A stretch of DNA of 64,000 nt from Betaproteobacteria bacterium (GTDB taxonomy: Bacteria > Pseudomonadota > Gammaproteobacteria > Burkholderiales > Rhodocyclaceae): NCBI GenBank assembly GCA_020621865.1, contig JAHRYW010000011.1:1-64000 (forward strand), written 5' to 3'. Below are positions 1 through 64,000 of the stretch, one piece after another; position 1 is the stretch's first letter; each line of letters opens with the position of its first letter. Both the position numbers and the translations under genes were made by a program. Under the pieces are notes generated by a model that was not told the origin of the DNA, did not search any database, and saw only the letters and a program-made list of their open reading frames with translations.

Positions 1-409
1 CCGGGTAGGCGGCGACTTCGATGCTGAACCAGTCGCCGGTTTCGGCCCGGATGAAGTCGACCAGTTCGTTGGCGTAGCGGAATTCGCCGGTCTCGGCCAT
101 GCCGGAGGGCAGGTCGCCGCGCAGGGCGACCGTGCGCTTGATGCCGGCCGCCTTGTATTCGGCGAGGATTTCGCGGATCGAGTCGCGGCTGGAGCCGATG
201 CACGACAGGTGCGGCGCGGCATCGTGGCCTTCGGCGGCGATTTCCTTGACGACCGAGAAGGTGCGTTCGCGGGTCGAGCCGCCGGCGCCGTAGGTGACGG
301 AGAAAAATTCCGGATTCAGTTTGGCCAGTTCCTGGCGGGTAGCCCGCAGCTTTTCGACGCCCTCGGGCGTTTGCGGCGGGAAAAACTCGATGGAGATTTC
401 GGTGTTCAT
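1..409 (-). CDS. metF: 5,10-methylenetetrahydrofolate reductase, partial
   Basis: The first 136 residues of a flavoprotein that reduces 5,10-methylene-THF to 5-methyl-THF, the methyl donor for homocysteine methylation. The gene runs off the left edge, so its C-terminus is missing. The N-terminus carries the MetF barrel start (SIEFFPP) with the conserved early Glu, followed by the FFSVTYGAGGS strand. The start ATG overlaps the stop of tlyA by four bases (ATGA), so the two are probably translationally coupled. It is the last visible gene of the ahcY-holin-tlyA-metF run, which makes sense because AhcY releases homocysteine and MetF supplies the methyl group to recycle it. Confidence 0.95.
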   Translation of the reverse strand, partial: MNTEISIEFFPPQTPEGVEKLRATRQELAKLNPEFFSVTYGAGGSTRERTFSVVKEIAAEGHDAAPHLSCIGSSRDSIREILAEYKAAGIKRTVALRGDLPSGMAETGEFRYANELVDFIRAETGDWFSIEVAAYP

Positions 410-1227
410 TTTTTCAACCAGATGAAGAATTCGCGGTTGCCATCGCCGCCGGTGATTGGGCTGTCCAGCCACGATGCTACGGTCAGCCCCAAATTTTGCG
501 CAAAATCGCGAAATTTGCGTTCGACTTCGGCGTACAGGTGGGTGTCGCGGACGATGCCGCCTTTGCCGAGATTGGCCGGGCCGACTTCGAACTGCGGCTT
601 GACGAGCAGCAGCAGGTCGCCATGCGCGGCAAGCAGGGGCGGCAGTTGGGGCAGGATCAGGGTCATGGAGATGAAGGAAACGTCGCCGACGATCAGCTCG
701 AAGCCGCCGGCCGGAAAAGCCTCGCCGAGATCGGCGGCGGTCAGGGCGCGGCAGTTGATGCCTTCCAGTGCGGTGACTGCCGGATCGGCGCGCAGTTGGC
801 TGTGCAACTGGCCGTGGCCGACGTCAACGCCGACGACATGCTTTGCCCCGGCCTGCAACAGGCAGTCGGTGAAGCCGCCGGTGGACTGGCCGACGTCGAG
901 GCAGACTTTGCCGGCAACCTGAAGGCCGGTCTGGGCCAGCGCGCCGGCCAGCTTGTTGCCGCCGCGCGAGACGTAATGTGCCTCGGGGTCGGCGGCGACG
1001 GTCAGCGGCGTGTCTTCCGGCAGCTCCTGCGCCGGCTTGCCGATCGCGCCGCCCGCCCAGCTGACGCGGCCGGACTTGATCATCCATTGCGCCGCGGTGC
1101 GTGAGGGGGCGAGCTTCTGGGCGACGAGCAGGGCATCCGCCCGCAACATTCCGGCCGGCCGTTCGTGGGCAGGCTGGGCGGCGGGGCGCGGCTTCTTCTG
1201 CCGGGCGTGGAAGGAGTTCATGCTCAT
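406..1227 (-). CDS. tlyA: TlyA family rRNA 2'-O-methyltransferase / hemolysin-like
   Basis: A 273-residue protein of the TlyA/FtsJ family. An S4 RNA-binding domain begins near residue 27 (RADALLVAQKL) and is followed by a Rossmann methyltransferase fold with SRGGNKL, the SAM site DVGQSTGGFTDCLL and the catalytic-region strand LLVKPQFE. Characterised members 2'-O-methylate rRNA, and some are reported as hemolysins. I place the start at the ATG giving MSMNSF. No clear ribosome-binding site is visible there, and the family N-terminus (MLRADALL) would begin at 1149, so the first 26 residues are uncertain. The C-terminal codons LTVAS contain a minus-strand copy of the dispersed repeat. It lies in the SAM-cycle operon. 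Confidence 0.88.
   Translation of the reverse strand: MSMNSFHARQKKPRPAAQPAHERPAGMLRADALLVAQKLAPSRTAAQWMIKSGRVSWAGGAIGKPAQELPEDTPLTVAADPEAHYVSRGGNKLAGALAQTGLQVAGKVCLDVGQSTGGFTDCLLQAGAKHVVGVDVGHGQLHSQLRADPAVTALEGINCRALTAADLGEAFPAGGFELIVGDVSFISMTLILPQLPPLLAAHGDLLLLVKPQFEVGPANLGKGGIVRDTHLYAEVERKFRDFAQNLGLTVASWLDSPITGGDGNREFFIWLKK
472..506 (-). repeat. dispersed ~40-bp repeat, copy in tlyA 3' end
   Basis: The minus strand has an exact ACCGTAGCAT core (474-483). It is preceded by TTTGGGGCTG, matching the left half of the dispersed element. The core is read in frame as LTVAS in the TlyA C-terminal region. Downstream identity (TCG instead of TTTGGC) is weaker than in intergenic copies. Confidence 0.55.
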
Positions 1228-1238
1228 CGTCGGCAAGC

Positions 1239-1586
1239 CTAGTTTTTGCGCAGCAGGATCGCGCTGAGTAGCCAGGAGATCACGCTGTAGCCGATCGAAC
1301 CCAGCAGCGCCGCGGCAAAGCCGCCAACGTGAAAGCCATCGACCAGCGCGCCGGCCAGCTGGAAGAGCAGGGCATTGATCACGAAAATGAACAGGCCCAG
1401 CGTCAGCAGCGTGACCGGCAGGGTCAGCAGCACCAGCAGGGGGCGGAGCAGGGCGTTGATCAGCCCGAGCACGACGGCGACCAGCAGCGCGGTGCCGAAC
1501 CCGGCCACCTGGATCGTCGGTACGACATAGGGCAGCGCCAGCAGGGCCAGCGCATTGACGATCCAGAGGGCGAGCAGGTTCAGCAT
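1239..1586 (-). CDS. YvlD-like phage-holin-family membrane protein
   Basis: A 115-residue, almost wholly hydrophobic protein with about four transmembrane segments (for example residues 2-22, 30-50, 55-78 and 88-110) and a short basic C-terminus. Its length and pattern fit the chromosomal phage_holin_4 / YvlD family, whose members are not phage lysis proteins and have no settled function. An AGGAG ribosome-binding site precedes the ATG. It sits nine bases after ahcY and eleven before tlyA, so it is clearly co-transcribed with the methyl-cycle genes. This placement next to ahcY is, as I recall, common in betaproteobacteria. The family call is recognition by pattern; the role is unknown. Confidence 0.8.
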   Translation of the reverse strand: MLNLLALWIVNALALLALPYVVPTIQVAGFGTALLVAVVLGLINALLRPLLVLLTLPVTLLTLGLFIFVINALLFQLAGALVDGFHVGGFAAALLGSIGYSVISWLLSAILLRKN

Positions 1587-1595
1587 GGCGGCTCC

Positions 1596-3008
<1,413 letters not shown>

Positions 3009-3087
3009 AGTAAGCTCCAAAATAACTGTGACGGGGAGGGGAGTACGGTTATTTGCTCACCGGCCCCCTGCGCCCGGCAGGGTTGAT

Positions 3088-3157
3088 CAGTGAGCGCCGT
3101 TGAAAACCGAGCCTGGGAGCGATGTTGACCACCTTGCTCCTGCAGCGCCCCTCGGTA
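3088..3157 (-). promoter_or_regulatory. SAH riboswitch upstream of ahcY
   Basis: Read on the minus strand, the leader shows the ahcY-motif pattern. CCGAG (3151-3155) pairs with CTCGG (3107-3111) as P1, and an internal GGAGC/GCTCC stem (3136-3140 with 3116-3120) forms P2. The conserved stretches GGGGCGCTGC, CCCAGGCTCGG and AACGGCGCTCAC are in the expected order, the last able to form the pseudoknot with the first. A further 6-bp hairpin (CCCTGC/GCAGGG, 3066-3082) lies between the aptamer and the gene and may be part of the expression platform. The family normally turns genes on when SAH is high. Confidence 0.9.
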
Positions 3158-3165
3158 GGTTGCGG

Positions 3166-3193
3166 ATTATAAACCGATTTCAGGCCTTGTCAC
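3166..3193 (-). promoter_or_regulatory. sigma-70 promoter of the ahcY operon
   Basis: On the minus strand GTGACA (3193-3188) is followed after 16 bases by a perfect TATAAT (3171-3166). Transcription would begin about ten bases before the SAH aptamer. The -35 box lies within the last codons of the upstream HD-GYP gene. Confidence 0.7.
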
Positions 3194-4385
3194 CGGCCCA
3201 GTAGCGGTCGACGTCCTTGATCCCCCATTTCGCGGCATCCTCGCGGCCGGCGATCTTTTCCGGACTGCGCGCCAGGTCGATGATCTCGGGCTTGATATAG
3301 GCCTGCGATTTGGTTGAGAAGAAGACCTTGACCTTGGGTTTGAGCAGCGACTGCTCGCCTTGCTCGGTGACGACGCCCAGTTTCCCGGATTCAAGACGGA
3401 CCAGCGAGCCGATCGGATAGATGCCCAGGCTCTTGACGAAGGCCTGGAAGACGGCCGGGTCGAAGTGCCCTTTCCATTCGGCCATCCGCTTGATCGACTC
3501 GGCCGGATCCCAGCCGGCCTTGTAAGGGCGGTTTGAAGTCACGGCGTCGTAAACGTCGCAAACGGCGCCCATCTTGGCGAACAGACTCATCGTTTCGCTG
3601 CTCAGACCCTTGGGGTAGCCGCTACCGTCGATCTTTTCGTGATGGTGCAGGCAGACGTCGCGAGTAATTTCATTGATGCCTTTGCCTTCGAGCAGCAGCT
3701 TGTGGCCTTCCTCGGGATGCGTCTTGACCAGTGCGAATTCCTCGTCGGTCAGCTTGCTGGGCTTGTTGAGAATTTCCAGCGGAATCATCGCCTTGCCCAG
3801 ATCGTGCAGCAGGCCGGCCATGCCGGCATCGCGCACCTGCTGCTCGTCGAGGCCGAGCTGGCGGGCGAGGGCGATCATCAGGGCGCAGACCGCAACCGAG
3901 TGCATGAAGGTGTAGTCGTCTGCCGTTTTCAGGCGGGCCAGGCTGATCAGCGCGCCCGGATTGCGCATCACCGAATTGGAAATTTCCTCGACCAGTGGCG
4001 CCGCGGCTTCCGCTTCGATGGCCTTGCCCATGCGGGCTTCCTGGAACATCGAAACGACGGCTTCCTTACCTTTGGCGCAAATCTTGGCGGCGCGCTTGAC
4101 CTCGTCGTTGAACGAGGTTTTTTCCTGAACGACCGGTGCAGGCTCGGGGATTTCCTCGGCAATGACCATCGGGGCAGCATCTTCCGTGGCGCTGGGGGCG
4201 ACATCAATGCCCTTTGAAATGTCGATCCAGACTTCGGTGATCGGGCTTTCGAGGATCAGGGTGATGTCGTTGGGATCGCTCAGGACGAACTGGGTCCGCC
4301 AGAACGGATGATCCAGCCAGGCGCCGCAGAACGCCTTGAGGTGCATGCCCAGGGAGAGTTGCTGGACAGATATCTTTTTAAGCAT
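3180..4385 (-). CDS. HD-GYP domain c-di-GMP phosphodiesterase with DUF3391
   Basis: A 401-residue cytosolic protein. Residues 1 to about 120 form the DUF3391 N-terminal domain (KKISVQQLSLGMHL), followed by a linker rich in Ala, Glu and Pro. The HD-GYP domain occupies roughly residues 150-330, with HSVAVCALM, GLLHDLGKAMIP and HHHEKIDGSGYPKGLS, so the HD metal pair and the GYP signature are intact and it should hydrolyse cyclic di-GMP. It stands alone between metK and ahcY on the same strand. A terminator upstream isolates it from metK, and its 3' end holds the ahcY promoter. The substrate is inferred from the intact signature. Confidence 0.92.
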   Translation of the reverse strand: MLKKISVQQLSLGMHLKAFCGAWLDHPFWRTQFVLSDPNDITLILESPITEVWIDISKGIDVAPSATEDAAPMVIAEEIPEPAPVVQEKTSFNDEVKRAAKICAKGKEAVVSMFQEARMGKAIEAEAAAPLVEEISNSVMRNPGALISLARLKTADDYTFMHSVAVCALMIALARQLGLDEQQVRDAGMAGLLHDLGKAMIPLEILNKPSKLTDEEFALVKTHPEEGHKLLLEGKGINEITRDVCLHHHEKIDGSGYPKGLSSETMSLFAKMGAVCDVYDAVTSNRPYKAGWDPAESIKRMAEWKGHFDPAVFQAFVKSLGIYPIGSLVRLESGKLGVVTEQGEQSLLKPKVKVFFSTKSQAYIKPEIIDLARSPEKIAGREDAAKWGIKDVDRYWAGDKA

Positions 4386-4402
4386 ATTTGGCGATTTTAG
4401 CG

Positions 4403-4434
4403 AAAAAAGAGGAGCCCTGTGGCTCCTCTTTTTT
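4403..4434 (-). terminator. rho-independent terminator after metK
   Basis: A perfect hairpin: AAAAAAGAGGAGCC on one arm, a four-base loop, and GGCTCCTCTTTTTT on the other. It lies 14 bases past the metK stop and ends with a U-tract when read on the minus strand. It is symmetrical enough to work in both directions. Confidence 0.93.
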
Positions 4435-4447
4435 GCAAAAATGCGTT

Positions 4448-5611
4448 TTACAGCCCGGCGTCAGACTTCAATAGATTGGCGCGATCGGTGGCTTCCCAGG
4501 TGAATTCCGGCTCGTCGCGGCCGAAATGGCCGTAGGCGGCGGTCTTCTGGTAGATCGGGCGAAGCAGGTCGAGCATGTTGACGATGCCCTTGGGGCGCAG
4601 GTCGAAATGCTTCTTGACCAGCGCGGTCAGGATTTCGTTGCTGACTCTGCCGGTGCCGAAGGTCTCGACCATGATCGAGGTCGGCTCGGCGACGCCGATG
4701 GCGTAGGAAACCTGGACCAGGCACTTGCTGGCCAGGCCGGCGGCAACGATGTTCTTGGCGACATAGCGGCCGGCATAGGCGGCCGAGCGGTCGACCTTGG
4801 ACGGGTCCTTGCCCGAGAAGGCGCCGCCGCCGTGCGGGGCAGCTCCGCCGTAGGTATCGACGATGATCTTGCGACCGGTCAGGCCGCAGTCGCCCTGCGG
4901 GCCACCGACGACGAAACGGCCGGTCGGGTTGACCAGGTATTTGATGTCGCCCTTGATCAGTTCCTTGGGCAGCACCGGCTTGATGATCTGCTCGATGGTC
5001 GCTTCGCGCAGGTCTTCCAGGCTGATGTCTGGCGAATGTTGGGTGGACAGCACGACGGTATCGATGCAGTGGGGCTTGCCGTCGACGTACTTGATGGTGA
5101 CCTGCGACTTGGCGTCCGGGCGCGCCCAGGGCAGGCGGCCATCCTTGCGCAGCATGGCCTGGCGCTCGACCAGTCGGTGCGACAGGTAGATCGGCAGCGG
5201 CATCAGCGACGGCGTTTCGTCGCAGGCGTAGCCGAACATCAGGCCCTGGTCGCCGGCGCCCTGGCCGAGATCGTCGTCGTAGGCCTTGTTGACGCCCTGG
5301 GCGATGTCCGGGCTCTGCTTGTCATAGGCGACCAGCACGGCGCAGCCCTTGTAGTCGATGCCGTAGTCGGTGTTGTCGTAGCCGATGCGCTTGATCGTGT
5401 CGCGGGCGACCTGGATGTAATCGACGTTGGCGTTGGTGGTGATTTCACCGGCCAGCACGACCAGGCCGGTGTTGCACAGGGTTTCGGCGGCAACGCGGGA
5501 ATGCTTGTCCTGGGACAGGATGGCGTCGAGAATGGCGTCGGAAATCTGGTCGGCGACCTTGTCCGGGTGGCCTTCGCCAACTGATTCGGAAGTGAAGAAA
5601 TATTCGCTCAT
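4448..5611 (-). CDS. metK: S-adenosylmethionine synthetase
   Basis: A 387-residue enzyme making SAM from methionine and ATP, of normal family length. Visible motifs include [21 protein letters not shown] at the N-terminus (His for ATP binding, Asp for Mg), [12 protein letters not shown], and the Gly-rich [16 protein letters not shown] loop. The ATG at 5611 gives the usual MSEYFF start and has GGAG six bases upstream; a TTG four codons earlier is less likely. It feeds SAM into the same cycle that AhcY and MetF close, but has its own leader and a strong terminator, so it is regulated separately from the ahcY operon. Confidence 0.97.
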
Positions 5612-5623
5612 GCGAAGCTCCAA

Positions 5624-5658
5624 TGGTCCTTTTGTCCGGCGTTACCGGCTTCGGACCA
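5624..5658 (-). promoter_or_regulatory. metK leader with mutually exclusive hairpins
   Basis: In the untranslated leader TGGTCC (5658-5653) is the exact inverse of GGACCA (5629-5624). The overlapping inner arms GTCCG (5656-5652) and CGGAC (5638-5634) can pair instead. The two stems share bases and cannot both form. The distal arm ends about four bases before the metK Shine-Dalgarno, so the choice could affect translation. I do not recognise a known SAM aptamer. Regulation is inferred. Confidence 0.35.
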
Positions 5659-5702
5659 CGAGCAGGTGACGCTTTAGCAGTATTTATTAGTCGCCCCGCA
5701 AG

Positions 5703-5731
5703 TTGTCTGTTTAACTCGGCGAACGGATAAT
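5703..5731 (+). promoter_or_regulatory. sigma-70 promoter upstream of the LpxL-like gene
   Basis: TTGTCT (5703-5708), a 17-base spacer, then GATAAT (5726-5731). Four of six and five of six bases match the consensus. It would start transcription about 100 bases before the acyltransferase gene, in the divergent gap with metK. Confidence 0.55.
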
Positions 5732-5841
5732 ATTAATCTTTTCTCACGGGGATACAACCCCCGGGGTCTCATGGTCTTTCTCTTCGCCGTTCGTTTGCCG
5801 CAGTCCAATCTGCTCGCCGAGACCGGGATTCGCGTGAAATT

Positions 5842-6717
5842 TTGAAAAATTTGCTTTCCTACCTTCTTGTCGGCTTCCTCTGGCTCCTGCACTGGCTGCC
5901 ATTGTCTGTTCTGCGGGCTTTGGGCGGCGGCCTGGGGCGACTGTTCTACCGGTTTGCCCGTGAGCGCTGTATGGTCGTGCGGACCAATATGCGCCTGTGC
6001 TTCCCGGAGCGCAGCGAGGCCGAGCGGGAAGCGATGGCGCGCCAGCATTTCATCGTTTTTGCCAAGGCCTTTCTGGATCGCACGCTTGGCTGGTGGGCCT
6101 CGAAGGAGCGCCTGCAGCGCCTGATCCGTATCCAGGGTGTGGAAAACCTTACTGACCCGGAGGGGCGGCCGATCATCCTGCTGTCGCCGCATTTCGTCGG
6201 GCTTGACGCTGGCGCAACCCGCATCTCGATGTATGTGCCGGGCTGTACCGTGTATTCGCGCCAGAAGAACCTGGTGCTCGACAAGTTGCTCTATGACGGC
6301 CGCGGCCGCTTCTCGGATACCGTGTTGCTGTCGCGCAAGGACGGGATGCGCAAGATCATCAAGGCGATGAAGGATGGCTATCGTTTTTACTACCTGCCGG
6401 ACATGGATTTCGGTCGCAAGGAGTCGATATTCGTTCCGTTCTTTGGCGTCCAGGCGGCGACTATTCCGGCTTTGTCGCGGCTGGTCCGGCTGACCGGCGC
6501 TCGTGTCGTCGCCTGCATTACGCGCCAGGTGGCGGATGGCTACGAGGTCGAAGTGATGCCGGCATGGGATAATTTTCCCGGTGAGAGCGTCGAAGCCGAT
6601 ACCGAATTCATGAACCGTTTCATCGAAAGCCAGGTACTGCGCATGCCGGAGCAGTACTACTGGGTGCACAAGCGCTTCAAGACCCGGCCGCCCGGAGAGC
6701 AGAGGTTTTACCAATGA
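5842..6717 (+). CDS. LpxL/HtrB-type lipid A acyltransferase
   Basis: A 291-residue membrane-anchored acyltransferase. A hydrophobic N-terminal segment (about residues 3-35) is followed by the catalytic HX4D motif (SPHFVGLD, near residue 115) and the family C-terminus EQYYWVHKRFKTRPPGE. Such enzymes add a secondary acyl chain to Kdo-lipid A on the inner leaflet of the inner membrane. The start is a TTG; no ATG or GTG is available in frame upstream and the Shine-Dalgarno is weak. A 24-codon open frame (5771-5845) ends on this TTG (TTGA), which suggests translational coupling. The gene overlaps the next by four bases. The exact acyl chain and position cannot be told from sequence. Confidence 0.88.
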   Translation: MKNLLSYLLVGFLWLLHWLPLSVLRALGGGLGRLFYRFARERCMVVRTNMRLCFPERSEAEREAMARQHFIVFAKAFLDRTLGWWASKERLQRLIRIQGVENLTDPEGRPIILLSPHFVGLDAGATRISMYVPGCTVYSRQKNLVLDKLLYDGRGRFSDTVLLSRKDGMRKIIKAMKDGYRFYYLPDMDFGRKESIFVPFFGVQAATIPALSRLVRLTGARVVACITRQVADGYEVEVMPAWDNFPGESVEADTEFMNRFIESQVLRMPEQYYWVHKRFKTRPPGEQRFYQ

Positions 6718-7217
6718 ACAAGCTGAACATCGAAATCCGTTCTGTCACCCCGCCCGAGGTTCCCGCCATCTCGGCGCTGGCTCGCGAAATCTGGCAGGCC
6801 ACCTATCCCGGTATCATCACCCAGGAGCAGATCGATTTCATGCTCGAGCAGCGCTACGGCCACGAGCGCCTGTACGATGACCTGGAAGACCTGCACAAGT
6901 GGCTCGACCAGGCCTTCTACGAGGGGCGCCGGATCGGCTTCGCGTTCAGCGAAATCTACAAGGGCGAATTCAAGCTCGATAAGCTGTACATCCACCCGGA
7001 CGTCCAGCGCCAGGGGGTTGGCGGCCAGTTGATCGAGCACGTTGCTGCCCGGGCCAGGCGCGAGGGCTATCCCTGCGTGATCCTGCAGGTCAACAAGCGC
7101 AACGTGAATGCCATCAACTCGTACAAGAAATACGGTTTCGTGGTGCGTGACGCGACCGTCGACGATATCGGCCATGGCTACGTGATGGACGATTTCGTGA
7201 TGGAGAAAAAGCTTTAG
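6714..7217 (+). CDS. GNAT family N-acetyltransferase
   Basis: A 167-residue single-domain GNAT enzyme. The acetyl-CoA binding motif A is visible as LYIHPDVQRQGVGGQLIEH, and motif B as VNKRNVNAINSYKKYGFV. The substrate cannot be deduced; small-molecule amines and protein N-termini are both possible. The start ATG overlaps the acyltransferase stop (ATGA), so the two form an operon ahead of dapF. Confidence 0.85.
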   Translation: MNKLNIEIRSVTPPEVPAISALAREIWQATYPGIITQEQIDFMLEQRYGHERLYDDLEDLHKWLDQAFYEGRRIGFAFSEIYKGEFKLDKLYIHPDVQRQGVGGQLIEHVAARARREGYPCVILQVNKRNVNAINSYKKYGFVVRDATVDDIGHGYVMDDFVMEKKL

Positions 7218-7222
7218 GAATT

Positions 7223-7250
7223 TGAGACAAGATACTGTCTCTGCTATCCT
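7223..7250 (+). promoter_or_regulatory. candidate dapF promoter with internal palindrome
   Basis: TTGAGA (7223-7228) and TATCCT (7245-7250) are spaced by 16 bases. Overlapping the -35 and spacer is a perfect inverted repeat, GAGACA (7224-7229), six bases, TGTCTC (7236-7241). The palindrome could be a repressor operator, or with the following pyrimidine run a weak terminator for the GNAT gene. Confidence 0.4.
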
Positions 7251-7277
7251 TTTTGTAATTTATCTGCGGAGCGGCTT

Positions 7278-8108
7278 GTGAAGCTCAAATTCTCGAAAAT
7301 GCATGGTTTGGGCAACGATTTCGTCGTCCTCGACGGTGTTCGCCAGCCGGTTTCGCTGACGCCAGAACAGCTGTGTTACCTGGCCGACCGCCACTTCGGC
7401 GTTGGCTGCGACCAGATTCTGCTGGTTGAAAAGCCGACCCAGCCGGGTGTCGATTTCCGTTACCGGATCTTCAACGCCGACGGTGGCGAGGTTGAGCAGT
7501 GCGGCAACGGGGCGCGCTGTTTCGTTCGTTTCGTCCACGAACAGGGGCTGACCGACAAGCGCGAGATCCGTGTCGAAACCTTGAAGGGCCTGATTGCGCC
7601 ACGCCTTGAAGGCGATGGCAACGTCACCGTCGACATGGGCGTTCCCCGTTTTCTGCCGGCCGACATCCCTTTTCTTGCCGACGACGACGTGATCATCCAT
7701 CTGCTCGACGTCGCCGACGAAACGCTGGAAACCAGCGTCGTCTCGATGGGCAATCCGCATGCCGTGCAGGTCGTCGACAGCGTCGACACCGCGCCGGTCG
7801 GTGAGCATGGGCCGCTGATCGAGCGCCATCCGCGTTTTCCGCAGCGGGTCAACGCCGGTTTCATGCAGATCGTCGATCGTCATGCGATCAAGCTGCGCGT
7901 CTACGAGCGTGGCTCGGGCGAGACGATGGCTTGCGGCACGGGGGCCTGTGCGGCGGTCGTTGCCGGCATCCGGCGCGGCCTGCTCGATTCGCCGGTGCGC
8001 GTGACGACGCGCGGCGGCGACCTGAGCATCGCCTGGGGGGGCAGCGATCGGCCGGTGCTGATGACCGGGCCGGCCGTCACCGTATTCACTGGAGAAATTG
8101 AATTATGA
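7278..8108 (+). CDS. dapF: diaminopimelate epimerase
   Basis: A 276-residue cofactor-independent racemase that converts LL- to meso-diaminopimelate for lysine and peptidoglycan. Both catalytic cysteines are present: [17 protein letters not shown] near residue 75 and [13 protein letters not shown] near residue 217. The N-terminus [12 protein letters not shown] is the family start. Translation begins at GTG with GGAG upstream. It overlaps the DUF484 gene by four bases in the common dapF-DUF484-xerC arrangement. lysA, the next step in lysine synthesis, lies at 19.8 kb. Confidence 0.97.
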
Positions 8109-8776
8109 GCGCCATGTTCCCCGACGAGATCGCGGACTACCTGAAGAACAACCCGGGTTTTTTCGAGCAGTACGCCGACTTGATGGCGCAGATTTTCGTG
8201 CCGCATCCGCATGGCGGCCAGGCGGTCTCGCTGGCCGAGCGTCAGATGCTGACGCTGCGCGAGAAGAACCGGACGACCGAGAGCAAGCTTGCCGAGTTGA
8301 TCGCCTTCGGCGAGGAAAACGACCTGATCAGCGAAAAGGTGCATCGTCTGGCGGTGGCTTTGATCGCCGCCGAGACCTTCCAGGCGGTCATTCATCTGCT
8401 CAATTTCCACCTGCGCGACGACTTTTCCGTGCCGCACGTCGCCCTGCGCCTGTGGGACAAGCCGGAAGGCATCGAAGGCCTGCCGGAATTCGCGGCGGTC
8501 AGCGAGGAACTGCAGGTGTTTGCCGAAACGCTGGCCCGCCCGTACTGTGGTTCGACGGCTGGTTTCGGCACCGCCTCGTGGTTCGGCGAGCATGCGTCGC
8601 ACATCCGCTCGCAGGCGCTGATCGCCCTGCGTAACGGCGGCGGCACGATTGGCCTGATCGCGCTGGGCAGCGAGGATACGCAGCGTTTTTATACCGAGAT
8701 GGGCACGCTTTACCTCGAACGGCTCGGCGAAATGGTGTCCGCTGCGCTGGCCCGGGTGACCAAGAGCGTACTGTGA
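8105..8776 (+). CDS. DUF484 family protein
   Basis: A 223-residue cytosolic protein with a short helical N-terminus ([19 protein letters not shown]), a coiled-coil-like stretch around residues 45-75, and a GAF-like domain to the end ([59 protein letters not shown]). This pattern is typical of DUF484. The function is not established. Its constant position between dapF and xerC, overlapping both by four bases, supports co-expression. Confidence 0.9.
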
Positions 8777-9669
8777 CGCCGGCGACGGCGACTGCTGCCT
8801 GGTTGGCTGAACTGGCCGACCAGCGCCGGCTGTCGCCGCATACCGTTTCAAATTATCGACGCGACCTCGGCAAGCTGCTGGCGGCTGCTGGCGAAACCCC
8901 GCTGGCCGCCCTGCAGGTCCATCATGTTCGGCGCTTCGTTGCCCAGTTGCACGGCCAGGGGCTGAGCGGGCGTTCGCTGGCCAGGTTGCTGTCGGCCTGG
9001 CGCAGTTTCTTCGGCTGGCTGGGCGCGCGCGGCCTGATCAAGGCCAATCCCTGTGACGGCATCCGGCCGCCAAAATCGCCGCGTCTGTTGCCCAAGGCGC
9101 TATCGGTCGACGAGACGGCACGCCTGCTGGCGCCCGTCGATGACGATGACCCGATACAGGCGGCGCGCGATCTGGCGATGTTCGAACTGTTCTACTCCTC
9201 CGGTCTGCGCCTGGCCGAACTGGTGGCCCTCGATTGCGAAGCGCTGGACGGCATCGCCGACCAGGGCGAAGTGCGTGTGCTGGGCAAGCGCAACAAATTG
9301 CGCCTGGTTCCGGTCGGCAGCAAAGCGCGCGAGGCGCTGGCTGCCTGGTCGGCCGTGCGCGGCGAACTGGCCCGACCGGACGAGAAAGCCCTGTTCGTCG
9401 GCCAGCGCGGCGCCCGCATCAGTCCACGCATGGTCGAGTCGCGGCTGGCCCGGCGGGCCGTGCTGCTCGGCCTGCCGACCCATGTCCATCCGCACATGCT
9501 GCGTCATTCCTTTGCCTCGCACGTGTTGCAGTCCTCCGGCGACCTGCGGGCAGTGCAGGAAATGCTCGGCCATTCCAGCATCGCTTCGACGCAGGTTTAT
9601 ACCCATCTCGACTTCCAGCATCTGGCCGAGGTGTACGACGCCGCGCACCCGCGGGCCAAGGCCAAATAG
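8773..9669 (+). CDS. xerC: tyrosine recombinase XerC
   Basis: A 298-residue site-specific recombinase that with XerD resolves chromosome dimers at dif. The N-terminal SAM-like DNA-binding domain covers about residues 1-90. The catalytic domain shows the full set Arg146 (SGLRLAEL), Lys near 172, His241 and Arg244 (HPHMLRHSF), His267 (LGHSSI) and the nucleophile Tyr276. The start is GTG overlapping the DUF484 stop (GTGA). Its last codons and the TAG stop lie within a copy of the dispersed repeat. Confidence 0.96.
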   Translation: MTPATATAAWLAELADQRRLSPHTVSNYRRDLGKLLAAAGETPLAALQVHHVRRFVAQLHGQGLSGRSLARLLSAWRSFFGWLGARGLIKANPCDGIRPPKSPRLLPKALSVDETARLLAPVDDDDPIQAARDLAMFELFYSSGLRLAELVALDCEALDGIADQGEVRVLGKRNKLRLVPVGSKAREALAAWSAVRGELARPDEKALFVGQRGARISPRMVESRLARRAVLLGLPTHVHPHMLRHSFASHVLQSSGDLRAVQEMLGHSSIASTQVYTHLDFQHLAEVYDAAHPRAKAK

Positions 9670-9700
9670 CTACGGTAAGCGGCAAAAAAGGCCAAAAATC
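9661..9700 (-). repeat. dispersed ~40-bp repeat, degenerate copy
   Basis: Reverse-strand copy of the element: TTTTTGGCC, a T-run, GCCGCTT, then the core ACCGTAGCT with one change, and ATTTGGC. It overlaps the xerC stop codon. Confidence 0.7.
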
Positions 9701-9709
9701 AAGGCTTCG

Positions 9710-9738
9710 TTGACGATATAGCTCGCAGCCACTATGAT
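9710..9738 (+). promoter_or_regulatory. strong sigma-70 promoter for the 50-residue gene
   Basis: TTGACG (9710-9715), exactly 17 bases, TATGAT (9733-9738). Each box differs from consensus at one position. Transcription would start near 9745, about 33 bases before the start codon. Confidence 0.8.
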
Positions 9739-9777
9739 TCACGGTTTTGAAAAACTGCCGGATTCAAGGAGTTAGTC

Positions 9778-9930
9778 ATGGCCATCAACCGTAACCGCCG
9801 TTCTTCCCTGGAACGCCGCTGCGTTTCCAAGTCCACCAAGCGTCTGTTCAAGAGCACCGGCAAGACCATGTTCAAGGTCATGTACGCCGCCGAGTGCCAT
9901 CAGCGTAACCGCAAGGCCCTGGGCGCCTAA
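9778..9930 (+). CDS. small basic protein, 50 residues, unrecognised
   Basis: An open frame of 50 codons beginning MAINRNRRSSLERRCVSKST and ending RNRKALGA. It has 14 Lys/Arg against two acidic residues, two cysteines (15 and 40) and no hydrophobic segment long enough for a membrane span, so it may bind nucleic acid. Reality of the gene is supported by an AAGGAG ribosome-binding site seven bases before the ATG, a near-consensus promoter upstream and an intrinsic terminator 18 bases downstream, making a tidy single-gene unit. Codon use is that of a well-expressed gene. I do not recognise a family; a ribosome- or RNA-associated role is only a guess from charge. Confidence 0.82.
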   Translation: MAINRNRRSSLERRCVSKSTKRLFKSTGKTMFKVMYAAECHQRNRKALGA

Positions 9931-9947
9931 GCTTTAGCCAGTATTCC

Positions 9948-9988
9948 AAGCCCCGGTTGCCGCAAGGTGACCGGGGCTTCTTGCTTTA
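9948..9988 (+). terminator. rho-independent terminator
   Basis: Stem AAGCCCCGGT (9948-9957) pairs with ACCGGGGCTT (9970-9979), followed by a T-rich tail (CTTGCTTT). It closes the 50-residue gene and separates it from rlmI. Confidence 0.88.
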
Positions 9989-10003
9989 TAGATCGGGAAA
10001 AAC

Positions 10004-11194
10004 ATGGCTCAGCTGATTCTGCTGCCGGGCAAGGAACGTTCGGCCTTCAAGCATCACCCCTGGTTGTTCGCCGGCTCGGTTGGCCGGCTTGAAGGGCGTG
10101 CCCGGCCGGGCGATACGGTCGAGGTGCTGGCCGACAATCTGAAGCCGCTGGGGCGCGCCGCCTACAGCCCGAAGTCGCAGATCCGGGCGCGCTTCTGGAC
10201 TTTCGATGCCGACGAGTCGGTGGACGATGCCTTCTTCAAGCGGCGTATCGCGGCGGCCGTGGCCAGTCGTCAGGCGCTGCCGGAATTGCGCGGTCAGCAG
10301 GGCTTACGTCTGATCCATGCCGAATCCGACGGTCTGCCCGGCGTCATCGCCGACCAGTACGGCGACACGGTGGTCGTCCAGCTGACCTCGGCCGGCGCTG
10401 ACAAGTGGCGCAACGCCATCGTTGCCGGACTGGTCAAGGCCACCGGCTGCGCCCGCATCTATGAGCGTTCCGATTCCGACGTGCGCGGCCTCGAAGGGCT
10501 CGGCCCGACGACCGGCTGGATTTACGGCGAAGCACCGGAAACGCCACTGTCCATCGAGGAAAACGGGGTGCGCCTGGCGATCGATATCGCCGGCGGCCAC
10601 AAGACCGGCTTCTACCTCGACCAGCGTGACAATCGCGCCCTGCTCGGCCAGTTGTCGCCCGGCAAGGAGGTCCTGAACTGCTTCTGCTATACCGGCGGTT
10701 TTTCGCTGCAGGCGCTGGCCGGCGGTGCGGTCGGCGTGCTGTCGATCGATTCCTCCGGCCCGGCCTTGGCTCAGGCCCAGGCCAATCTGGCACTCAATCC
10801 CGCTTTGCCGGCCGAGCGCGCCGAATGGCTGGAGGCTGACGTTTTCCAGGCCTTGCGCGATTTCCGCAAGGCCGGGCGGACGTTCGACCTGATCGTCCTC
10901 GATCCGCCCAAGTTCGCCCCTTCGGCCGCTCACGCCGACCGGGCTGCCAAGGCCTACAAGGATATCAACCTGCTCGGCTTCAGGCTGCTCAAGCCGGGTG
11001 GCCTGCTGATGACTTATTCCTGCTCCGGCGGGGTCGGGCTGGAGCTGTTCCAGAAGATCGTCGCCGGCGCCGCGCAGGATGCCGGGCGGCCGGCGCGCAT
11101 CGTTCGCCGCCTGTCCGGCTCGGCCGACCATCCGGTGGCGCTGAACTTTCCGGAAGGCGAGTACCTCAAAGGCCTGCTCGTCCAGGTCGATTAA
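10004..11194 (+). CDS. rlmI: class I SAM-dependent rRNA methyltransferase, RlmI type
   Basis: A 396-residue protein with an N-terminal PUA-like RNA-binding domain (about residues 1-75), a central linker domain and a C-terminal methyltransferase (about 180-390). Motif I is NCFCYTGGFSLQAL and motif IV is LDPPKFAPS; the later Cys (SCSGGV) would be the catalytic residue of m5C enzymes. E. coli RlmI methylates C1962 of 23S rRNA, and the same target is likely here. It uses SAM produced by the first operon of the window. The next gene begins nine bases later. Confidence 0.9.
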   Translation: MAQLILLPGKERSAFKHHPWLFAGSVGRLEGRARPGDTVEVLADNLKPLGRAAYSPKSQIRARFWTFDADESVDDAFFKRRIAAAVASRQALPELRGQQGLRLIHAESDGLPGVIADQYGDTVVVQLTSAGADKWRNAIVAGLVKATGCARIYERSDSDVRGLEGLGPTTGWIYGEAPETPLSIEENGVRLAIDIAGGHKTGFYLDQRDNRALLGQLSPGKEVLNCFCYTGGFSLQALAGGAVGVLSIDSSGPALAQAQANLALNPALPAERAEWLEADVFQALRDFRKAGRTFDLIVLDPPKFAPSAAHADRAAKAYKDINLLGFRLLKPGGLLMTYSCSGGVGLELFQKIVAGAAQDAGRPARIVRRLSGSADHPVALNFPEGEYLKGLLVQVD

Positions 11195-11203
11195 ACTGCC
11201 CGC

Positions 11204-11485
11204 GTGAATCCGCTGCGCCATCTTCTTCTCGTTGCCGTTTTCCTCTTCGCCCAACTGGCGGCGGGGGCGCATGCCGTCGAGCATGCGGCCGGTGGCGACG
11301 ATGGCCTGCCGACGCACGTTTGCCAGCTTTGCCTGGCGGCCCAGGACCTGGGCGCGGCGCTGCCGTCGCTGGCTGTCTTGCCACCGGTGGTGGCGCACCA
11401 GTTCGTTCCCGAATCATTGCCGGAGGAAGGCCGCGGTGCCTTGCCGCCGCCGGCTACCCGCCAGGGGGCGCCACCCCGCTTTTGA
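11204..11485 (+). CDS. DUF2946-like small exported protein
   Basis: A 93-residue protein with an N-terminal hydrophobic signal (LRHLLLVAVFLFAQLAAGAHA), then a short segment holding HVCQLC and further histidines, and a Pro-rich tail. This matches the DUF2946 pattern (signal peptide, CxxC, often beside metal-uptake genes). Start is GTG without an obvious strong ribosome-binding site. Its Cys/His content and its place at the head of a putative zinc importer suggest metal binding in the periplasm. The family call is moderate and the function inferred. Confidence 0.6.
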   Translation: MNPLRHLLLVAVFLFAQLAAGAHAVEHAAGGDDGLPTHVCQLCLAAQDLGAALPSLAVLPPVVAHQFVPESLPEEGRGALPPPATRQGAPPRF

Positions 11486-11533
11486 AATTTGCTGCTTTTT
11501 TCGGGCCGGCCGTGGCATTTGCCGCTGCCGGCC
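11484..11533 (+). repeat. dispersed ~40-bp repeat, degenerate copy
   Basis: TTTGCTGC, a T6 run, CGGGCCG, then GCCGTGGCAT (two changes from the core) and TTTGCCG. It begins at the stop codon of the preceding gene and ends 27 bases before the next start. Confidence 0.7.
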
Positions 11534-11560
11534 GATTTGACGCATTTTCAGGAGCATTCA

Positions 11561-12970
11561 ATGCACAAGCAATTTGCTGCGGCCGCCATGCTGGCCGCCG
11601 CGTTCGGCGCGCAGGCGGCCGACGACACCGATCTGGCCGCGATCAGGGCACAGATCGCCGACATGAAGCAGAGTTACGAGCAGCGCATCGCCGCGCTGGA
11701 GCAGAAGCTGGCCCAGGCCGAGGCGCAGAGCGGGGCTGTCGCGCCGGCGGCGCCACCGGCCGATAACTCGCCGGCCAGCCCATCGCCCCGCTCGGCTGCC
11801 ACTTCCGCCAGCGCCTTCAACCCCGAGGTCTCGCTGATTGTCCAGGGCCAGTACAGGCAGATGAAGAGCGTCGCCGAGCGCGGCATCACCGGCTTCTTCC
11901 CGGCCGGCGGCCACGCTCATGGCGATGGCGCGATCGAGGGCATCAACAAGCGCGGCTTCTCGGTCGATCACACCGAGCTGGTCTTTGCCGCCAACGTCGA
12001 TCCCAACTGGCGCGCCCAGGCCATCCTCGGGCTGGCCGACGGCGAAGTCGAGGTCGAGGAGGCGTGGTTCCAGTCGCTCGGTCTGGGCAACGGCCTCGGC
12101 CTCAAGGGCGGGCGTTTCTTTTCCGGTATCGGCTACCTGAACGAGCAGCACCCGCATGCATGGGATTTTGCCGACGCGCCGCTGATGTACCAGGCGCTGT
12201 TCGGGACACATGCCAACTACGGCCAGGACGGCGTGCAGCTGAAATGGCTGGCACCGACCGACCTGTTCGTCGAAATCGGCGCCGAACTGGGGCGCGGTGC
12301 GAATTTTCCCGGCACTGACCGTAACGGCAACGGGGCGGGAGCGGTCGCCGCCTTTGCCCATGTCGGCGGCGATGTCGGCATCGCCCATAGCTGGCGAGCT
12401 GGCCTGTCCTACCTGCGGACCCGGGCCAGTGAGCGCGAGGGCCATTTCGAGGATGTCGGCGGCCTGGAGGCGCAGGGCCTGTTCACCGGCCGTTCGTCGA
12501 CCTGGATCGCCGATTTCGTCTGGAAATGGGCGCCGAACGGCAACCCGCAGCAGCGTAATTTCAAGTTCCAGGGCGAGTACTTCCAGCGTCGCGAAACCGG
12601 CAACCTGAGCTGCCTCGACGAGGAAGCCGTCGGCAATGCCTGCGCCGCCGAGCCGACCGCTGCCTACCGGACGCGCCAGTCCGGCTGGTACGCCCAGGGC
12701 GTCTATCAATTCACCCCCAACTGGCGGGCCGGCCTGCGCTACGAGCAGCTCGACAGCGGCACGCGCGACTTCGGCGCCATCGGCAGCCTGCTCGCCGTCG
12801 ATAGCTACAGGCCGAAGAAGGCGACGGCAATGGTCGACTACAACTGGAGTGAGTTCTCCCGGATGCGCCTGCAGTTCGCGCAGGACAAGTCGATGCAGGG
12901 CGTCACCGACAACCAGTGGACCCTGCAGTACATCATGAGCCTGGGCGCCCACGGCGCCCACAGGTTCTGA
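11561..12970 (+). CDS. porin-like outer-membrane protein of a metal-uptake cluster
   Basis: A 469-residue protein. A signal peptide (residues 1-20, ending GAQA) is followed by a short coiled coil (DLAAIRAQIADMKQSYEQRI) and an Ala/Pro linker, as in trimeric porins. About 370 residues with alternating aromatic/polar strands follow, ending in Phe, the usual outer-membrane insertion signal. Histidine clusters (GGHAHGDG, NEQHPHAWDF, GAHGAHRF) may bind metal. AGGAG lies before the ATG. No TonB box or plug domain is seen, so it is not a TonB-dependent receptor. Position directly before a ZnuA-like gene suggests outer-membrane passage of Zn or Mn. Open reading continues upstream, but that part lies in the repeat. 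Confidence 0.78.
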   Translation: MHKQFAAAAMLAAAFGAQAADDTDLAAIRAQIADMKQSYEQRIAALEQKLAQAEAQSGAVAPAAPPADNSPASPSPRSAATSASAFNPEVSLIVQGQYRQMKSVAERGITGFFPAGGHAHGDGAIEGINKRGFSVDHTELVFAANVDPNWRAQAILGLADGEVEVEEAWFQSLGLGNGLGLKGGRFFSGIGYLNEQHPHAWDFADAPLMYQALFGTHANYGQDGVQLKWLAPTDLFVEIGAELGRGANFPGTDRNGNGAGAVAAFAHVGGDVGIAHSWRAGLSYLRTRASEREGHFEDVGGLEAQGLFTGRSSTWIADFVWKWAPNGNPQQRNFKFQGEYFQRRETGNLSCLDEEAVGNACAAEPTAAYRTRQSGWYAQGVYQFTPNWRAGLRYEQLDSGTRDFGAIGSLLAVDSYRPKKATAMVDYNWSEFSRMRLQFAQDKSMQGVTDNQWTLQYIMSLGAHGAHRF

Positions 12971-12980
12971 GGAGGCAGCG

Positions 12981-13877
12981 ATGAAAAAATTCATTTTTGG
13001 CGCTTTTTTGGCGCTGACCGTAGCATTTGCCCATGCCGACCTGAAAGTCTTCGCCACGGTCCCCGAATGGGGCGCGCTGGCCAAGGAAATCGGAGGTGAC
13101 AAGGTACGCGTCTACACGGCGACCAACGCCTTCCAGGACCCGCACCGGATCGAGGCCAAGCCCTCCTTGCTCGCCCAGGCGCGGCAGGCCAACTTGCTGG
13201 TCGCCGTCGGGGCCGACCTGGAAGTCGGCTGGCTGCCGCTGGTCCTGCGCGATTCCGGCAACCCGGCGATCCAGGCCGGCCGGCCCGGCTACTTCGAGGC
13301 GGCCTCGGTGGTCAATCGTCTGGACGTCCCGACCTCGGTCGACCGTGCGCACGGCGACGTGCACCCGGCCGGCAATCCGCACATCCATCTCGATCCGCGC
13401 AACGTGCTGAAAGTCGGCGAGGCCCTGGCCAAGCGGATGGCCGAGCTCGATGCGCCCAATGCCGCAACCTACCAGGCCGGCTTCACCGCCTTCGCCGGCA
13501 AATGGCAGGCTGCCATGGGGCGCTGGGAAAAGACCGCGGCGCCGCTCAAGGGCGTGCCGGTCGTCGTCCATCACCAATCCTTCGTCTATCTGACGCGCTG
13601 GCTGGGCATGAGCGAAGTCGCCGCGCTCGAACCGAAACCGGGCATCGAACCGACCAGCAGTCAGCTCAATGCGCTGCTCGCCCGTCAGCAGACGACACCG
13701 CCCCGGATGATCCTCCGCACCGCCTACCAGCCGGAAGGGCCGAGCCAGTGGCTGGCCGGCAAGAGCGGGATACCGGCCGTGCTGCTGCCCTACACCGTCG
13801 GCGGCACGCCGGAGGCCGGCGACCTGGTCGGCCTGTTCGACGACACGCTGAACCGCCTGCTCAAGGGGCTGCGATGA
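12981..13877 (+). CDS. ZnuA-like metal ABC transporter substrate-binding protein
   Basis: A 298-residue periplasmic protein of the cluster A-I family (Zn/Mn). Residues 1-19 are the signal peptide (MKKFIFGAFLALTVAFAHA). Metal ligands typical of the family are visible: His in QDPHRIEAKPS, the His-rich loop HGDVHPAGNPHIHLDP, and HHQSFVYL. GGAGG lies upstream of the ATG. The stop overlaps the ATPase start (ATGA). The signal-peptide codons for LALTVAF coincide with a copy of the dispersed repeat. Zinc is more likely than manganese because of the His-rich loop, but this is inference. Confidence 0.88.
   Translation: MKKFIFGAFLALTVAFAHADLKVFATVPEWGALAKEIGGDKVRVYTATNAFQDPHRIEAKPSLLAQARQANLLVAVGADLEVGWLPLVLRDSGNPAIQAGRPGYFEAASVVNRLDVPTSVDRAHGDVHPAGNPHIHLDPRNVLKVGEALAKRMAELDAPNAATYQAGFTAFAGKWQAAMGRWEKTAAPLKGVPVVVHHQSFVYLTRWLGMSEVAALEPKPGIEPTSSQLNALLARQQTTPPRMILRTAYQPEGPSQWLAGKSGIPAVLLPYTVGGTPEAGDLVGLFDDTLNRLLKGLR
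12994..13032 (+). repeat. dispersed ~40-bp repeat inside znuA signal peptide
   Basis: TTTTTGGCGC, a T6 run, GGCGCTG, the exact core ACCGTAGCAT (13017-13026) and TTGCCC. All of it is translated as part of the signal peptide. Confidence 0.7.
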
Positions 13878-14452
13878 CTTGCCTGTTGCGCGCGCAGGGG
13901 CTGGTCGCCGGTTGGCAACAGCCGGCCACCCAGCCGCTCGACCTGACGATCACGGCCGGCGAGGTCGTCGGCCTGACCGGCCCCAACGGTGTCGGCAAAA
14001 GCACGGTGCTGGCGGCGATCGCCGGCCGGGCCAAGGTCTTCGCCGGCCGCCTCGAACGCGCCCCGGGCATCCGCCTCGGCCTGCAGACGCAGGACGTGCC
14101 GCCGGTCGTCGGCATGCCGATTTCCGGCCGCGAACTGCTCGCCCTGACCGACGCCACGCCGACGGGCCTACCGCCCTGGCTGGCCGACAGGCTCGACATC
14201 CGGCTCGACTGCCTGTCCGGCGGTCAGCGCCACTACCTGACGCTGTGGGCCGTGCTGCAGGCGCCGGCCGACCTGTTGCTGCTCGACGAGCCGACCAACA
14301 ACCTCGATCAGGCCGGTGTTGCCCACCTGACGGCGCACCTGCGCGAACGGGCGGAAAACGGCAGCGGTCTGCTCGTGGTCAGCCACGACGCCGCCTTCGT
14401 CGGAGCTGTCTGCGACCGCGTGATCGAACTGGGAGCCGGCGATGTGGCATGA
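13874..14452 (+). CDS. metal ABC transporter ATPase subunit
   Basis: A compact 192-residue ATPase. Walker A is GPNGVGKST (about residue 37), the signature is LSGGQRHYL and Walker B is DLLLLDEPTNNLD, followed by the H-loop VVSHD. It is shorter than most ZnuC proteins (around 230-250) and lacks a C-terminal extension. It overlaps the binding-protein gene by four bases and the permease by eleven, so the three form one importer. Confidence 0.92.
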   Translation: MTCLLRAQGLVAGWQQPATQPLDLTITAGEVVGLTGPNGVGKSTVLAAIAGRAKVFAGRLERAPGIRLGLQTQDVPPVVGMPISGRELLALTDATPTGLPPWLADRLDIRLDCLSGGQRHYLTLWAVLQAPADLLLLDEPTNNLDQAGVAHLTAHLRERAENGSGLLVVSHDAAFVGAVCDRVIELGAGDVA

Positions 14453-15206
14453 ACTGTTCCTGACCCCCTTCCTGACCGGCCTGGCGCTGGCCGTGCTGCT
14501 CCCGGTCCTGGGCAGCTACCTGCGCCTGCGCGACGAATGGCTGGCGGCGCTGGCTTACTCGCATGTCGCGGCGGCGGGCGCGCTGCTGGCGCTGGTCGCC
14601 GGCCTGGCCCCGGCGCTGGGCGGCCTGGCCGCGGCTGGCCTGGCCGGGGCGACGCGCCGCCTGTTCTCCCGCCGGCTGAGCGGCGGCGCCGCCGATGCCC
14701 TGCTGCTGAGCGGCGGCTGGGCGCTGGCCGTGCTGCTGGCGGCCAATCATCCGCTGGCCGAGCGCTTGGGGCACGCGCTGTTCGACGGCCAGCTCTATTT
14801 TGCCGACGCCGGGCAGCTCGGGCTGGCCGTCGGTGGCGGGGCGCTGGCCTTGTTCGCGTTGCGGCGTCTGAGCCGGCATTTGCTGCTGGCCCGGATCTAT
14901 CCCGATTTCTTCCGCCTGCGCGGCGTACAGGCCTGGCCGATCGCCGTCGGCTTCGATCTGCTGGCCGCCCTGTGCCTGGCTTTGGCGACGATGATCCTCG
15001 GCGTCATGGGCGCCTTCTCGCTGGTCTTCATTCCACCCTGGCTGGCCTTCCGCCGGGCCGCGAACTGGCGCGCCGGTCTGCGCCTTGCCTTGGCCATCGG
15101 GGCTCTCGGCTATCTCGGCGCTTTTGCGCTGGCCCTGGCGCTGGACCAACCCTTCGGCCCGGTGCTGACCATCCTGCTTGTCATGCTCGGCTTGATCGTT
15201 GCATGA
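14442..15206 (+). CDS. metal ABC transporter permease, ZnuB family
   Basis: A 254-residue integral membrane protein with about seven or eight hydrophobic segments, fitting the ABC-3 (ZnuB/MntB) permease family. The early SYLRLRDEWLAALAYSHVAAAGAL segment corresponds to the family region just after the first membrane span. It completes the importer with the preceding ATPase and binding protein. No transcription terminator is visible in the 45 bases to the next gene. Confidence 0.88.
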   Translation: MWHELFLTPFLTGLALAVLLPVLGSYLRLRDEWLAALAYSHVAAAGALLALVAGLAPALGGLAAAGLAGATRRLFSRRLSGGAADALLLSGGWALAVLLAANHPLAERLGHALFDGQLYFADAGQLGLAVGGGALALFALRRLSRHLLLARIYPDFFRLRGVQAWPIAVGFDLLAALCLALATMILGVMGAFSLVFIPPWLAFRRAANWRAGLRLALAIGALGYLGAFALALALDQPFGPVLTILLVMLGLIVA

Positions 15207-15251
15207 ATGCCGGTGGCGTGCTAAAACTCAACTCCTGCACGTGGAGTGGTC

Positions 15252-16553
15252 ATGGTTTTTTCGTTTTTCAAGAAGCAGGATAACAAGATGCCGGAACGGC
15301 CGGCTGCGCGTCCGCGTTTCGCGGAACCGCCGCCGGTTGACGTAAAGGTCGCCCCGCCGGCGCAAGCCGACGCTGCAAAGCCGGCGCCGGAACCCCTGCC
15401 CGATCTGGAATTCGTGCCGGCCAAGTTGCTCGAATCGATCCCGATGGCCGCCCTGAACCAGCCCGCTGCAGCGCGCGAGCCGGCAAAAGCGGCGCCGACC
15501 GGCGATCTCGATTTCAGCATCGACGATTTCGATCGCGATTTCACCGAATCCAGCGTCATGGGCATCGACGTCGATAACGATGTCGACCCGCTCCAGGCCT
15601 GCGTCGAGCAGGTCGTCGTCCTCTTTGCCAATGGCCAGGATGGCGCTGCCCGCTCATTGCTGGAAACCTTCGTCCGCTCCTACCACGGCAGCGAAGGCAA
15701 GCGTTTCTGGCTGCTATTGTTCGATCTGCTGCAGGTTTCCGGCGATCGGGCCGCTTTCGACAAACTCGGTGTCGACTACGCCGAGGCCTGCGAAACTTCG
15801 CCGCCGACCTGGCGTGACGACAGCTCGCTAAAGCCTGCCGCCGCCGGTGGCGTCGGTCCCGGCAAGATCTTTCTGCAGGGTGTGCTGACCACCGAAGGCG
15901 CCTTGCCGGTCACCGAGCTGGCCAAATTGATCGCCCAGAAGGCGCAGGCGGTGGTCGATTGCAGCAAGCTGATCGGTTGCGACGACGAGGTGGCCGGGCA
16001 ACTGGCCGAGTTGCTGGCGCGGGCGCGCAAGGGCCGCCTGTCGGTCACGGTGCTCGGTGCCGAGGTATTCACTGAGCGCCTGAACGGCCGTCTGGTCGCC
16101 GGCGAGGCGGTGCATGAAGAGGCCTGGCGCCTGTTGCTGGAAATGCTGCAACGCCATGGCACCCAAGAGCAGTTTGAAGAGCGAGCCGTCGATTACGCGG
16201 TCACCTTCGAGCTGTCGCCGCCTTCCTGGGAGGCCCGGCCGGCTGGCGTGGCGCCGGCGGCAGTTGAGGCAAACCGCTCTGCCGACGATGCCTACTTTTT
16301 GAGCGGCGAGCTGAAGGGCTGCCGTTTCGAGGACCTGCTCCCGGTGATCGAAGCCAGCGAGCAACCGATCCTCGACTTCTCCGGTGTTCGCCGGCTGGAT
16401 TTCGTTTCGGCCGGGCAGTTGGTCAACCGACTGGCCCCGTTCAAGGCGGCTGGCCGTGAAATCATCATCCGCAGCCCGAATCACCTGGTTGCCGAGTTGA
16501 TGGCGGTGGTCGGCCTGAACAAGATGGCGCGCATCGTCGTTCCCAAGTCTTAA
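15252..16553 (+). CDS. STAS-domain protein with internal duplication
   Basis: A 433-residue cytosolic protein. Residues 1-100 are a Pro/Ala-rich, probably disordered arm starting VFSFFKKQ. Two copies of a unit follow: a helical segment ending FDKLGVDYAEACETSPPTW (about residue 175) or FEERAVDYAVTFELSPPSW (about 325), each followed by a STAS-like fold. The last one shows ILDFSGVRRLDFVSAGQL and IIIRSPNHLVAELMAVVGL, a good STAS pattern; the first is more diverged. The ATG at 15252 has GGAG five bases upstream. It sits 12 bases before hslV and is probably co-transcribed. No enzyme motif is visible; a scaffold or anti-sigma-antagonist-type switch is possible. Confidence 0.75.
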   Translation: MVFSFFKKQDNKMPERPAARPRFAEPPPVDVKVAPPAQADAAKPAPEPLPDLEFVPAKLLESIPMAALNQPAAAREPAKAAPTGDLDFSIDDFDRDFTESSVMGIDVDNDVDPLQACVEQVVVLFANGQDGAARSLLETFVRSYHGSEGKRFWLLLFDLLQVSGDRAAFDKLGVDYAEACETSPPTWRDDSSLKPAAAGGVGPGKIFLQGVLTTEGALPVTELAKLIAQKAQAVVDCSKLIGCDDEVAGQLAELLARARKGRLSVTVLGAEVFTERLNGRLVAGEAVHEEAWRLLLEMLQRHGTQEQFEERAVDYAVTFELSPPSWEARPAGVAPAAVEANRSADDAYFLSGELKGCRFEDLLPVIEASEQPILDFSGVRRLDFVSAGQLVNRLAPFKAAGREIIIRSPNHLVAELMAVVGLNKMARIVVPKS

Positions 16554-16565
16554 TTAGGAAAAATC

Positions 16566-17102
16566 ATGGAGCAATATCACGGCACGACAATCCTGTCGGT
16601 GCGCCGGGGCAATGTCGTCGCCATGGGCGGCGACGGCCAGGTCACGCTCGGCAATGTCGTCATCAAGGCCACGGCGCGCAAGGTGCGCCGCCTTTACCAG
16701 GGCCGCATCCTGGCCGGTTTTGCTGGCGGCACGGCCGACGCCTTCACGCTGTTCGAGCGTTTCGAGGCCAAGCTGGAAAAACACCAGGGCAATCTGCTGC
16801 GTTCGGCCGTCGAACTGGCCAAGGACTGGCGTTCCGACCGCGCCTTGCGCCGGCTGGAGGCGATGCTGTCGGTCGCCGATCGCGAGGTGTCGTTGATCAT
16901 CACCGGCAATGGTGACGTGCTGGAGCCGGAACAGGGCATCGTCGCCATCGGCTCAGGCGGCTCCTACGCCCAGAGCGCGGCGCGCGCCCTGCTCGAAAAT
17001 ACCGAGCTGGCGCCGCGCGACATCGTCACCAAGTCGCTGGAGATTGCCGGCGATATCTGCATCTACACCAACCGTAATTTCACGATCGAGGCCCTCGAAT
17101 GA
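16566..17102 (+). CDS. hslV: ATP-dependent protease HslV peptidase subunit
   Basis: A 178-residue Ntn-hydrolase. The catalytic Thr follows a six-residue propeptide (MEQYHG, then TTILSVRR), a form seen in betaproteobacteria, rather than directly following Met as in E. coli. [24 protein letters not shown] and [15 protein letters not shown] are conserved. It assembles into a double hexamer with HslU caps to degrade misfolded proteins. Overlaps hslU by four bases. Confidence 0.97.
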
Positions 17103-18439
17103 CCGCGATGACCCCGCAGGAAATCGTTTCCGAACTCGACAAACACATCGTCGGCCAGAACGCCGCCAAGAAGGCGGTCGCCATTGCGCTGCGCAACCGC
17201 TGGCGGCGCTCTCAGGTGGCCGAGCCGCTGCGCCAGGAGATCACGCCGAAGAACATCCTGATGATCGGCCCGACCGGCGTCGGCAAGACGGAGATCGCCC
17301 GTCGCCTGGCCCGCCTGGCCAACGCGCCATTCATCAAGATCGAGGCGACCAAGTTCACCGAGGTCGGCTACGTCGGCCGCGATGTCGAGACGATCATCCG
17401 CGACCTGGTCGAGATGGCCATCAAGTCGCACCGCGAGCGGGCGATGAAATCGATGCGCGCCCGTGCCGAAGATGCCGCCGAGGAACGCATCCTCGACGTG
17501 CTGCTGCCGCCGGCACGCAGCCCCGGCTTTTTTGCCGAAAATTCGGAGGCGACCGTAGCAGAAGGCACGACTCGCCAGAAATTCCGCAAGAAGCTGCGCG
17601 AGGGCGAGTTGGACGACAAGGAAATCGACATCGAGCTTGCCGCCCCGGGCATGCAGGCCGAAATCTTCGCGCCGCCCGGCATGGAGGAGCTGACCCAGCA
17701 GATCCAGGGCATGTTCCAGAACATCGGCGGCGGCAAGAAGAAGTCGCGCAAGCTGCCGGTCAAGGAGGCGCTGAAGCTGCTGACCGACGAGGAGGCCGCC
17801 AGGCTGGTCAATGACGAGGACGTCAAGCTTGAGGCGGTCAAGGCCGTCGAGCAGAACGGCATCGTCTTCCTCGACGAACTGGACAAGATCGCCAGCCGTT
17901 CCGAGATGCAGGGCGCCGACGTCTCGCGCCAGGGCGTGCAGCGTGACCTGCTGCCACTGGTCGAAGGCACCACGGTGTCGACCAAGTACGGCATGATCAA
18001 GACCGACCACATCCTGTTCATCGCTTCCGGCGCTTTCCACCTGTCCAAGCCGTCCGACCTGATTCCCGAGTTGCAGGGCCGTTTCCCGATCCGCGTCGAA
18101 CTCGATTCGCTTTCGGTGGCTGATTTTGAGTGCATCCTGACCCAGACCGACGCCTGCCTGACCCGGCAATACCAGGCCCTGCTCGAAACCGAGGGGGTGG
18201 CGCTGGAATTTGTCGACGACGGCATCCGCCGGATGGCCGAAATCGCTTTCCAGGTGAATGAGCGGACCGAGAACATCGGCGCCCGTCGCCTGCATACGGT
18301 CATGGAAAAGCTGCTCGAAGAGGTGTCCTTCGATGCCGGCAAGATCGGCTTCGACAAGGTCCGGATCGATGCCGCCTACGTCAACGACAAGCTGGGTGAA
18401 GTCGCCGCCGACGAAGACCTGTCGCGCTACGTGCTGTAA
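17099..18439 (+). CDS. hslU: HslU ATPase/unfoldase
   Basis: A 446-residue AAA+ ATPase partner of HslV. It shows Walker [10 protein letters not shown], the pore motif [10 protein letters not shown], Walker [12 protein letters not shown], sensor motifs and the C-terminal tail LSRYVL that docks on HslV. The I-domain (about residues 110-245) contains the conserved [18 protein letters not shown]. Just before it, the variable linker reads [17 protein letters not shown], whose codons resemble a degenerate copy of the dispersed repeat. Confidence 0.97.
17525..17566 (+). repeat. possible degenerate dispersed repeat in hslU I-domain
   Basis: GGC, a T6 run, GCC, then 14 unrelated bases, GGCG and ACCGTAGCAG (one change from the core). 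The right flank AAGGC does not match well. It lies in a variable linker and keeps the frame. Confidence 0.35.
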
Positions 18440-18450
18440 GCCGCCAAGGC

Positions 18451-18483
18451 GCCGGGCATCAGGGACATCCCCGATTGCCCGGC
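18451..18483 (+). terminator. hairpin after hslU, no U-tract
   Basis: GCCGGGCA (18451-18458) pairs with TGCCCGGC (18476-18483), with an inner GGG/CCC stem. It starts 11 bases after the hslU stop. There is no T-run, so it may act as a 3' end stabiliser or rho-aided terminator. Confidence 0.4.
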
Positions 18484-18532
18484 GGCGGCCCTTCGGCACA
18501 ATCTCTGATTTCCGCATTGGCAAAGGGTCCGC

Positions 18533-19420
18533 GTGGACGAGCAAAGCCTGAGTTTCCGCCTGCTGGCCATTCTGTTCCCGATTTTCGGGATCGTTGCCGC
18601 TGGTTTTTTCTACGCCCGTCAGCACAAGCCGGAAATGGCCGTCGCCAACCGGCTGAACATGGACGTTTTCGTGCCGGCCCTGGTCTTCGCGGCGATGGCC
18701 GGCAAGTCCTTCGATCTGGCCGCCTATGCGCCGCTGGCCCTGGGCGGCTTCCTGGTCCTTGCCGCCTGTGGCCTGCTTGCCTGGCCGCTGGCCAAACTGG
18801 CCGGTATCCAGCCGAAGACGCTGGTGCCGCCGATGCTGTTCAACAACTCCGGCAACATCGGCCTGCCGCTGGCCGTGCTGGCCTGGGGCGACAGCGCCCT
18901 GCCGGCGGCGGTGATCCTGTTCATGGTCGAGAATACGCTGCACTTTTCCTTCGGCGCCCGCCTGCTCGATCCGACGACGCGCCTGCTGACTTTGTGGCGC
19001 ATCCCGGTCGTGTTTGCCGCGATTGCCGGGCTGGCCGTGGCTTTGCTCAAGATCCCGGTGTGGACGCCGTTGGTTATCGCCATCAAGATGCTCGGCGACG
19101 TCTCGGTGCCGCTGCTGCTCTTTGCGCTTGGCGTGCGGATGACTGACGTGACGTTCAGCGAATGGAAGGTGGCGGTCGGCAGCGCGCTACTGCGGCCGTT
19201 GGCTGGCATGCTGATCGCGCTCGGTGTCATCCAGTTGCTGGGCCTGCAGGGGCGCGACGCGGCGATGCTGTTCGTGTTCGGTGCACTGCCGCCGGCCGTG
19301 CTCAATTTCTTGTTTGCCGAGCGCTACAAGCAGGAGCCGCAACGTGTCGCTTCGATCGTGCTGATCGGCAACCTGGCCGCACTGCTTTTCCTGCCGCTGG
19401 CACTGGCTTACGTTTTGTAA
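18533..19420 (+). CDS. AEC family auxin-efflux-type carrier
   Basis: A 295-residue membrane protein with about ten hydrophobic spans in two inverted halves. The conserved NNSGNIGLPLAVLAWG motif of the AEC family lies near residue 103, and a second conserved Pro/Asn-rich stretch (GALPPAVLNFLFAERY) near 245. Family members export malate, auxin-like acids or other anions; the substrate here is unknown. Start is GTG with AAAGGG nine bases upstream. It converges on hslR, and the 40-bp gap is filled exactly by a dispersed repeat. Confidence 0.88.
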   Translation: MDEQSLSFRLLAILFPIFGIVAAGFFYARQHKPEMAVANRLNMDVFVPALVFAAMAGKSFDLAAYAPLALGGFLVLAACGLLAWPLAKLAGIQPKTLVPPMLFNNSGNIGLPLAVLAWGDSALPAAVILFMVENTLHFSFGARLLDPTTRLLTLWRIPVVFAAIAGLAVALLKIPVWTPLVIAIKMLGDVSVPLLLFALGVRMTDVTFSEWKVAVGSALLRPLAGMLIALGVIQLLGLQGRDAAMLFVFGALPPAVLNFLFAERYKQEPQRVASIVLIGNLAALLFLPLALAYVL

Positions 19421-19460
19421 TTTTGGCCGTTTTTTCGGGCCGACCGTAGCATTTGGCCGT
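19419..19460 (+). repeat. dispersed ~40-bp repeat, best intergenic copy
   Basis: TTTTGGCCG, a T6 run, CGGGCCG, the exact core ACCGTAGCAT (19443-19452) and TTGGCCG. It fills the space between the convergent stop codons at 19418-19420 and 19461-19463. GGCC flanks the T-run at both sides (GGCC-N9-GGCC). Confidence 0.85.
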
Positions 19461-19832
19461 TTAGCGGCCGTAACGGTCCATCTGCCGCCGGTCGCGCTTG
19501 GTCGGCCGGCCGTGCAGGTCGGCCGCTGGATCCTGGACGAACTTGCGGCTGTCCCGCTCGGCTTCGCGGGCAGCGATGCTCTCTGGCGTTTCCTCGTAGA
19601 GCAGGCGGGCTTCCGGCGCCGGGCCGCGCTTGTCGGAGAGTGCCTGGACCGTTACCGTCCAGCGCGTTTCGCCGTTGGCGATCTCCAGCTTGTCACCGAT
19701 TTTAATGTCCCGCGCCGGCTTGGTCGCGGCACCATTGAGCTTGACCTTGCCACCACTGATCGCATCGCTGGCTAGCGAGCGCGTCTTGAAAAAACGCGCT
19801 GCCCATAGCCATTTGTCGACGCGCAGGCTCAC
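19461..19832 (-). CDS. hslR: Hsp15-like S4 RNA-binding heat-shock protein
   Basis: A 123-residue protein with an N-terminal S4 domain (LRVDKWLWAARFFKTRSLASDAI), the pattern of HslR/Hsp15, which rescues stalled 50S subunits carrying nascent chains. The C-terminus is strongly basic (GRPTKRDRRQMDRYGR). The GTG start overlaps the lysA stop by four bases (GTGA). The reading frame is open far upstream through lysA, but only this part matches the family. Confidence 0.9.
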   Translation of the reverse strand: MSLRVDKWLWAARFFKTRSLASDAISGGKVKLNGAATKPARDIKIGDKLEIANGETRWTVTVQALSDKRGPAPEARLLYEETPESIAAREAERDSRKFVQDPAADLHGRPTKRDRRQMDRYGR

Positions 19833-21091
19833 TGCGGCAGGATGGACTCGCCGGCGTAGAGTTGCTCGACGGTTTCGCGCTGGCGGATGACGTGAATCTG
19901 CTCGCCATCGACCATCACCTCGACCGCCCGCGGCCGGGTGTTGTAGTTGGATGCCATCGCCATGCCGTAGGCGCCGGCCGACATCACGGCCAGCAGGTCG
20001 CCCGGCTGCACGCAGAGCGACCGGTCCTGGCCGAGGAAGTCGCCGGTTTCGCAGACCGGACCGACGACATCGTAGGCATGGGCTTCGCCGCTGCGCGGCA
20101 CGACCGGCAGGATGTCGTGCCAGGCTTCGTAGAGCGCCGGGCGCATCAGGTCGTTCATCGCGGCGTCGATGATGGCGAAATTCTTGGCTTCGCCCTGCTT
20201 CAGGAATTCGATTTTGGTCAGCAGCAGGCCGGCGTTGCCGACCAGTCGGCGACCCGGTTCGAGCACGACCTGCAGGCCGCGGCTGGCCAACTTGTCGAGC
20301 AAGGGCGTCAGGTAGGACGCGACGGTCGGCTGGACCTGCTCGGCGTTGTACTTGATGCCGAGGCCGCCGCCGAGGTCGAGGTGGTGAATCTTGATGCCTT
20401 CGGCGGCCATCTGGTCGACCAGGGCCAGGATGCGGTCGAGTGCCTCGACGAAGGGCGAGGGGTCGAGCAGTTGCGAACCGATGTGGCAGTCGATGCCGGC
20501 CACTTCGATGTTGGGCAGCGCGGCAGCGCGGCGATAGAGATCCAGTGCCTGGTCGTAGGCGACGCCGAACTTGGCGCCCTTGAGGCCGGTGGAAATGTAG
20601 GGGTGGGTCTTCGGATCGACGTTCGGATTGACGCGCAGGCTGATCGGCGCCTTTTTGCCGCACTGGCCGGCCACTTCGTTCAGGCGCTCCAGTTCGGGGG
20701 CGGATTCGACGTTGAAGCAGAAGATGCCGACGTCCAGCGCCAGCTTCATTTCCTCGGCCGTCTTGCCGACGCCCGAGAAAACGACTTTCTTCGGATCGGC
20801 GCCGGCGGCCAGCACGCGCTGCAGTTCGCCGCCGGAAACGATGTCGAAGCCAGCGCCAAGGCGGGCGAAAACGTTCAGGATGGCGAGGTTGGAATTGGCC
20901 TTGACGGCATAGCAGACCAGCGCCCCCCGGCCGGCCGGGTGGCCGCCGAGAACGTCATGGAATTCGCGCAGCGAGGCTTCCAGCGCGGCGCGGGAATAGA
21001 CATAGGCCGGCGTGCCGAACTGGTCGGCGAGGGCGGGCAGGGCGACGGATTCGGCGTGCAGGACGCCGTTCTTCAGGGTAAATGCGGTCAT
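19829..21091 (-). CDS. lysA: diaminopimelate decarboxylase
   Basis: A 420-residue PLP enzyme that makes L-lysine from meso-DAP. The PLP lysine lies in VCYAVKANSNLAIL (about residue 63). HIGSQL, the Gly-rich DLGGGLGIKY, EPGRRLVGNAG and the substrate-binding Cys in GPVCETGDFLG are all present. It overlaps lptM at its 5' end and hslR at its 3' end by four bases each. With dapF at 7.3 kb it covers the end of the lysine pathway. Confidence 0.97.
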   Translation of the reverse strand: MTAFTLKNGVLHAESVALPALADQFGTPAYVYSRAALEASLREFHDVLGGHPAGRGALVCYAVKANSNLAILNVFARLGAGFDIVSGGELQRVLAAGADPKKVVFSGVGKTAEEMKLALDVGIFCFNVESAPELERLNEVAGQCGKKAPISLRVNPNVDPKTHPYISTGLKGAKFGVAYDQALDLYRRAAALPNIEVAGIDCHIGSQLLDPSPFVEALDRILALVDQMAAEGIKIHHLDLGGGLGIKYNAEQVQPTVASYLTPLLDKLASRGLQVVLEPGRRLVGNAGLLLTKIEFLKQGEAKNFAIIDAAMNDLMRPALYEAWHDILPVVPRSGEAHAYDVVGPVCETGDFLGQDRSLCVQPGDLLAVMSAGAYGMAMASNYNTRPRAVEVMVDGEQIHVIRQRETVEQLYAGESILPQ

Positions 21092-21249
21092 TGGGCTGGG
21101 CGTTGAGTGGTCGTGCTAACATCCTTGGCGGTCGATTTCCCGCTGCCGAGCAGCGGTTCCGGCGCCGGGCCGGACGGCCTTTCAAGCGGGCCTTTCATGC
21201 CACAGGCGGCAAGGCCGAGGATGATCAGCAGGGCGGCGATTCTGGACAT
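21088..21249 (-). CDS. lptM: LptM/YifL-type small lipoprotein
   Basis: A 53-residue gene. The N-terminus MSRIAALLIILGLAACGMKG is a type II signal with lipobox LAAC, Cys16 being the lipidated residue. CG(M/L)KGPL directly after the Cys is the LptM (YifL) signature, followed by a Pro-rich tail. The stop overlaps the lysA ATG (ATGA), the arrangement seen with yifL/lysA-type neighbours in many proteobacteria. E. coli LptM helps assembly of the LptD-LptE LPS translocon at the outer membrane. Confidence 0.88.
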   Translation of the reverse strand: MSRIAALLIILGLAACGMKGPLERPSGPAPEPLLGSGKSTAKDVSTTTQRPAQ

Positions 21250-21290
21250 GTTCTGGGCGTGGTCGGCGAAGAGCGGGATGGTAGCACACG

Positions 21291-21608
21291 ATGGATGACA
21301 GCGAATTCAACACCCTGGCCGGCCAGACATTGGCCCGGATCGACGCGGCCCTGGAAGCTAGCGAGGCCGATCTCGACTTCGAACTGGCGGCAGGCGGCGT
21401 ACTGGAGATCGAGTTTGCCGACGGCAGCAAGATCATCGTCAATCGCCACGCGGTGGCCAAGGAAATCTGGATCGCGGCGCGCGCCGGCGGTTTTCATTTT
21501 CGCTGGGATGGCGCTGCCTGGCGCGATACCCGCGACAATGCCGAATTGATGGAGAAACTGTCGGCGCTCGCCAGCCAGCAGGCTGGCGAGCCCGTCGATC
21601 TGCGCTGA
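21291..21608 (+). CDS. cyaY: frataxin-like iron donor protein CyaY
   Basis: A 105-residue frataxin homologue. The first helix is acidic (DDSEFNTLAGQTLARIDAALEASEADLDFE), giving the iron-binding ridge. The sheet includes ANRHAVAKEIWIAARAGGFHFRW-like strands with the family WIA and W motifs. It regulates Fe-S cluster assembly on IscS/IscU. Transcribed divergently from lptM-lysA; its stop abuts that of the convergent penicillin-binding protein gene with no spare base. Confidence 0.95.
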   Translation: MDDSEFNTLAGQTLARIDAALEASEADLDFELAAGGVLEIEFADGSKIIVNRHAVAKEIWIAARAGGFHFRWDGAAWRDTRDNAELMEKLSALASQQAGEPVDLR

Positions 21609-23921
21609 TCAGTCGGTAGGCGGCAGGTTGAGGTCGGGCTTGGGTAGCGGTGCCGATTCCTGCGCCGCTTCGTCGGCCGGGTGTTCCTTGACGTTTTCGG
21701 AGTAGATATAGCTCCGCTCGCGGCCCTCACCCACGGCGACCAGTCCCTCGGGAGCCTGCGGCAACTGCACTGGTACGTCCTTCAGCGCGCGGCTCATGTA
21801 ACCGATCCAGATCGGCAACGCCGCCGCACCGCCCGTTTCCTTGTCGCCCAGCTTTTTCGGCTGGTCGAAACCAATCCAGGCGCAGCCGGCAACGGTCACT
21901 TGGTAGCCGCAGAACCAGGCATCGACGTACTCGTTGGTCGTCCCCGTCTTGCCGGCCAGATCGTGCCGCTTGAGGATGGCCGAGGCCTTGGCCGCAGTGC
22001 CGTAGATGGTGACATCGCGCAGCATCATGTCCATCAGGAAGGCGTTGCGCGGATCTATGGCGCGGGTACTCTCGTCGCCGGCCTCGGTCTGCGCCGAGAG
22101 CGCCAGCACCTGATTGCCCTCGCCACGGATCTCGCGAACGATGAACGGATTGATCTTGTAGCCGCCGTTGGCGAACACGGCGTAGCCGGTGACCATCTGC
22201 CACGGTGTGACCGAGCCAGCGCCGAGGGCCATGGTCAGGTAAGGCGGGTGCTTCTCGGGATCGAAACCGAAACGGCCGGCATAGTCCTGGGCATATTGGG
22301 TGCCGATGGACTGCAGGATGCGGATCGATACCATGTTCTTGGACTTTGCCAGCGCCGTACGCATCGGCATCGGGCCTTCGTATTTGCCATCGTAGTTGTG
22401 CGGCTCCCAGGACTGTGACCCAGTCTCGCTGGCCGGGATGACGATCGGTTCGTCGGCGATCACGCTACCCGGGCTATAACCCTTTTCCAGCGACGCAGAA
22501 TAAATAAAGGGCTTGAAACTGGAGCCGGGCTGGCGCCAGGCCTGGGTGGCATGATTGAACTTGTTGCGGTTGAAATCGAAGCCGCCGACCAGCGCGCGAA
22601 TCGCGCCATCCTTCGGGTCGACCGCGACGAAGGCCGATTCGACTTCCGGCAGTTGGCTGATCTGCCAGGCGCCCTTGTCATCCTTCTGCAGACGGATGAT
22701 GGCGCTACGCCGCAGGCGCTTGTTGGGTGGCGCCTTGTCGTCGAGCATCTTGAGGGCGAATTTCATGGCCTCGCCGGTCAGGGTGACGACTTCTCCACCT
22801 TTGCGGTAAGCCTTGATCTGTTTGGCGTCAGCAGCCAGTACCAGGGCGGGGATTAGGTCGCCGGCATCGGGGATGTCCTGCAGGGCCTCGTCGATCGCTT
22901 CGTCCTGATCCGTCTTGATTTCCTTCATGTCCAGATAGGATTCGGCGCCGCGATAACCATGCCGCCGGTCGTAATCCATCACCCCCTTGCGCAGGCTGTT
23001 GTAGGCGGCCTCTTGCTCGGCCTTGATCAGGGTGGTGTAGACCTTCATGCCGCGCGAGTAAACATCTTCCGGAAACCGTTCGGCAGCAATCTGGCGGGCC
23101 ATTTCGGCAGCGTGCTCGGCATGGACCGCGTAGCCGGAAAGCTCGCGCTTGACGATCAGCGGCTCCTTGAGTGCTGCAGCATGCTGGGTGTCGGAGATGT
23201 AGCCCAATTCATGCATCCGGCGCAGCACGTAGTGTTGCCGGAGCCTGGCACGGTTGGGGTTGACTACCGGGTTATAGGCCGAGGGGGCCTTGGGCAGGCC
23301 GGCCAGCATTGCGGCTTCGGCAATTGAAATATCCTTCAGCGGCTTGCCGAAGTAGATCTGGGCGGCGGCAGCAAAGCCGTAGGCGCGCTGGCCGAGGAAA
23401 ATCTGGTTGATATAGAGCTCGAAAATCTGGTCCTTGGTCAGATTTTTCTCGATCTTGAACGAGAGCAGTGCCTCGTACAGTTTGCGGGTATAGGTTTTTT
23501 CGCCGGTCAGGAAGAAGTTGCGGGCAACCTGCTGGGTGATGGTCGATGCCCCCTGACGCTTGCCGCCGCCCAGCAGGTTAGCGCCGGCGGCACGGAGTAT
23601 CCCGGTGTAGTCGATCCCGCCATGTTGGTAAAAGCGGTCATCCTCGGCGGCCAGGATGGCCTGCTTCATCACTGCGGGGACCTCGCCGATGGCGACCACG
23701 GCCCGTCGCTCTTCACCGAATTCGCCGATCAGGAATCCGTCAGCCGTGTATACCCGCAACGGAATCTTCGGTCGATAGTCGGTCAGGACTTCCAGCGACG
23801 GCAAGTTCGGATAGGTCAGTACCAGTACTATCAAGGCCATGGCGATGCCCATGGCGATCAGGCCGAACAGAAATATGACAGGGTAAAGTATCAGGCGCAG
23901 TGCCGGGGGGAGTGAAAGCAC
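21609..23921 (-). CDS. mrcA: penicillin-binding protein 1A
   Basis: A 770-residue bifunctional class A PBP. One membrane anchor spans about residues 8-33. The glycosyltransferase domain (GT51) has EDDRFYQHGGID and GASTITQQVARNFFL. An OB-like insert precedes the transpeptidase domain, whose catalytic SSFKPF (SxxK), KSKN (SxN) and KTGTTNEY motifs are intact. The start is GTG with no clear Shine-Dalgarno; no other upstream start is open. It lies divergently next to pilM, the usual ponA/mrcA-pilM arrangement in proteobacteria. Confidence 0.96.
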   Translation of the reverse strand: MLSLPPALRLILYPVIFLFGLIAMGIAMALIVLVLTYPNLPSLEVLTDYRPKIPLRVYTADGFLIGEFGEERRAVVAIGEVPAVMKQAILAAEDDRFYQHGGIDYTGILRAAGANLLGGGKRQGASTITQQVARNFFLTGEKTYTRKLYEALLSFKIEKNLTKDQIFELYINQIFLGQRAYGFAAAAQIYFGKPLKDISIAEAAMLAGLPKAPSAYNPVVNPNRARLRQHYVLRRMHELGYISDTQHAAALKEPLIVKRELSGYAVHAEHAAEMARQIAAERFPEDVYSRGMKVYTTLIKAEQEAAYNSLRKGVMDYDRRHGYRGAESYLDMKEIKTDQDEAIDEALQDIPDAGDLIPALVLAADAKQIKAYRKGGEVVTLTGEAMKFALKMLDDKAPPNKRLRRSAIIRLQKDDKGAWQISQLPEVESAFVAVDPKDGAIRALVGGFDFNRNKFNHATQAWRQPGSSFKPFIYSASLEKGYSPGSVIADEPIVIPASETGSQSWEPHNYDGKYEGPMPMRTALAKSKNMVSIRILQSIGTQYAQDYAGRFGFDPEKHPPYLTMALGAGSVTPWQMVTGYAVFANGGYKINPFIVREIRGEGNQVLALSAQTEAGDESTRAIDPRNAFLMDMMLRDVTIYGTAAKASAILKRHDLAGKTGTTNEYVDAWFCGYQVTVAGCAWIGFDQPKKLGDKETGGAAALPIWIGYMSRALKDVPVQLPQAPEGLVAVGEGRERSYIYSENVKEHPADEAAQESAPLPKPDLNLPPTD

Positions 23922-23954
23922 GTAAATTTAAGGGCTAAAAAGGGCGTTGCACGG

Positions 23955-23985
23955 ATTATACGCTTTGCAAATTTGCGCCCGTAAA
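23955..23985 (-). promoter_or_regulatory. candidate mrcA promoter
   Basis: On the minus strand TATAAT (23960-23955) is perfect. The best -35 is TTTACG (23985-23980), at a long 19-base spacing. It would start transcription about 25 bases before the GTG. Confidence 0.45.
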
Positions 23986-23990
23986 AATGC

Positions 23991-24019
23991 TTTACACGGC
24001 TAGAGCTTGTTGTTAGCAT
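23991..24019 (+). promoter_or_regulatory. candidate pilM operon promoter
   Basis: TTTACA (23991-23996), 17 bases, TAGCAT (24014-24019) preceded by TGT, an extended -10. It would give a leader of about 55 bases for pilM. Confidence 0.5.
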
Positions 24020-24081
24020 CTGAAGTGAATTATTGGTTATTTTTGTAACTTCGTAATCCGTAAGGACTTTTTGGGGGTCTG

Positions 24082-25167
24082 GTGGGCTTCGATATCTCAG
24101 CGTTGTTAAATCCCAAGGCACGCTCCTTGTTCGGTTTGGACATCAGTTCGTCCGCCGTCAAGATGGTCGAGCTGACCGCCAACGGGAAGGACGGCTATCG
24201 CGTTGAGCGCTACACCATTGAGGTGTTGCCCAAAGATGCGGTTTCCGATGGCAATATCGCCAACTTGGATGGGGTGGTTGACTGCGTCAAGCGTGCCTGG
24301 AAACGCATGGGCACGTCTACGCGCAATGTGGCCATGGCTCTCCCGGGTTCTGCGGTTATTACGAAGAAAATCATCGTTCCGGCAGGGTTGCGGGATGAAG
24401 AGCTTGAGATGCAGGTCGAGACCGAGGCCAATCAGTACATTCCGTTCGCGATTGACGAAGTGAATCTCGATTATCAGGTGATCGGCCCGGCTCCGGCGGT
24501 CCCTGACGAACTTGAGGTTCTGATTGCCGCTTCAAAGAAGGAGCGGGTCGAGGATCGTGTCGCAGTTGCCGATGCGGCCGGCCTGAAGGCGCTGGTCGTC
24601 GATGTCGAGTCCTTTGCATCGCTGGCCGCATTTGAGTTGATCGAACGGCAGTTACCTGAATCGGGAAAGAATCAGGTTGTCGCCTTGATCGATGCCGGTG
24701 CCAACGTGATGAACCTGACGGTGCTGCGTAACGGCGTCCAGGTCTATGCCCGTGAGCAGGCATTTGGCGGCGGACAGCTGACTCAGGATATCGCGCGGCA
24801 CTACGGTATGAATTTCGAGGACGCCGAGGCGGCCAAGCGAGCCGGCAATCTACCGGAAGGTTACGAAGTCGAGCTGCTGAATCCATTTATGGAGAATCTG
24901 GCGCTGGAAGTATCTCGTGCCTTGCAGTTCTTTTTCACGTCAACCCAATACAACCAGGTGGATCACATCGTCCTGGCTGGCGGCTGTGCGGTGATTCCGG
25001 GGATCGATGAGGTTGTGGCGACCCGCACCCAGGTCAATACCTTGATTGCAAATCCGTTTGCCAATATGGTGCTGTCAGATCGTGTCAGAGCGAAAAGCCT
25101 GCTGGCTGACGCGTCCTCGTTGATGGTTGCCTGCGGACTGGCCTTGCGGAGGTTCGACCCGTCATGA
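24082..25167 (+). CDS. pilM: type IV pilus assembly protein PilM
   Basis: A 361-residue actin-like ATPase on the cytoplasmic face of the type IV pilus inner-membrane complex. It begins LFGLDISSSAVKMVEL (phosphate 1), with VALIDAGANVMNLTVL (phosphate 2) and LAGGCAVIPGID (adenosine) further on. It binds the N-terminal tail of PilN. Start is GTG. First gene of the overlapping pilMNOPQ operon; each of the next four genes overlaps its predecessor by four bases. Confidence 0.96.
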   Translation: MGFDISALLNPKARSLFGLDISSSAVKMVELTANGKDGYRVERYTIEVLPKDAVSDGNIANLDGVVDCVKRAWKRMGTSTRNVAMALPGSAVITKKIIVPAGLRDEELEMQVETEANQYIPFAIDEVNLDYQVIGPAPAVPDELEVLIAASKKERVEDRVAVADAAGLKALVVDVESFASLAAFELIERQLPESGKNQVVALIDAGANVMNLTVLRNGVQVYAREQAFGGGQLTQDIARHYGMNFEDAEAAKRAGNLPEGYEVELLNPFMENLALEVSRALQFFFTSTQYNQVDHIVLAGGCAVIPGIDEVVATRTQVNTLIANPFANMVLSDRVRAKSLLADASSLMVACGLALRRFDPS

Positions 25168-25733
25168 TTCGAATTAACCTCCTTCCTCATCGCGAAGAGG
25201 CAAAAAAGGCCCGGCGGGAGCAGTTTTATGTCCTGGGTGGGTTGATCGCGACATTGGGTGCCCTGATCGTGTTCGCCGTCTATACATTCATCGGTTCGGC
25301 GATCAGCAGTCAGGATAGTTCGAATAATTTCCTGAAGGGTGAAATTGCTGTACTCGATAAGCAATTGGACCAGATCAAGCGGCTGAAGGAACAAACTCAG
25401 GCTTTGTTGTCGCGCAAACAAGTGATCGAGAATCTGCAGCGTGATCGAGGCGAGACCGTCTATCTCCTCAGTGAGCTGGTCAATCAGGTTCCGGAAGGTA
25501 TTTATCTGAAATCGCTGAAGCAGGACGGGTTGAGGATAAATATTTCCGGATACGCTCAGTCCAATGCCCGAATTTCAGCACTGATGCGCAATCTTGAAGC
25601 CTCGCCGTGGCTCGAGCAGCCACAGTTGATCGAGAGTAAGGCGATTGTTCAGAATGGTCGCCGAATGAATGAGTTTGGCATGAACTTCGTTCTGACTCGG
25701 GTCAAGCCGGAAGAAGGGAAGGAGAAAAAGTGA
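25164..25733 (+). CDS. pilN: type IV pilus assembly protein PilN
   Basis: A 189-residue bitopic inner-membrane protein. The cytoplasmic tail IRINLLPHREEAKK is the conserved INLLP PilM-binding motif, followed by one membrane span (about residues 23-45), a coiled coil and a periplasmic ferredoxin-like domain. It pairs with PilO to form the alignment subcomplex. Confidence 0.96.
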   Translation: MIRINLLPHREEAKKARREQFYVLGGLIATLGALIVFAVYTFIGSAISSQDSSNNFLKGEIAVLDKQLDQIKRLKEQTQALLSRKQVIENLQRDRGETVYLLSELVNQVPEGIYLKSLKQDGLRINISGYAQSNARISALMRNLEASPWLEQPQLIESKAIVQNGRRMNEFGMNFVLTRVKPEEGKEKK

Positions 25734-26413
25734 GCGCCAAGTCCATCTCCATGCCCAAGATCGATTTTCAGTCGATTGCGGATGATTTCCGCTTCATGAA
25801 TCCGAATGACCCGGGGGCTTGGCCACTGATACCCAAGGTGGCGGTCCTGGTTGGATTGTTCATCGCAATTCTGGTGGCCGGTTGGTGGTTTGTCTGGAGC
25901 GATCAATTTGCTGAACTGGAGTCCAAGCAACGCGAAGAAGAGACCCTGAAGCAGCAATATCTCGACAAGAAGCGTCAGGCGGTCAATCTGGACCTCTATG
26001 TCCAGCAACTGGCGGAAATCGACCGTTCATTTGGTGCTTTGCTCAAGCAGTTGCCCGATAAGTCCGAAATAGAGGCGCTCCTGATCGAGGTGAACCAGGC
26101 AGGCTTGGGGCGTGGATTGCAATTCGAATTGTTCAAGCCTGGCCAGGAGCAGATCAAGGACTTTTACGCAGAGTTGCCAATTACGGTGAAGATCAATGGG
26201 GGATACCATGATTTTGGCGCATTTGCAGCGGATATCGCCAAGCTTCCCCGAATCGTGACGCTGAACAATATCTCGATCGCTCCGACCAAGGAAGGCGGTC
26301 TGTTGTCCATGGATGCGACGACAAAGACCTTCCGCTATCTGGACGAAGAGGAAGTCGCAGCCCAGAAAAAGGCTGAGCAGAAGAAGAAGGCAGAGCAAGG
26401 AGCGAAGAAGTGA
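25730..26413 (+). CDS. pilO: type IV pilus assembly protein PilO
   Basis: A 227-residue bitopic protein with a membrane span at about residues 36-58, a periplasmic coiled coil (ELESKQREEETLKQQYLDKK) and a C-terminal ferredoxin-like fold (LPITVKINGGYHDFGAFAADIAKLPRIVTL). It ends in a Lys/Ala/Glu-rich tail. Start GTG overlaps pilN (GTGA). Confidence 0.96.
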   Translation: MSAKSISMPKIDFQSIADDFRFMNPNDPGAWPLIPKVAVLVGLFIAILVAGWWFVWSDQFAELESKQREEETLKQQYLDKKRQAVNLDLYVQQLAEIDRSFGALLKQLPDKSEIEALLIEVNQAGLGRGLQFELFKPGQEQIKDFYAELPITVKINGGYHDFGAFAADIAKLPRIVTLNNISIAPTKEGGLLSMDATTKTFRYLDEEEVAAQKKAEQKKKAEQGAKK

Positions 26414-26955
26414 AACGGATACTGCTCGTCGCCCTGTGTGGTTGCCTGGGGGCTTGCTCCGGCGGTGACCACGATGATCTGAAGCAATGGATGGCAGAAA
26501 ACACCAAGGACATGCGGGGGCATATCCCCAAGCTTCCGGAGGTGAAGCCTTATGCGCCGGTGCCTTATGAGGCGGAGGGGGTTCTCGATCCATTCAAGCC
26601 CGGCAAGATTGAGCCTGAGTCGAAATACAAGCAGCTTGCCGGCAAAGGTGGGGCTTTTCAGCCAGATTTTGAGGCCCGCGAAGTACGCAACAGCCTCTTG
26701 GAGAAATACCCGATCGAATCGTTGAAAATGATTGGCTATATGAACGTCAATAGGCGACCGATGGCCGTTATTCAGGTGGAGGATAAGGTCAAGCAGGTCA
26801 AGGTTGGCGACTACATCGGGCTGGATTTCGGTATGGTCACGCAGGTTTCCGATACGGAAGTGCAGTTGCGCGAATTGATTCAGGATTCTGCCGGGGACTG
26901 GACCGAACGTAAGAGTTCGCTCTACCTGCAGAGCAAGGAGGGAAGCAAGAAATGA
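26410..26955 (+). CDS. pilP: type IV pilus lipoprotein PilP
   Basis: A 181-residue lipoprotein. The signal ends in lipobox LGAC (ALCGCLGACSGG), anchoring it to the inner membrane. The unstructured N-terminal arm binds PilN-PilO and the C-terminal beta-sandwich (MIGYMNVNRRPMAVIQVEDKVKQVKVGDYIG) binds the PilQ N0 domain, linking inner and outer membrane parts. GTG start. Confidence 0.95.
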   Translation: MKRILLVALCGCLGACSGGDHDDLKQWMAENTKDMRGHIPKLPEVKPYAPVPYEAEGVLDPFKPGKIEPESKYKQLAGKGGAFQPDFEAREVRNSLLEKYPIESLKMIGYMNVNRRPMAVIQVEDKVKQVKVGDYIGLDFGMVTQVSDTEVQLRELIQDSAGDWTERKSSLYLQSKEGSKK

Positions 26956-29150
26956 AATTCTATAATTACGTGCTGGCGACTGCCTTGCTTTGTGTGGCAG
27001 CAACTTCTTTTGTGCGCGCCGAGTCGACGGTGCCTGCGAATGCTATTGAGTCGGTCAATGTGGCTCAGCAAGGAAACGAAGTGGCGCTTCGCATTGATTT
27101 TAAAGAGCCCCTTGCCTCGCCTCCTCCTGGCTTCAGTGTTGCCAATCCTGCAAAAATTGCGCTGGATTTTCAATCGACTGCTAATGGCTTGGGTAAAAAT
27201 AGCCAAGTGTTCAATCAAGGTGATCTGCGCAGCATGAATGTAGTTCAGGTCGGTGATCGTACGCGTGTTGTTTTGAACCTTGTTCGGAACATGAACTATA
27301 AGACGCGCCTGGATGGCAAGGCTCTCTACGTTACGCTCTCGCCGATTGAGCGTCTAACTGATTCGGCGGCACAGCATACGACACGGTTTGCAGAAGAAAG
27401 CTTGGTAGGCTCCAGGCATGCCGTCAATGATGTGGTATTCCGTCGCGGTAAGGATGGAGAGGGCCGCATTGTTGTTGATTTGAGCGATAGCGGAACTGGT
27501 ATCGATATTCGGCAACAGGGGGCTAACCTGATTGTTGACTTCATGAAGGCAACTGTGCCGGACCGCTTGCGTCGCAAGCTTGATGTCACCGATTTTGCAA
27601 CTCCTGTGATGTCCGTTGAGACCAAAGCATTTGGCGATAACGTCCGGATGATTATCTCTCCCAAGGGATTGTGGGAGCATAACGCTTACCAGAGCGACAA
27701 TCAGTTCATCGTGGAAGTAAAACGGGTGATAGAGGATCCAAATAAGCTGGTTCAGGGGTCGAAGGTTGGATACCAGGGGCCGCGTGTCAGCATCAACTAC
27801 CAGAATGGTGACGTCCGTGCCTTGTTGCGACTAATGGCTGAGGAACTGGGTCTTAACGCGGTAATCAGCGAGACGGTGACGGGAACGACGACACTGGTCT
27901 TGAAAGATGTGCCAGCCGATCAGGTGATAGACATCATCTTCCAGCAAAAGGGATTGGATATGCGCAAAAAGGGCAATATCATCATGATTGCCCCCCGCGA
28001 TGAAATTGCTACCCGCGAAAAACTGGAATTTGAGTCGAAGCAACAAATCAGCGAACTGGAACCGCTGAAGCTTGAGCAATTCCAGATGAATTACCAGAAA
28101 GCTGCTGATGTTGCTAGGTTGCTTGCGGGGCTTCCCCCTGCAGGTACGGCTGGTTCCGCTGCTGCAGCTCCTGTGCCCGGTGTGAATATGGCAGCGACCA
28201 TTGCGGCTCAGCGCATTCTCAGCAAGCGAGGGAGTGCCGTTGCTGATCCCATGTCGAACATCCTGTTTGTAAACGATATTCCCTCTAAGCTCGAAGAGAT
28301 TCGTTCCTTTATTGCTGCGATTGATATTGGAGCGCGCCAGGTTCTCATCGAGGCTCGAGTTGTTGAGGCAAATGATTCCTTCAATCGTGACCTGGGTGTA
28401 AAGCTTGGCTTTATCAATTCGCAAGCATCTCAGTTGGGCGGAAGCGGCGTCTATCTGGCCGGTGGGAAGATGACCCCGGCCGTAACCACCACAACCTCTA
28501 CTACGCCCGCAACGTTGATTCAAAATCCCATGCTCGGTGTGAATCTTCCGACGACAGCGACTAGCGGTGGTACGTTGGCGCTTTCACTCTTTAATGCTTC
28601 CGTGTCCCGCATCCTTCAGCTTGAATTGACTGCTTTGGAAAAGGATGGGGTTGGGAAAATTATTTCCAGTCCGCGGGTGATCACTGCCAATAACGTCAAG
28701 GCGAAAATTGAAGACGGCACAGAAATTCCTTATGTCACAATTCAGTCTGGCTCAGGGGGGGCTCCTACATATACAGTCAATTTCAAGCCCGCCAAGTTGT
28801 CTTTGGAGGCCACGCCTCAAATTACCCCTGAGGGCACCGTTAGAATGATTCTGGTTGTTAAAAAAGAGGAGCCGGATTGGGAGCGGGCGATTGAGGTTGG
28901 AGGCTTCAGAAATCCACCAATCAAGAGTTCGATTGTGGAAACCAGTGTTGTTGTCGAAAATGGAGGTACCGTCGTAATTGGTGGCGTATTTGTAACCAAG
29001 AGCAGTGACACGGTCAGCAAGATCCCTATGTTGGGCGATATTCCGGTCCTTGGTTGGTTATTTAAGACCAAGAGCGAGGCTATTGATCGCCGCGAACTAT
29101 TGATATTTATTACTCCGCGCTTGATGTCTGACAAGATGCGCTTTGATTGA
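26952..29150 (+). CDS. pilQ: type IV pilus secretin PilQ
   Basis: A 732-residue outer-membrane secretin through which the pilus exits. A signal peptide (about 1-23) is followed by two AMIN domains (about 30-120 and 150-260) that bind peptidoglycan. An N0/STN domain follows (VSINYQNGDVRALLRLMAEELGLN), then N1 (FQMNYQKAADVARLLAG) and the secretin barrel (KDGVGKIISSPRVIT ... VVENGGTVVIGGVF, IPMLGDIPVLGWLFK). Base composition is clearly more AT-rich than in flanking operons, with many GAT, ATT and GCT codons. An intrinsic terminator follows. Confidence 0.97.
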   Translation: MKFYNYVLATALLCVAATSFVRAESTVPANAIESVNVAQQGNEVALRIDFKEPLASPPPGFSVANPAKIALDFQSTANGLGKNSQVFNQGDLRSMNVVQVGDRTRVVLNLVRNMNYKTRLDGKALYVTLSPIERLTDSAAQHTTRFAEESLVGSRHAVNDVVFRRGKDGEGRIVVDLSDSGTGIDIRQQGANLIVDFMKATVPDRLRRKLDVTDFATPVMSVETKAFGDNVRMIISPKGLWEHNAYQSDNQFIVEVKRVIEDPNKLVQGSKVGYQGPRVSINYQNGDVRALLRLMAEELGLNAVISETVTGTTTLVLKDVPADQVIDIIFQQKGLDMRKKGNIIMIAPRDEIATREKLEFESKQQISELEPLKLEQFQMNYQKAADVARLLAGLPPAGTAGSAAAAPVPGVNMAATIAAQRILSKRGSAVADPMSNILFVNDIPSKLEEIRSFIAAIDIGARQVLIEARVVEANDSFNRDLGVKLGFINSQASQLGGSGVYLAGGKMTPAVTTTTSTTPATLIQNPMLGVNLPTTATSGGTLALSLFNASVSRILQLELTALEKDGVGKIISSPRVITANNVKAKIEDGTEIPYVTIQSGSGGAPTYTVNFKPAKLSLEATPQITPEGTVRMILVVKKEEPDWERAIEVGGFRNPPIKSSIVETSVVVENGGTVVIGGVFVTKSSDTVSKIPMLGDIPVLGWLFKTKSEAIDRRELLIFITPRLMSDKMRFD

Positions 29151-29170
29151 TTATTTGCTCGGGTAAGTTA

Positions 29171-29201
29171 ATGGGGCCGGCGATGCCGGCCCCATTTTTT
29201 T
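29171..29201 (+). terminator. rho-independent terminator after pilQ
   Basis: An 11-bp perfect stem ATGGGGCCGGC / GCCGGCCCCAT around a three-base loop, followed by seven T. It ends the pilMNOPQ transcript before aroK. Confidence 0.95.
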
Positions 29202-29233
29202 GTCCCTCATTAAGAGTCAGCTAAAATCCACTC

Positions 29234-29761
29234 GTGGAAAAATGTCGAAATATTTACCTCGTCGGACTGATGGGGGCGGGAAAGACGACGGTTGGGCGTC
29301 AGCTTGCCAAGCGTCTGGGCCGCTCATTTCTGGATTCGGATCATGAGATCGTTGCGCGGACGGGTGTGCCAATCCCGACCATCTTTGAAATCGAGGGCGA
29401 AGAAGGCTTTCGTCGCCGTGAAGCGCAAACGATTGTTGAAGTCACTGAGGCGAGAGGCATAGTGCTTGCCACTGGCGGCGGAGTCGTGATCAATCCTGAT
29501 AACCGCCGGCGCCTGCATGAGACAGGATGGGTGGTCTATCTGGATGTGCCGCCTGCGCTGCTCTATGAGCGAACTCGTCATGATCGTAATCGCCCCTTGC
29601 TCAATGTGCCCGACCCCATGGCGCGGCTGGAGGAACTCTACGCGGCGCGTGATCCTCTATATCGGGAGATTGCGCACATCGTGGTCGATGGTTCGCATCT
29701 GGTTGCGTCAGGCATCGTCCAGCACCTACTGAGAGAATTTAACCGCTTATGCAAACAATGA
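29234..29761 (+). CDS. aroK: shikimate kinase
   Basis: A 175-residue P-loop kinase phosphorylating shikimate in the chorismate pathway. Walker A is GLMGAGKTT; the shikimate-binding DSDHEI, the GEEGFRRRE motif and ATGGGVV are present, and the lid Arg is in [11 protein letters not shown]. Start is GTG. It overlaps aroB by 13 bases, and the aroKB pair downstream of pilQ is the standard order in beta- and gammaproteobacteria. Confidence 0.96.
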
Positions 29762-30858
29762 CCCAAACACTCAATGTTGCCCTGGGAGAGCGTTCTTATC
29801 CCATCCATATTGGCTGCGGGATACTCTCTCGAGTCGATTTGATCGTGCCCCATATCAAGCAAAAGAAGGCTGTCATCGTGACCAACAGCACGGTGGCGCC
29901 GCTCTACCTGGAAATGCTACGGTCAGCCCTTGAAAAAGGCGGAATTTCAGTTTTGCCGGTGATTTTGCCGGATGGTGAGCAATACAAGACCTGGGAAACG
30001 CTGAGCCTTGTATTTGATGCATTGCTCGGCGCCAAGTGCGAGCGGAATACGACGCTCATTGCCTTGGGCGGTGGTGTGATCGGCGATATGGGTGGGTTTG
30101 CCGCGGCGTGCTATCAGCGGGGTATGCCCTTCATCCAGGTGCCGACAACCTTGCTTTCCCAGGTGGATTCCTCCGTTGGTGGAAAAACAGCCATTAACCA
30201 TCCCTTGGGCAAGAATATGATTGGTGCCTTCTATCAGCCGAAGTTGGTGCTGGCCGACCTCTCGACGCTGGATACCTTGCCGGATCGCGAACTGAGAGCG
30301 GGTTTGGCGGAAGTCATTAAATATGGACTGATTCGCGATCCCGAGTTCCACGATTGGCTCGATGCCAACATGGACAAGTTGCTGGCCAGGGATAAGGAGG
30401 CGCTGACCTATGCCGTGCATCGCTCATGTGCCAACAAGGCCGAGGTGGTTGCCGCGGACGAGCGTGAAAGCGGCGAACGGGCACTGCTCAATCTCGGCCA
30501 CACCTTCGGTCACGCGATCGAGACTGGCATGGGGTACGGCGAATGGCTGCATGGCGAAGCGGTCGCTGCCGGCACGCTAATTGCCTCCGAATTATCGTGC
30601 CGTATGGGCTGGATCGATGCCGGCGATGTTGCGCGTATCGAACAGATATTTGTTCGCGCAGGTTTGCCGACCGTCAGTCCGGCTCTTGGTGTAGATCGAT
30701 ACCTCGAATTGATGAGCCACGACAAGAAGGTGCAGGACGGCAAGTTGCGACTGGTTCTGCTGCGTGGCATTGGCAAGGCGGTGGTTTCCGATGCTGCCTC
30801 GACGGCGCAGATTGCCGCAGCCATTGAGGCCAGATGCACCCAAACGGGGAAAATTTGA
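29749..30858 (+). CDS. aroB: 3-dehydroquinate synthase
   Basis: A 369-residue NAD- and metal-dependent enzyme converting DAHP to 3-dehydroquinate. Motifs are [14 protein letters not shown] (NAD), [20 protein letters not shown] and the metal ligands in [13 protein letters not shown] use the first ATG ([10 protein letters not shown]); a second three codons later is equally possible. The codons for [11 protein letters not shown] (about residues 55-65) coincide with a copy of the dispersed repeat read on the opposite strand. Confidence 0.96.
29911..29947 (-). repeat. dispersed ~40-bp repeat inside aroB
   Basis: On the minus strand: AAATTCCGCC, a T5 run, CAAGGGCTG, the exact core ACCGTAGCAT (29923-29914), then TTC. 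It lies in frame in aroB, whose sequence here (LRSALEKGG) is a normal helix of the family, so this copy could be chance or an old exaptation. Confidence 0.5.
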
Positions 30859-31030
30859 GCCGCATTGGGCGGGATTGGTGCATCGCAGCATCTTGAATTG
30901 ACAGGGGTTTGCCGGTATATTTGATGGTTGCCTCTAATTTTCGTACAGGCCGCAGCGGAAAATATGACGCTCGGCTTTTTTGATCATTGGCCCGTAATCA
31001 CCGGCCAAGTTATTTGAAGGAACGCGTGTG
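30859..31030 (+). promoter_or_regulatory. aroB-gltB intergenic region with candidate promoter
   Basis: The best promoter here is TTGAAT (30893-30898), 18 bases, TATATT (30917-30922). An overlapping TTGACA (30898-30903) has no good -10 at normal spacing. No terminator hairpin for aroB is seen. A 19-codon open frame (30924-30983) lies in the leader but has no evident ribosome-binding site. Confidence 0.3.
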
Positions 31031-34000
31031 ATGGAACCGGCAGTACCTGAGCAGCAGGGTTTGTACGACCCCGCTAACGAGCACGACGCTTGCGGCGTGG
31101 GCTTTGTTGCCCACTTCAAGGGCCAGAAAAGTCATAGCATCGTCGAGCAGGGTTTGTTGATCCTGAAAAATCTCGATCACCGCGGTGCTGTCGGTGCCGA
31201 CCCGTTGCAAGGCGACGGTGCCGGTATCCTGATCCAGATTCCGGACCAGTTCTATCGCGAGGAAATGGCCAAGCAGGGCGTCGAATTGCCGCCTGCCGGT
31301 GAATACGGCGTCGGCATGGTGTTCCTGCCGCAGGAAGCTGCTTCTCGTCACGCCTGTATTGAAGAAATCGAGCGCTCGGTTACGGCCGAAGGGCAAGTTA
31401 TTCTCGGTTGGCGCGATGTGCCGGTCAATGCCGACATGCCGATGTCGCCGACCGTTCGTGCCAAGGAACCGGTGATCAAGCAGGTTTTCGTCGGTCGTGG
31501 CCCCGATGTCTTCGTCACCGACGCACTCGAGCGCAAGCTGTACATCATTCGCCGCCGCGCCGCCAATGCCATCAAGTCGCTGAAGCTCAAGCACGGCCAG
31601 GAATTCTACGTGCCGTCCTTCTCGGCGCGCACTGTCAACTACAAGGGCCTGCTGCTCGCCGATCAGGTTGGTGTTTATTACCACGACCTCCAGGACAAGC
31701 GCACGGTTTCCGCCCTGGCCCTGGTGCATCAGCGGTTCTCGACCAACACCTTCCCGACCTGGGATCTGGCCCACCCGTTCCGCTACATCGCTCACAACGG
31801 CGAAATCAACACCGTGCGCGGCAACGTCAATTGGTTCAAGGCCCGCGAGCAGGCGATTTCCTCGCCGATTCTCGGCGACGACCTGAAGAAGGTCTGGCCG
31901 CTGCATTATCCCGGTCAATCCGACTCGGCGTCGTTCGACAATGCGCTCGAACTGCTCGTCATGGGCGGTGGCTACTCGCTGGCCCAGGCCGTCATGCTGA
32001 TGATCCCGGAAGCCTGGGAAAAGCACACGCAGATGGACGAGAACCGTCGCGCCTTCTACGAATACCATGCCGCCATGATGGAGCCGTGGGACGGTCCCGC
32101 CGCCGTGGCCTTCACCGATGGTCGCCAGATCGGCGCGACGCTCGACCGTAACGGCCTGCGTCCGGCCCGTTACTTGGTCACCGATGACGACCTCGTCGTC
32201 ATGGCTTCCGAATCCGGCGTGCTGCCGATCCCGGAAAAGAAGATCGTCAAAAAGTGGCGTCTGCAGCCGGGCAAGATGTTCCTGATTGATATGGAACAGG
32301 GCCGCATCATCGACGATCAGGAATTGAAGAATTCCCTGGCCAATGCCAAGCCTTACCGCGAGTGGATCGAAAAGATCCGCATCAAGCTCGACGAAGTGCC
32401 GGCGCCGCAGGAAAAGTGCGCCGCTTCGACGGCTTCCCTGCTCGACCGCCAGCAGGCTTTTGGCTACACCCAGGAAGACGTCAAGGTCATTCTTGAGCCG
32501 ATGGTCCAGAACGGTGAAGAAGCCACCGGTTCCATGGGTACCGATTCAGCCTTGCCGGTCCTGTCGAGCAAGAACAAGACGCTCTACGCTTACTTCAAGC
32601 AGTTGTTCGCCCAGGTGACCAACCCGCCGATCGACCCGATCCGCGAAGAACTGGTCATGTCGCTGGTCTCCTTCATCGGGCCGAAGCCGAACCTGCTCAA
32701 CACCAACGACATTAACCCGCCGATCCGTCTCGAAGTATCGCAGCCGGTGCTGTCTTGCGCCGACATCGAGAAGCTGCGCAACATCGGGAAGTACACCTCG
32801 AACAAGTTCCGTTCCTTCGAACTGGATATCTGCTACCCGGTCGCCTGGGGCAAGGACGGCATCGAAGCGCGCCTGGCCTCTCTGGCGGCTGACGCAGAGG
32901 ATGCCGTGCGTTCGGGCGCCAACATCCTGATCGTCTCCGACCGCAAGGTCGACGCCGAGCATGTCGCCATCCCGGCCCTGCTCGCCACCTCGGCAATCCA
33001 CCAGCATCTGGTCAAGAAGGGTCTGCGCACCAGCGCCGGCCTGGTCGTCGAAACCGGCTCGGCGCGCGAGGTTCACCACTTCGCCCTGCTCGGCGGTTAT
33101 GGCGCCGAGGCGGTGCATCCCTACCTGGCCCTCGAAACCATTGAGGGTTTTGCCAAGGGCGATGCCGAAAAGGCCGAGAAGTACGTCAAGAATTTCATCA
33201 AGGCGATCGGCAAGGGTCTGAACAAGGTCATGTCCAAGATGGGCATCTCGACCTACATGTCCTACACCGGCGCCCAGATCTTCGAAGCGATCGGCCTGCA
33301 GAAGGACTTCATCGAGAAGTACTTCACCGGCACGCCGTCCAACATCGAGGGCATCGGCGTCTTCGAAGTCGCCGAAGAAGCCATTCGCTTGCACAACGAG
33401 GCCTTCTCGGCCGATCCGGTGCTCGCCACCATGCTCGATGCCGGTGGCGACTACGCCTACCGCATCCGCGGCGAAGAGCACGTGTGGACGCCGGATTCGA
33501 TTGCCAAGCTGCAGCATTCGACCCGCTCCGGCAAGTACGAGACCTACAAGGAATACGCCAAGCTGATCAACGATCAGACCAAGCGCCACCTGACCTTGCG
33601 CGGCCTGTTTGAATTCAAGCCGCAAGGCGCGCCAATTGCGCTCGACGAAGTCGAGCCGGCCAAGGAGATCGTCAAGCGTTTCGCCACCGGCGCCATGTCG
33701 CTCGGCTCCATCTCGACCGAGGCGCACACCACGCTGGCCATCGCGATGAACCGCATCGGCGGCAAGTCGAACACCGGCGAAGGTGGCGAGGATGCCAAGC
33801 GCTTCCAGCCCCTGAAGGCCGGCCAGAAGCTGTCCGATATCGTCGGTGCCTCGCGTATCGAACGCGATTACACTTTCCAGGAAGGCGACTCGTTGCGTTC
33901 GGCGATCAAGCAGGTCGCTTCCGGCCGCTTTGGTGTGACCACCGAATATCTGGTCAATGCCGACCAGATCCAGATCAAGATGGCCCAGGGCGCCAAGCCG

Positions 34001-35668
34001 GGCGAAGGCGGCCAGTTGCCGGGCCACAAGGTGTCCGAATACATCGGCTTCCTGCGCCACTCGGTGCCGGGCGTTGGCCTGATTTCGCCGCCGCCGCACC
34101 ACGACATCTACTCGATCGAAGACTTGGCTCAGCTGATTCATGACCTGAAGAACGCCAATTCGCGTGCTTCGATCTCGGTCAAGCTGGTGTCGGAAGTCGG
34201 TGTCGGCACGGTTGCTGCCGGTGTTGCCAAGGCCAAGGCCGATCACGTCGTGATCGCTGGCTTCGATGGCGGCACGGGCGCTTCGCCGCAGTCCTCGATC
34301 AAGCACGCTGGTACGCCGTGGGAACTCGGCCTCTCCGAAACCCAGCAGACGCTGGTCCTGAATCGTCTGCGTTCGCGCATCCGCGTCCAGGTCGACGGCC
34401 AGATGAAAACCGGCCGTGACGTCGTTGTCGGCGCGCTGCTTGGTGCCGATGAGTTCGGCTTCGCTACGGCTCCGCTGGTGGTCGAAGGCTGCATCATGAT
34501 GCGCAAGTGCCACCTGAACACTTGCCCGGTTGGCGTTGCCACCCAGGATCCGGTGCTGCGTCAGCGCTTCTCGGGGCAGCCTGAGCATGTCGTAAATTTC
34601 TTCTTCTTCGTTGCCGAAGAGGTCCGCGAAATCATGGCCCAACTCGGTATCCGCAAGTTCGACGACCTGGTCGGCCGCGCCGATCTGCTCGACACCCGCG
34701 CCGGCATCGAGCACTGGAAGGCCAAGGGTCTTGATTTCAGCAAGATCTTCTACCAGCCGAACGTGCCTGCCGACGTGCCGCGCCTGCATACCGAAGGCCA
34801 GGATCACGGCCTCGAAAAGGCGCTCGATCACAAGCTGATCGAACAGGCCAAGCCGGCCCTGGAAAAGGGTCAGAAGGTCCAGATCGAAACCTCGATCATC
34901 AACGTCAACCGTACCTGCGGCACCATGCTGTCGGGCGAAGTCGCCCGCCGCTATGGCCACGCCGGCTTGCCTGACGACACCATCCACGTCAAGCTGACCG
35001 GCACCGCAGGTCAGGCCTTCGGTGCCTTCCTGGCCAAGGGCGTGACGCTGGAGCTGACCGGCGAAGGCAACGACTACGTTGGCAAGGGCCTGTCGGGCGG
35101 TCGGATCATCATCAAACCGAGCCCGGATTTCCGCGGCGATACGCAACAGAACATCATCTGCGGCAACACCGTGATGTACGGTGCGACCGAGGGTGAATCG
35201 TTCTTCGCTGGTGTCGGCGGCGAGCGCTTCTGCGTCCGCAATTCGGGCGCCACGGCGGTTGTCGAAGGCGTGGGCGACCATGGCTGTGAATACATGACCG
35301 GCGGTACCGTGGTCGTCCTCGGCATGACCGGGCGCAACTACGCGGCCGGCATGTCGGGCGGCATTTCCTACGTGCTGGACGAAGACGGCGGCTTCAAGCA
35401 CCGTTGCAACCTCGCTCAGGTCGCGCTGGAAAAGGTCTTGCCGGCTAATCGTCACGCCGCTGGCGAGCCCCTGCATCGCGGCATTGCCGACGAAACGCAG
35501 CTCAAGGACATGATCACCCGTCATGCCGAGTACACCGGCAGCGCCACCGCCAAGAAGATTCTCGCCAACTGGGATACCTATCGCGAGAAGTTCGTCAAAG
35601 TTTATCCGCACGAGTACAAGCGGGCGCTCACCGAGATGGCCGCTGCTGCACAGAAGGAGGCCGCATAA
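31031..35668 (+). CDS. gltB: glutamate synthase (NADPH) large subunit
   Basis: A 1545-residue amidotransferase making glutamate from glutamine and 2-oxoglutarate. The mature N-terminal nucleophile is Cys21 (HDACGVGF), after a short propeptide. Order: class II glutaminase domain (about 21-430), central domain, FMN-binding synthase domain with [10 protein letters not shown] and [17 protein letters not shown], the 3Fe-4S cysteines in [17 protein letters not shown], and the C-terminal GXGXG beta-helix. AAGGAA precedes the start. GTG at 31028 and ATG at 31031 are adjacent; I use the ATG. Couples by one base to gltD (TAATG). Confidence 0.97.
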
Positions 35669-37137
35669 TGGGCAAGCCGACTGGATTCATGGAGTTCGAG
35701 CGCCTCGAAGAGGGCTACGAACCGGTCGAAAAGCGCCTGACGCACTACAAGGAATTCGTCCAGACCCTGTCTGACGATCAGGCCAAGACCCAGGGCGCGC
35801 GCTGCATGGACTGCGGCATTCCGTTCTGCAACAACGGCTGCCCGGTGAACAACATCATTCCGGACTGGAACGATCTGGTTTACCGCGGCAACTGGAAGCA
35901 GGCGCTGGAAGTGCTGCATTCCACCAACAATTTCCCGGATTTCACCGGCCGCATCTGTCCGGCTCCGTGCGAAGCTGCCTGTACGTTGGGCATCAACGCG
36001 GCGCCGGTGGGCATCAAGTCGATCGAACACTTCATCATCGACAAGGGCTGGGAAATGGGCTGGGTCGTGCCGCAACCGGCCGCCGTCAAGACCGGCAAGA
36101 AGATCGCCGTCGTCGGTTCCGGCCCGGCCGGCATGGCTGCCGCCCAGCAACTGGCGCGCGTCGGCCATGACGTCACCGTGTTCGAGAAGTCCAGCCGGAT
36201 CGGCGGCCTGCTCGGCTTTGGCATCCCCGACTTCAAGATGAACAAGTCGGTGATCGACCGCCGCGTCGCCCAGATGGAAGCCGAAGGCGTGGTCTTCAAG
36301 ACCAAGGTCATCGTGGGCGACAAGAACATCCCGGCAGGCATCAACAACGATGCGACCGAAACCGTTTCGGCCGAACAGTTGAAGAAGGATTTCGACGCCG
36401 TGATCCTCGCCGCCGGTTCCGAAGTGCCGCGCGATCTGCCGGTGCCGGGTCGTGAGTTCAAGGGCATCCACGCCGCGCTGGAATTCCTGATTCCGCAGAA
36501 CAAGGAAGTCCAGCAGGGGATCAAGAACCCGATCAACGTCAAGGGCAAGCACGTCGTCGTCATCGGCGGCGGTGATACCGGTTCCGACTGCGTCGGCACC
36601 AGCTACCGCCATGGCGCTGCCTCGGTGACACAGTTTGAGCTGATGCCGGCTCCGCCGGCCGAGGAAGACAAGCCGCTTGTCTGGCCGTACTGGCCGCTGA
36701 AGATGCGTACTTCGTCGTCGCACAAGGAAGGTGAAACCGTCCGCGAATTCGCCGTCGCCACCAAGGGCTTCGTCGATGACGGCAAGGGCAACGTCAAGGC
36801 ACTGAAGGCCGTCCGTCTGGAATGGCAGGGTGGCAAGATGAGCGAAGTGGCTGGTTCGGAATTCGAGCTGCCGTGCGATGCCGCCTTCCTGGCCATGGGC
36901 TTCACCAACCCGGTTGGCAGCCTGCTTGACGCCTTCGGTGTCGAGAAGGATGCGCGCCAGAACGCCAAGGCAACGACCGATGGCGAAGGTTGCTACAAGA
37001 CCAACGTCGACAAGGTGTATGCCGCCGGTGACGTGCGTCGTGGCCAGTCGCTGGTCGTCTGGGCGATCCGTGAAGGTCGCCAGGCAGCCCGCGAGGTCGA
37101 TGCCTTCCTGATGGGTTCGACGACGCTGCCGCGTTAA
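35668..37137 (+). CDS. gltD: glutamate synthase small subunit
   Basis: A 489-residue FAD/NADPH subunit passing electrons to GltB. The N-terminal 4Fe-4S cysteines are clear ([27 protein letters not shown]). The FAD Rossmann motif is [29 protein letters not shown] and the NADPH motif [16 protein letters not shown]. The C-terminal [20 protein letters not shown] is the family end. With gltB it forms the main ammonium-assimilation operon, closed by a strong terminator. Confidence 0.97.
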
Positions 37138-37153
37138 ACCGCAAGCGACTCCG

Positions 37154-37190
37154 AAAAACCCCGCCGGCCGAGAGGCCCGCGGGGTTTTTC
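37154..37190 (+). terminator. rho-independent terminator after gltBD
   Basis: AAAAACCCCG (37154-37163) pairs with CGGGGTTTTT (37180-37189), with a GC-rich loop. It ends 52 bases after the gltD stop, immediately before a dispersed-repeat copy. Confidence 0.93.
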
Positions 37191-37234
37191 AATTTTGGCC
37201 AAAAAAAGCCGCCGACCGTAGCATTCGGCCGCCG
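37191..37234 (+). repeat. dispersed ~40-bp repeat after gltBD terminator
   Basis: AATTTTGGCC, an A-run in place of the usual T-run, GCCGCCG, the exact core ACCGTAGCAT (37215-37224), then TCGGCCGCCG. Confidence 0.8.
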
Positions 37235-37305
37235 GGGGCAGCGTTCAGGCTTCGACAGCCCGCGCCAATCGTGTGAAAATGCATAAATGATCACAAGGGG
37301 GACAT

Positions 37306-38037
37306 ATGTCGGCTGATCTGCAACCTGCGCTGCAGGTGACGACTCCGAGCGGAACGCTCGACGGGCACATGCTGCTCATTCTGGCCATCATGGTTGTCGC
37401 TGGCGTTCTCGGCGGCATCGCCAACTACTTCCTGGCCGACCGGCACGGCGAACCGGTCCGCCGCGACTGGGTCAAGTACCCGGTGTTTGGCGTCGTCGCC
37501 GCGCTGACCGTGCCGCTGTTCCTGAACATGATTTCCAGTACCCTGCTCGAAGGGGCGCGGACCAAGCCGGTCGATTTCTACGTCTTCGCCGGCTTCTGCC
37601 TGATCTACGTCGTTGCCTCGCGTCGCTTATTTGAGAATATGGTGCAGCGCCTGATGGGTCAGATCGACCAGGTTCGTCGCGATGTTGGCCACTTGAAGCA
37701 GCAGAAGCGTGAAGAACCCGTCATTGCGGCCAAAGCGGAGCCAGAGCCGATCAGGCTGGCCGAGCTGGACCCCAAGGAAGTGCTTTCCTACAACGACGTC
37801 GAGATCCTTCGGGCGCTAGCCGAGGAAAGCTTTGTCTACGGCAATCTGGTCGCCATTTGCGAGAGCACCGGCCTGGCCCGCGATTTCGTCAGCCAGCGCC
37901 TGACCATCATGAAGGCGATGGGGGTCATCGAAACCCGCATCAACGACAAGAATGTCCTCCATTGGATCGTTTCGGCGCGCGGCAAGGCCGTGCTCAACGA
38001 TATTCTCGGCGGACAGGAGCAGAAAAAGATCGCCTGA
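37306..38037 (+). CDS. three-TM protein with C-terminal winged helix (YEATS-associated type)
   Basis: A 243-residue protein. Three hydrophobic segments lie at about residues 23-44, 62-80 and 92-107, with the stretches [20 protein letters not shown] and [20 protein letters not shown] recall these from the prokaryotic YEATS-associated three-TM domain. After a charged linker (about 120-160) comes a winged-helix-like domain ([53 protein letters not shown]) ending near a Lys-rich tail. The layout suggests a membrane sensor that contacts DNA or another protein from the cytosol. It is alone between gltBD and glmU. The family name is from memory; the domains are visible. Confidence 0.65.
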
Positions 38038-38080
38038 ACCCCACCGGCCGAACGGCCGACATCAATTTGAAGAAATCGCC

Positions 38081-39439
38081 ATGAACATCGTCATTCTCGC
38101 TGCCGGCCAAGGCAAGCGCATGCATTCCAACCTGCCCAAGGTGCTCCACCCGATCGCCGGCAAGCCGCTGGCCCAGCATGTCATCGACACCGCCCGCCAA
38201 CTCTCCCCGGAAAAGCTGATCGTCGTCTATGGCCACGGCGGTGACATGGTCCGCTCGACGCTGGCCGCCGCCGACCTTGCCTGGGCCGAGCAGGCGCAGC
38301 AACTGGGCACCGGCCACGCCGTCGCCCAGGCCGTGCCGGAACTTGGCGCGGCGGCGCAGACGCTGGTTCTCTACGGCGACGTGCCGCTGACCACCGTGGC
38401 GACGCTGAAGCGCCTGCTGCAGGCCGGCAAGGACGGCCTGTCGGTGCTGACCGTCGACCTGGCCAACCCGACCGGCTACGGCCGGATTGTGCGCGATGCG
38501 GCGGGCAACATGGTCAGCATCGTTGAGGAAAAGGATGCGACGGCCGAACAGAAGACGATTCGCGAGGTCAATACCGGCATCATGGCGATTCCGACAGCAC
38601 GTTTGGCCGACTGGCTGGGCAAATTGAAGAACGACAACGCGCAGGGCGAGTACTATCTGACCGACATCGTCGCGCTGGCGGTGGCCGAGGGCCTGCCGGT
38701 GCGCACGGCGCAGCCCGAGGGTGAATGGGAAGTGCTCGGCGTCAACAGCAAGGTCCAGCTGGCCGAACTGGAACGCCAGCACCAGCGTAACCTGGCCGAC
38801 CAGTTGCTGGTCGCCGGCGTCCGTCTGGCCGATCCGGCACGGATCGACATCCGTGGCACGCTGGCCCATGGCCGCGACGTCGCCATCGATGTCGGCTGCG
38901 TCTTCGAGGGTGGGGTCGAACTGGGCGATGCCGTCGAAGTCGGTCCCTACTGTGTGCTGAAGAACGTCAAGGTCGGCGCCGGGACACGGATTGCCGCCTT
39001 CTGCCATTTCGAGGATGCAGTGATCGGGCCGGACGGCGTGCTCGGCCCCTACGCCCGCCTGCGTCCGGGGAGCGAACTCGGGCCAGAGGTCCATATCGGC
39101 AACTTCGTCGAGGTCAAGAACAGCAAGATCTCCGCCCAGTCCAAGGCCAACCACCTGGCCTACATCGGCGACGCCGAGATCGGCCAGCGCGTCAATGTCG
39201 GCGCCGGCACGATCACCTGCAACTACGACGGCGCCAACAAGCACAAGACGATCATCGAGGACGACGTGTTCATCGGTTCCGACACGCAACTGGTGGCGCC
39301 GGTCACGGTCGGTCGCGGGGCGACGCTGGGCGCCGGGACGACGCTGACCAAGAATGCGCCGCCCGATGCGCTGACCGTATCGCGGGCCAGGCAATTGACC
39401 TTGCCCGGCTGGGCCCGCCCGCAAAAGGTGAAAAAGTAA
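38081..39439 (+). CDS. glmU: bifunctional GlcNAc-1-P uridyltransferase / glucosamine-1-P acetyltransferase
   Basis: A 452-residue enzyme making UDP-GlcNAc for peptidoglycan and LPS. The N-terminal pyrophosphorylase domain begins [21 protein letters not shown]. The C-terminal left-handed beta-helix acetyltransferase contains [18 protein letters not shown], the catalytic-region [11 protein letters not shown] and [16 protein letters not shown] use the ATG at 38081, preceded by GAAGAAATC; the frame is open further upstream through the previous gene's end. Overlaps the next gene by one base (TAATG). Confidence 0.97.
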
Positions 39440-39762
39440 TGGACTGGGGCTTCATCATCTTCGCGGTCGTGTCGACCGTGTCGCTGGCGGCCGGCGGCTT
39501 GCTCTTGCTGATCGGCTACATCGCCACCATTCCCGCCGCCTTCAGTTTCGGCCTGAAGACGGGGTTGCCCGTGCTGCTGCTGCCGGTCATCGGGCCGGTG
39601 TGGTTCGCGTTGAGCCATGGCCCGGAATTTCGCCGCGCCGCGGTCCAGCTGATTGCCGGACTGGCGCTGGTGGCGCTGGCCGGTGGGCTGATCGCCGGGT
39701 TGGGGCCGCATTTTGCCGAGAAGATGGTGGCCGAAATGATCGAGGCTGAAAAAAACCGTTGA
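39439..39762 (+). CDS. small membrane protein, unknown function
   Basis: A 107-residue protein with about three hydrophobic segments (residues 5-30, 36-58 and 66-88) and a charged, amphipathic C-terminus (AEKMVAEMIEAEKNR). I do not recognise the family. Its start codon shares one base with the glmU stop, so translation is probably coupled and the gene is likely real. A role linked to envelope synthesis is only suggested by context. Confidence 0.7.
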   Translation: MDWGFIIFAVVSTVSLAAGGLLLLIGYIATIPAAFSFGLKTGLPVLLLPVIGPVWFALSHGPEFRRAAVQLIAGLALVALAGGLIAGLGPHFAEKMVAEMIEAEKNR

Positions 39763-39795
39763 TTCGCTGCTGATTTATTGCTCAGGGAGAAGAAG

Positions 39796-41847
39796 ATGTC
39801 CAAGTACACCACCGAGACGCTCCGTTCCGTTGCATTGGTTGGCCATGGCGCCGCCGGCAAGACCAGCCTGGCCGAGGCGCTGCTGTTCGCGACCGGCACG
39901 ATTCCCGCCAAGGGCAGTGTCGACAAGGGCAACACCGTTGCCGATTTCGACGCCCAGGAAAAGGAAGCCGGCCACTCCCTGACTTCAGCCGTGGTCAATT
40001 TCGGCTACGAAGACACGCACGTTCACCTGATCGATACCCCGGGCTACCCGGATTTTTCCGGCCAGGCCATCGCCGCGCTGGCCGGCGTCGATACCGCGCT
40101 GATCGTCATCAACGCCCAGACCGGTGTTGAGCTGATGACCGAGCGCATGATGCGCCACGCCGCCGAGCGCAAGCTGTGCCGGATGATCGTGATCAACAAG
40201 ATCGATGCCGACAACCTCGATCTGCCCGGCCTGGTTGCCGACATCCGCGAGCGCTTCGGCAAGCAGTGCATGCTGCTCGACCTGCCGGCCCATGATGCGG
40301 CCGATGTCGTCGAAGTGCTTGAACATGACGCCGGCGATGCCGATTTCGAGTCGGTGGCCGCCGCCCACCGGGCGCTGATCGACCAGATCGTCGAGGAGGA
40401 CGAGGACATGCTCGCCCAGTACCTCGAAGACGGCGCCGACCCGAGCGCCACCGCGCTGCATGCGCCGTTCGAGAAGGCGCTGCGCGAAGGCCACCTGATC
40501 CCCATCCTGTTCACCTCGGCGCGCACTGGCGCCGGGATCAAAGAGTTGCTGCACGTGCTGGCCTCGCTGGCCCCGAACCCGGCCGAGGGCAACCCGCCGC
40601 CGTTCTACAAGGGCGAGCCGGGCGACAAGACGGAGCCTTTCGACGCCGAGCCGGATGCTGCCAAGCATGTGCTGGCCCACGTCTTCAAGGTCGTTGCCGA
40701 CCCTTACATGGGCAAGATCGGCATCTTCCGCGTCCATCAGGGCACGGTCAGGAAGGACGCGCAGTTGTTCGTCGGCGACGGCAAGCGACCGTTCAAGGTC
40801 GCCCATCTCTACCAGTTGCAGGGCAAGGACACGGTCGAAGTCGACGAACTGCTGCCGGGCGACATCGGCGCCATTGCCAAGGTCGATGAAATCGAGTTCG
40901 ACTGCGTGCTGCACGACTCGCACGACGAGGACCATATCCACCTGGTGCCGCTCGAATTTCCCAAGCCGATGGCTGGGCTGGCCGTCGAGACGAAGAAGAA
41001 AGGCGACGAACAGCGCCTGTTCGACATCCTCGGCAAGCTGGCCATGGAAGACCCGACCTTCGTCGTCGAACGCCACCCGACCAGCAACGAGACGGTCATC
41101 CGCGGCCTGGGCGAAATCCACCTGAAGGCCAAGCTGGCGCGCATGGCCGGCCAGTACAAGCTGGAAGTTGATACCAAGCCGCCGCGCATTCCCTACTGCG
41201 AGACGATCACCGCGCCGGCCGAGGCGATGTACCGGCACAAGAAGCAGTCGGGCGGCGCCGGCCAGTTTGGCGAGGTGCACCTGCGCATCGAGCCGAAGGG
41301 GCGCGGCGAGGGCTTCGAGTTCGTCGATGCGGTGAAGGGCGGCGTCATCCCCGGCGTCTTCATGCCGGCGGTCGAGAAGGGCGTGCGTCAGGCGCTGGAA
41401 GGCGGCGTCGTCGCCGGCTATGCGGTCGACGATCTGAAGGTGACGGTATTCGACGGCAAGACCCACGCCGTCGACGGCAAGGAGGTCGCCTTCACCATCG
41501 CCGGGCGCAAGGCGGTGATCGAGGCCATTCGCGGCGCCAAACCGATCGTGCTGGAGCCGATCGTCAACATCGAGATCGTCCTGCCGGAAGGCGCCATCGG
41601 CGACCTGACCGGTGATTTGTCCAGCCGGCGCGGTCACATCACCGGCACTGACGGGCGCGGTCACGGCATGGCGGCGATTACCGGGGAAGTGCCGCTGGCC
41701 GAGTTGAACGACTACCAGTCACGGCTGAAGTCGCTGACCGGCGGCCAGGGCAGCTACACCATCGAGTTCGCCCGTTACGCCGCCGTGCCGCCGAACATCC
41801 AGCAGCAGCTGGCCAGCAAGTTCCAGTTGCACGACGAAGACGAGTAA
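39796..41847 (+). CDS. elongation factor G-like GTPase (EF-G paralogue)
   Basis: A 683-residue translation-type GTPase. The P-loop is ALVGHGAAGKTSLAEA, not the GHIDAGKTT of canonical EF-G. G3 is DTPGYPDF and G4 is NKID. Domains II to V follow, with GGAGQFGEVHLRIEP and the C-terminal SRRGHITGTDGRGHGMAAI. The altered P-loop, shorter length and location outside a ribosomal-protein (str) operon mark it as an EF-G2/fusA2-type paralogue. AGGGAGA lies before the ATG at 39796; an upstream in-frame ATG at 39778 is less likely. Ends at a shared repeat and terminator. Confidence 0.9.
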   Translation: MSKYTTETLRSVALVGHGAAGKTSLAEALLFATGTIPAKGSVDKGNTVADFDAQEKEAGHSLTSAVVNFGYEDTHVHLIDTPGYPDFSGQAIAALAGVDTALIVINAQTGVELMTERMMRHAAERKLCRMIVINKIDADNLDLPGLVADIRERFGKQCMLLDLPAHDAADVVEVLEHDAGDADFESVAAAHRALIDQIVEEDEDMLAQYLEDGADPSATALHAPFEKALREGHLIPILFTSARTGAGIKELLHVLASLAPNPAEGNPPPFYKGEPGDKTEPFDAEPDAAKHVLAHVFKVVADPYMGKIGIFRVHQGTVRKDAQLFVGDGKRPFKVAHLYQLQGKDTVEVDELLPGDIGAIAKVDEIEFDCVLHDSHDEDHIHLVPLEFPKPMAGLAVETKKKGDEQRLFDILGKLAMEDPTFVVERHPTSNETVIRGLGEIHLKAKLARMAGQYKLEVDTKPPRIPYCETITAPAEAMYRHKKQSGGAGQFGEVHLRIEPKGRGEGFEFVDAVKGGVIPGVFMPAVEKGVRQALEGGVVAGYAVDDLKVTVFDGKTHAVDGKEVAFTIAGRKAVIEAIRGAKPIVLEPIVNIEIVLPEGAIGDLTGDLSSRRGHITGTDGRGHGMAAITGEVPLAELNDYQSRLKSLTGGQGSYTIEFARYAAVPPNIQQQLASKFQLHDEDE

Positions 41848-41859
41848 AGCGCCAGGAAT

Positions 41860-41900
41860 CGACCGAATGCTACGGTCGAAGGCAAAAAAGGGCCGAAATT
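41860..41900 (-). repeat. dispersed ~40-bp repeat between fusA2-like and kinase genes
   Basis: On the minus strand: AATTTCGGCCC, a T6 run, GCCTTCG, exact core ACCGTAGCAT (41876-41867) and TCGGTCG. Its GGCCC plus T-run supplies one arm of the overlapping bidirectional terminator. Confidence 0.8.
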
Positions 41901-41917
41901 GAAATTCGGCCCTTTTT
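41885..41917. terminator. bidirectional terminator
   Basis: AAAAAGGGCCGAA (41885-41897) pairs with TTCGGCCCTTTTT (41905-41917). It sits between two convergent genes and has A- and T-runs on both sides, so it should stop transcription both ways. Confidence 0.92.
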
Positions 41918-41938
41918 CATTGCTGTCGAAATCCGGGA

Positions 41939-44900
41939 TCAGTTCTGTCCCAGGGCGGCCTTGATCCCGTCGAGCACCTGATTCAGCTCGCTTTCAAATT
42001 GCGCCAGCCGCTCGTTGGCCTCCGGGCTGCCGGTCTTGATCGCCTGTTCCAGCAGCGCCGCCTGCTCGGCGACGCCTTTGGCGCCGACCATGCCGCCCGT
42101 GCCTTTCAGGCTGTGCGCCTGGCGGGCGGCTGCATCGCTGTCGCCGACGGCGAGCGCCTGGCGGATGCGTCCGGCTTCGCCGACAAAGCGGGCATGGAAG
42201 TCGCGCAGCACCTTTTCGTATAAGGCTTGCCGGTTGAGCATGCGGCGCAGGCCGTCGGCGACGTCGATGCCGGGAATGTCCGGAATGCCCGTGGCGGCCG
42301 CTGTCGGCGTTGTCGGCACCGGCGCGCCCGCGGCCTCGTCGGCCGCCGGCCGTGCCGGGCGGTAGCGCTGGATGATGGCGATCAGCTGCGGCGGTTCGAT
42401 CGGCTTGGTCAGGAAGTCGTTCATGCCGGCGGCCAAGGCTCGCTGGCGCTCTTCCTCGAAGGCGTGGGCGGTCAGCGCGATGATCGGGATGTCGGCCCGC
42501 ACCTGGCCGGCGCGGATGCGGCGCGCCGCCTGCAGGCCGTCCATTTCGGGCATCTGGATGTCCATCAGGATCAGGTCGATTTCGTCGCGGTGGTTTTCCA
42601 GCAGCTGCAGCGCCAGCGCGCCGTTGTCGGCGACCTCGACCGTGGCGCCCAGCGATTCGAGCAGGTCGCGCATGATCAGCTGGTTGGTCGGCACGTCCTC
42701 GGCAACCAGCAGGCGCACGCCGGCCAGTGGTGCCGACTTGGCCGGCTCGGCCGATTTCACCGTGGCGCGATGCTGGAGATTGGCCAGCACCTCGCTGATG
42801 CGGGCGGCGGTGACCGGCTTTTCCATGACGTCGTCGAAGTCGTCCAGGGCATGGCGGAAGCGCGCCGTGTGGATGTTTTCGGCGGTCACCATGATCAGCT
42901 TGGTCGCCTGGTTCTGGCCTGAGCGGATGTGTTGGGCAAGGGCCAGGCCATCCATGCCCGGCATGTTGAGGTCTACCATGATGCAGTCGAACGGGGCGCC
43001 GGCCGAGTCGCGCAGCGCGGCCAGCGCCGCCTCGCCGGAATCGACGGTGCGGACCAGGCAGCCGTTCTTGGCAAGCAGGCGCTCCAGGACGCTGCGCGCC
43101 AGGTCGTTGTCGTCGACCACCAGCACCCGATAGCCGGGCAGGGCGGGGAAAGCCGGCGGGCTGTTCTCGACGCCGAGAACGACGTGGAAGGCGAAGGTGG
43201 ACCCGGCCTGGGGCCGGCTCTCGACCCGGATGTCGCCGCCCATCAGTTCGATCAGGCGCTTGCAGATAACCAGGCCGAGGCCGGTGCCGCCAAATTTGCG
43301 GGTCACCGAACTGTCGCCCTGCGAGAAGGCCTGGAACAGGTTGGCCAGTTGTTCGGAGGTCATGCCGATCCCGGTATCCTGGACCCCGAATTCAAGTTCG
43401 ACGCGCCCTTCCTCGGGTAGCTTGGCGTTGACGAAAACGGTGACCGAACCCGCGGCGGTGAACTTGATGGCATTGCTGACCAGGTTGATCAGCACCTGCG
43501 ACAGGCGCAGGGCGTCGCCGCGCAAGGCCGGCGGGACATCCGGCGAGACGACGTATTCGAGGATCAGGTTTTTCTCCTGGACGCGGGTACGGACCAGGTT
43601 GGAGAGATTGTCCAGCACGTCGTCGAGACGGAAGGGGGCATCCTCGATCGGCATCTGGCCGGCGTCGATCTTCGAGAAGTCGAGCACGTCGTTGACCACG
43701 GCCAGCAGCAACTTGCCGGCCCCTTCGATGCGGCGGACGTATTCCTGTTCGCGCGGGCTGAGCTTGCTCTGCGTCAACAGGTAGGCCAGACCGATCACCG
43801 CATTGAGCGGCGTGCGGATTTCGTGGCTCATGTTGGCCAGGAAGTCGGCTCGGGTCCGCGACAGGGATTCGGCTTCCTGGCGGGCATCCTCGCGCATCAT
43901 CGCCAAGTTGCGCTCGCGTTCCGATTCGAAGGCGAGGCGGGTCTGCATGCACTCTAGTCCCTGAACCAGCTTGCCGATTTCGTCGTTGCCCCGGACATCG
44001 AGATGGGATTCAAAATTACCCGCCGACATTTTCTGGATTGTCGGCAACACCTGTTGGCGCAAGGGGCGGATGACGAAGTTGCGGACCAGGACCAGGATGA
44101 CGATGAAGATGGCCGTCGCCATGGCCAGTCCGCCGGCCAGCATCAGCCAGACGACGCGGCGGGAGAAGGCGGTGAGTTCGTCGATGGTCGAACCGCCGGC
44201 AACGACCCAGTGGGGCGTCTTGATGGTCTCGAAAATGACCAGCTTTTTCTGGTCGACGGTTTCGCCGGCCTCGATATTTTTCCAGAAGTAGGCAATCTCG
44301 CCGGAGGACCGGGCGCCCATCTCGGCGACCAGGCTTCTGCCACCGAGGTCAAGTAGGGTATCGATTTTCTGGTCTTCCTTGTACGGGTGCAGGATCAGTC
44401 GCCCGAACTCAGGCCCGGGCGTGGCATTGACGATGTAGTAATAGCCGGAGCTGCCGATCTTCATCGCGCGCAACTGGGATTTCAGCCCAGCCAACTTTTC
44501 ACCGAGGTCGATGCCGATGACCGTGGCACCCACTACTCGTCCTTTGGCGTCGAGGATGGGGGTGTAGTTGGTCATGTATTCGTGCCCGAACACTCGCGCC
44601 GGGCCGACATAACTCCGACCGGCCAGCAGTTCGCGCAAGGCGGGATGGTCGGCAGCAAGCAAGGTGCCGACCGCCGATTCCCCGTTTTCGACATGGGCGG
44701 TGGTCATCACGCGCTTCAGGCCGGCGGGCGTGCGGACGAATATAGTGGCCGCGCCGCGCAGGTCGGTCAGGAAGGTTTCGATCGGGTTGCCCAACTTGGG
44801 TCGGGGCTGTCCGGTCAGGGCCTCGATGGCGGCCGGCGTTGCCTTGTGCGAGCCGCCCAGTGCCTGCTCAATCCGGTGCGCCAGCAGGTTGGCGTGATCG

Positions 44901-45583
44901 ATGGCATCGCCCCGGGCGCTTTCGATAGTCGAAGCAACGGCCGCGCGGACCAGGCCGACGTCGTGACGAACCCGTTCGCGAGCCTCGTCACCGAGCGTGC
45001 GTGACAGGTTGTCGGCGAGTAGCCAGGAGCAAATGCCGAGGATGAGCAGCGCAGCAAGCAGCGAGCTGAGGATCAGCTTGAATTGGATCGGCGCCTCGGC
45101 GAAGGCGTGGCGCAGGCTTGCCCAGGGGCCGGCCGGGGCATTGGCTCCGTGGCGAAAAACGACCACGCCCTGACCGCCGCTGCGGATCTCGGCATAGGTC
45201 TTTTTAGCCTCGGCAATCTGCGCATCGGTCGGCTTCCAGCGCATCGACATGTAGCCGCAGACTTCGCCGTGTTCCCAGATCGGCGCGACGTGCGCCTCGA
45301 TCCAGTAGGCATCGCCATTTTTGCAGCGGTTCTGGATGACGCCTATCCACGGGCGTTCGGCGTACAGGTCGTCCCACAAATCGGCGAAGACTTCGGCCGG
45401 CATGTCCGGATGGCGCAGGATATTGTGCTGCTGGCCGATCAACTCTTCCCGCGAGTAGCCGCTGATTTCGATGAAATCGGTGTTTACATCGACGATCCGA
45501 CCATGACGGTCGGCGCGGGAAATGATGACCTGTCCATCCCGCAACTCGATTTCGCGGCCGCTTACGGTCCCGTTGTCGCGCAT
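41939..45583 (-). CDS. hybrid sensor kinase: PAS, Cache, HAMP, HisKA, HATPase, two REC, HPt
   Basis: A 1214-residue multi-step phosphorelay protein. A PAS domain (about 10-120, ISRADRHGRIVDVNTDFIEISGYSREELIGQQHNILRHPDMP, as in Aer) precedes the first membrane span (about 172-192). Then come a periplasmic Cache_3-Cache_2-type sensor (about 200-455), a second span (about 475-497), HAMP, HisKA ([18 protein letters not shown]) and HATPase (NAIKF, DTGIGM, GTGLGL). Two receivers follow (VLVVDDND ... MVDLNMPGMDG; LLVAEDV ... LMDIQMPEMDG), then an HPt domain (RQAHSLKGTGGMVGA). The N-terminal PAS is cytosolic. Ligand unknown; the cache fold suggests a small organic molecule. It has its own promoter with a palindrome. 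Confidence 0.93.
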   Translation of the reverse strand: MRDNGTVSGREIELRDGQVIISRADRHGRIVDVNTDFIEISGYSREELIGQQHNILRHPDMPAEVFADLWDDLYAERPWIGVIQNRCKNGDAYWIEAHVAPIWEHGEVCGYMSMRWKPTDAQIAEAKKTYAEIRSGGQGVVVFRHGANAPAGPWASLRHAFAEAPIQFKLILSSLLAALLILGICSWLLADNLSRTLGDEARERVRHDVGLVRAAVASTIESARGDAIDHANLLAHRIEQALGGSHKATPAAIEALTGQPRPKLGNPIETFLTDLRGAATIFVRTPAGLKRVMTTAHVENGESAVGTLLAADHPALRELLAGRSYVGPARVFGHEYMTNYTPILDAKGRVVGATVIGIDLGEKLAGLKSQLRAMKIGSSGYYYIVNATPGPEFGRLILHPYKEDQKIDTLLDLGGRSLVAEMGARSSGEIAYFWKNIEAGETVDQKKLVIFETIKTPHWVVAGGSTIDELTAFSRRVVWLMLAGGLAMATAIFIVILVLVRNFVIRPLRQQVLPTIQKMSAGNFESHLDVRGNDEIGKLVQGLECMQTRLAFESERERNLAMMREDARQEAESLSRTRADFLANMSHEIRTPLNAVIGLAYLLTQSKLSPREQEYVRRIEGAGKLLLAVVNDVLDFSKIDAGQMPIEDAPFRLDDVLDNLSNLVRTRVQEKNLILEYVVSPDVPPALRGDALRLSQVLINLVSNAIKFTAAGSVTVFVNAKLPEEGRVELEFGVQDTGIGMTSEQLANLFQAFSQGDSSVTRKFGGTGLGLVICKRLIELMGGDIRVESRPQAGSTFAFHVVLGVENSPPAFPALPGYRVLVVDDNDLARSVLERLLAKNGCLVRTVDSGEAALAALRDSAGAPFDCIMVDLNMPGMDGLALAQHIRSGQNQATKLIMVTAENIHTARFRHALDDFDDVMEKPVTAARISEVLANLQHRATVKSAEPAKSAPLAGVRLLVAEDVPTNQLIMRDLLESLGATVEVADNGALALQLLENHRDEIDLILMDIQMPEMDGLQAARRIRAGQVRADIPIIALTAHAFEEERQRALAAGMNDFLTKPIEPPQLIAIIQRYRPARPAADEAAGAPVPTTPTAAATGIPDIPGIDVADGLRRMLNRQALYEKVLRDFHARFVGEAGRIRQALAVGDSDAAARQAHSLKGTGGMVGAKGVAEQAALLEQAIKTGSPEANERLAQFESELNQVLDGIKAALGQN

Positions 45584-45682
45584 GCTATCTGGCCCGAATG
45601 CCTTAGATTGAAAGGGGTATTACTAAAGATATAATATTTTGGCAAAATTGTTAATTTTGATTACTGATTTGGTGATTTGATT
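45584..45682 (-). promoter_or_regulatory. AT-rich promoter region of the hybrid kinase with palindrome
   Basis: On the minus strand TTAACA (45654-45649), 17 bases, TATCTT (45631-45626). Filling most of the spacer is a 13-base palindrome, ATTTTG-C-CAAAAT (45636-45648), a plausible operator. The region is strikingly AT-rich compared with its surroundings. Confidence 0.5.
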
Positions 45683-46705
45683 TCAGGCGTTCTTCGCCGC
45701 GCCTTCCGCGGCCCGGCCAATTTCGGCCGGCTCGAACAGCGAACGGATGACGACCCGGCGGATTTCCGGATGGTCCGGTACCGCGTACATCACGTCGGTC
45801 ATCATCTCCTCAAAAATGCCGCGCAGGCTGCGTGCGCCCGCTTTGTACTCGATCGCCAGTTCGGCCATCTGGTGAAAGACCCTGGGCTCGATCTGAAGTT
45901 CGACCCCGTCGGCAGCCAGCATGGCCCGGAACTGCCGGTAGATGGCGTTCTTCGGTTCGGTCAGTATGCGCACCAGCATGTCTTCGGAAAGCTCATGCAG
46001 GCGGGTGACGACCGGCAGGCGGCCGGCGAATTCAGGGATCAGGCCGAACTCCAGCAAGTCGGTCGGTTTGACGCGGGCGTTCAGGCGTTCGAGGATTTTC
46101 TGGTCGTCGCCGGCGGTGGTCGAGATGAAGCCGAAGGTGTGCGTTTTGGTCAGGATGTGGTCGAGCCCGACAAAAGCGCCGCCGCAGATGAACAGGATCT
46201 GCGTGGTGTCGATCAGGCGGCCGTCCTTGAGCTTGACCGGGGCGCCCTCCATGATCTTGAGCAGCGCGTGCTGGACGCTTTCGCCGGAAGTGGCGCGGGC
46301 TTGCCCGCCGATAGCCTTCAGTTTGTCGACCTCGTCGACGAAGACGATGCCGCGCTGGGCGCGGGCCAGGTCGCCGTTGGCCCGGTCGACCAGGCGGTGC
46401 AGGATGGCCTCGATCTCGTCGCCGACAAACTGCGTCTGGGCCAGCGAAGTGGCGTCGACGGTGACGAAGGGCAGGTCGAGAATGCGGGCCAGGGTTTCGC
46501 AGAGCAGCGTTTTGCCGGTGCCGGTCGGGCCGATCAGCAGGATGTTGCTTTTGGTCAGTTCGACGGAATTGATGGCCGCGTTGGCCGTCATGCGCCGGAA
46601 ATGGGCATAGACGGCGACGGCCAGCGTGCGCTTGGCAGCCTCCTGACCAATTACGTGTTCATCGAGGCGCTGGACGATTTGACTGGGCTTTAACTGGGCG
46701 GGCAT
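45683..46705 (-). CDS. ClpX-like AAA+ ATPase lacking the zinc-binding domain
   Basis: A 340-residue protein aligning with the AAA+ module of ClpX. Walker A is GPTGTGKT, Walker B IVFVDEVDK, and sensor 1/arginine-finger regions FICGGAFVGLDH and FGLIPEFAGRLPVV are present. Compared from memory with E. coli ClpX, the N-terminal C4 zinc domain is absent. The pore-1 GYVG is QFVG, the RKH loop is shortened to DGRLIDTT, and the ClpP-docking IGF tripeptide reads FGF. It is therefore a paralogue, not the housekeeping ClpX. It may remodel a special substrate with or without ClpP. It lies just upstream of the hybrid kinase on the same strand and divergent from a diguanylate cyclase. Confidence 0.85.
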   Translation of the reverse strand: MPAQLKPSQIVQRLDEHVIGQEAAKRTLAVAVYAHFRRMTANAAINSVELTKSNILLIGPTGTGKTLLCETLARILDLPFVTVDATSLAQTQFVGDEIEAILHRLVDRANGDLARAQRGIVFVDEVDKLKAIGGQARATSGESVQHALLKIMEGAPVKLKDGRLIDTTQILFICGGAFVGLDHILTKTHTFGFISTTAGDDQKILERLNARVKPTDLLEFGLIPEFAGRLPVVTRLHELSEDMLVRILTEPKNAIYRQFRAMLAADGVELQIEPRVFHQMAELAIEYKAGARSLRGIFEEMMTDVMYAVPDHPEIRRVVIRSLFEPAEIGRAAEGAAKNA

Positions 46706-46931
46706 CGGAGTCTCCGGGGTTTGCCGAATCTCAGGATGCTAGTCGCCTCGATGACATTTCGCCAGTGAAACCCCGTGCCGTTGTTTATGACTTGTGGATG
46801 ATTTAAAAAATATGAATTATTTAACAATATAATCATGCGGTTATCATTTATGATGATATTTTTGCCGGGCTTGCCCATGGCGTGTCATGTGCGCCCGTGA
46901 GCCGGGCGTTGGTGAAGTTTAAGGAAGGCAG
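46706..46931. other. 226-bp AT-rich divergent intergenic region
   Basis: Lies between the ClpX-like gene (minus) and the diguanylate cyclase (plus). Its middle (46795-46862) is very AT-rich and holds several TATAAT-like sequences, for example 46828-46833, but no pair of boxes with good spacing stands out. No gene, repeat or hairpin is evident. Confidence 0.5.
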
Positions 46932-47999
46932 ATGCAGACGAACCCATCGAACGGCGTCCCCGGCTTGCTCGGCAAGTTGGGGAAACTGACCTCAATCCGC
47001 GATACGGAATTGCTCGAACAAAGCTTGCTGCGGACTTTGGGGCCCTTGCTCGGTGTCCTCGATACGGCGCTTTATCGGACGGATGACGGGACGACGATCG
47101 CCCGGGTAATTCATCATCACCGCTCGCAGGTGATCGACGTCAGTGGTGTGGCGCGTCTGGTCGAACGCACCGAAGTGCTGACCAACCTTGCGGAAGGGAT
47201 GCCGGAGGCGATGTCTCTGGTGGCGAGCGTGGGCTTGCTGGGCAAACCTTGCACCCGCAAGTTGGGTACCGAGATGTTGATTGCCTACCCGATGTTCGGC
47301 GACGGCGAAATCTGCGGCTACTTTGTCTTTCAGCGTGACCGCGAGGTGTCGCCGACCGAGGACACGATCATTCGCGGCGTGCTGGAGGTCTTTTCCAATT
47401 ACTACACCTTGCTGGATGTCAGCCAGCGCGATCGTCTGACCGGCTTGCTCAATCGACAGGCGCTGGAGGGGAGTTTCGACCGCATCTGGAATGCATTGAA
47501 CCATCCCGGCCCGGTCAACGAAAAACACGGTGACCGGCGTAGCTCGCAACCGACTCGCTATTGGTTGGCGGTCATCGATATTGATAACTTCAAAAAAGTT
47601 AACGATGAATTCGGCCATATGGTCGGCGACGAGGTTCTGCTGCTTGCCTCGCGCCTGATGGGGCTCACCTTCCGGGCCACGGATCTTCTCTATCGCTATG
47701 GCGGTGAGGAATTTGTCGCCATCGTCTCGGCAGCCGACGAGGTGATTGCCAAGGCAATTTTCGAGCGCTTGCGTTCGTCGATAGAGGCTTACCACTTCCC
47801 GCGTGTCGAGAAACTGACGGTCAGTCTCGGTTACAGCCAGATTGCCACCGACCTGCTGCCGGTCGAGGTATTGAGCCGGGCGGACCGCGCGCTTTACCAG
47901 GCCAAGGAAGATGGCCGCAACCGCGTCTACAATTTTCAACATCTCGTCCAGGCCGGTGTTTTCGAGGAAACGAGCTATATCGAGCCGGAGTTGTTCTAA
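46932..47999 (+). CDS. diguanylate cyclase with GAF-like N-terminus
   Basis: A 355-residue soluble GGDEF protein. Residues 1-165 form a GAF-like sensor domain; no membrane segment is seen. The GGDEF domain (about 170-340) opens with DRLTGLLNRQALEG and has DIDNFKKVNDEFGHMVGDEVL and the active-site RYGGEEF. An RxxD inhibitory site (RATD) sits five residues before GGEEF, so product inhibition is expected. It should make cyclic di-GMP, opposing the HD-GYP protein at 3.2 kb. AAGGAAGG precedes the ATG. Confidence 0.92.
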   Translation: MQTNPSNGVPGLLGKLGKLTSIRDTELLEQSLLRTLGPLLGVLDTALYRTDDGTTIARVIHHHRSQVIDVSGVARLVERTEVLTNLAEGMPEAMSLVASVGLLGKPCTRKLGTEMLIAYPMFGDGEICGYFVFQRDREVSPTEDTIIRGVLEVFSNYYTLLDVSQRDRLTGLLNRQALEGSFDRIWNALNHPGPVNEKHGDRRSSQPTRYWLAVIDIDNFKKVNDEFGHMVGDEVLLLASRLMGLTFRATDLLYRYGGEEFVAIVSAADEVIAKAIFERLRSSIEAYHFPRVEKLTVSLGYSQIATDLLPVEVLSRADRALYQAKEDGRNRVYNFQHLVQAGVFEETSYIEPELF

Positions 48000-48070
48000 A
48001 CGCCGCATTTCGGATGGCAACATCCGGCCCGGAAGGTAAAATGCCGCTTTCTCCGCCGCCGGTACCCATC

Positions 48071-49711
48071 ATGCTGCAGAAACTCACCAATTTCCCGGGA
48101 ATTCAGGGGCCAGTCGTCACCATCGTGATGGACGGCTACGGCCTGCCCAAGACCGACGTCGGCAGCGCCATCGCCGCCGCCCGTAAACCGACGCTCGACC
48201 GCCTGTTCGCCGATTACCCGAACATCCGCCTGCGTGCCCACGGTACGGCGGTCGGCATGCCGTCCGACGACGACATGGGCAATTCGGAAGTCGGCCACAA
48301 CGCCATCGGCGCCGGCCAGGTGTACAGCCAGGGCGCGGCGCTGGTCGCCAACGCCATCGCCGAAGGGGCGATCTGGCAGGGCGAGGCCTGGCGGCAGATC
48401 GTCGCCGGCGCCAAGGCTGGACGCGGCGTCGTCCATTTCATCGGCCTCTTTTCCGACGGCAATGTGCACAGCCACATCGATCACCTGCGGGCGATGGTCG
48501 TCCAGGCCAAGGCCGAGGGCGTCAAGACGGTGCGTATCCACGCCCTGCTCGACGGTCGCGACGTGCCGGAAACCAGCGCGCTGGACTACGTCGTGCCCTT
48601 CGAGGCCTTTCTGGCTGGGATCAGCGACGCCGGTTTCGATGCCCGCATCGCCTCCGGCGGCGGCCGGCAGTTCATCACGATGGACCGCTACGACGCCAAC
48701 TGGGCGATGGTCGAGAAAGGCTGGCAGACGCATGTGCTCGGCCGCGGCCCGCAGTTCGCCAACGCCACCGAGGCGGTCAATGGTCTGCGCGAACGCCACC
48801 CGGGCACCATCGACCAGGATCTGCCGGAATTCGTCATCGCCGACGAGGGCGAGCCGATCGGCACCATCGAGGACGGCGATTCGGTCGTCTTCTTCAATTT
48901 CCGCGGCGACCGCGCCATCGAGATCAGCCGCGCCTTCGAGGAAGCGGCCTTCGACAAGTTCGACCGCGTCCGCATGCCGAAGGTGATCTACGCCGGCATG
49001 CTGCAATACGACGGCGACCTGAAGCTGCCGGCCCGCTTCCTGGTCGCCCCGCCAGCGATCAAGGACACCAGCGGCGAATGGTTCGCCAAGTCCGGCATTG
49101 CCCAGTTCGCCTGCTCGGAAACGCAGAAGTTCGGCCACGTCACCTATTTCTGGAATGGCAACCGTTCCGCCAAGTTCGATGGCGAAACCTGGCTGGAGGT
49201 GCCGAGTGACGTGGTGCCCTTCGAGCAGCGGCCGTGGATGAAGGCGGCCGAAATCGCCGATGCGATGATCGCCGCGCTGCAGTCCGGCCAGTACAAGACC
49301 TTGCGCTGCAACTTCGCCAATGGCGACATGGTCGGTCACACCGGCAATTTCGAGGCGGCGCGGATCGCTGTCGAGGCGGTCGACCTGTCGCTGGCTCGCG
49401 TGCTGCAGGCGGTCGATGCGGCCGGCGGCGTGGCGCTGATCACGGCCGACCACGGCAACGCCGACGAGATGTTCGAACTGGACAAGAAGACCAAGCAGCC
49501 GGCGCAGAATCCCGACGGCTCCTTCAAGGCCAAGACGGCACACACGCTGAACCCGGTGCCGCTGATCCTCTACGACAACGTCAGCGGCGGCAAGCTGGGC
49601 CTGAAGCAGACCGAAACGGCCGGCCTGTCGAACATCGCCGCCACCGTCGCCAACCTGCTCGGGCTGGAAAAGCACGCCGCCTGGGACGACAGCGTGCTGG
49701 ACATCCGCTAA
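48071..49711 (+). CDS. gpmI: 2,3-bisphosphoglycerate-independent phosphoglycerate mutase
   Basis: A 546-residue Mn-dependent glycolytic enzyme of the alkaline phosphatase superfamily. The N-terminal metal site is IVMDGYGLP, and the phosphoserine motif lies in MGNSEVGHNAIGAG. GLFSDGNVHSHIDHL, LLDGRDVPETSA and the C-terminal metal site ITADHGNADEM are present. I use the ATG at 48071 (MLQKLTNFPG) for family length. An in-frame ATG at 48041 has a good GGAAGG four bases upstream and would add ten residues, so the start is open. Strong terminator downstream. Confidence 0.95.
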   Translation: MLQKLTNFPGIQGPVVTIVMDGYGLPKTDVGSAIAAARKPTLDRLFADYPNIRLRAHGTAVGMPSDDDMGNSEVGHNAIGAGQVYSQGAALVANAIAEGAIWQGEAWRQIVAGAKAGRGVVHFIGLFSDGNVHSHIDHLRAMVVQAKAEGVKTVRIHALLDGRDVPETSALDYVVPFEAFLAGISDAGFDARIASGGGRQFITMDRYDANWAMVEKGWQTHVLGRGPQFANATEAVNGLRERHPGTIDQDLPEFVIADEGEPIGTIEDGDSVVFFNFRGDRAIEISRAFEEAAFDKFDRVRMPKVIYAGMLQYDGDLKLPARFLVAPPAIKDTSGEWFAKSGIAQFACSETQKFGHVTYFWNGNRSAKFDGETWLEVPSDVVPFEQRPWMKAAEIADAMIAALQSGQYKTLRCNFANGDMVGHTGNFEAARIAVEAVDLSLARVLQAVDAAGGVALITADHGNADEMFELDKKTKQPAQNPDGSFKAKTAHTLNPVPLILYDNVSGGKLGLKQTETAGLSNIAATVANLLGLEKHAAWDDSVLDIR

Positions 49712-49729
49712 GCCGAACCGGCTCCGCCA

Positions 49730-49766
49730 AAACGGGCGCCCCGCCGAAAGGCCGGCGCCCGTTTTT
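49730..49766 (+). terminator. rho-independent terminator after gpmI
   Basis: AAACGGGCGCC (49730-49740) pairs with GGCGCCCGTTT (49754-49764), followed by more T. It lies 18 bases past the gpmI stop. Confidence 0.93.
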
Positions 49767-49790
49767 GCTGTTGTTTGCCATCGACCCTGG

Positions 49791-49830
49791 GGCCAGCCTT
49801 TGTTTCTATGGTCGTAGCATTTGGCCGGCC
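49791..49830 (+). repeat. dispersed ~40-bp repeat, degenerate copy after gpmI
   Basis: GGCCAGCCTTTGTTTCTATG, then GTCGTAGCAT (one change from the core plus its flank) and TTGGCCGGCC. It lies between a terminator and the end of a convergent gene. Confidence 0.65.
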
Positions 49831-49844
49831 AGACCCAATCTGGC

Positions 49845-50204
49845 TTATTTGGCGTTTCGCTCGCGCACGATGGGCGGCACGAACTTGACCGAGAAGCGCC
49901 AGCCGTCGGCCGTCGCCTTGAGGAGCAGCGACTTCGAGTTGGCGCCGTCCTCGAAAGCCGGCTCTTCACCGAGCAGTTCGATGGCGCCGATCCCCTTGAT
50001 GACACAGGCGCCGGGTAGCGTGACAAAGGCCGATTCGGCGGCGACCAGCACGAACTGGCCTTCCTTCGATTCGGAACAGGACAGGCCCTTGGGTACGCCG
50101 GCCGGGTCGCTCTTCCAGGTTTGGCGCAGGGCGTCGAGCGCCTTGGCCAGGTCGTCGGTGATCCTCACGGCCAGCGTGACTTCGCGGGATTTTGCGTGGC
50201 TCAT
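49845..50204 (-). CDS. conserved-looking hypothetical protein, 119 residues
   Basis: A small soluble protein beginning SHAKSREVTLAVRITDDLAKALDALR, with an alpha-beta pattern and one pair of central Cys (GLSCSESKEG, PGACVIKG). I do not recognise a family. An AGAGG lies about eight bases before the ATG. It follows the next gene (50233-50652) on the same strand by 28 bases, so both may be one unit. Codon use matches the neighbours. Confidence 0.65.
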   Translation of the reverse strand: MSHAKSREVTLAVRITDDLAKALDALRQTWKSDPAGVPKGLSCSESKEGQFVLVAAESAFVTLPGACVIKGIGAIELLGEEPAFEDGANSKSLLLKATADGWRFSVKFVPPIVRERNAK

Positions 50205-50232
50205 TCAAAGGCCTCTTGTTGGCATTGGCGGC

Positions 50233-50652
50233 TCAGATCCAGAACTGCCAGTAGTCGATGCCGAGCATCAGCAGGATCGGCAGGTAGGGAAAAGCCACCG
50301 TCGGACGGCAGGCGCTGAGGACATAGGCGGCGATCAGCGCGCCGCCGCCGGGCCGGCCGGCGGTCCATTCGGTGTGCAGTTGCATCGGCATGTTTGAGGG
50401 TTGCAGCTTGCCAAGCATGGATTCGACGCGGAGCAAGCGCTCACTCAAGCGTGCCTGATAGGTCTTGAAAATGCCCTCCAGCCCCCAGCAGAGCAGCACT
50501 GCGAAAGCGATCCAGAGCAGGGGCAGGCTAAACGCCAGTCCGCCGATGCAGAGGGTCAGGCCGGCCAGCTTGATGAGCAGGGCGTTCTTCTCGTGCTGCT
50601 CATGGTTGTTCTGCAGGGTTTGCCATTCCTGGCCCAACAGGTTGCTGTCCAT
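50233..50652 (-). CDS. hypothetical membrane protein, 139 residues
   Basis: Starts MDSNLLGQEWQTLQNNHEQH, a polar helix, then a hydrophobic pair at about residues 24-57, a second polar helix (KTYQARLSERLLRVESML) and a C-terminal hydrophobic segment ending WQFWI. No family recognised. The ATG at 50652 is the first sensible start; the open frame extends further but that part is in the intergenic gap with terC. Confidence 0.6.
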   Translation of the reverse strand: MDSNLLGQEWQTLQNNHEQHEKNALLIKLAGLTLCIGGLAFSLPLLWIAFAVLLCWGLEGIFKTYQARLSERLLRVESMLGKLQPSNMPMQLHTEWTAGRPGGGALIAAYVLSACRPTVAFPYLPILLMLGIDYWQFWI

Positions 50653-50808
50653 CTGCGCTGTCCTCGGATGCCGGTGATAAGGCGCCAAGGATAGCCGCTT
50701 GGCGGCCGATACTTCGCCTTTTTCGATGATTCCCTGAAGATCGGCGGGGTGGTTCGATAATGCGAGGACCCATAAAATGGGCGCCTGTTTGTTTGCCCGG
50801 ATGCCCCC

Positions 50809-51567
50809 ATGCCCGAATTCCTGCTCTCCCCCGAAATCTGGATCGCCTTTTTCACGCTGACCGCGCTGGAGCTGGTGCTCGGTATCGACAACATCATTTT
50901 CATCTCGATCCTGGTCGACAAGCTGCCCCGCGAGCAGCAGGAACTGGCCCGCCGTATCGGCCTGTTTCTCGCCATGTTCATGCGTATCGCGCTGCTGCTG
51001 GTGCTGTCGTGGATCGTCGGCCTGACCGAGCCGGTACTGACGCTGTTCGGCGTCGGCATTTCCGGGCGCGACATCATCCTGATCGCCGGCGGCCTGTTCC
51101 TGATCTGGAAGAGCACCGGCGAGGTGCACCAGCTGCTCGAAGGCGAGGAGGGCAGCGAATCGGCCAAGGTCGCGTCGAGCTTCGCCGGGGTCATCGCCCA
51201 GATCATCGTCATCGACCTCGTCTTCTCGCTCGACTCGATCATCACCGCGGTCGGCATGGTCAGCCAGGTTGGCGTGATGATCGCCGCCGTCGTCGCCTCG
51301 GTCGGCCTGATGATGCTGTTCGCCCGCCACATCGGCGAATTCGTCTCCAACCATCCGACGATCAAGATGCTGGCCCTGTCCTTCTTGGTCGTCGTCGGCG
51401 TCGTGCTGATCGCCGACGGTTTCGGCCACCACGTGCCGAAGGGCTACATCTACTTCGCGATGGCCTTCTCGGTCGGCGTCGAGATGCTGAATATCCGGAT
51501 GCGCAAGAAGGCGGCCAAGCCGGTCGATCTGCGCGAACCCTACGCCCGCGAGTTCGGCGCCGACTGA
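50809..51567 (+). CDS. TerC family integral membrane protein
   Basis: A 252-residue protein with about seven membrane spans. The family motif ELVLGIDNIIFISILVDKLP lies at residues 20-40 and its partner IDLVFSLDSIITAVGM near 140, with the intramembrane Asp residues that mark TerC/YgdQ. Related proteins export Mn or help co-translocational metalation of exported enzymes. No yybP-ykoY manganese riboswitch is recognisable in the 150-bp upstream gap. Terminator downstream. Confidence 0.9.
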   Translation: MPEFLLSPEIWIAFFTLTALELVLGIDNIIFISILVDKLPREQQELARRIGLFLAMFMRIALLLVLSWIVGLTEPVLTLFGVGISGRDIILIAGGLFLIWKSTGEVHQLLEGEEGSESAKVASSFAGVIAQIIVIDLVFSLDSIITAVGMVSQVGVMIAAVVASVGLMMLFARHIGEFVSNHPTIKMLALSFLVVVGVVLIADGFGHHVPKGYIYFAMAFSVGVEMLNIRMRKKAAKPVDLREPYAREFGAD

Positions 51568-51586
51568 GCGAGTGCCGCTGCAACAA

Positions 51587-51612
51587 AAAACGCCCCGGTA
51601 TCGGGGCGTTTT
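51587..51612. terminator. bidirectional terminator between terC-like and rhlE
   Basis: AAAACGCCCCG (51587-51597), a four-base loop, CGGGGCGTTTT (51602-51612). It lies between convergent genes, 20 bases after the first stop and 25 before the second. Confidence 0.92.
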
Positions 51613-51636
51613 GCATGGTGTTGCCGGCTTGGGGTG

Positions 51637-53025
<1,389 letters not shown>

Positions 53026-53075
53026 GGGGGATCCGGAGGCGGGCAGGGCCGCCATTTTACCCCGACGCGAATGGC

Positions 53076-54164
53076 TCAGCGCCGAATCAGGACCAGCCCG
53101 CACTCCAGGTGGTGGGTGTAGGGGAACTGGTCGAAAACGGCGGCGGCGGCGATGCGGTGCGTGGCTTGCAGCGCCGTGGCGTTGTCGAACAGCGTCTCCT
53201 GGTTGCAGGAAATGTACAGGATGCGGTCGAAGCCGCGGGCCAGATCGAGGGTCGTGTCATCCAGCCCGCTGCGCGGCGGGTCCACGAACAGCGTAGCGTG
53301 GCGGAAGGCGTCGAGGTCGATGTCCTTCAAACGCTGGAAGCTTTCGCGGCCAGCCAGCGCGGCGCTGAATTCCTCGCTCGACATGCGAACCAGCGCCACG
53401 TTATCGATAGCGTTGGCCTCCATCCCGTAGCGCGCGGCGTTGACCGAGGACTTGCTGACTTCGGTGGCCAGCACCTGCTCGAACAGCGGCGCCAGCGCAA
53501 AGGTGAAATTGCCGTTGCCGCAATACAGTTCGACCAGATTGCCGCCGAAGCCGGCAGCCTGGGCGCACGCCCAGGCCAGCATCTGGCGATTCACCCCGGC
53601 GTTGGGCTGGGTGAAGCTGCCTTCGCTCTGCTGGTAGCGCAGGTGGCGGCCGTCGATCTCCAGTTCTTCGAGCAGCCAGTCGCGGTCGAGGACGATCTTC
53701 TGGCCCTTGCTGCGCCCGATCAGGCGGATGCCGAGTTCGTCGGCCAGGGCGCGGGCGGCGGCCTCCCAGTCGTCGCCAAGGCGGCGATGGTAGATCAGGG
53801 TGACCAGCATTTCGCCGCTCAGGGTAGCCAGGAAATCGATCTGGAACAGGCTGCGGCGCAAGATTTCGTTGCCGCGCAGGCGGTCGCGCAGCGCGGGCAT
53901 CAGCGCGCAGATCGCCTCGGCGGCGGGCGGGAAGGTGTCCAGCGTGATCGGCTGCTTCGGGTTTTCCGGGTCGAACATCGCGTAGTCGAGCGCATCGCCA
54001 TCGTGCCAGATGCGGAACTCGGCACGCATCCGGTAATGCAGCGGGGCGGAGGCATGGATGGCGACATCGGCGACACCGAGCGGGGCGAAGCGTTGCGCGA
54101 AGCCAGCGGCCTTGGCGGCGAGCTGGTCGGGGTAGTGCGCGGGGTCGTAGACGGGCAGGGGCAT
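53076..54164 (-). CDS. trmA: tRNA (uracil-5-)-methyltransferase
   Basis: A 362-residue SAM-dependent enzyme forming m5U54 in tRNA. It shows the TrmA-specific [13 protein letters not shown] near the N-terminus, [12 protein letters not shown] motif [25 protein letters not shown] and the catalytic Cys in YISCNQETL. Length matches E. coli TrmA (366). The start ATG overlaps the opposite-strand ATG of an open frame running into the next kinase, but that upstream extension is unlikely to be translated. Confidence 0.95.
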
Positions 54165-54267
54165 GGCGGCTATTGGTCGATTCGTGGCTGCGCCGAGGGG
54201 GCGGCGGCCGGTGGCGGAGGGCGAAATATACGCCGCTCCGGCGGTGGCGGCGAGGGCTGTCAATCGC

Positions 54268-54298
54268 TTGCCTGCCGGCGCGCCCGGCAAGGTAGAAT
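54268..54298 (+). promoter_or_regulatory. candidate promoter for the second hybrid kinase
   Basis: TTGCCT (54268-54273), 19 bases, TAGAAT (54293-54298). The -10 is good and spacing is long. It lies between the trmA start and the TTG proposed for the kinase, which argues against the longer reading frame. Confidence 0.4.
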
Positions 54299-54348
54299 CG
54301 GCAAAAAAAGTAGAACCGCCAAAAGCTGCGTCTGGAGACAATCCCACC

Positions 54349-57141
54349 TTGCGACTGACTGTCGACGAGAAGACCGTTCCGCGTATTCATCTGATCGGCA
54401 CGCTGGTCATCGTCCTGCTGTTGACCCTGGGTCTGGGCAGCTTTTTCTCCTGGCAGCACGTCCAGGAGGAGCGCGAGGCGCTCGCCCGTATCGAGCAGGT
54501 GACGAAGCAGCAGATGCGCGGCCGCTTGCAGGTCGAAATGAACAGCGCCCTCGGCTTCATTGACTTTTCGCGCCAGCGCACCGAGGCGCGATTGCGGCAG
54601 GCGCTGGTCGAACAGGTCGACAGTGCCGTCCAGCTTGCCGACGCGATTCATCGCCAGGAATCGCCGCGCCGGCCACCGGCCGAGGTCAAGCGGATGATCG
54701 TCGAGGCGCTTCGCCCGGTCCGCTTCTTCCGGGGCGGCGGCTACTACTTCATCGGCCAGATGGATGGGCGCTTCGTGCTGCATCCTTTGTCCTCGCAGTT
54801 CGAGGGGCAGAACATCGGTGAACTTGAAGACGACACCGGCAATCGCTTCGTGCGCCGGATGGTTGCCGAGGCCGGGGCCGGTCGCCAGGATGGCTTTGTC
54901 CACTATCGCTGGTACATCCCCGGCGACCAGAAGCAAATCTCCGACAAGCTCTCCTATGTGCGCCATTTTGCGCCCTATGACTGGTTCATCGGCAGCGGCG
55001 ACTATCTCTACAAGTGGGAGCAGATGCAGCAGATCGAGGCCCTGGAGTATCTGCGCTCCCTGCGTTTTGGCGGTAGCGGGGCGATCGCTGTGGTCGACCG
55101 CGACGGGCGCCTGTTGTCCTGGCCGGAGCAGCCGACGCAGGAGGGCGCACGCGTTGCCGACCTGCCGGCCGAGGCGCGCCGGATGTTCGAACAGGCGCAG
55201 GCGCTGGCCGCGCAGGGCGGGGGGTTCCAGAGCCTGGAGCGGGAAGACGCCGCCTCCGGCGACCGGGTTCGGCGGACGGCGGTGGTCGCCCGGGTGGCGC
55301 CGTGGGAATGGACGTTGGTGGCGACCGTTGACGACAGCGACATCCAGCTAGCCGTCAGTAATGAGCTGGCCCGTGGCCACAGCGGGGAACTGACCGGGCT
55401 GGGCAAGCTGCTGCTGCCGGCCCTGGCGGCACTGGCGCTGGGCCTGCTCGCCTCGTTGCTGTTTTCGCGCTGGTCCAACCGCCTGTTCGTCGCCTACCAC
55501 CGGCAGAGCGAGGCCCAGCGCAATGCGCTGCGGGCCAGCGAGGACAAGCTGGCGGCCATCCTCGACGGTGTCGAGGCCTATATTTTCATCAAGGGCGCCG
55601 ATTACACCTACCAGTATGCCAATCGCCGGGTCTGTGAGTTGTTCGGCAAGCCGCCCGAGGAAATCATCGGCAAGGACGACTCGGCCTTTTTCTCCGCCGA
55701 CAGTCTCGAATCGATCCGCAGCAACGACCGGCAAGTCATCGAGGAGGGCCGGCGGGTGACCGCCGAGGAACTGACGACGACGGCGGACGGGCGGATCAAG
55801 AGCGCCTTTCTGGCGGCCAAGATCCCGTTGCGCGACGCTGATGGCCGGATCTACGCCCTGTGTGGCATTTCGACCGACATCACGCTGCGCAAGCAGCAGG
55901 AGGCGGAACTGGAGGGCTACCGGGCGGACCTCGAAAAGCTGGTCATGTCGCGTACCTCGGAACTGGCCGAGGCCAAGGAGGCGGCCGAGTCGGCAAGCCG
56001 GGCCAAGAGTTCCTTCCTGGCCAACATGAGCCACGAAATCCGGACGCCGATGAATGCCATCATCGGCCTGACCCATCTGCTCGAAAAGGGCGATCTTGGC
56101 GCCACGGAACGCCAGCGTCTGGGCAAGATCGACGATTCGGCCCACCACCTGCTCGCCGTGATCAACGACATCCTCGACATTTCCAAGATCGAGGCCGGCC
56201 GGCTGGTGCTGGAAGAGCATCTGTTCGCCCCGCAGGAGGTGCTCGCCCAGGTGTTGAGCATGCTGGGCGACAAGGCGACCGAGAAAGGATTGCGCTTGAG
56301 TGCGGTGCTGGCGCCCGAGGTGCCGGCCTTCCTGCGCGGCGATTCGGTGCGCCTGGAGCAGACCCTGCTCAATTTCGTCGGTAATGCGATCAAGTTTTCG
56401 GAGCATGGCGAAATCTCCGTGCGGGTCGGCATAGCGGCCGACGAGGGGAGCCGGGTGCTGCTGCGGATGGAGGTCGAGGACCAGGGCATCGGCATGACGG
56501 CAGAGCAGCAGGGGCGCCTGTTCCAGGCTTTTACCCAGGCCGACGGGTCGACGACGCGCAAGTATGGCGGCAGCGGCCTCGGCCTGGCGATCAACCGGCA
56601 TCTGGCGCGGATGATGGGCGGCGATGTCGGCGTCGACAGCACGCCCGGTGTCGGCAGCAGTTTCTGGATCACCGCCTGGCTGGCTAAAGCCGAAGCGCCA
56701 GCCCCGTCGGCCGAAGTCGAGGCAGGGCGGCCGCTCGAACAGGTCATCGCCGAACGCCATGGCGGCCGGACTATCCTGCTGGTCGAGGACGAACCGATCA
56801 ACCAGGAAGTGGCCGGCGCCCTGCTCGAAATGGCCGGCCTTTGCGTCGAGCTTGCCGGCAATGGCGCCGAGGCGGTCGAACGCATGGCGGCCGGCGGCAT
56901 CGACCTGGTGGTGATGGACATCCAGATGCCGGTCATGGGCGGTATCGAGGCGACGCAGCGGATTCGCGCCCTGGCCGGCGGCGCCACGCTGCCGATCATC
57001 GCGATGACCGCCAACGCCTTCGAGGAGGACCGGCTGGCCTGTATCGCCGCCGGCATGAACGACCATATCGGCAAGCCGGTCGATCCGGAGGTGTTGTACG
57101 CCACGCTGCTGCGCTGGCTGGACGCATCGCCGGTTTCCTGA
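54349..57141 (+). CDS. hybrid sensor kinase: Cache, PAS, HisKA, HATPase, REC
   Basis: About 930 residues from a TTG start with GGAGA ten bases upstream; the frame is open to an ATG at 54163, but the promoter-like TAGAAT lies inside that stretch. A first membrane span (about 12-32) is followed by a Cache domain ([16 protein letters not shown] ... [11 protein letters not shown]), typical of sCache_2 sensors, and a second span near 350-372. Then come PAS (about 390-510), HisKA with [18 protein letters not shown], HATPase ([17 protein letters not shown]) and one receiver ([23 protein letters not shown]). No HPt domain is present, so phosphate must pass to a separate partner. Ligand unknown. Confidence 0.9.
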
Positions 57142-57180
57142 ATTTGGCCCATTTTTCGGGCTGACCGTAGCATTTGTGCT
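57142..57180 (+). repeat. dispersed ~40-bp repeat after the second kinase
   Basis: Directly after the TGA stop: ATTTGGCCCA, T5, CGGGCTG, exact core ACCGTAGCAT (57164-57173), TTGTGC. GCCC/GGGC can pair around the T-run. Confidence 0.82.
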
Positions 57181-57248
57181 GCCGCCTTTATCCCGGGCAT
57201 GAATTGACGCAAAATTCCATCATCATCGGCATTGATCTGGAGACTGAC

Positions 57249-58577
57249 ATGGCTTTCCACGACGACCTGGCGCTCAGCCTGCAGCGCCGGCGCATCACCC
57301 GCCGCCAGGTGCTCTGGCTGCTAGGCGCCAGCGCCCTGTCGGGCTGCGCGGCTTCGCCGGTCGGCGGCGGCTCGATCCTGGTCGGCATGAGCGAGGAAGA
57401 GGAGAAGCAGGTCGACCGCGAAGTCGCGCCGCGCCAGTTCTCGCAGGATCTCGGCGCGGTGCAGGATGAGGCGCTCAATCGCTATCTCGGCGAGGTCGGC
57501 CAGCGGCTCGACGCCAAGGTGCATCGGCCGCAAATGCCTTATTCCTACCGCGTGCTCAACGCCAATTACGTCAATGCCTACACCTTCCCCGGCGGGGCGA
57601 TGGGCATCACCCGAGGCATCCTGGTCGAACTCGACAACGAGGCCGAACTGGCCGCCCTGCTCGGCCACGAACTGGGCCACGTCAACGCCCGCCATGCCGC
57701 CCGCCGCCAGGGGCAGGCGATGGTCGCCCAGGTGGCGATCAGCGGCGCCAGCATCGTCGGCTCGGCGGTCGGCCTCGGCGGCTTGGCCGACGTCGGCAGC
57801 CAGCTCGGCGCTAGCGCGCTGCTCTCCAGCTACTCCCGCGACAACGAGCGTGAGGCCGATGCGCTCGGCCAGGAATACATGGTCCGTGCCGGCTATCCGG
57901 CCAGCGGCATGGTCGGTCTGCAGCAACTGCTGGTCGATCAGGAAAAGGCGTCGCCCGGCATGGTCCAGACCATGTTTTCGACCCACCCGATGAGCCGCGA
58001 GCGGCGCGATACGGCCCGCCAACTGGCCGAAGAGAAATACGCGGCGAGCAACCAGCGCGACCCGGGCCGCGAGCGCTTCATGGACAACACGGCGGCGCTG
58101 CGCCGCATCAAGCCGACCATCGAGGCCTGCCAGAAAGGCGAAGAGGCGATGGCCGGCAAGGAATACACCAAGGCCGAGGAGCGCCTGCGCAGCGCGATCA
58201 AGGCGACGCCGCAGGACTACGCAGCCAACTTCTTGCTGGCCAAGTGCCTGGCCGCGCAGAACAAGGGCCCGCAGGCGCTGGAATACGCCCGGGCGGCGAC
58301 CCGGATCTACCCGCAGGAAGGCCAGGCGCACAAGCTGGTCGGCGTGCTGCACCTGGCCCAGGGCGAGCCGGCGGCGGCCTACGAGCATCTCGGCCAGTAC
58401 GACCGCCTGTTGCCCGGCGATGCCGGCGTCACCTTCCTGAAAGGGATTTCGCTCGAAGGCATGGACCGGCGCCAGGAAGCGGCCACGCTCTACCAGTCCT
58501 ACTTGAAGCGGGTGCAGAAGGGCAAGGCAGCGGAACACGCCTACAGCCGCCTGCAGGCCTGGGGCTACCTGAAGTAA
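57249..58577 (+). CDS. BepA/YfgC-like M48 metalloprotease with TPRs, lipoprotein
   Basis: A 442-residue protein. The N-terminus RRITRRQVLWLLGASALSGC combines a twin-arginine-like stretch with a lipobox, Cys33 being the lipidation site. The M48 zinc motif is HELGHVNARH with the third ligand in NEREADALG. The C-terminal third (about 290-442) is TPR-like (EEAMAGKEYTKAEERLRSAIKATPQD, AYEHLGQYDRLLPGDA). This is the layout of BepA, which checks outer-membrane protein assembly, though BepA itself is not a lipoprotein. GGAG lies six bases before the ATG. Confidence 0.88.
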   Translation: MAFHDDLALSLQRRRITRRQVLWLLGASALSGCAASPVGGGSILVGMSEEEEKQVDREVAPRQFSQDLGAVQDEALNRYLGEVGQRLDAKVHRPQMPYSYRVLNANYVNAYTFPGGAMGITRGILVELDNEAELAALLGHELGHVNARHAARRQGQAMVAQVAISGASIVGSAVGLGGLADVGSQLGASALLSSYSRDNEREADALGQEYMVRAGYPASGMVGLQQLLVDQEKASPGMVQTMFSTHPMSRERRDTARQLAEEKYAASNQRDPGRERFMDNTAALRRIKPTIEACQKGEEAMAGKEYTKAEERLRSAIKATPQDYAANFLLAKCLAAQNKGPQALEYARAATRIYPQEGQAHKLVGVLHLAQGEPAAAYEHLGQYDRLLPGDAGVTFLKGISLEGMDRRQEAATLYQSYLKRVQKGKAAEHAYSRLQAWGYLK

Positions 58578-58589
58578 GCCGGGGAAATT

Positions 58590-58631
58590 TCAAATTTGGC
58601 CAAATTTCCCGGCCGACCGTAGCATTTCGTC
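58590..58631 (+). repeat. dispersed ~40-bp repeat after the M48 protease
   Basis: TCAAATTTGGCCA, AATTT, CCCGGCCG, exact core ACCGTAGCAT (58616-58625), TTCGTC. Its left half pairs with the sequence right after the stop codon: GCCGGGGAAATTT (58578-58590) against AAATTTCCCGGC (58602-58613), a 12-bp stem with one bulge. Confidence 0.8.
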
Positions 58632-58707
58632 GGATTTGATCGGCAGGGCTTGCCGGAAGCCCCCCGGGTGACCGAAGATAAGCGGATTCACCGACCTGTG
58701 ACCGATC

Positions 58708-59208
58708 ATGCGAATCCTTCCTCTTGCGCTGGCCTGCCTGACCCTTCCGGCACTGGCCGTCGAACCCGCCCTGCGGCCGTCCGCCCAACTCCTGTTCAAA
58801 CAGCCGGAAATGCTCCGGGCCGGCAGTTGCGTCCGCTACGAGGAGGGCGGTGCCGGCTGGGTGGCCACCGATCCGGTCTATTACCTGAAGGGCGAGGTGC
58901 TGGCCAGCGAAGTGCAGACGCGCCATCTCGGCCTCTGTCCGGTGGTGCCCGGCAAGAATATCGAGCAATACAGCCGCGATGAATTCAACCGCCACGCCCG
59001 GGCCTTCCCCTGCGTCAGCCAGGCGGCGGCCGAGCGCGACGAGCAGATCGGCGTCGTCCGCCTGCGCGTCACCGACTGGGAGACGCCGTACGCCGTCAGG
59101 GCGGCCAATGCCGGCCGCCTCTATCGCGGCATGTTCGTCGACCGCAAGCTGGAAAAAGGCATGGAGATCGAGCTCGAAGCCGATCTTCTCTCCGTTTGCG
59201 AGCGCTGA
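58708..59208 (+). CDS. exported hypothetical protein, 166 residues
   Basis: A signal peptide (MRILPLALACLTLPALA, cleavage near residue 17) precedes a soluble domain of about 150 residues with four cysteines (SCVRYEE, GLCPVV, FPCVSQ, SVCER) that could form two disulfides. No family recognised. Reading frame use and GC-rich third positions support coding. It lies downstream of the M48 protease and its repeat; a link is not shown. Confidence 0.72.
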   Translation: MRILPLALACLTLPALAVEPALRPSAQLLFKQPEMLRAGSCVRYEEGGAGWVATDPVYYLKGEVLASEVQTRHLGLCPVVPGKNIEQYSRDEFNRHARAFPCVSQAAAERDEQIGVVRLRVTDWETPYAVRAANAGRLYRGMFVDRKLEKGMEIELEADLLSVCER

Positions 59209-59274
59209 CCGGCGGGGCGTGACGCCCGGCCTTCATTGGTGCACACTCCCTGAACCAACCAAGGATCAGGGATC

Positions 59275-59850
59275 ATGAACAAGAACGTCGACGACCTGCT
59301 GGCCAGAATCCACGCACTGCAGGACGAGCTGGAAGAGGAATACCGCCGGCGACGCGACGAATGGACGCAGAAAAAGGTCGAACTGGCCGAGGAGTTCCTG
59401 CGCCAGCAGCGCCGCTACAAGACCGGCCTGTTCCGCTTCTTGCTGCGCACCCGGCTGCTCGTCGCGCTGACCGCGCCGATCATCTACGCCGGCTGGATTC
59501 CCTTCCTGTTGATGGATCTCTTCGTCACCCTCTACCAGAGCGTGTGCTTCCCGATCTACCGCATTCCCAAGGTCCGGCGCAGCGACTACCTGGTCTTCGA
59601 CCGCGAGGATCTGCCTTACCTGAACCTGATCGAGAAATTCAACTGCTTCTATTGCTCCTACGGCAATGGCGTGGCTGCCTACACCCGCGAAGTGGCGGCC
59701 CGCACCGAGCAGTACTGGTGCCCGATCAAGCACGCCCGCCGGGTCAAGGCGGCGCATGACCGCTATCCGGATTTCTTCGACTACGGTGACGGCGAGGCCT
59801 TTCGCCAGGGCCTGAATCGGCTCCGCCGGCAGTACGACGACGCCAGCTAG
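59275..59850 (+). CDS. conserved hypothetical with CxxC and WCPIKH motifs
   Basis: A 191-residue protein. Residues 1-50 are a strongly charged helix (ALQDELEEEYRRRRDEW), then a hydrophobic stretch (about 62-95) and a C-terminal domain with FNCFYCSYGNGVAAYTREV and ARTEQYWCPIKHARR. The three Cys and one His could bind a metal or Fe-S cluster. I recall this motif pair from uncharacterised proteobacterial proteins but cannot name a function. Start ATG has AAGGATCAGG upstream. Confidence 0.75.
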   Translation: MNKNVDDLLARIHALQDELEEEYRRRRDEWTQKKVELAEEFLRQQRRYKTGLFRFLLRTRLLVALTAPIIYAGWIPFLLMDLFVTLYQSVCFPIYRIPKVRRSDYLVFDREDLPYLNLIEKFNCFYCSYGNGVAAYTREVAARTEQYWCPIKHARRVKAAHDRYPDFFDYGDGEAFRQGLNRLRRQYDDAS

Positions 59851-59860
59851 TCCCGCTGTC

Positions 59861-61039
59861 CTAATCGATCAGGACGCGATTGCGTCCTTCGTGCTTGGCG
59901 CGATAGAGGGCGTGGTCGGCCCGGCGCAGGGCCAGGCCGGCCTCGGGCTCGCTCGGGTCGAGGCGGCCGATGCCGATGCTGACCGTGATGCCGAGATTCT
60001 TGTCGCCATAAGGAATCGCCGCGCTTTCGAGCAGGCTGCGCAGGCGCTCGGCAAAGGTGAAGGCCGACTGGGGATGGGTGTCGGGGAGCAGGATGGCGAA
60101 TTCCTCGCCGCCGATCCGCCCGGCGCTGTCGATCTTGCGCAGTTCATGGCTTAGCAGGTGGCCGAAATACTGCAGCACGGCGTCACCGGCCGCATGCCCG
60201 TGGCGGTCGTTGATATCCTTGAAGTGATCGAGATCGAGCATCAAGACGCAGGTCCGGCGCAGTTCGTGCCGTTGCAGGCGGGCCTGTTCGTCGGCCAGTT
60301 TGGCCATGAAGGCGCGCCGGTTGAGCAACCCGGTCAGCGCATCGGTGGTGGCCAGCGCCTCGACTTCGGCCAGGGCTTCTTCGGCCGCCTGGATCAGGGC
60401 GTTGGCGCTTTCGCCCAGTGAACCGATCTCGGTATTGGCGTGCCTGGCCGGGACATGCACCCGCTTGCCGCTGCCCGGTTTGATCGTGGCCAGCGTCTCT
60501 GCCAGTTGTGCGACCGGCTTGCCGACCAGATGACGGGAAAAAAGGATGATCAGCAGGGCGGTGACCAGCACATGAAGCAGCAGCAACACGGTCTGGTGCT
60601 GGGCGTTGCTGGTGGCGTCGGTCCGGATCATCGTTTCGTTGCGGAAAATGCTGATCGAGCCGATACGCTCGGTGCCGTCCACCGGCGAGAACAGCGGGTA
60701 TTCGGTCACGCTGGTGACGTAGCTGGTATTTTCCGGGGTGGCGCCGACCTGGAAATGGCGCGAGGACTTGCCGACGATCTGGACGGCGAGAATGCCTGGA
60801 TTGGCCAGCAGGCCCTCGATAACACCTTCGGCGATGGCCGTGTTGCTGGCATAGACGGCAACCTCGGCCTGGGCCTGGATGGTTTTGACCAATTGCCTTT
60901 CAAGCGCGATGGCGTTGTCCAGCTCCCGGTCGAAGGACAGGCGATAGGAAACGCCGCTGCTCAGTACCGACAGCGCGAGCAGGCACAGACTGACGTAGAG
61001 GACCAGGCGGTGCTGGATGGTGTGGCGCGGGCGCATCAT
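59861..61039 (-). CDS. membrane diguanylate cyclase, YfiN-like layout
   Basis: A 392-residue inner-membrane protein: span 1 (about residues 12-33), a periplasmic domain (about 34-155, FDRELDNAIALERQLVKTIQ ... IAEGVIEGLLANPGILAVQIVG) that resembles CHASE8, span 2 (about 160-178), HAMP, and a GGDEF domain. The active site is GRIGGEEF, with inhibitory RxxD (RKID) five residues before, so it should make cyclic di-GMP under feedback control. The ATG (MMRPR) overlaps the stop of the periplasmic binding-protein gene by four bases. This order of TM, periplasmic sensor, HAMP and GGDEF is that of YfiN/DgcN. Confidence 0.92.
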   Translation of the reverse strand: MMRPRHTIQHRLVLYVSLCLLALSVLSSGVSYRLSFDRELDNAIALERQLVKTIQAQAEVAVYASNTAIAEGVIEGLLANPGILAVQIVGKSSRHFQVGATPENTSYVTSVTEYPLFSPVDGTERIGSISIFRNETMIRTDATSNAQHQTVLLLLHVLVTALLIILFSRHLVGKPVAQLAETLATIKPGSGKRVHVPARHANTEIGSLGESANALIQAAEEALAEVEALATTDALTGLLNRRAFMAKLADEQARLQRHELRRTCVLMLDLDHFKDINDRHGHAAGDAVLQYFGHLLSHELRKIDSAGRIGGEEFAILLPDTHPQSAFTFAERLRSLLESAAIPYGDKNLGITVSIGIGRLDPSEPEAGLALRRADHALYRAKHEGRNRVLID

Positions 61040-61461
61040 TCCTTGAGGGTCAGCAGGGGGCGGACGTCGCCGGTGACGGCAGGCGCCTCGACGTAGCCGA
61101 TGGCCAGCCGGTTGTGGTGTACCAGTTTGATCACGGCCTGGCTGTCTGGCAAGGGGAGGGGCGGTTGGCTGACGCCGCTGAACTGCAGGCGGGCCCAGTA
61201 GGCATTGACGCTGCGCAGGCTCATGCCGTTCAGCGCCAGGAAGAAGCGGCTGCGCAACTCGCTGTCGCGCGGCTGGTCGAGCACCAGCAGGCGCTCGCTG
61301 CCCTGGATCGAGCGGATGCGGCCCAGGTAGAGATCGGAAACTTCCTGCTGGCTCAGTTGCCGCAAGGGGCTCTCCGGGTGGACGACGACCACGATGTCGG
61401 CCCGGGCCGCCTGGCTCAGGCAACTGATGATCAGCAGGAGGGCGAGCAGGCGGCTGCGCAT
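61036..61461 (-). CDS. short phosphate-binding-like periplasmic protein
   Basis: A 141-residue exported protein. Signal peptide MRSRLLALLLIISCLSQAARA, then a PBP-like fragment with LRQLSQQEVSDLYLGRIRSIQG and a C-terminal IGYVEAPAV, typical of small phosphate ABC substrate-binding-like proteins found without a transporter. The start ATG overlaps the stop of the outer-membrane protein gene, and its stop overlaps the cyclase start. No permease is nearby, so a sensory or regulatory role toward the cyclase is more likely than transport. Confidence 0.82.
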   Translation of the reverse strand: MRSRLLALLLIISCLSQAARADIVVVVHPESPLRQLSQQEVSDLYLGRIRSIQGSERLLVLDQPRDSELRSRFFLALNGMSLRSVNAYWARLQFSGVSQPPLPLPDSQAVIKLVHHNRLAIGYVEAPAVTGDVRPLLTLKE

Positions 61462-62744
61462 CAGAAAACGAAATCCAGGCTGACCGTGAACAAATTGACC
61501 GAACTGTTCCGCGCATTGGTTTCCGGGCTGCGGAACCACAGGGCGTAGCCCTGCCGATGGATGCGGGAATGATCCCACTGCAACTTGAGAGCGGCTTGCG
61601 AGTGGAAATCCCAGCGGCTGCCCAGCGACAGTGTGTCCTGGTCCTGGCGGGTGCTGTTGGTGACGAAGTAAGCCGTTTGCTGGAAGGCCGCCTGGCCGAT
61701 GCTACTCCAGTCGTTGATCGGGGCCCGCGCCGATTTGTCGGGCCGGCTCAGGCTGAGCATCGCGTACGGCGTGAACTCGCCCAGGCGGCGGGCCAGGGCC
61801 ACGTAGCCAGTGCGGCTCGACGGTGCGATGGCCCTGTTGGTCGCCGAATAGCCCAGTTCGGCCTGGGCCAGCCACTGACCGTCGTCGTAGGCAGCGCCCA
61901 GCGTGAAATAGCGAATGCGGGCGTTTTTGAAGGCGGTTTCGCCGCGCAACTGCGCCGCCTCGTCGCTGATGCCGGGAAGGTTCAAGGCGGCCAGTTGTTC
62001 GAGGCCGGCGTGCAGGCCGGCCAGCGGGGCCGCTTCCGCCGTGCTGCGGAAACCGGAAAGGCCGGCCTGCAGCCGCCAGGGGCCGGCCTGGCGCGACAGG
62101 GACAGGCTCCACAGATCGGCTGCCTGGAAAGCGAAAGTCGACTGGCCCATCGGGATGTCGAAGCCGCTGCGGCCGAACTGGGCGCGGAAGCGCCAGCGGG
62201 CGTCGCCCTGGAAAAAATCGTGGCTGAATTCGCCGCCGTCGAGGGAAAAGATCGGAATCCAGCTGTAGAACTCGCGGGGCGGCCGCACCCAGGGGTAGGC
62301 ATAGCCCAGGTTGCGGTGATCGCTCATCAGGAAAGGCGCATAGCCGATGCGCCCGAGGCGCAATGCCTGGTCGGGAGCGAGCTGGATATCCAGGTAGGCG
62401 AGATCGATGGAACTTCCCAGATTGCTCTCGATCTGGTCGCGGGCGATGGCCTGGATCACCCCTTCGACCTGCGGACTGAAGCGATAGGCCAGTTGCACGC
62501 CGAGCCGCGTATCCATCCGCCAGCTGGGGCCGCCGTGATAAAGCTGGGCCGGGCGCTGGGTGAAGTCGCGGATCGCGGCCAGATCGCTCCGGTCGTCCCA
62601 GCTGTAGCTCAGCGTGCCGTAGCCGGAAATGCGCCAGGGCGATATCTCACCGTCTTCCTCGCCGGCCAGCGCCGGCCGGGTGCAGGCGAGCAGCGCCCCG
62701 AGGGCCAGGGCCGGCCATCGGCAGGCGCTGTGCCAGGGTTTCAT
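61461..62744 (-). CDS. outer-membrane beta-barrel protein (porin-like)
   Basis: A 427-residue exported protein. The signal peptide ends near ACTRPALA. The remainder alternates aromatic and polar strands (ISGYGTLSYSWDDRS, RMDTRLGVQLAYRFSP) and ends LDFVF, with the C-terminal Phe of an outer-membrane barrel. No plug domain or TonB box. It overlaps the SPFH gene upstream and the binding-protein gene downstream by a few bases each, so it is firmly in the operon. Confidence 0.82.
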   Translation of the reverse strand: MKPWHSACRWPALALGALLACTRPALAGEEDGEISPWRISGYGTLSYSWDDRSDLAAIRDFTQRPAQLYHGGPSWRMDTRLGVQLAYRFSPQVEGVIQAIARDQIESNLGSSIDLAYLDIQLAPDQALRLGRIGYAPFLMSDHRNLGYAYPWVRPPREFYSWIPIFSLDGGEFSHDFFQGDARWRFRAQFGRSGFDIPMGQSTFAFQAADLWSLSLSRQAGPWRLQAGLSGFRSTAEAAPLAGLHAGLEQLAALNLPGISDEAAQLRGETAFKNARIRYFTLGAAYDDGQWLAQAELGYSATNRAIAPSSRTGYVALARRLGEFTPYAMLSLSRPDKSARAPINDWSSIGQAAFQQTAYFVTNSTRQDQDTLSLGSRWDFHSQAALKLQWDHSRIHRQGYALWFRSPETNARNSSVNLFTVSLDFVF

Positions 62745-63604
62745 CCGCTCTTGCGCCCGAACAGGCCGCGCACCGCCTCCTGCAAGTCGGCCGGCAGCAC
62801 GACCAGCTTGGCGTTGTCGGTCTCGCCCATGCGTTCCAGCGCCTTGATGTATTTTTCGCCCAGCATGTAGGACATCGGTACGGTCTGGTCGCCGATCGCC
62901 GCCGCGATGCGGCGGATTGCCTCGGCTGACGCCTCGGCCAGCATGACCTGGGCGTTGGCGTCGCGCTTGGCCGACTCCAGCCGGGCCTCGGCTTCGAGGA
63001 TGGCCGACTGCTTGGCGCCTTCCGAGCGGGTGACGACGGCCTTTCTTTCCCGCTCGGCCGCGGCCTGCATTTCCATCGCCTTCTGCATCGACTGTGAGGG
63101 CTTGATGTCCTGGATTTCGACCGACTTGACGGTCAGGCCCCAGTCCACCGCCTCGTCGGCGATGCTCTCGCGCAGCCGGGCCTTGATCTTGTCGCGCGAG
63201 GACAGTGCCTCGTCGAGCTCCATTTCGCCGACGATGGAACGCAGCGTGGTCATGATCAGGTTGCGGATCGCCTCCGAGAAATCGGTGACGCCATAAACTG
63301 CCTTGACCGGGTCGGTGACCTTGATGAAGGCGATGGCGTTGGTCAGGATCACCGCATTGTCGCGGGTGATCACTTCCTGCTCCTGGACGTCGAGGATGAT
63401 GTCCTTGGTGACCAGTTGATAGGCAATCTTGTCGAGATAGGGGATGACGATATTCAGGCCGGGCTTCAGCGTGCCGTGATACTTGCCCAGCCGTTCGACG
63501 ATCCATTCCTCGCCCTGCGGCACGATGCGCACGCCCTTGGCGATGGTCACCACGACAAAGACCAGGACGGTCAGGGTAACGATGAAACCTGCGTTGATAT
63601 CCAT
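62741..63604 (-). CDS. SPFH/stomatin-like membrane protein (QmcA type)
   Basis: A 287-residue protein with an N-terminal membrane anchor (about residues 5-24), an SPFH domain (VRIVPQGEEWIVERLGKYHGTLKPGLNIVIPYLD) and a C-terminal coiled coil (MEMQAAAERERKAVVTRSEGAKQSAILEAEARLESAKRD). The usual partner, an NfeD protein, lies directly upstream. Such proteins form large membrane assemblies and affect membrane-protein turnover. Confidence 0.93.
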   Translation of the reverse strand: MDINAGFIVTLTVLVFVVVTIAKGVRIVPQGEEWIVERLGKYHGTLKPGLNIVIPYLDKIAYQLVTKDIILDVQEQEVITRDNAVILTNAIAFIKVTDPVKAVYGVTDFSEAIRNLIMTTLRSIVGEMELDEALSSRDKIKARLRESIADEAVDWGLTVKSVEIQDIKPSQSMQKAMEMQAAAERERKAVVTRSEGAKQSAILEAEARLESAKRDANAQVMLAEASAEAIRRIAAAIGDQTVPMSYMLGEKYIKALERMGETDNAKLVVLPADLQEAVRGLFGRKSG

Positions 63605-63616
63605 GTTGCGACCTCG

Positions 63617-64000
63617 CTAAAGCTTGCTGACTTTCAGGAAACTGCCTTCGATGGCGACCACCTTGACCCGGTCGCCGGCGGCGATCGCCGTGTCGGCCAG
63701 GCAGACCCATTCATCCGAACCGAGCACCGGGCGCTGGAAACGCACCTTGCCGCGCTCGAAGGGGGCGACGGCGCCGACCAGCAGCCCGATTTCGCCGATG
63801 GCCTCGCCGCTGGCCGTGCCGGCCCGGGTCTTGACAAAACTCTGCTTGAAAACGCGGAACCACAGTCCGACCATGGCCAGCGAAGCCAGTGTCCAGGTCG
63901 CCAGTTGGGCGGTCAGCGAGAGGTCGAAGGCCAGCGCCAGCAGGCCGACAAGCAGCGCGCCAAGGCCGAACCAGACGATGAAAAACGAGGGGATGACCAG
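63617..64000 (-). CDS. NfeD-family membrane protein, partial
   Basis: The last 127 residues of a protein that continues past the right edge. The visible part has about two hydrophobic spans (FFIVWFGLGALLVGLLALAF and WTLASLAMVGLWF) and the C-terminal OB-fold of NfeD (GEIGLLVGAVAPFERGKVRF, GDRVKVVAIEGSFLKV). It is 12 bases upstream of the SPFH gene, the standard nfeD-SPFH pair. The N-terminus is not in the window. Confidence 0.88.
   Translation of the reverse strand: MVIPSFFIVWFGLGALLVGLLALAFDLSLTAQLATWTLASLAMVGLWFRVFKQSFVKTRAGTASGEAIGEIGLLVGAVAPFERGKVRFQRPVLGSDEWVCLADTAIAAGDRVKVVAIEGSFLKVSKL

Follow-up and report, generated by a model that had tools for sequence, protein, structure and literature searches.

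A one-gene unit in a Rhodocyclaceae genome encodes a small basic protein of an orphan, probably highly expressed family

What is made by a 50-codon gene that stands alone with a promoter, a ribosome-binding site and a terminator of its own, and what does the product do? Such a unit lies on the forward strand of the window analyzed here (64,000 nucleotides, positions 1 to 64,000 of contig JAHRYW010000011.1), where an earlier note, made from the letters alone, had described it as a near-consensus promoter, AAGGAG, a 50-codon gene and an intrinsic terminator. We found the unit at that place, with its signals largely kept in the same-genus copies. The promoter-like site (9710-9738) fits the consensus at 10 of 12 positions, with a -35 hexamer TTGACG (9710-9715), a spacer of 17 and a -10 hexamer TATGAT (9733-9738); one such site was observed in 9000-10600, against 0.2 expected from shuffles. 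All 34 same-genus copies have TTGAC[GC], and all 34 agree with the -10 consensus at four or more of its six bases (scored at the best-fitting spacer, 17). The Shine-Dalgarno sequence AAGGAG (9766-9771) ends 6 nt before the ATG, and SD-like words precede the gene in 130 of the 138 family loci that we compared (58 taken by handle and 80 by name; they are not independent, and some entered both ways). The gene occupies 9778-9930 (50 codons plus TAA at 9928-9930) and is followed by a predicted terminator hairpin of 14 pairs (9948-9979), with a T-rich tail to about 9987.

The gene was said to sit between a repeat and rlmI; the downstream half of this placement held, the upstream half did not. The downstream neighbor is RlmI-like (best model NF011707, 419 bits, below the cut-off of 712), and the upstream neighbor is xerC (TIGR02224), which ends at 9669; the adjacent repeat was not found, since 9600-10010 holds no repeat of length at least 12 (a test of copies inside that interval). 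Among the 34 same-genus loci, with flanks of up to 1.5 kb, 30 have the rlmI-like gene and 28 have xerC; contig ends account for some of the missing neighbors.

The terminator call rests on comparison, because the scan of the window sequence by itself was not significant (one terminator found, 1.6 expected). Under a looser rule, a terminator-like hairpin lies within 200 nt of the gene in 29 of the 34 same-genus copies, versus 1.2 in shuffles; a stricter rule (within 130 nt) gives 11 of 34 and, over all family loci, 77 of 138 versus 6.8 in single-base shuffles. In three same-genus copies (L004, L017, and L032), about 105 bp of additional sequence separates the stop codon from the hairpin; in L004 and L032 this stretch has inverted ends (TTCCACGCCCG / CGGGCATGGAA), and it is possibly a small mobile or repeat element. 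Rfam yielded no match in 9000-10600 of the window at E 1, and none at gathering scores in five Alcaligenaceae-type loci.

The gene was found in 33 of 36 same-genus genomes (the own genome included); the three genomes without it are G003 (76% complete), G023 (74% complete), and G006, which is listed as 100% complete. For comparison we used 34 copies, 30 from the 34 same-genus places (those with loci returned) and four more from the order search, all of which differ in their DNA. Variation falls mostly on third codon positions: 35 of 45 columns are variable at position 3, compared with 18 at position 1 and 13 at position 2. We also ran the Ka/Ks check that had been proposed for this gene: over the 45-codon core, the median pairwise values are dN 0.088, dS 0.37, and dN/dS 0.23 (557 of 561 pairs, those with dS between 0.05 and 3), and the ratio of about 0.23 is likely an upper estimate because codon bias probably lowers dS. 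The conserved frame and its third-position bias, which bear out the selection suggested in the earlier note, indicate that purifying selection acts on a real protein-coding gene. On the reverse strand, ORFs of 49 and 42 aa overlap the gene (window 9732-9900); the forward-strand gene is favored over them because it is the forward frame that varies at third positions. Two equally scoring copies occur in G001 (contigs C37 and C38 of a fragmented assembly with 650 contigs), possibly as a result of strain mixture, and each of the other 32 positive genomes of the genus has one.

The encoded protein has 50 residues (5.8 kDa, pI 11.6), with 14 lysines and arginines, two aspartates or glutamates and two cysteines, so the composition given for it (14 Lys/Arg, two Cys) was accurate. 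It also has, as had been claimed, no recognized family: neither Pfam nor NCBIfam returned a match at E 10, and PHROGs returned none. A set of 17 family members likewise had no match in NCBIfam (E 1) or PHROGs (E 0.1), and in Pfam two models each matched one member, at E 0.077 and 0.2. AlphaFold predicts three short helices both for the window protein (residues 10-15, 18-23, and 29-47) and for a 42-residue relative, at moderate confidence (pLDDT 74 and 71, pTM 0.44 and 0.35, respectively). Foldseek searches of the PDB with both models returned nothing, and the sole PDB match by sequence profile was a designed protein at E 0.93, which we attribute to chance. Of the four segments tested for hydrophobic moment, three gave no support and the fourth reached p 0.008. 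The predicted models would fit a small domain with a disordered basic tail that folds on a partner, and they would fit other arrangements as well.

Searches for relatives reveal what is, by sequence, an orphan family of basic proteins of 40-57 aa without a Pfam, NCBIfam or PHROGs model, sharing the core RxRR[NS]xxERR[CS]xxKxxKRx[FY]; the window protein has both this length and this core, and L213 is a divergent member that departs from the consensus at several core positions. In an alignment of 22 members, most of them from loci found without the motif, R5, R8, E12, R13, R14, and K21 are invariant, and R7, K18, R22, and F24 are nearly so. The 80 named loci do not test the core motif, because they were found by part of it (RR[NS][TS]LERRC[LVI]), so that this motif, its cysteine included, is present in them by construction. 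Members from the own family (in the taxonomic sense) have a C-terminal extension, mostly of the form Y.AEC....K..L, and most members from outside it end after about 42 residues; in the 22-member alignment the second cysteine is missing from these outside members. Cys15 is kept in 20 of the 22 aligned members and is replaced by serine in L021, L211, and L212, so that a thiol or metal site is unlikely to be essential.

In a sample of 399 genomes of the order, the gene is present in 46, the same 46 whether the search used the single protein or either of two profiles; with the profiles these genomes score at least 66 bits and the next at most 23.6 bits. The positives span seven family labels (f1, f3, f4, f10, f22, f38, and f43) in a sample with labels up to f50. 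In the own family, 21 of 150 genomes and 9 of 68 genera have strong matches (at least 46.9 bits), and in f4 the gene is carried by 113 of 121 genomes, including five of 0.8 Mb and one of 0.9 Mb; the f4 count is 113 after removal from 114 of a spurious match in G038 (21.7 bits), which lacks the ERR core, has no close start codon and runs antisense to a longer frame. The f4 genomes of 0.8 Mb we take, from their size, to be endosymbionts of the Kinetoplastibacterium type. The gene is mostly single copy, in the same-genus and f4 genomes alike. In the class sample (369 genomes), the one real match is the own genome. Rejected matches comprise seven weak ones at class level (at most 21.5 bits), which read as unrelated frames; ten further genomes of the order (at most 23.6 bits) and nine own-family genomes with weak matches alone (at most 16.8 bits), both rejected on score alone; and L031 in the own genome, which sits inside a larger ORF (E 0.38) and was omitted from the 58 loci taken by handle. 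Neither plasmids (queried with the protein of L047, a relative; E 0.01) nor phages (queried with the window protein; E 0.1) returned a match.

Scanning named genomes, we confirmed 308 relatives and retained 80 of these loci, with 62 distinct proteins; Bordetella, Achromobacter, Pigmentiphaga, Castellaniella, Pelistega, Lautropia, Thiobacillus, and Hydrogenophilaceae are among their titles. Judged by record titles, the family appears to be confined to one order, the Burkholderiales in the broad sense, and f4 is probably the Alcaligenaceae, since its loci share their uvrA, glycosyltransferase, and ettA neighbors with those of Bordetella, Achromobacter, Castellaniella, and Pelistega. One record, L103, runs counter to the order limit: it is titled Lysobacter, and we suspect that it is mislabeled because its protein is identical to that of L104 (Betaproteobacteria), a transfer being the other explanation.

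The gene neighborhood changes with lineage. Over the 138 loci, for which flank length varies, the neighbors include ahcY (29), uvrA (28), metK (25), ettA (13), a glycosyltransferase gene (13), and msrB (8). The gene sits between metK and ahcY in the Thiobacillus and Hydrogenophilaceae records; it adjoins uvrA, the glycosyltransferase gene and ettA in Alcaligenaceae-type loci, and msrB, or erpA together with a tetR-type gene, in others. The genes xerC, metK, dapF, ettA, ahcY, and uvrA were checked by family scan (uvrA falling under the cut-offs where the locus is cut), and msrB, erpA, tetR, glycosyltransferase, and lpxL were named by inspection. We take the unit to be autonomous because its neighbors change by lineage while the unit itself stays; metK, dapF, and xerC, which occur both in the own window and near the gene in Thiobacillus-type loci, remain as traces of common descent. 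The ettA gene, whose product is by model name a ribosome-binding ATPase, follows on the same strand at a distance of 121 nt in L036 (own family) and of 209 nt in L048 (f4), and lies on the opposite strand in L157 and L159. A SAH riboswitch (RF01057; 63.2 bits, gathering score 37) lies directly behind the small gene and ahead of ahcY in L143 (6159-6251, forward strand), and riboswitch-like sequence is visible by eye behind the gene in L114, L128, L131, L134, L135, L144, L146, and L161.

How strongly might the gene be expressed? Its codon adaptation index is 0.91 when the reference is the ribosomal cluster of a same-genus genome, G253 (the own assembly being without that cluster's L22 gene). The 29 ORFs of this reference, EF-G and EF-Tu among them, have a mean of 0.70 and a maximum of 0.82, and the best of 37 window ORFs of at least 200 aa reaches 0.81, none attaining 0.91 (ORFs were chosen by length, and some background ORFs may be antisense). 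Synonymous draws from background usage never equaled the gene (0 of 5000; z 4.2), and the 34 same-genus copies range from 0.68 to 0.94, with a mean of 0.87. In seven further genomes, z is 5.4 (G313), 3.7 (G266), 3.4 (G302, where the reference holds 10 ribosomal ORFs), 3.2 (G133), and 2.1 (G056), and codon bias is uninformative in G352 (0.9) and in AT-rich G412 (0.1), a reduced genome; the small gene again exceeds every ribosomal ORF in G313 and G302 alone. The high expression that had been proposed from the signals is thus well supported, with codon usage at or above the ribosomal-protein level, five of the seven further genomes agreeing and two not; we read this as probable strong expression in most of the lineages tested.

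What remains is the function. Codon optimization, a consensus promoter and a tiny basic product, together with mostly single copy number, autonomous placement and retention in reduced genomes, suggest a stoichiometric partner of an abundant nucleic-acid machine. Its most likely site of action is the ribosome or some other machine rich in RNA, and of such machines the ribosome is the likeliest; we put the probability that it is ribosome-bound, as a ribosomal-protein-like or translation accessory protein, at about 45%. On this reading the product would be abundant and, as a ribosomal-protein-like or translation accessory factor limited to certain lineages, would bind the ribosome: the N-terminal tail, rich in arginine (RxRR...ERR), would grip rRNA, and the short predicted helices (10-15, 18-23, and 29-47) would pack on the particle, which they might stabilize or tune. 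This reading is supported by the size, the charge and the kept Arg/Lys pattern, by presence in 113 of 121 f4 genomes with reduced ones among them, by codon adaptation above that of ribosomal-cluster ORFs, and by an autonomous unit whose neighbors change; a weak hint in the same direction comes from ettA, which in two families closely follows the gene. Against it stand the lack of a PDB match by sequence or fold, the moderate AlphaFold confidence, the weak hydrophobic-moment support, codon bias that is uninformative in G352 and G412, and the presence of ettA in just 13 of 138 loci, sometimes on the opposite strand. The protein is not universal in the manner of core ribosomal proteins, being present in 46 of 399 genomes of the order and absent from the 100%-complete G006.

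The Arg-rich tail with its invariant arginines and glutamate, carried by a stand-alone unit with optimal codons, would also suit an abundant small regulator that binds RNA or RNA polymerase through this motif, like an RNA chaperone or antiterminator. We regard such a regulator as unlikely, though it deserves to be kept in mind: no single partner gene is kept adjacent, no family matches, and regulators seldom show codon usage above that of ribosomal genes, as this gene does. The more specific proposal of a hibernation factor, a small basic protein that silences or dimerizes ribosomes in the mode of RMF, is improbable. It draws on a size and charge similar to those of RMF and on HPF, the usual partner, which is present in 8 of 10 tested gene-carrying genomes; PMC5620080 states that gamma- and betaproteobacteria form their 100S dimers by means of short HPF together with RMF, so a place for such a protein exists in this group. 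However, the profile comparison with E. coli RMF gave a probability of 1.3% over 9 columns, no member matched the Pfam RMF model, and optimal codons with a consensus promoter would better fit growth-phase expression; G802 and G828 keep the gene and have no HPF match, which makes a pure HPF-partner role less likely.

A small nucleoid-associated, DNA-binding protein would likewise be basic and, by its codon usage, abundant, but there is no match to a DNA-binding family and the adjacency of ettA in some lineages leans, weakly, elsewhere; we hold this to be no likelier than a hibernation role. A redox or metal-binding protein built on the cysteines seems very improbable, for the conservation of Cys15 in 20 of 22 aligned members is countered by its replacement with serine in the three members named above and by the loss of the second cysteine outside the own family in that alignment. 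Least probable of all is a regulatory leader or small RNA with an incidental ORF: the predicted transcript is short (about 240 nt from promoter to terminator), but variation is mainly at third positions with dN/dS of about 0.23, the protein persists in several families with unrelated gene neighborhoods, and Rfam gave no match in 9000-10600 of the window or in the five Alcaligenaceae-type loci. The ribosome-bound reading remains the one that we prefer.

This gene, whose codon usage surpasses that of EF-Tu and of the ribosomal proteins of its genus, is near-universal in one family and persists in strongly reduced genomes; it matches no model in Pfam, NCBIfam or PHROGs and has no name in the papers listed by our search. 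If the protein is ribosome-bound, the ribosome parts list in these bacteria is incomplete; if it is not, there is an abundant RNA- or DNA-binding protein still to be accounted for. The strongest form of the first alternative, which we consider doubtful, is an unrecognized stoichiometric ribosome component that some betaproteobacteria (among them Bordetella, Achromobacter, and Thiobacillus) have, and that is kept even in genomes of 0.8 Mb; with its 42-50 residues, and missing from the common model organisms, such a component could have escaped notice. Among the matches listed in our search of the open-access literature, no paper on the family was found, and the family may well already exist as a "hypothetical protein" or an entry in a small-ORF catalog.

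Of the systems already described, S17 of Bordetella resembles the present gene: it too is a small ORF that has a promoter and a terminator to itself, comes from the same broad bacterial group, and lies beside a glycosyltransferase gene. According to the published description (PMC11722255), S17 is a 32-residue ORF between a glycosyltransferase gene and coq7, is processed to an sRNA, has a 27-nt core that is 100% conserved, and occurs also in Ralstonia, Aromatoleum, and Burkholderia. By that description we judge the present gene, with its 50-residue ORF and its other place, to be distinct from S17. RMF (E. coli b0953) shares the length of about 50 residues and the basic character, and differs in profile (hhalign probability 1.3%, 9 aligned columns), so that by sequence the small protein is not RMF. 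The small ribosomal proteins bTHX and bS22/Sra are lineage-restricted; the present protein differs in having no Pfam or NCBIfam match, and its role at the ribosome is predicted. It resembles them in being very short, basic and lineage-restricted, and in being encoded by a small gene with the codon usage of a ribosomal protein.
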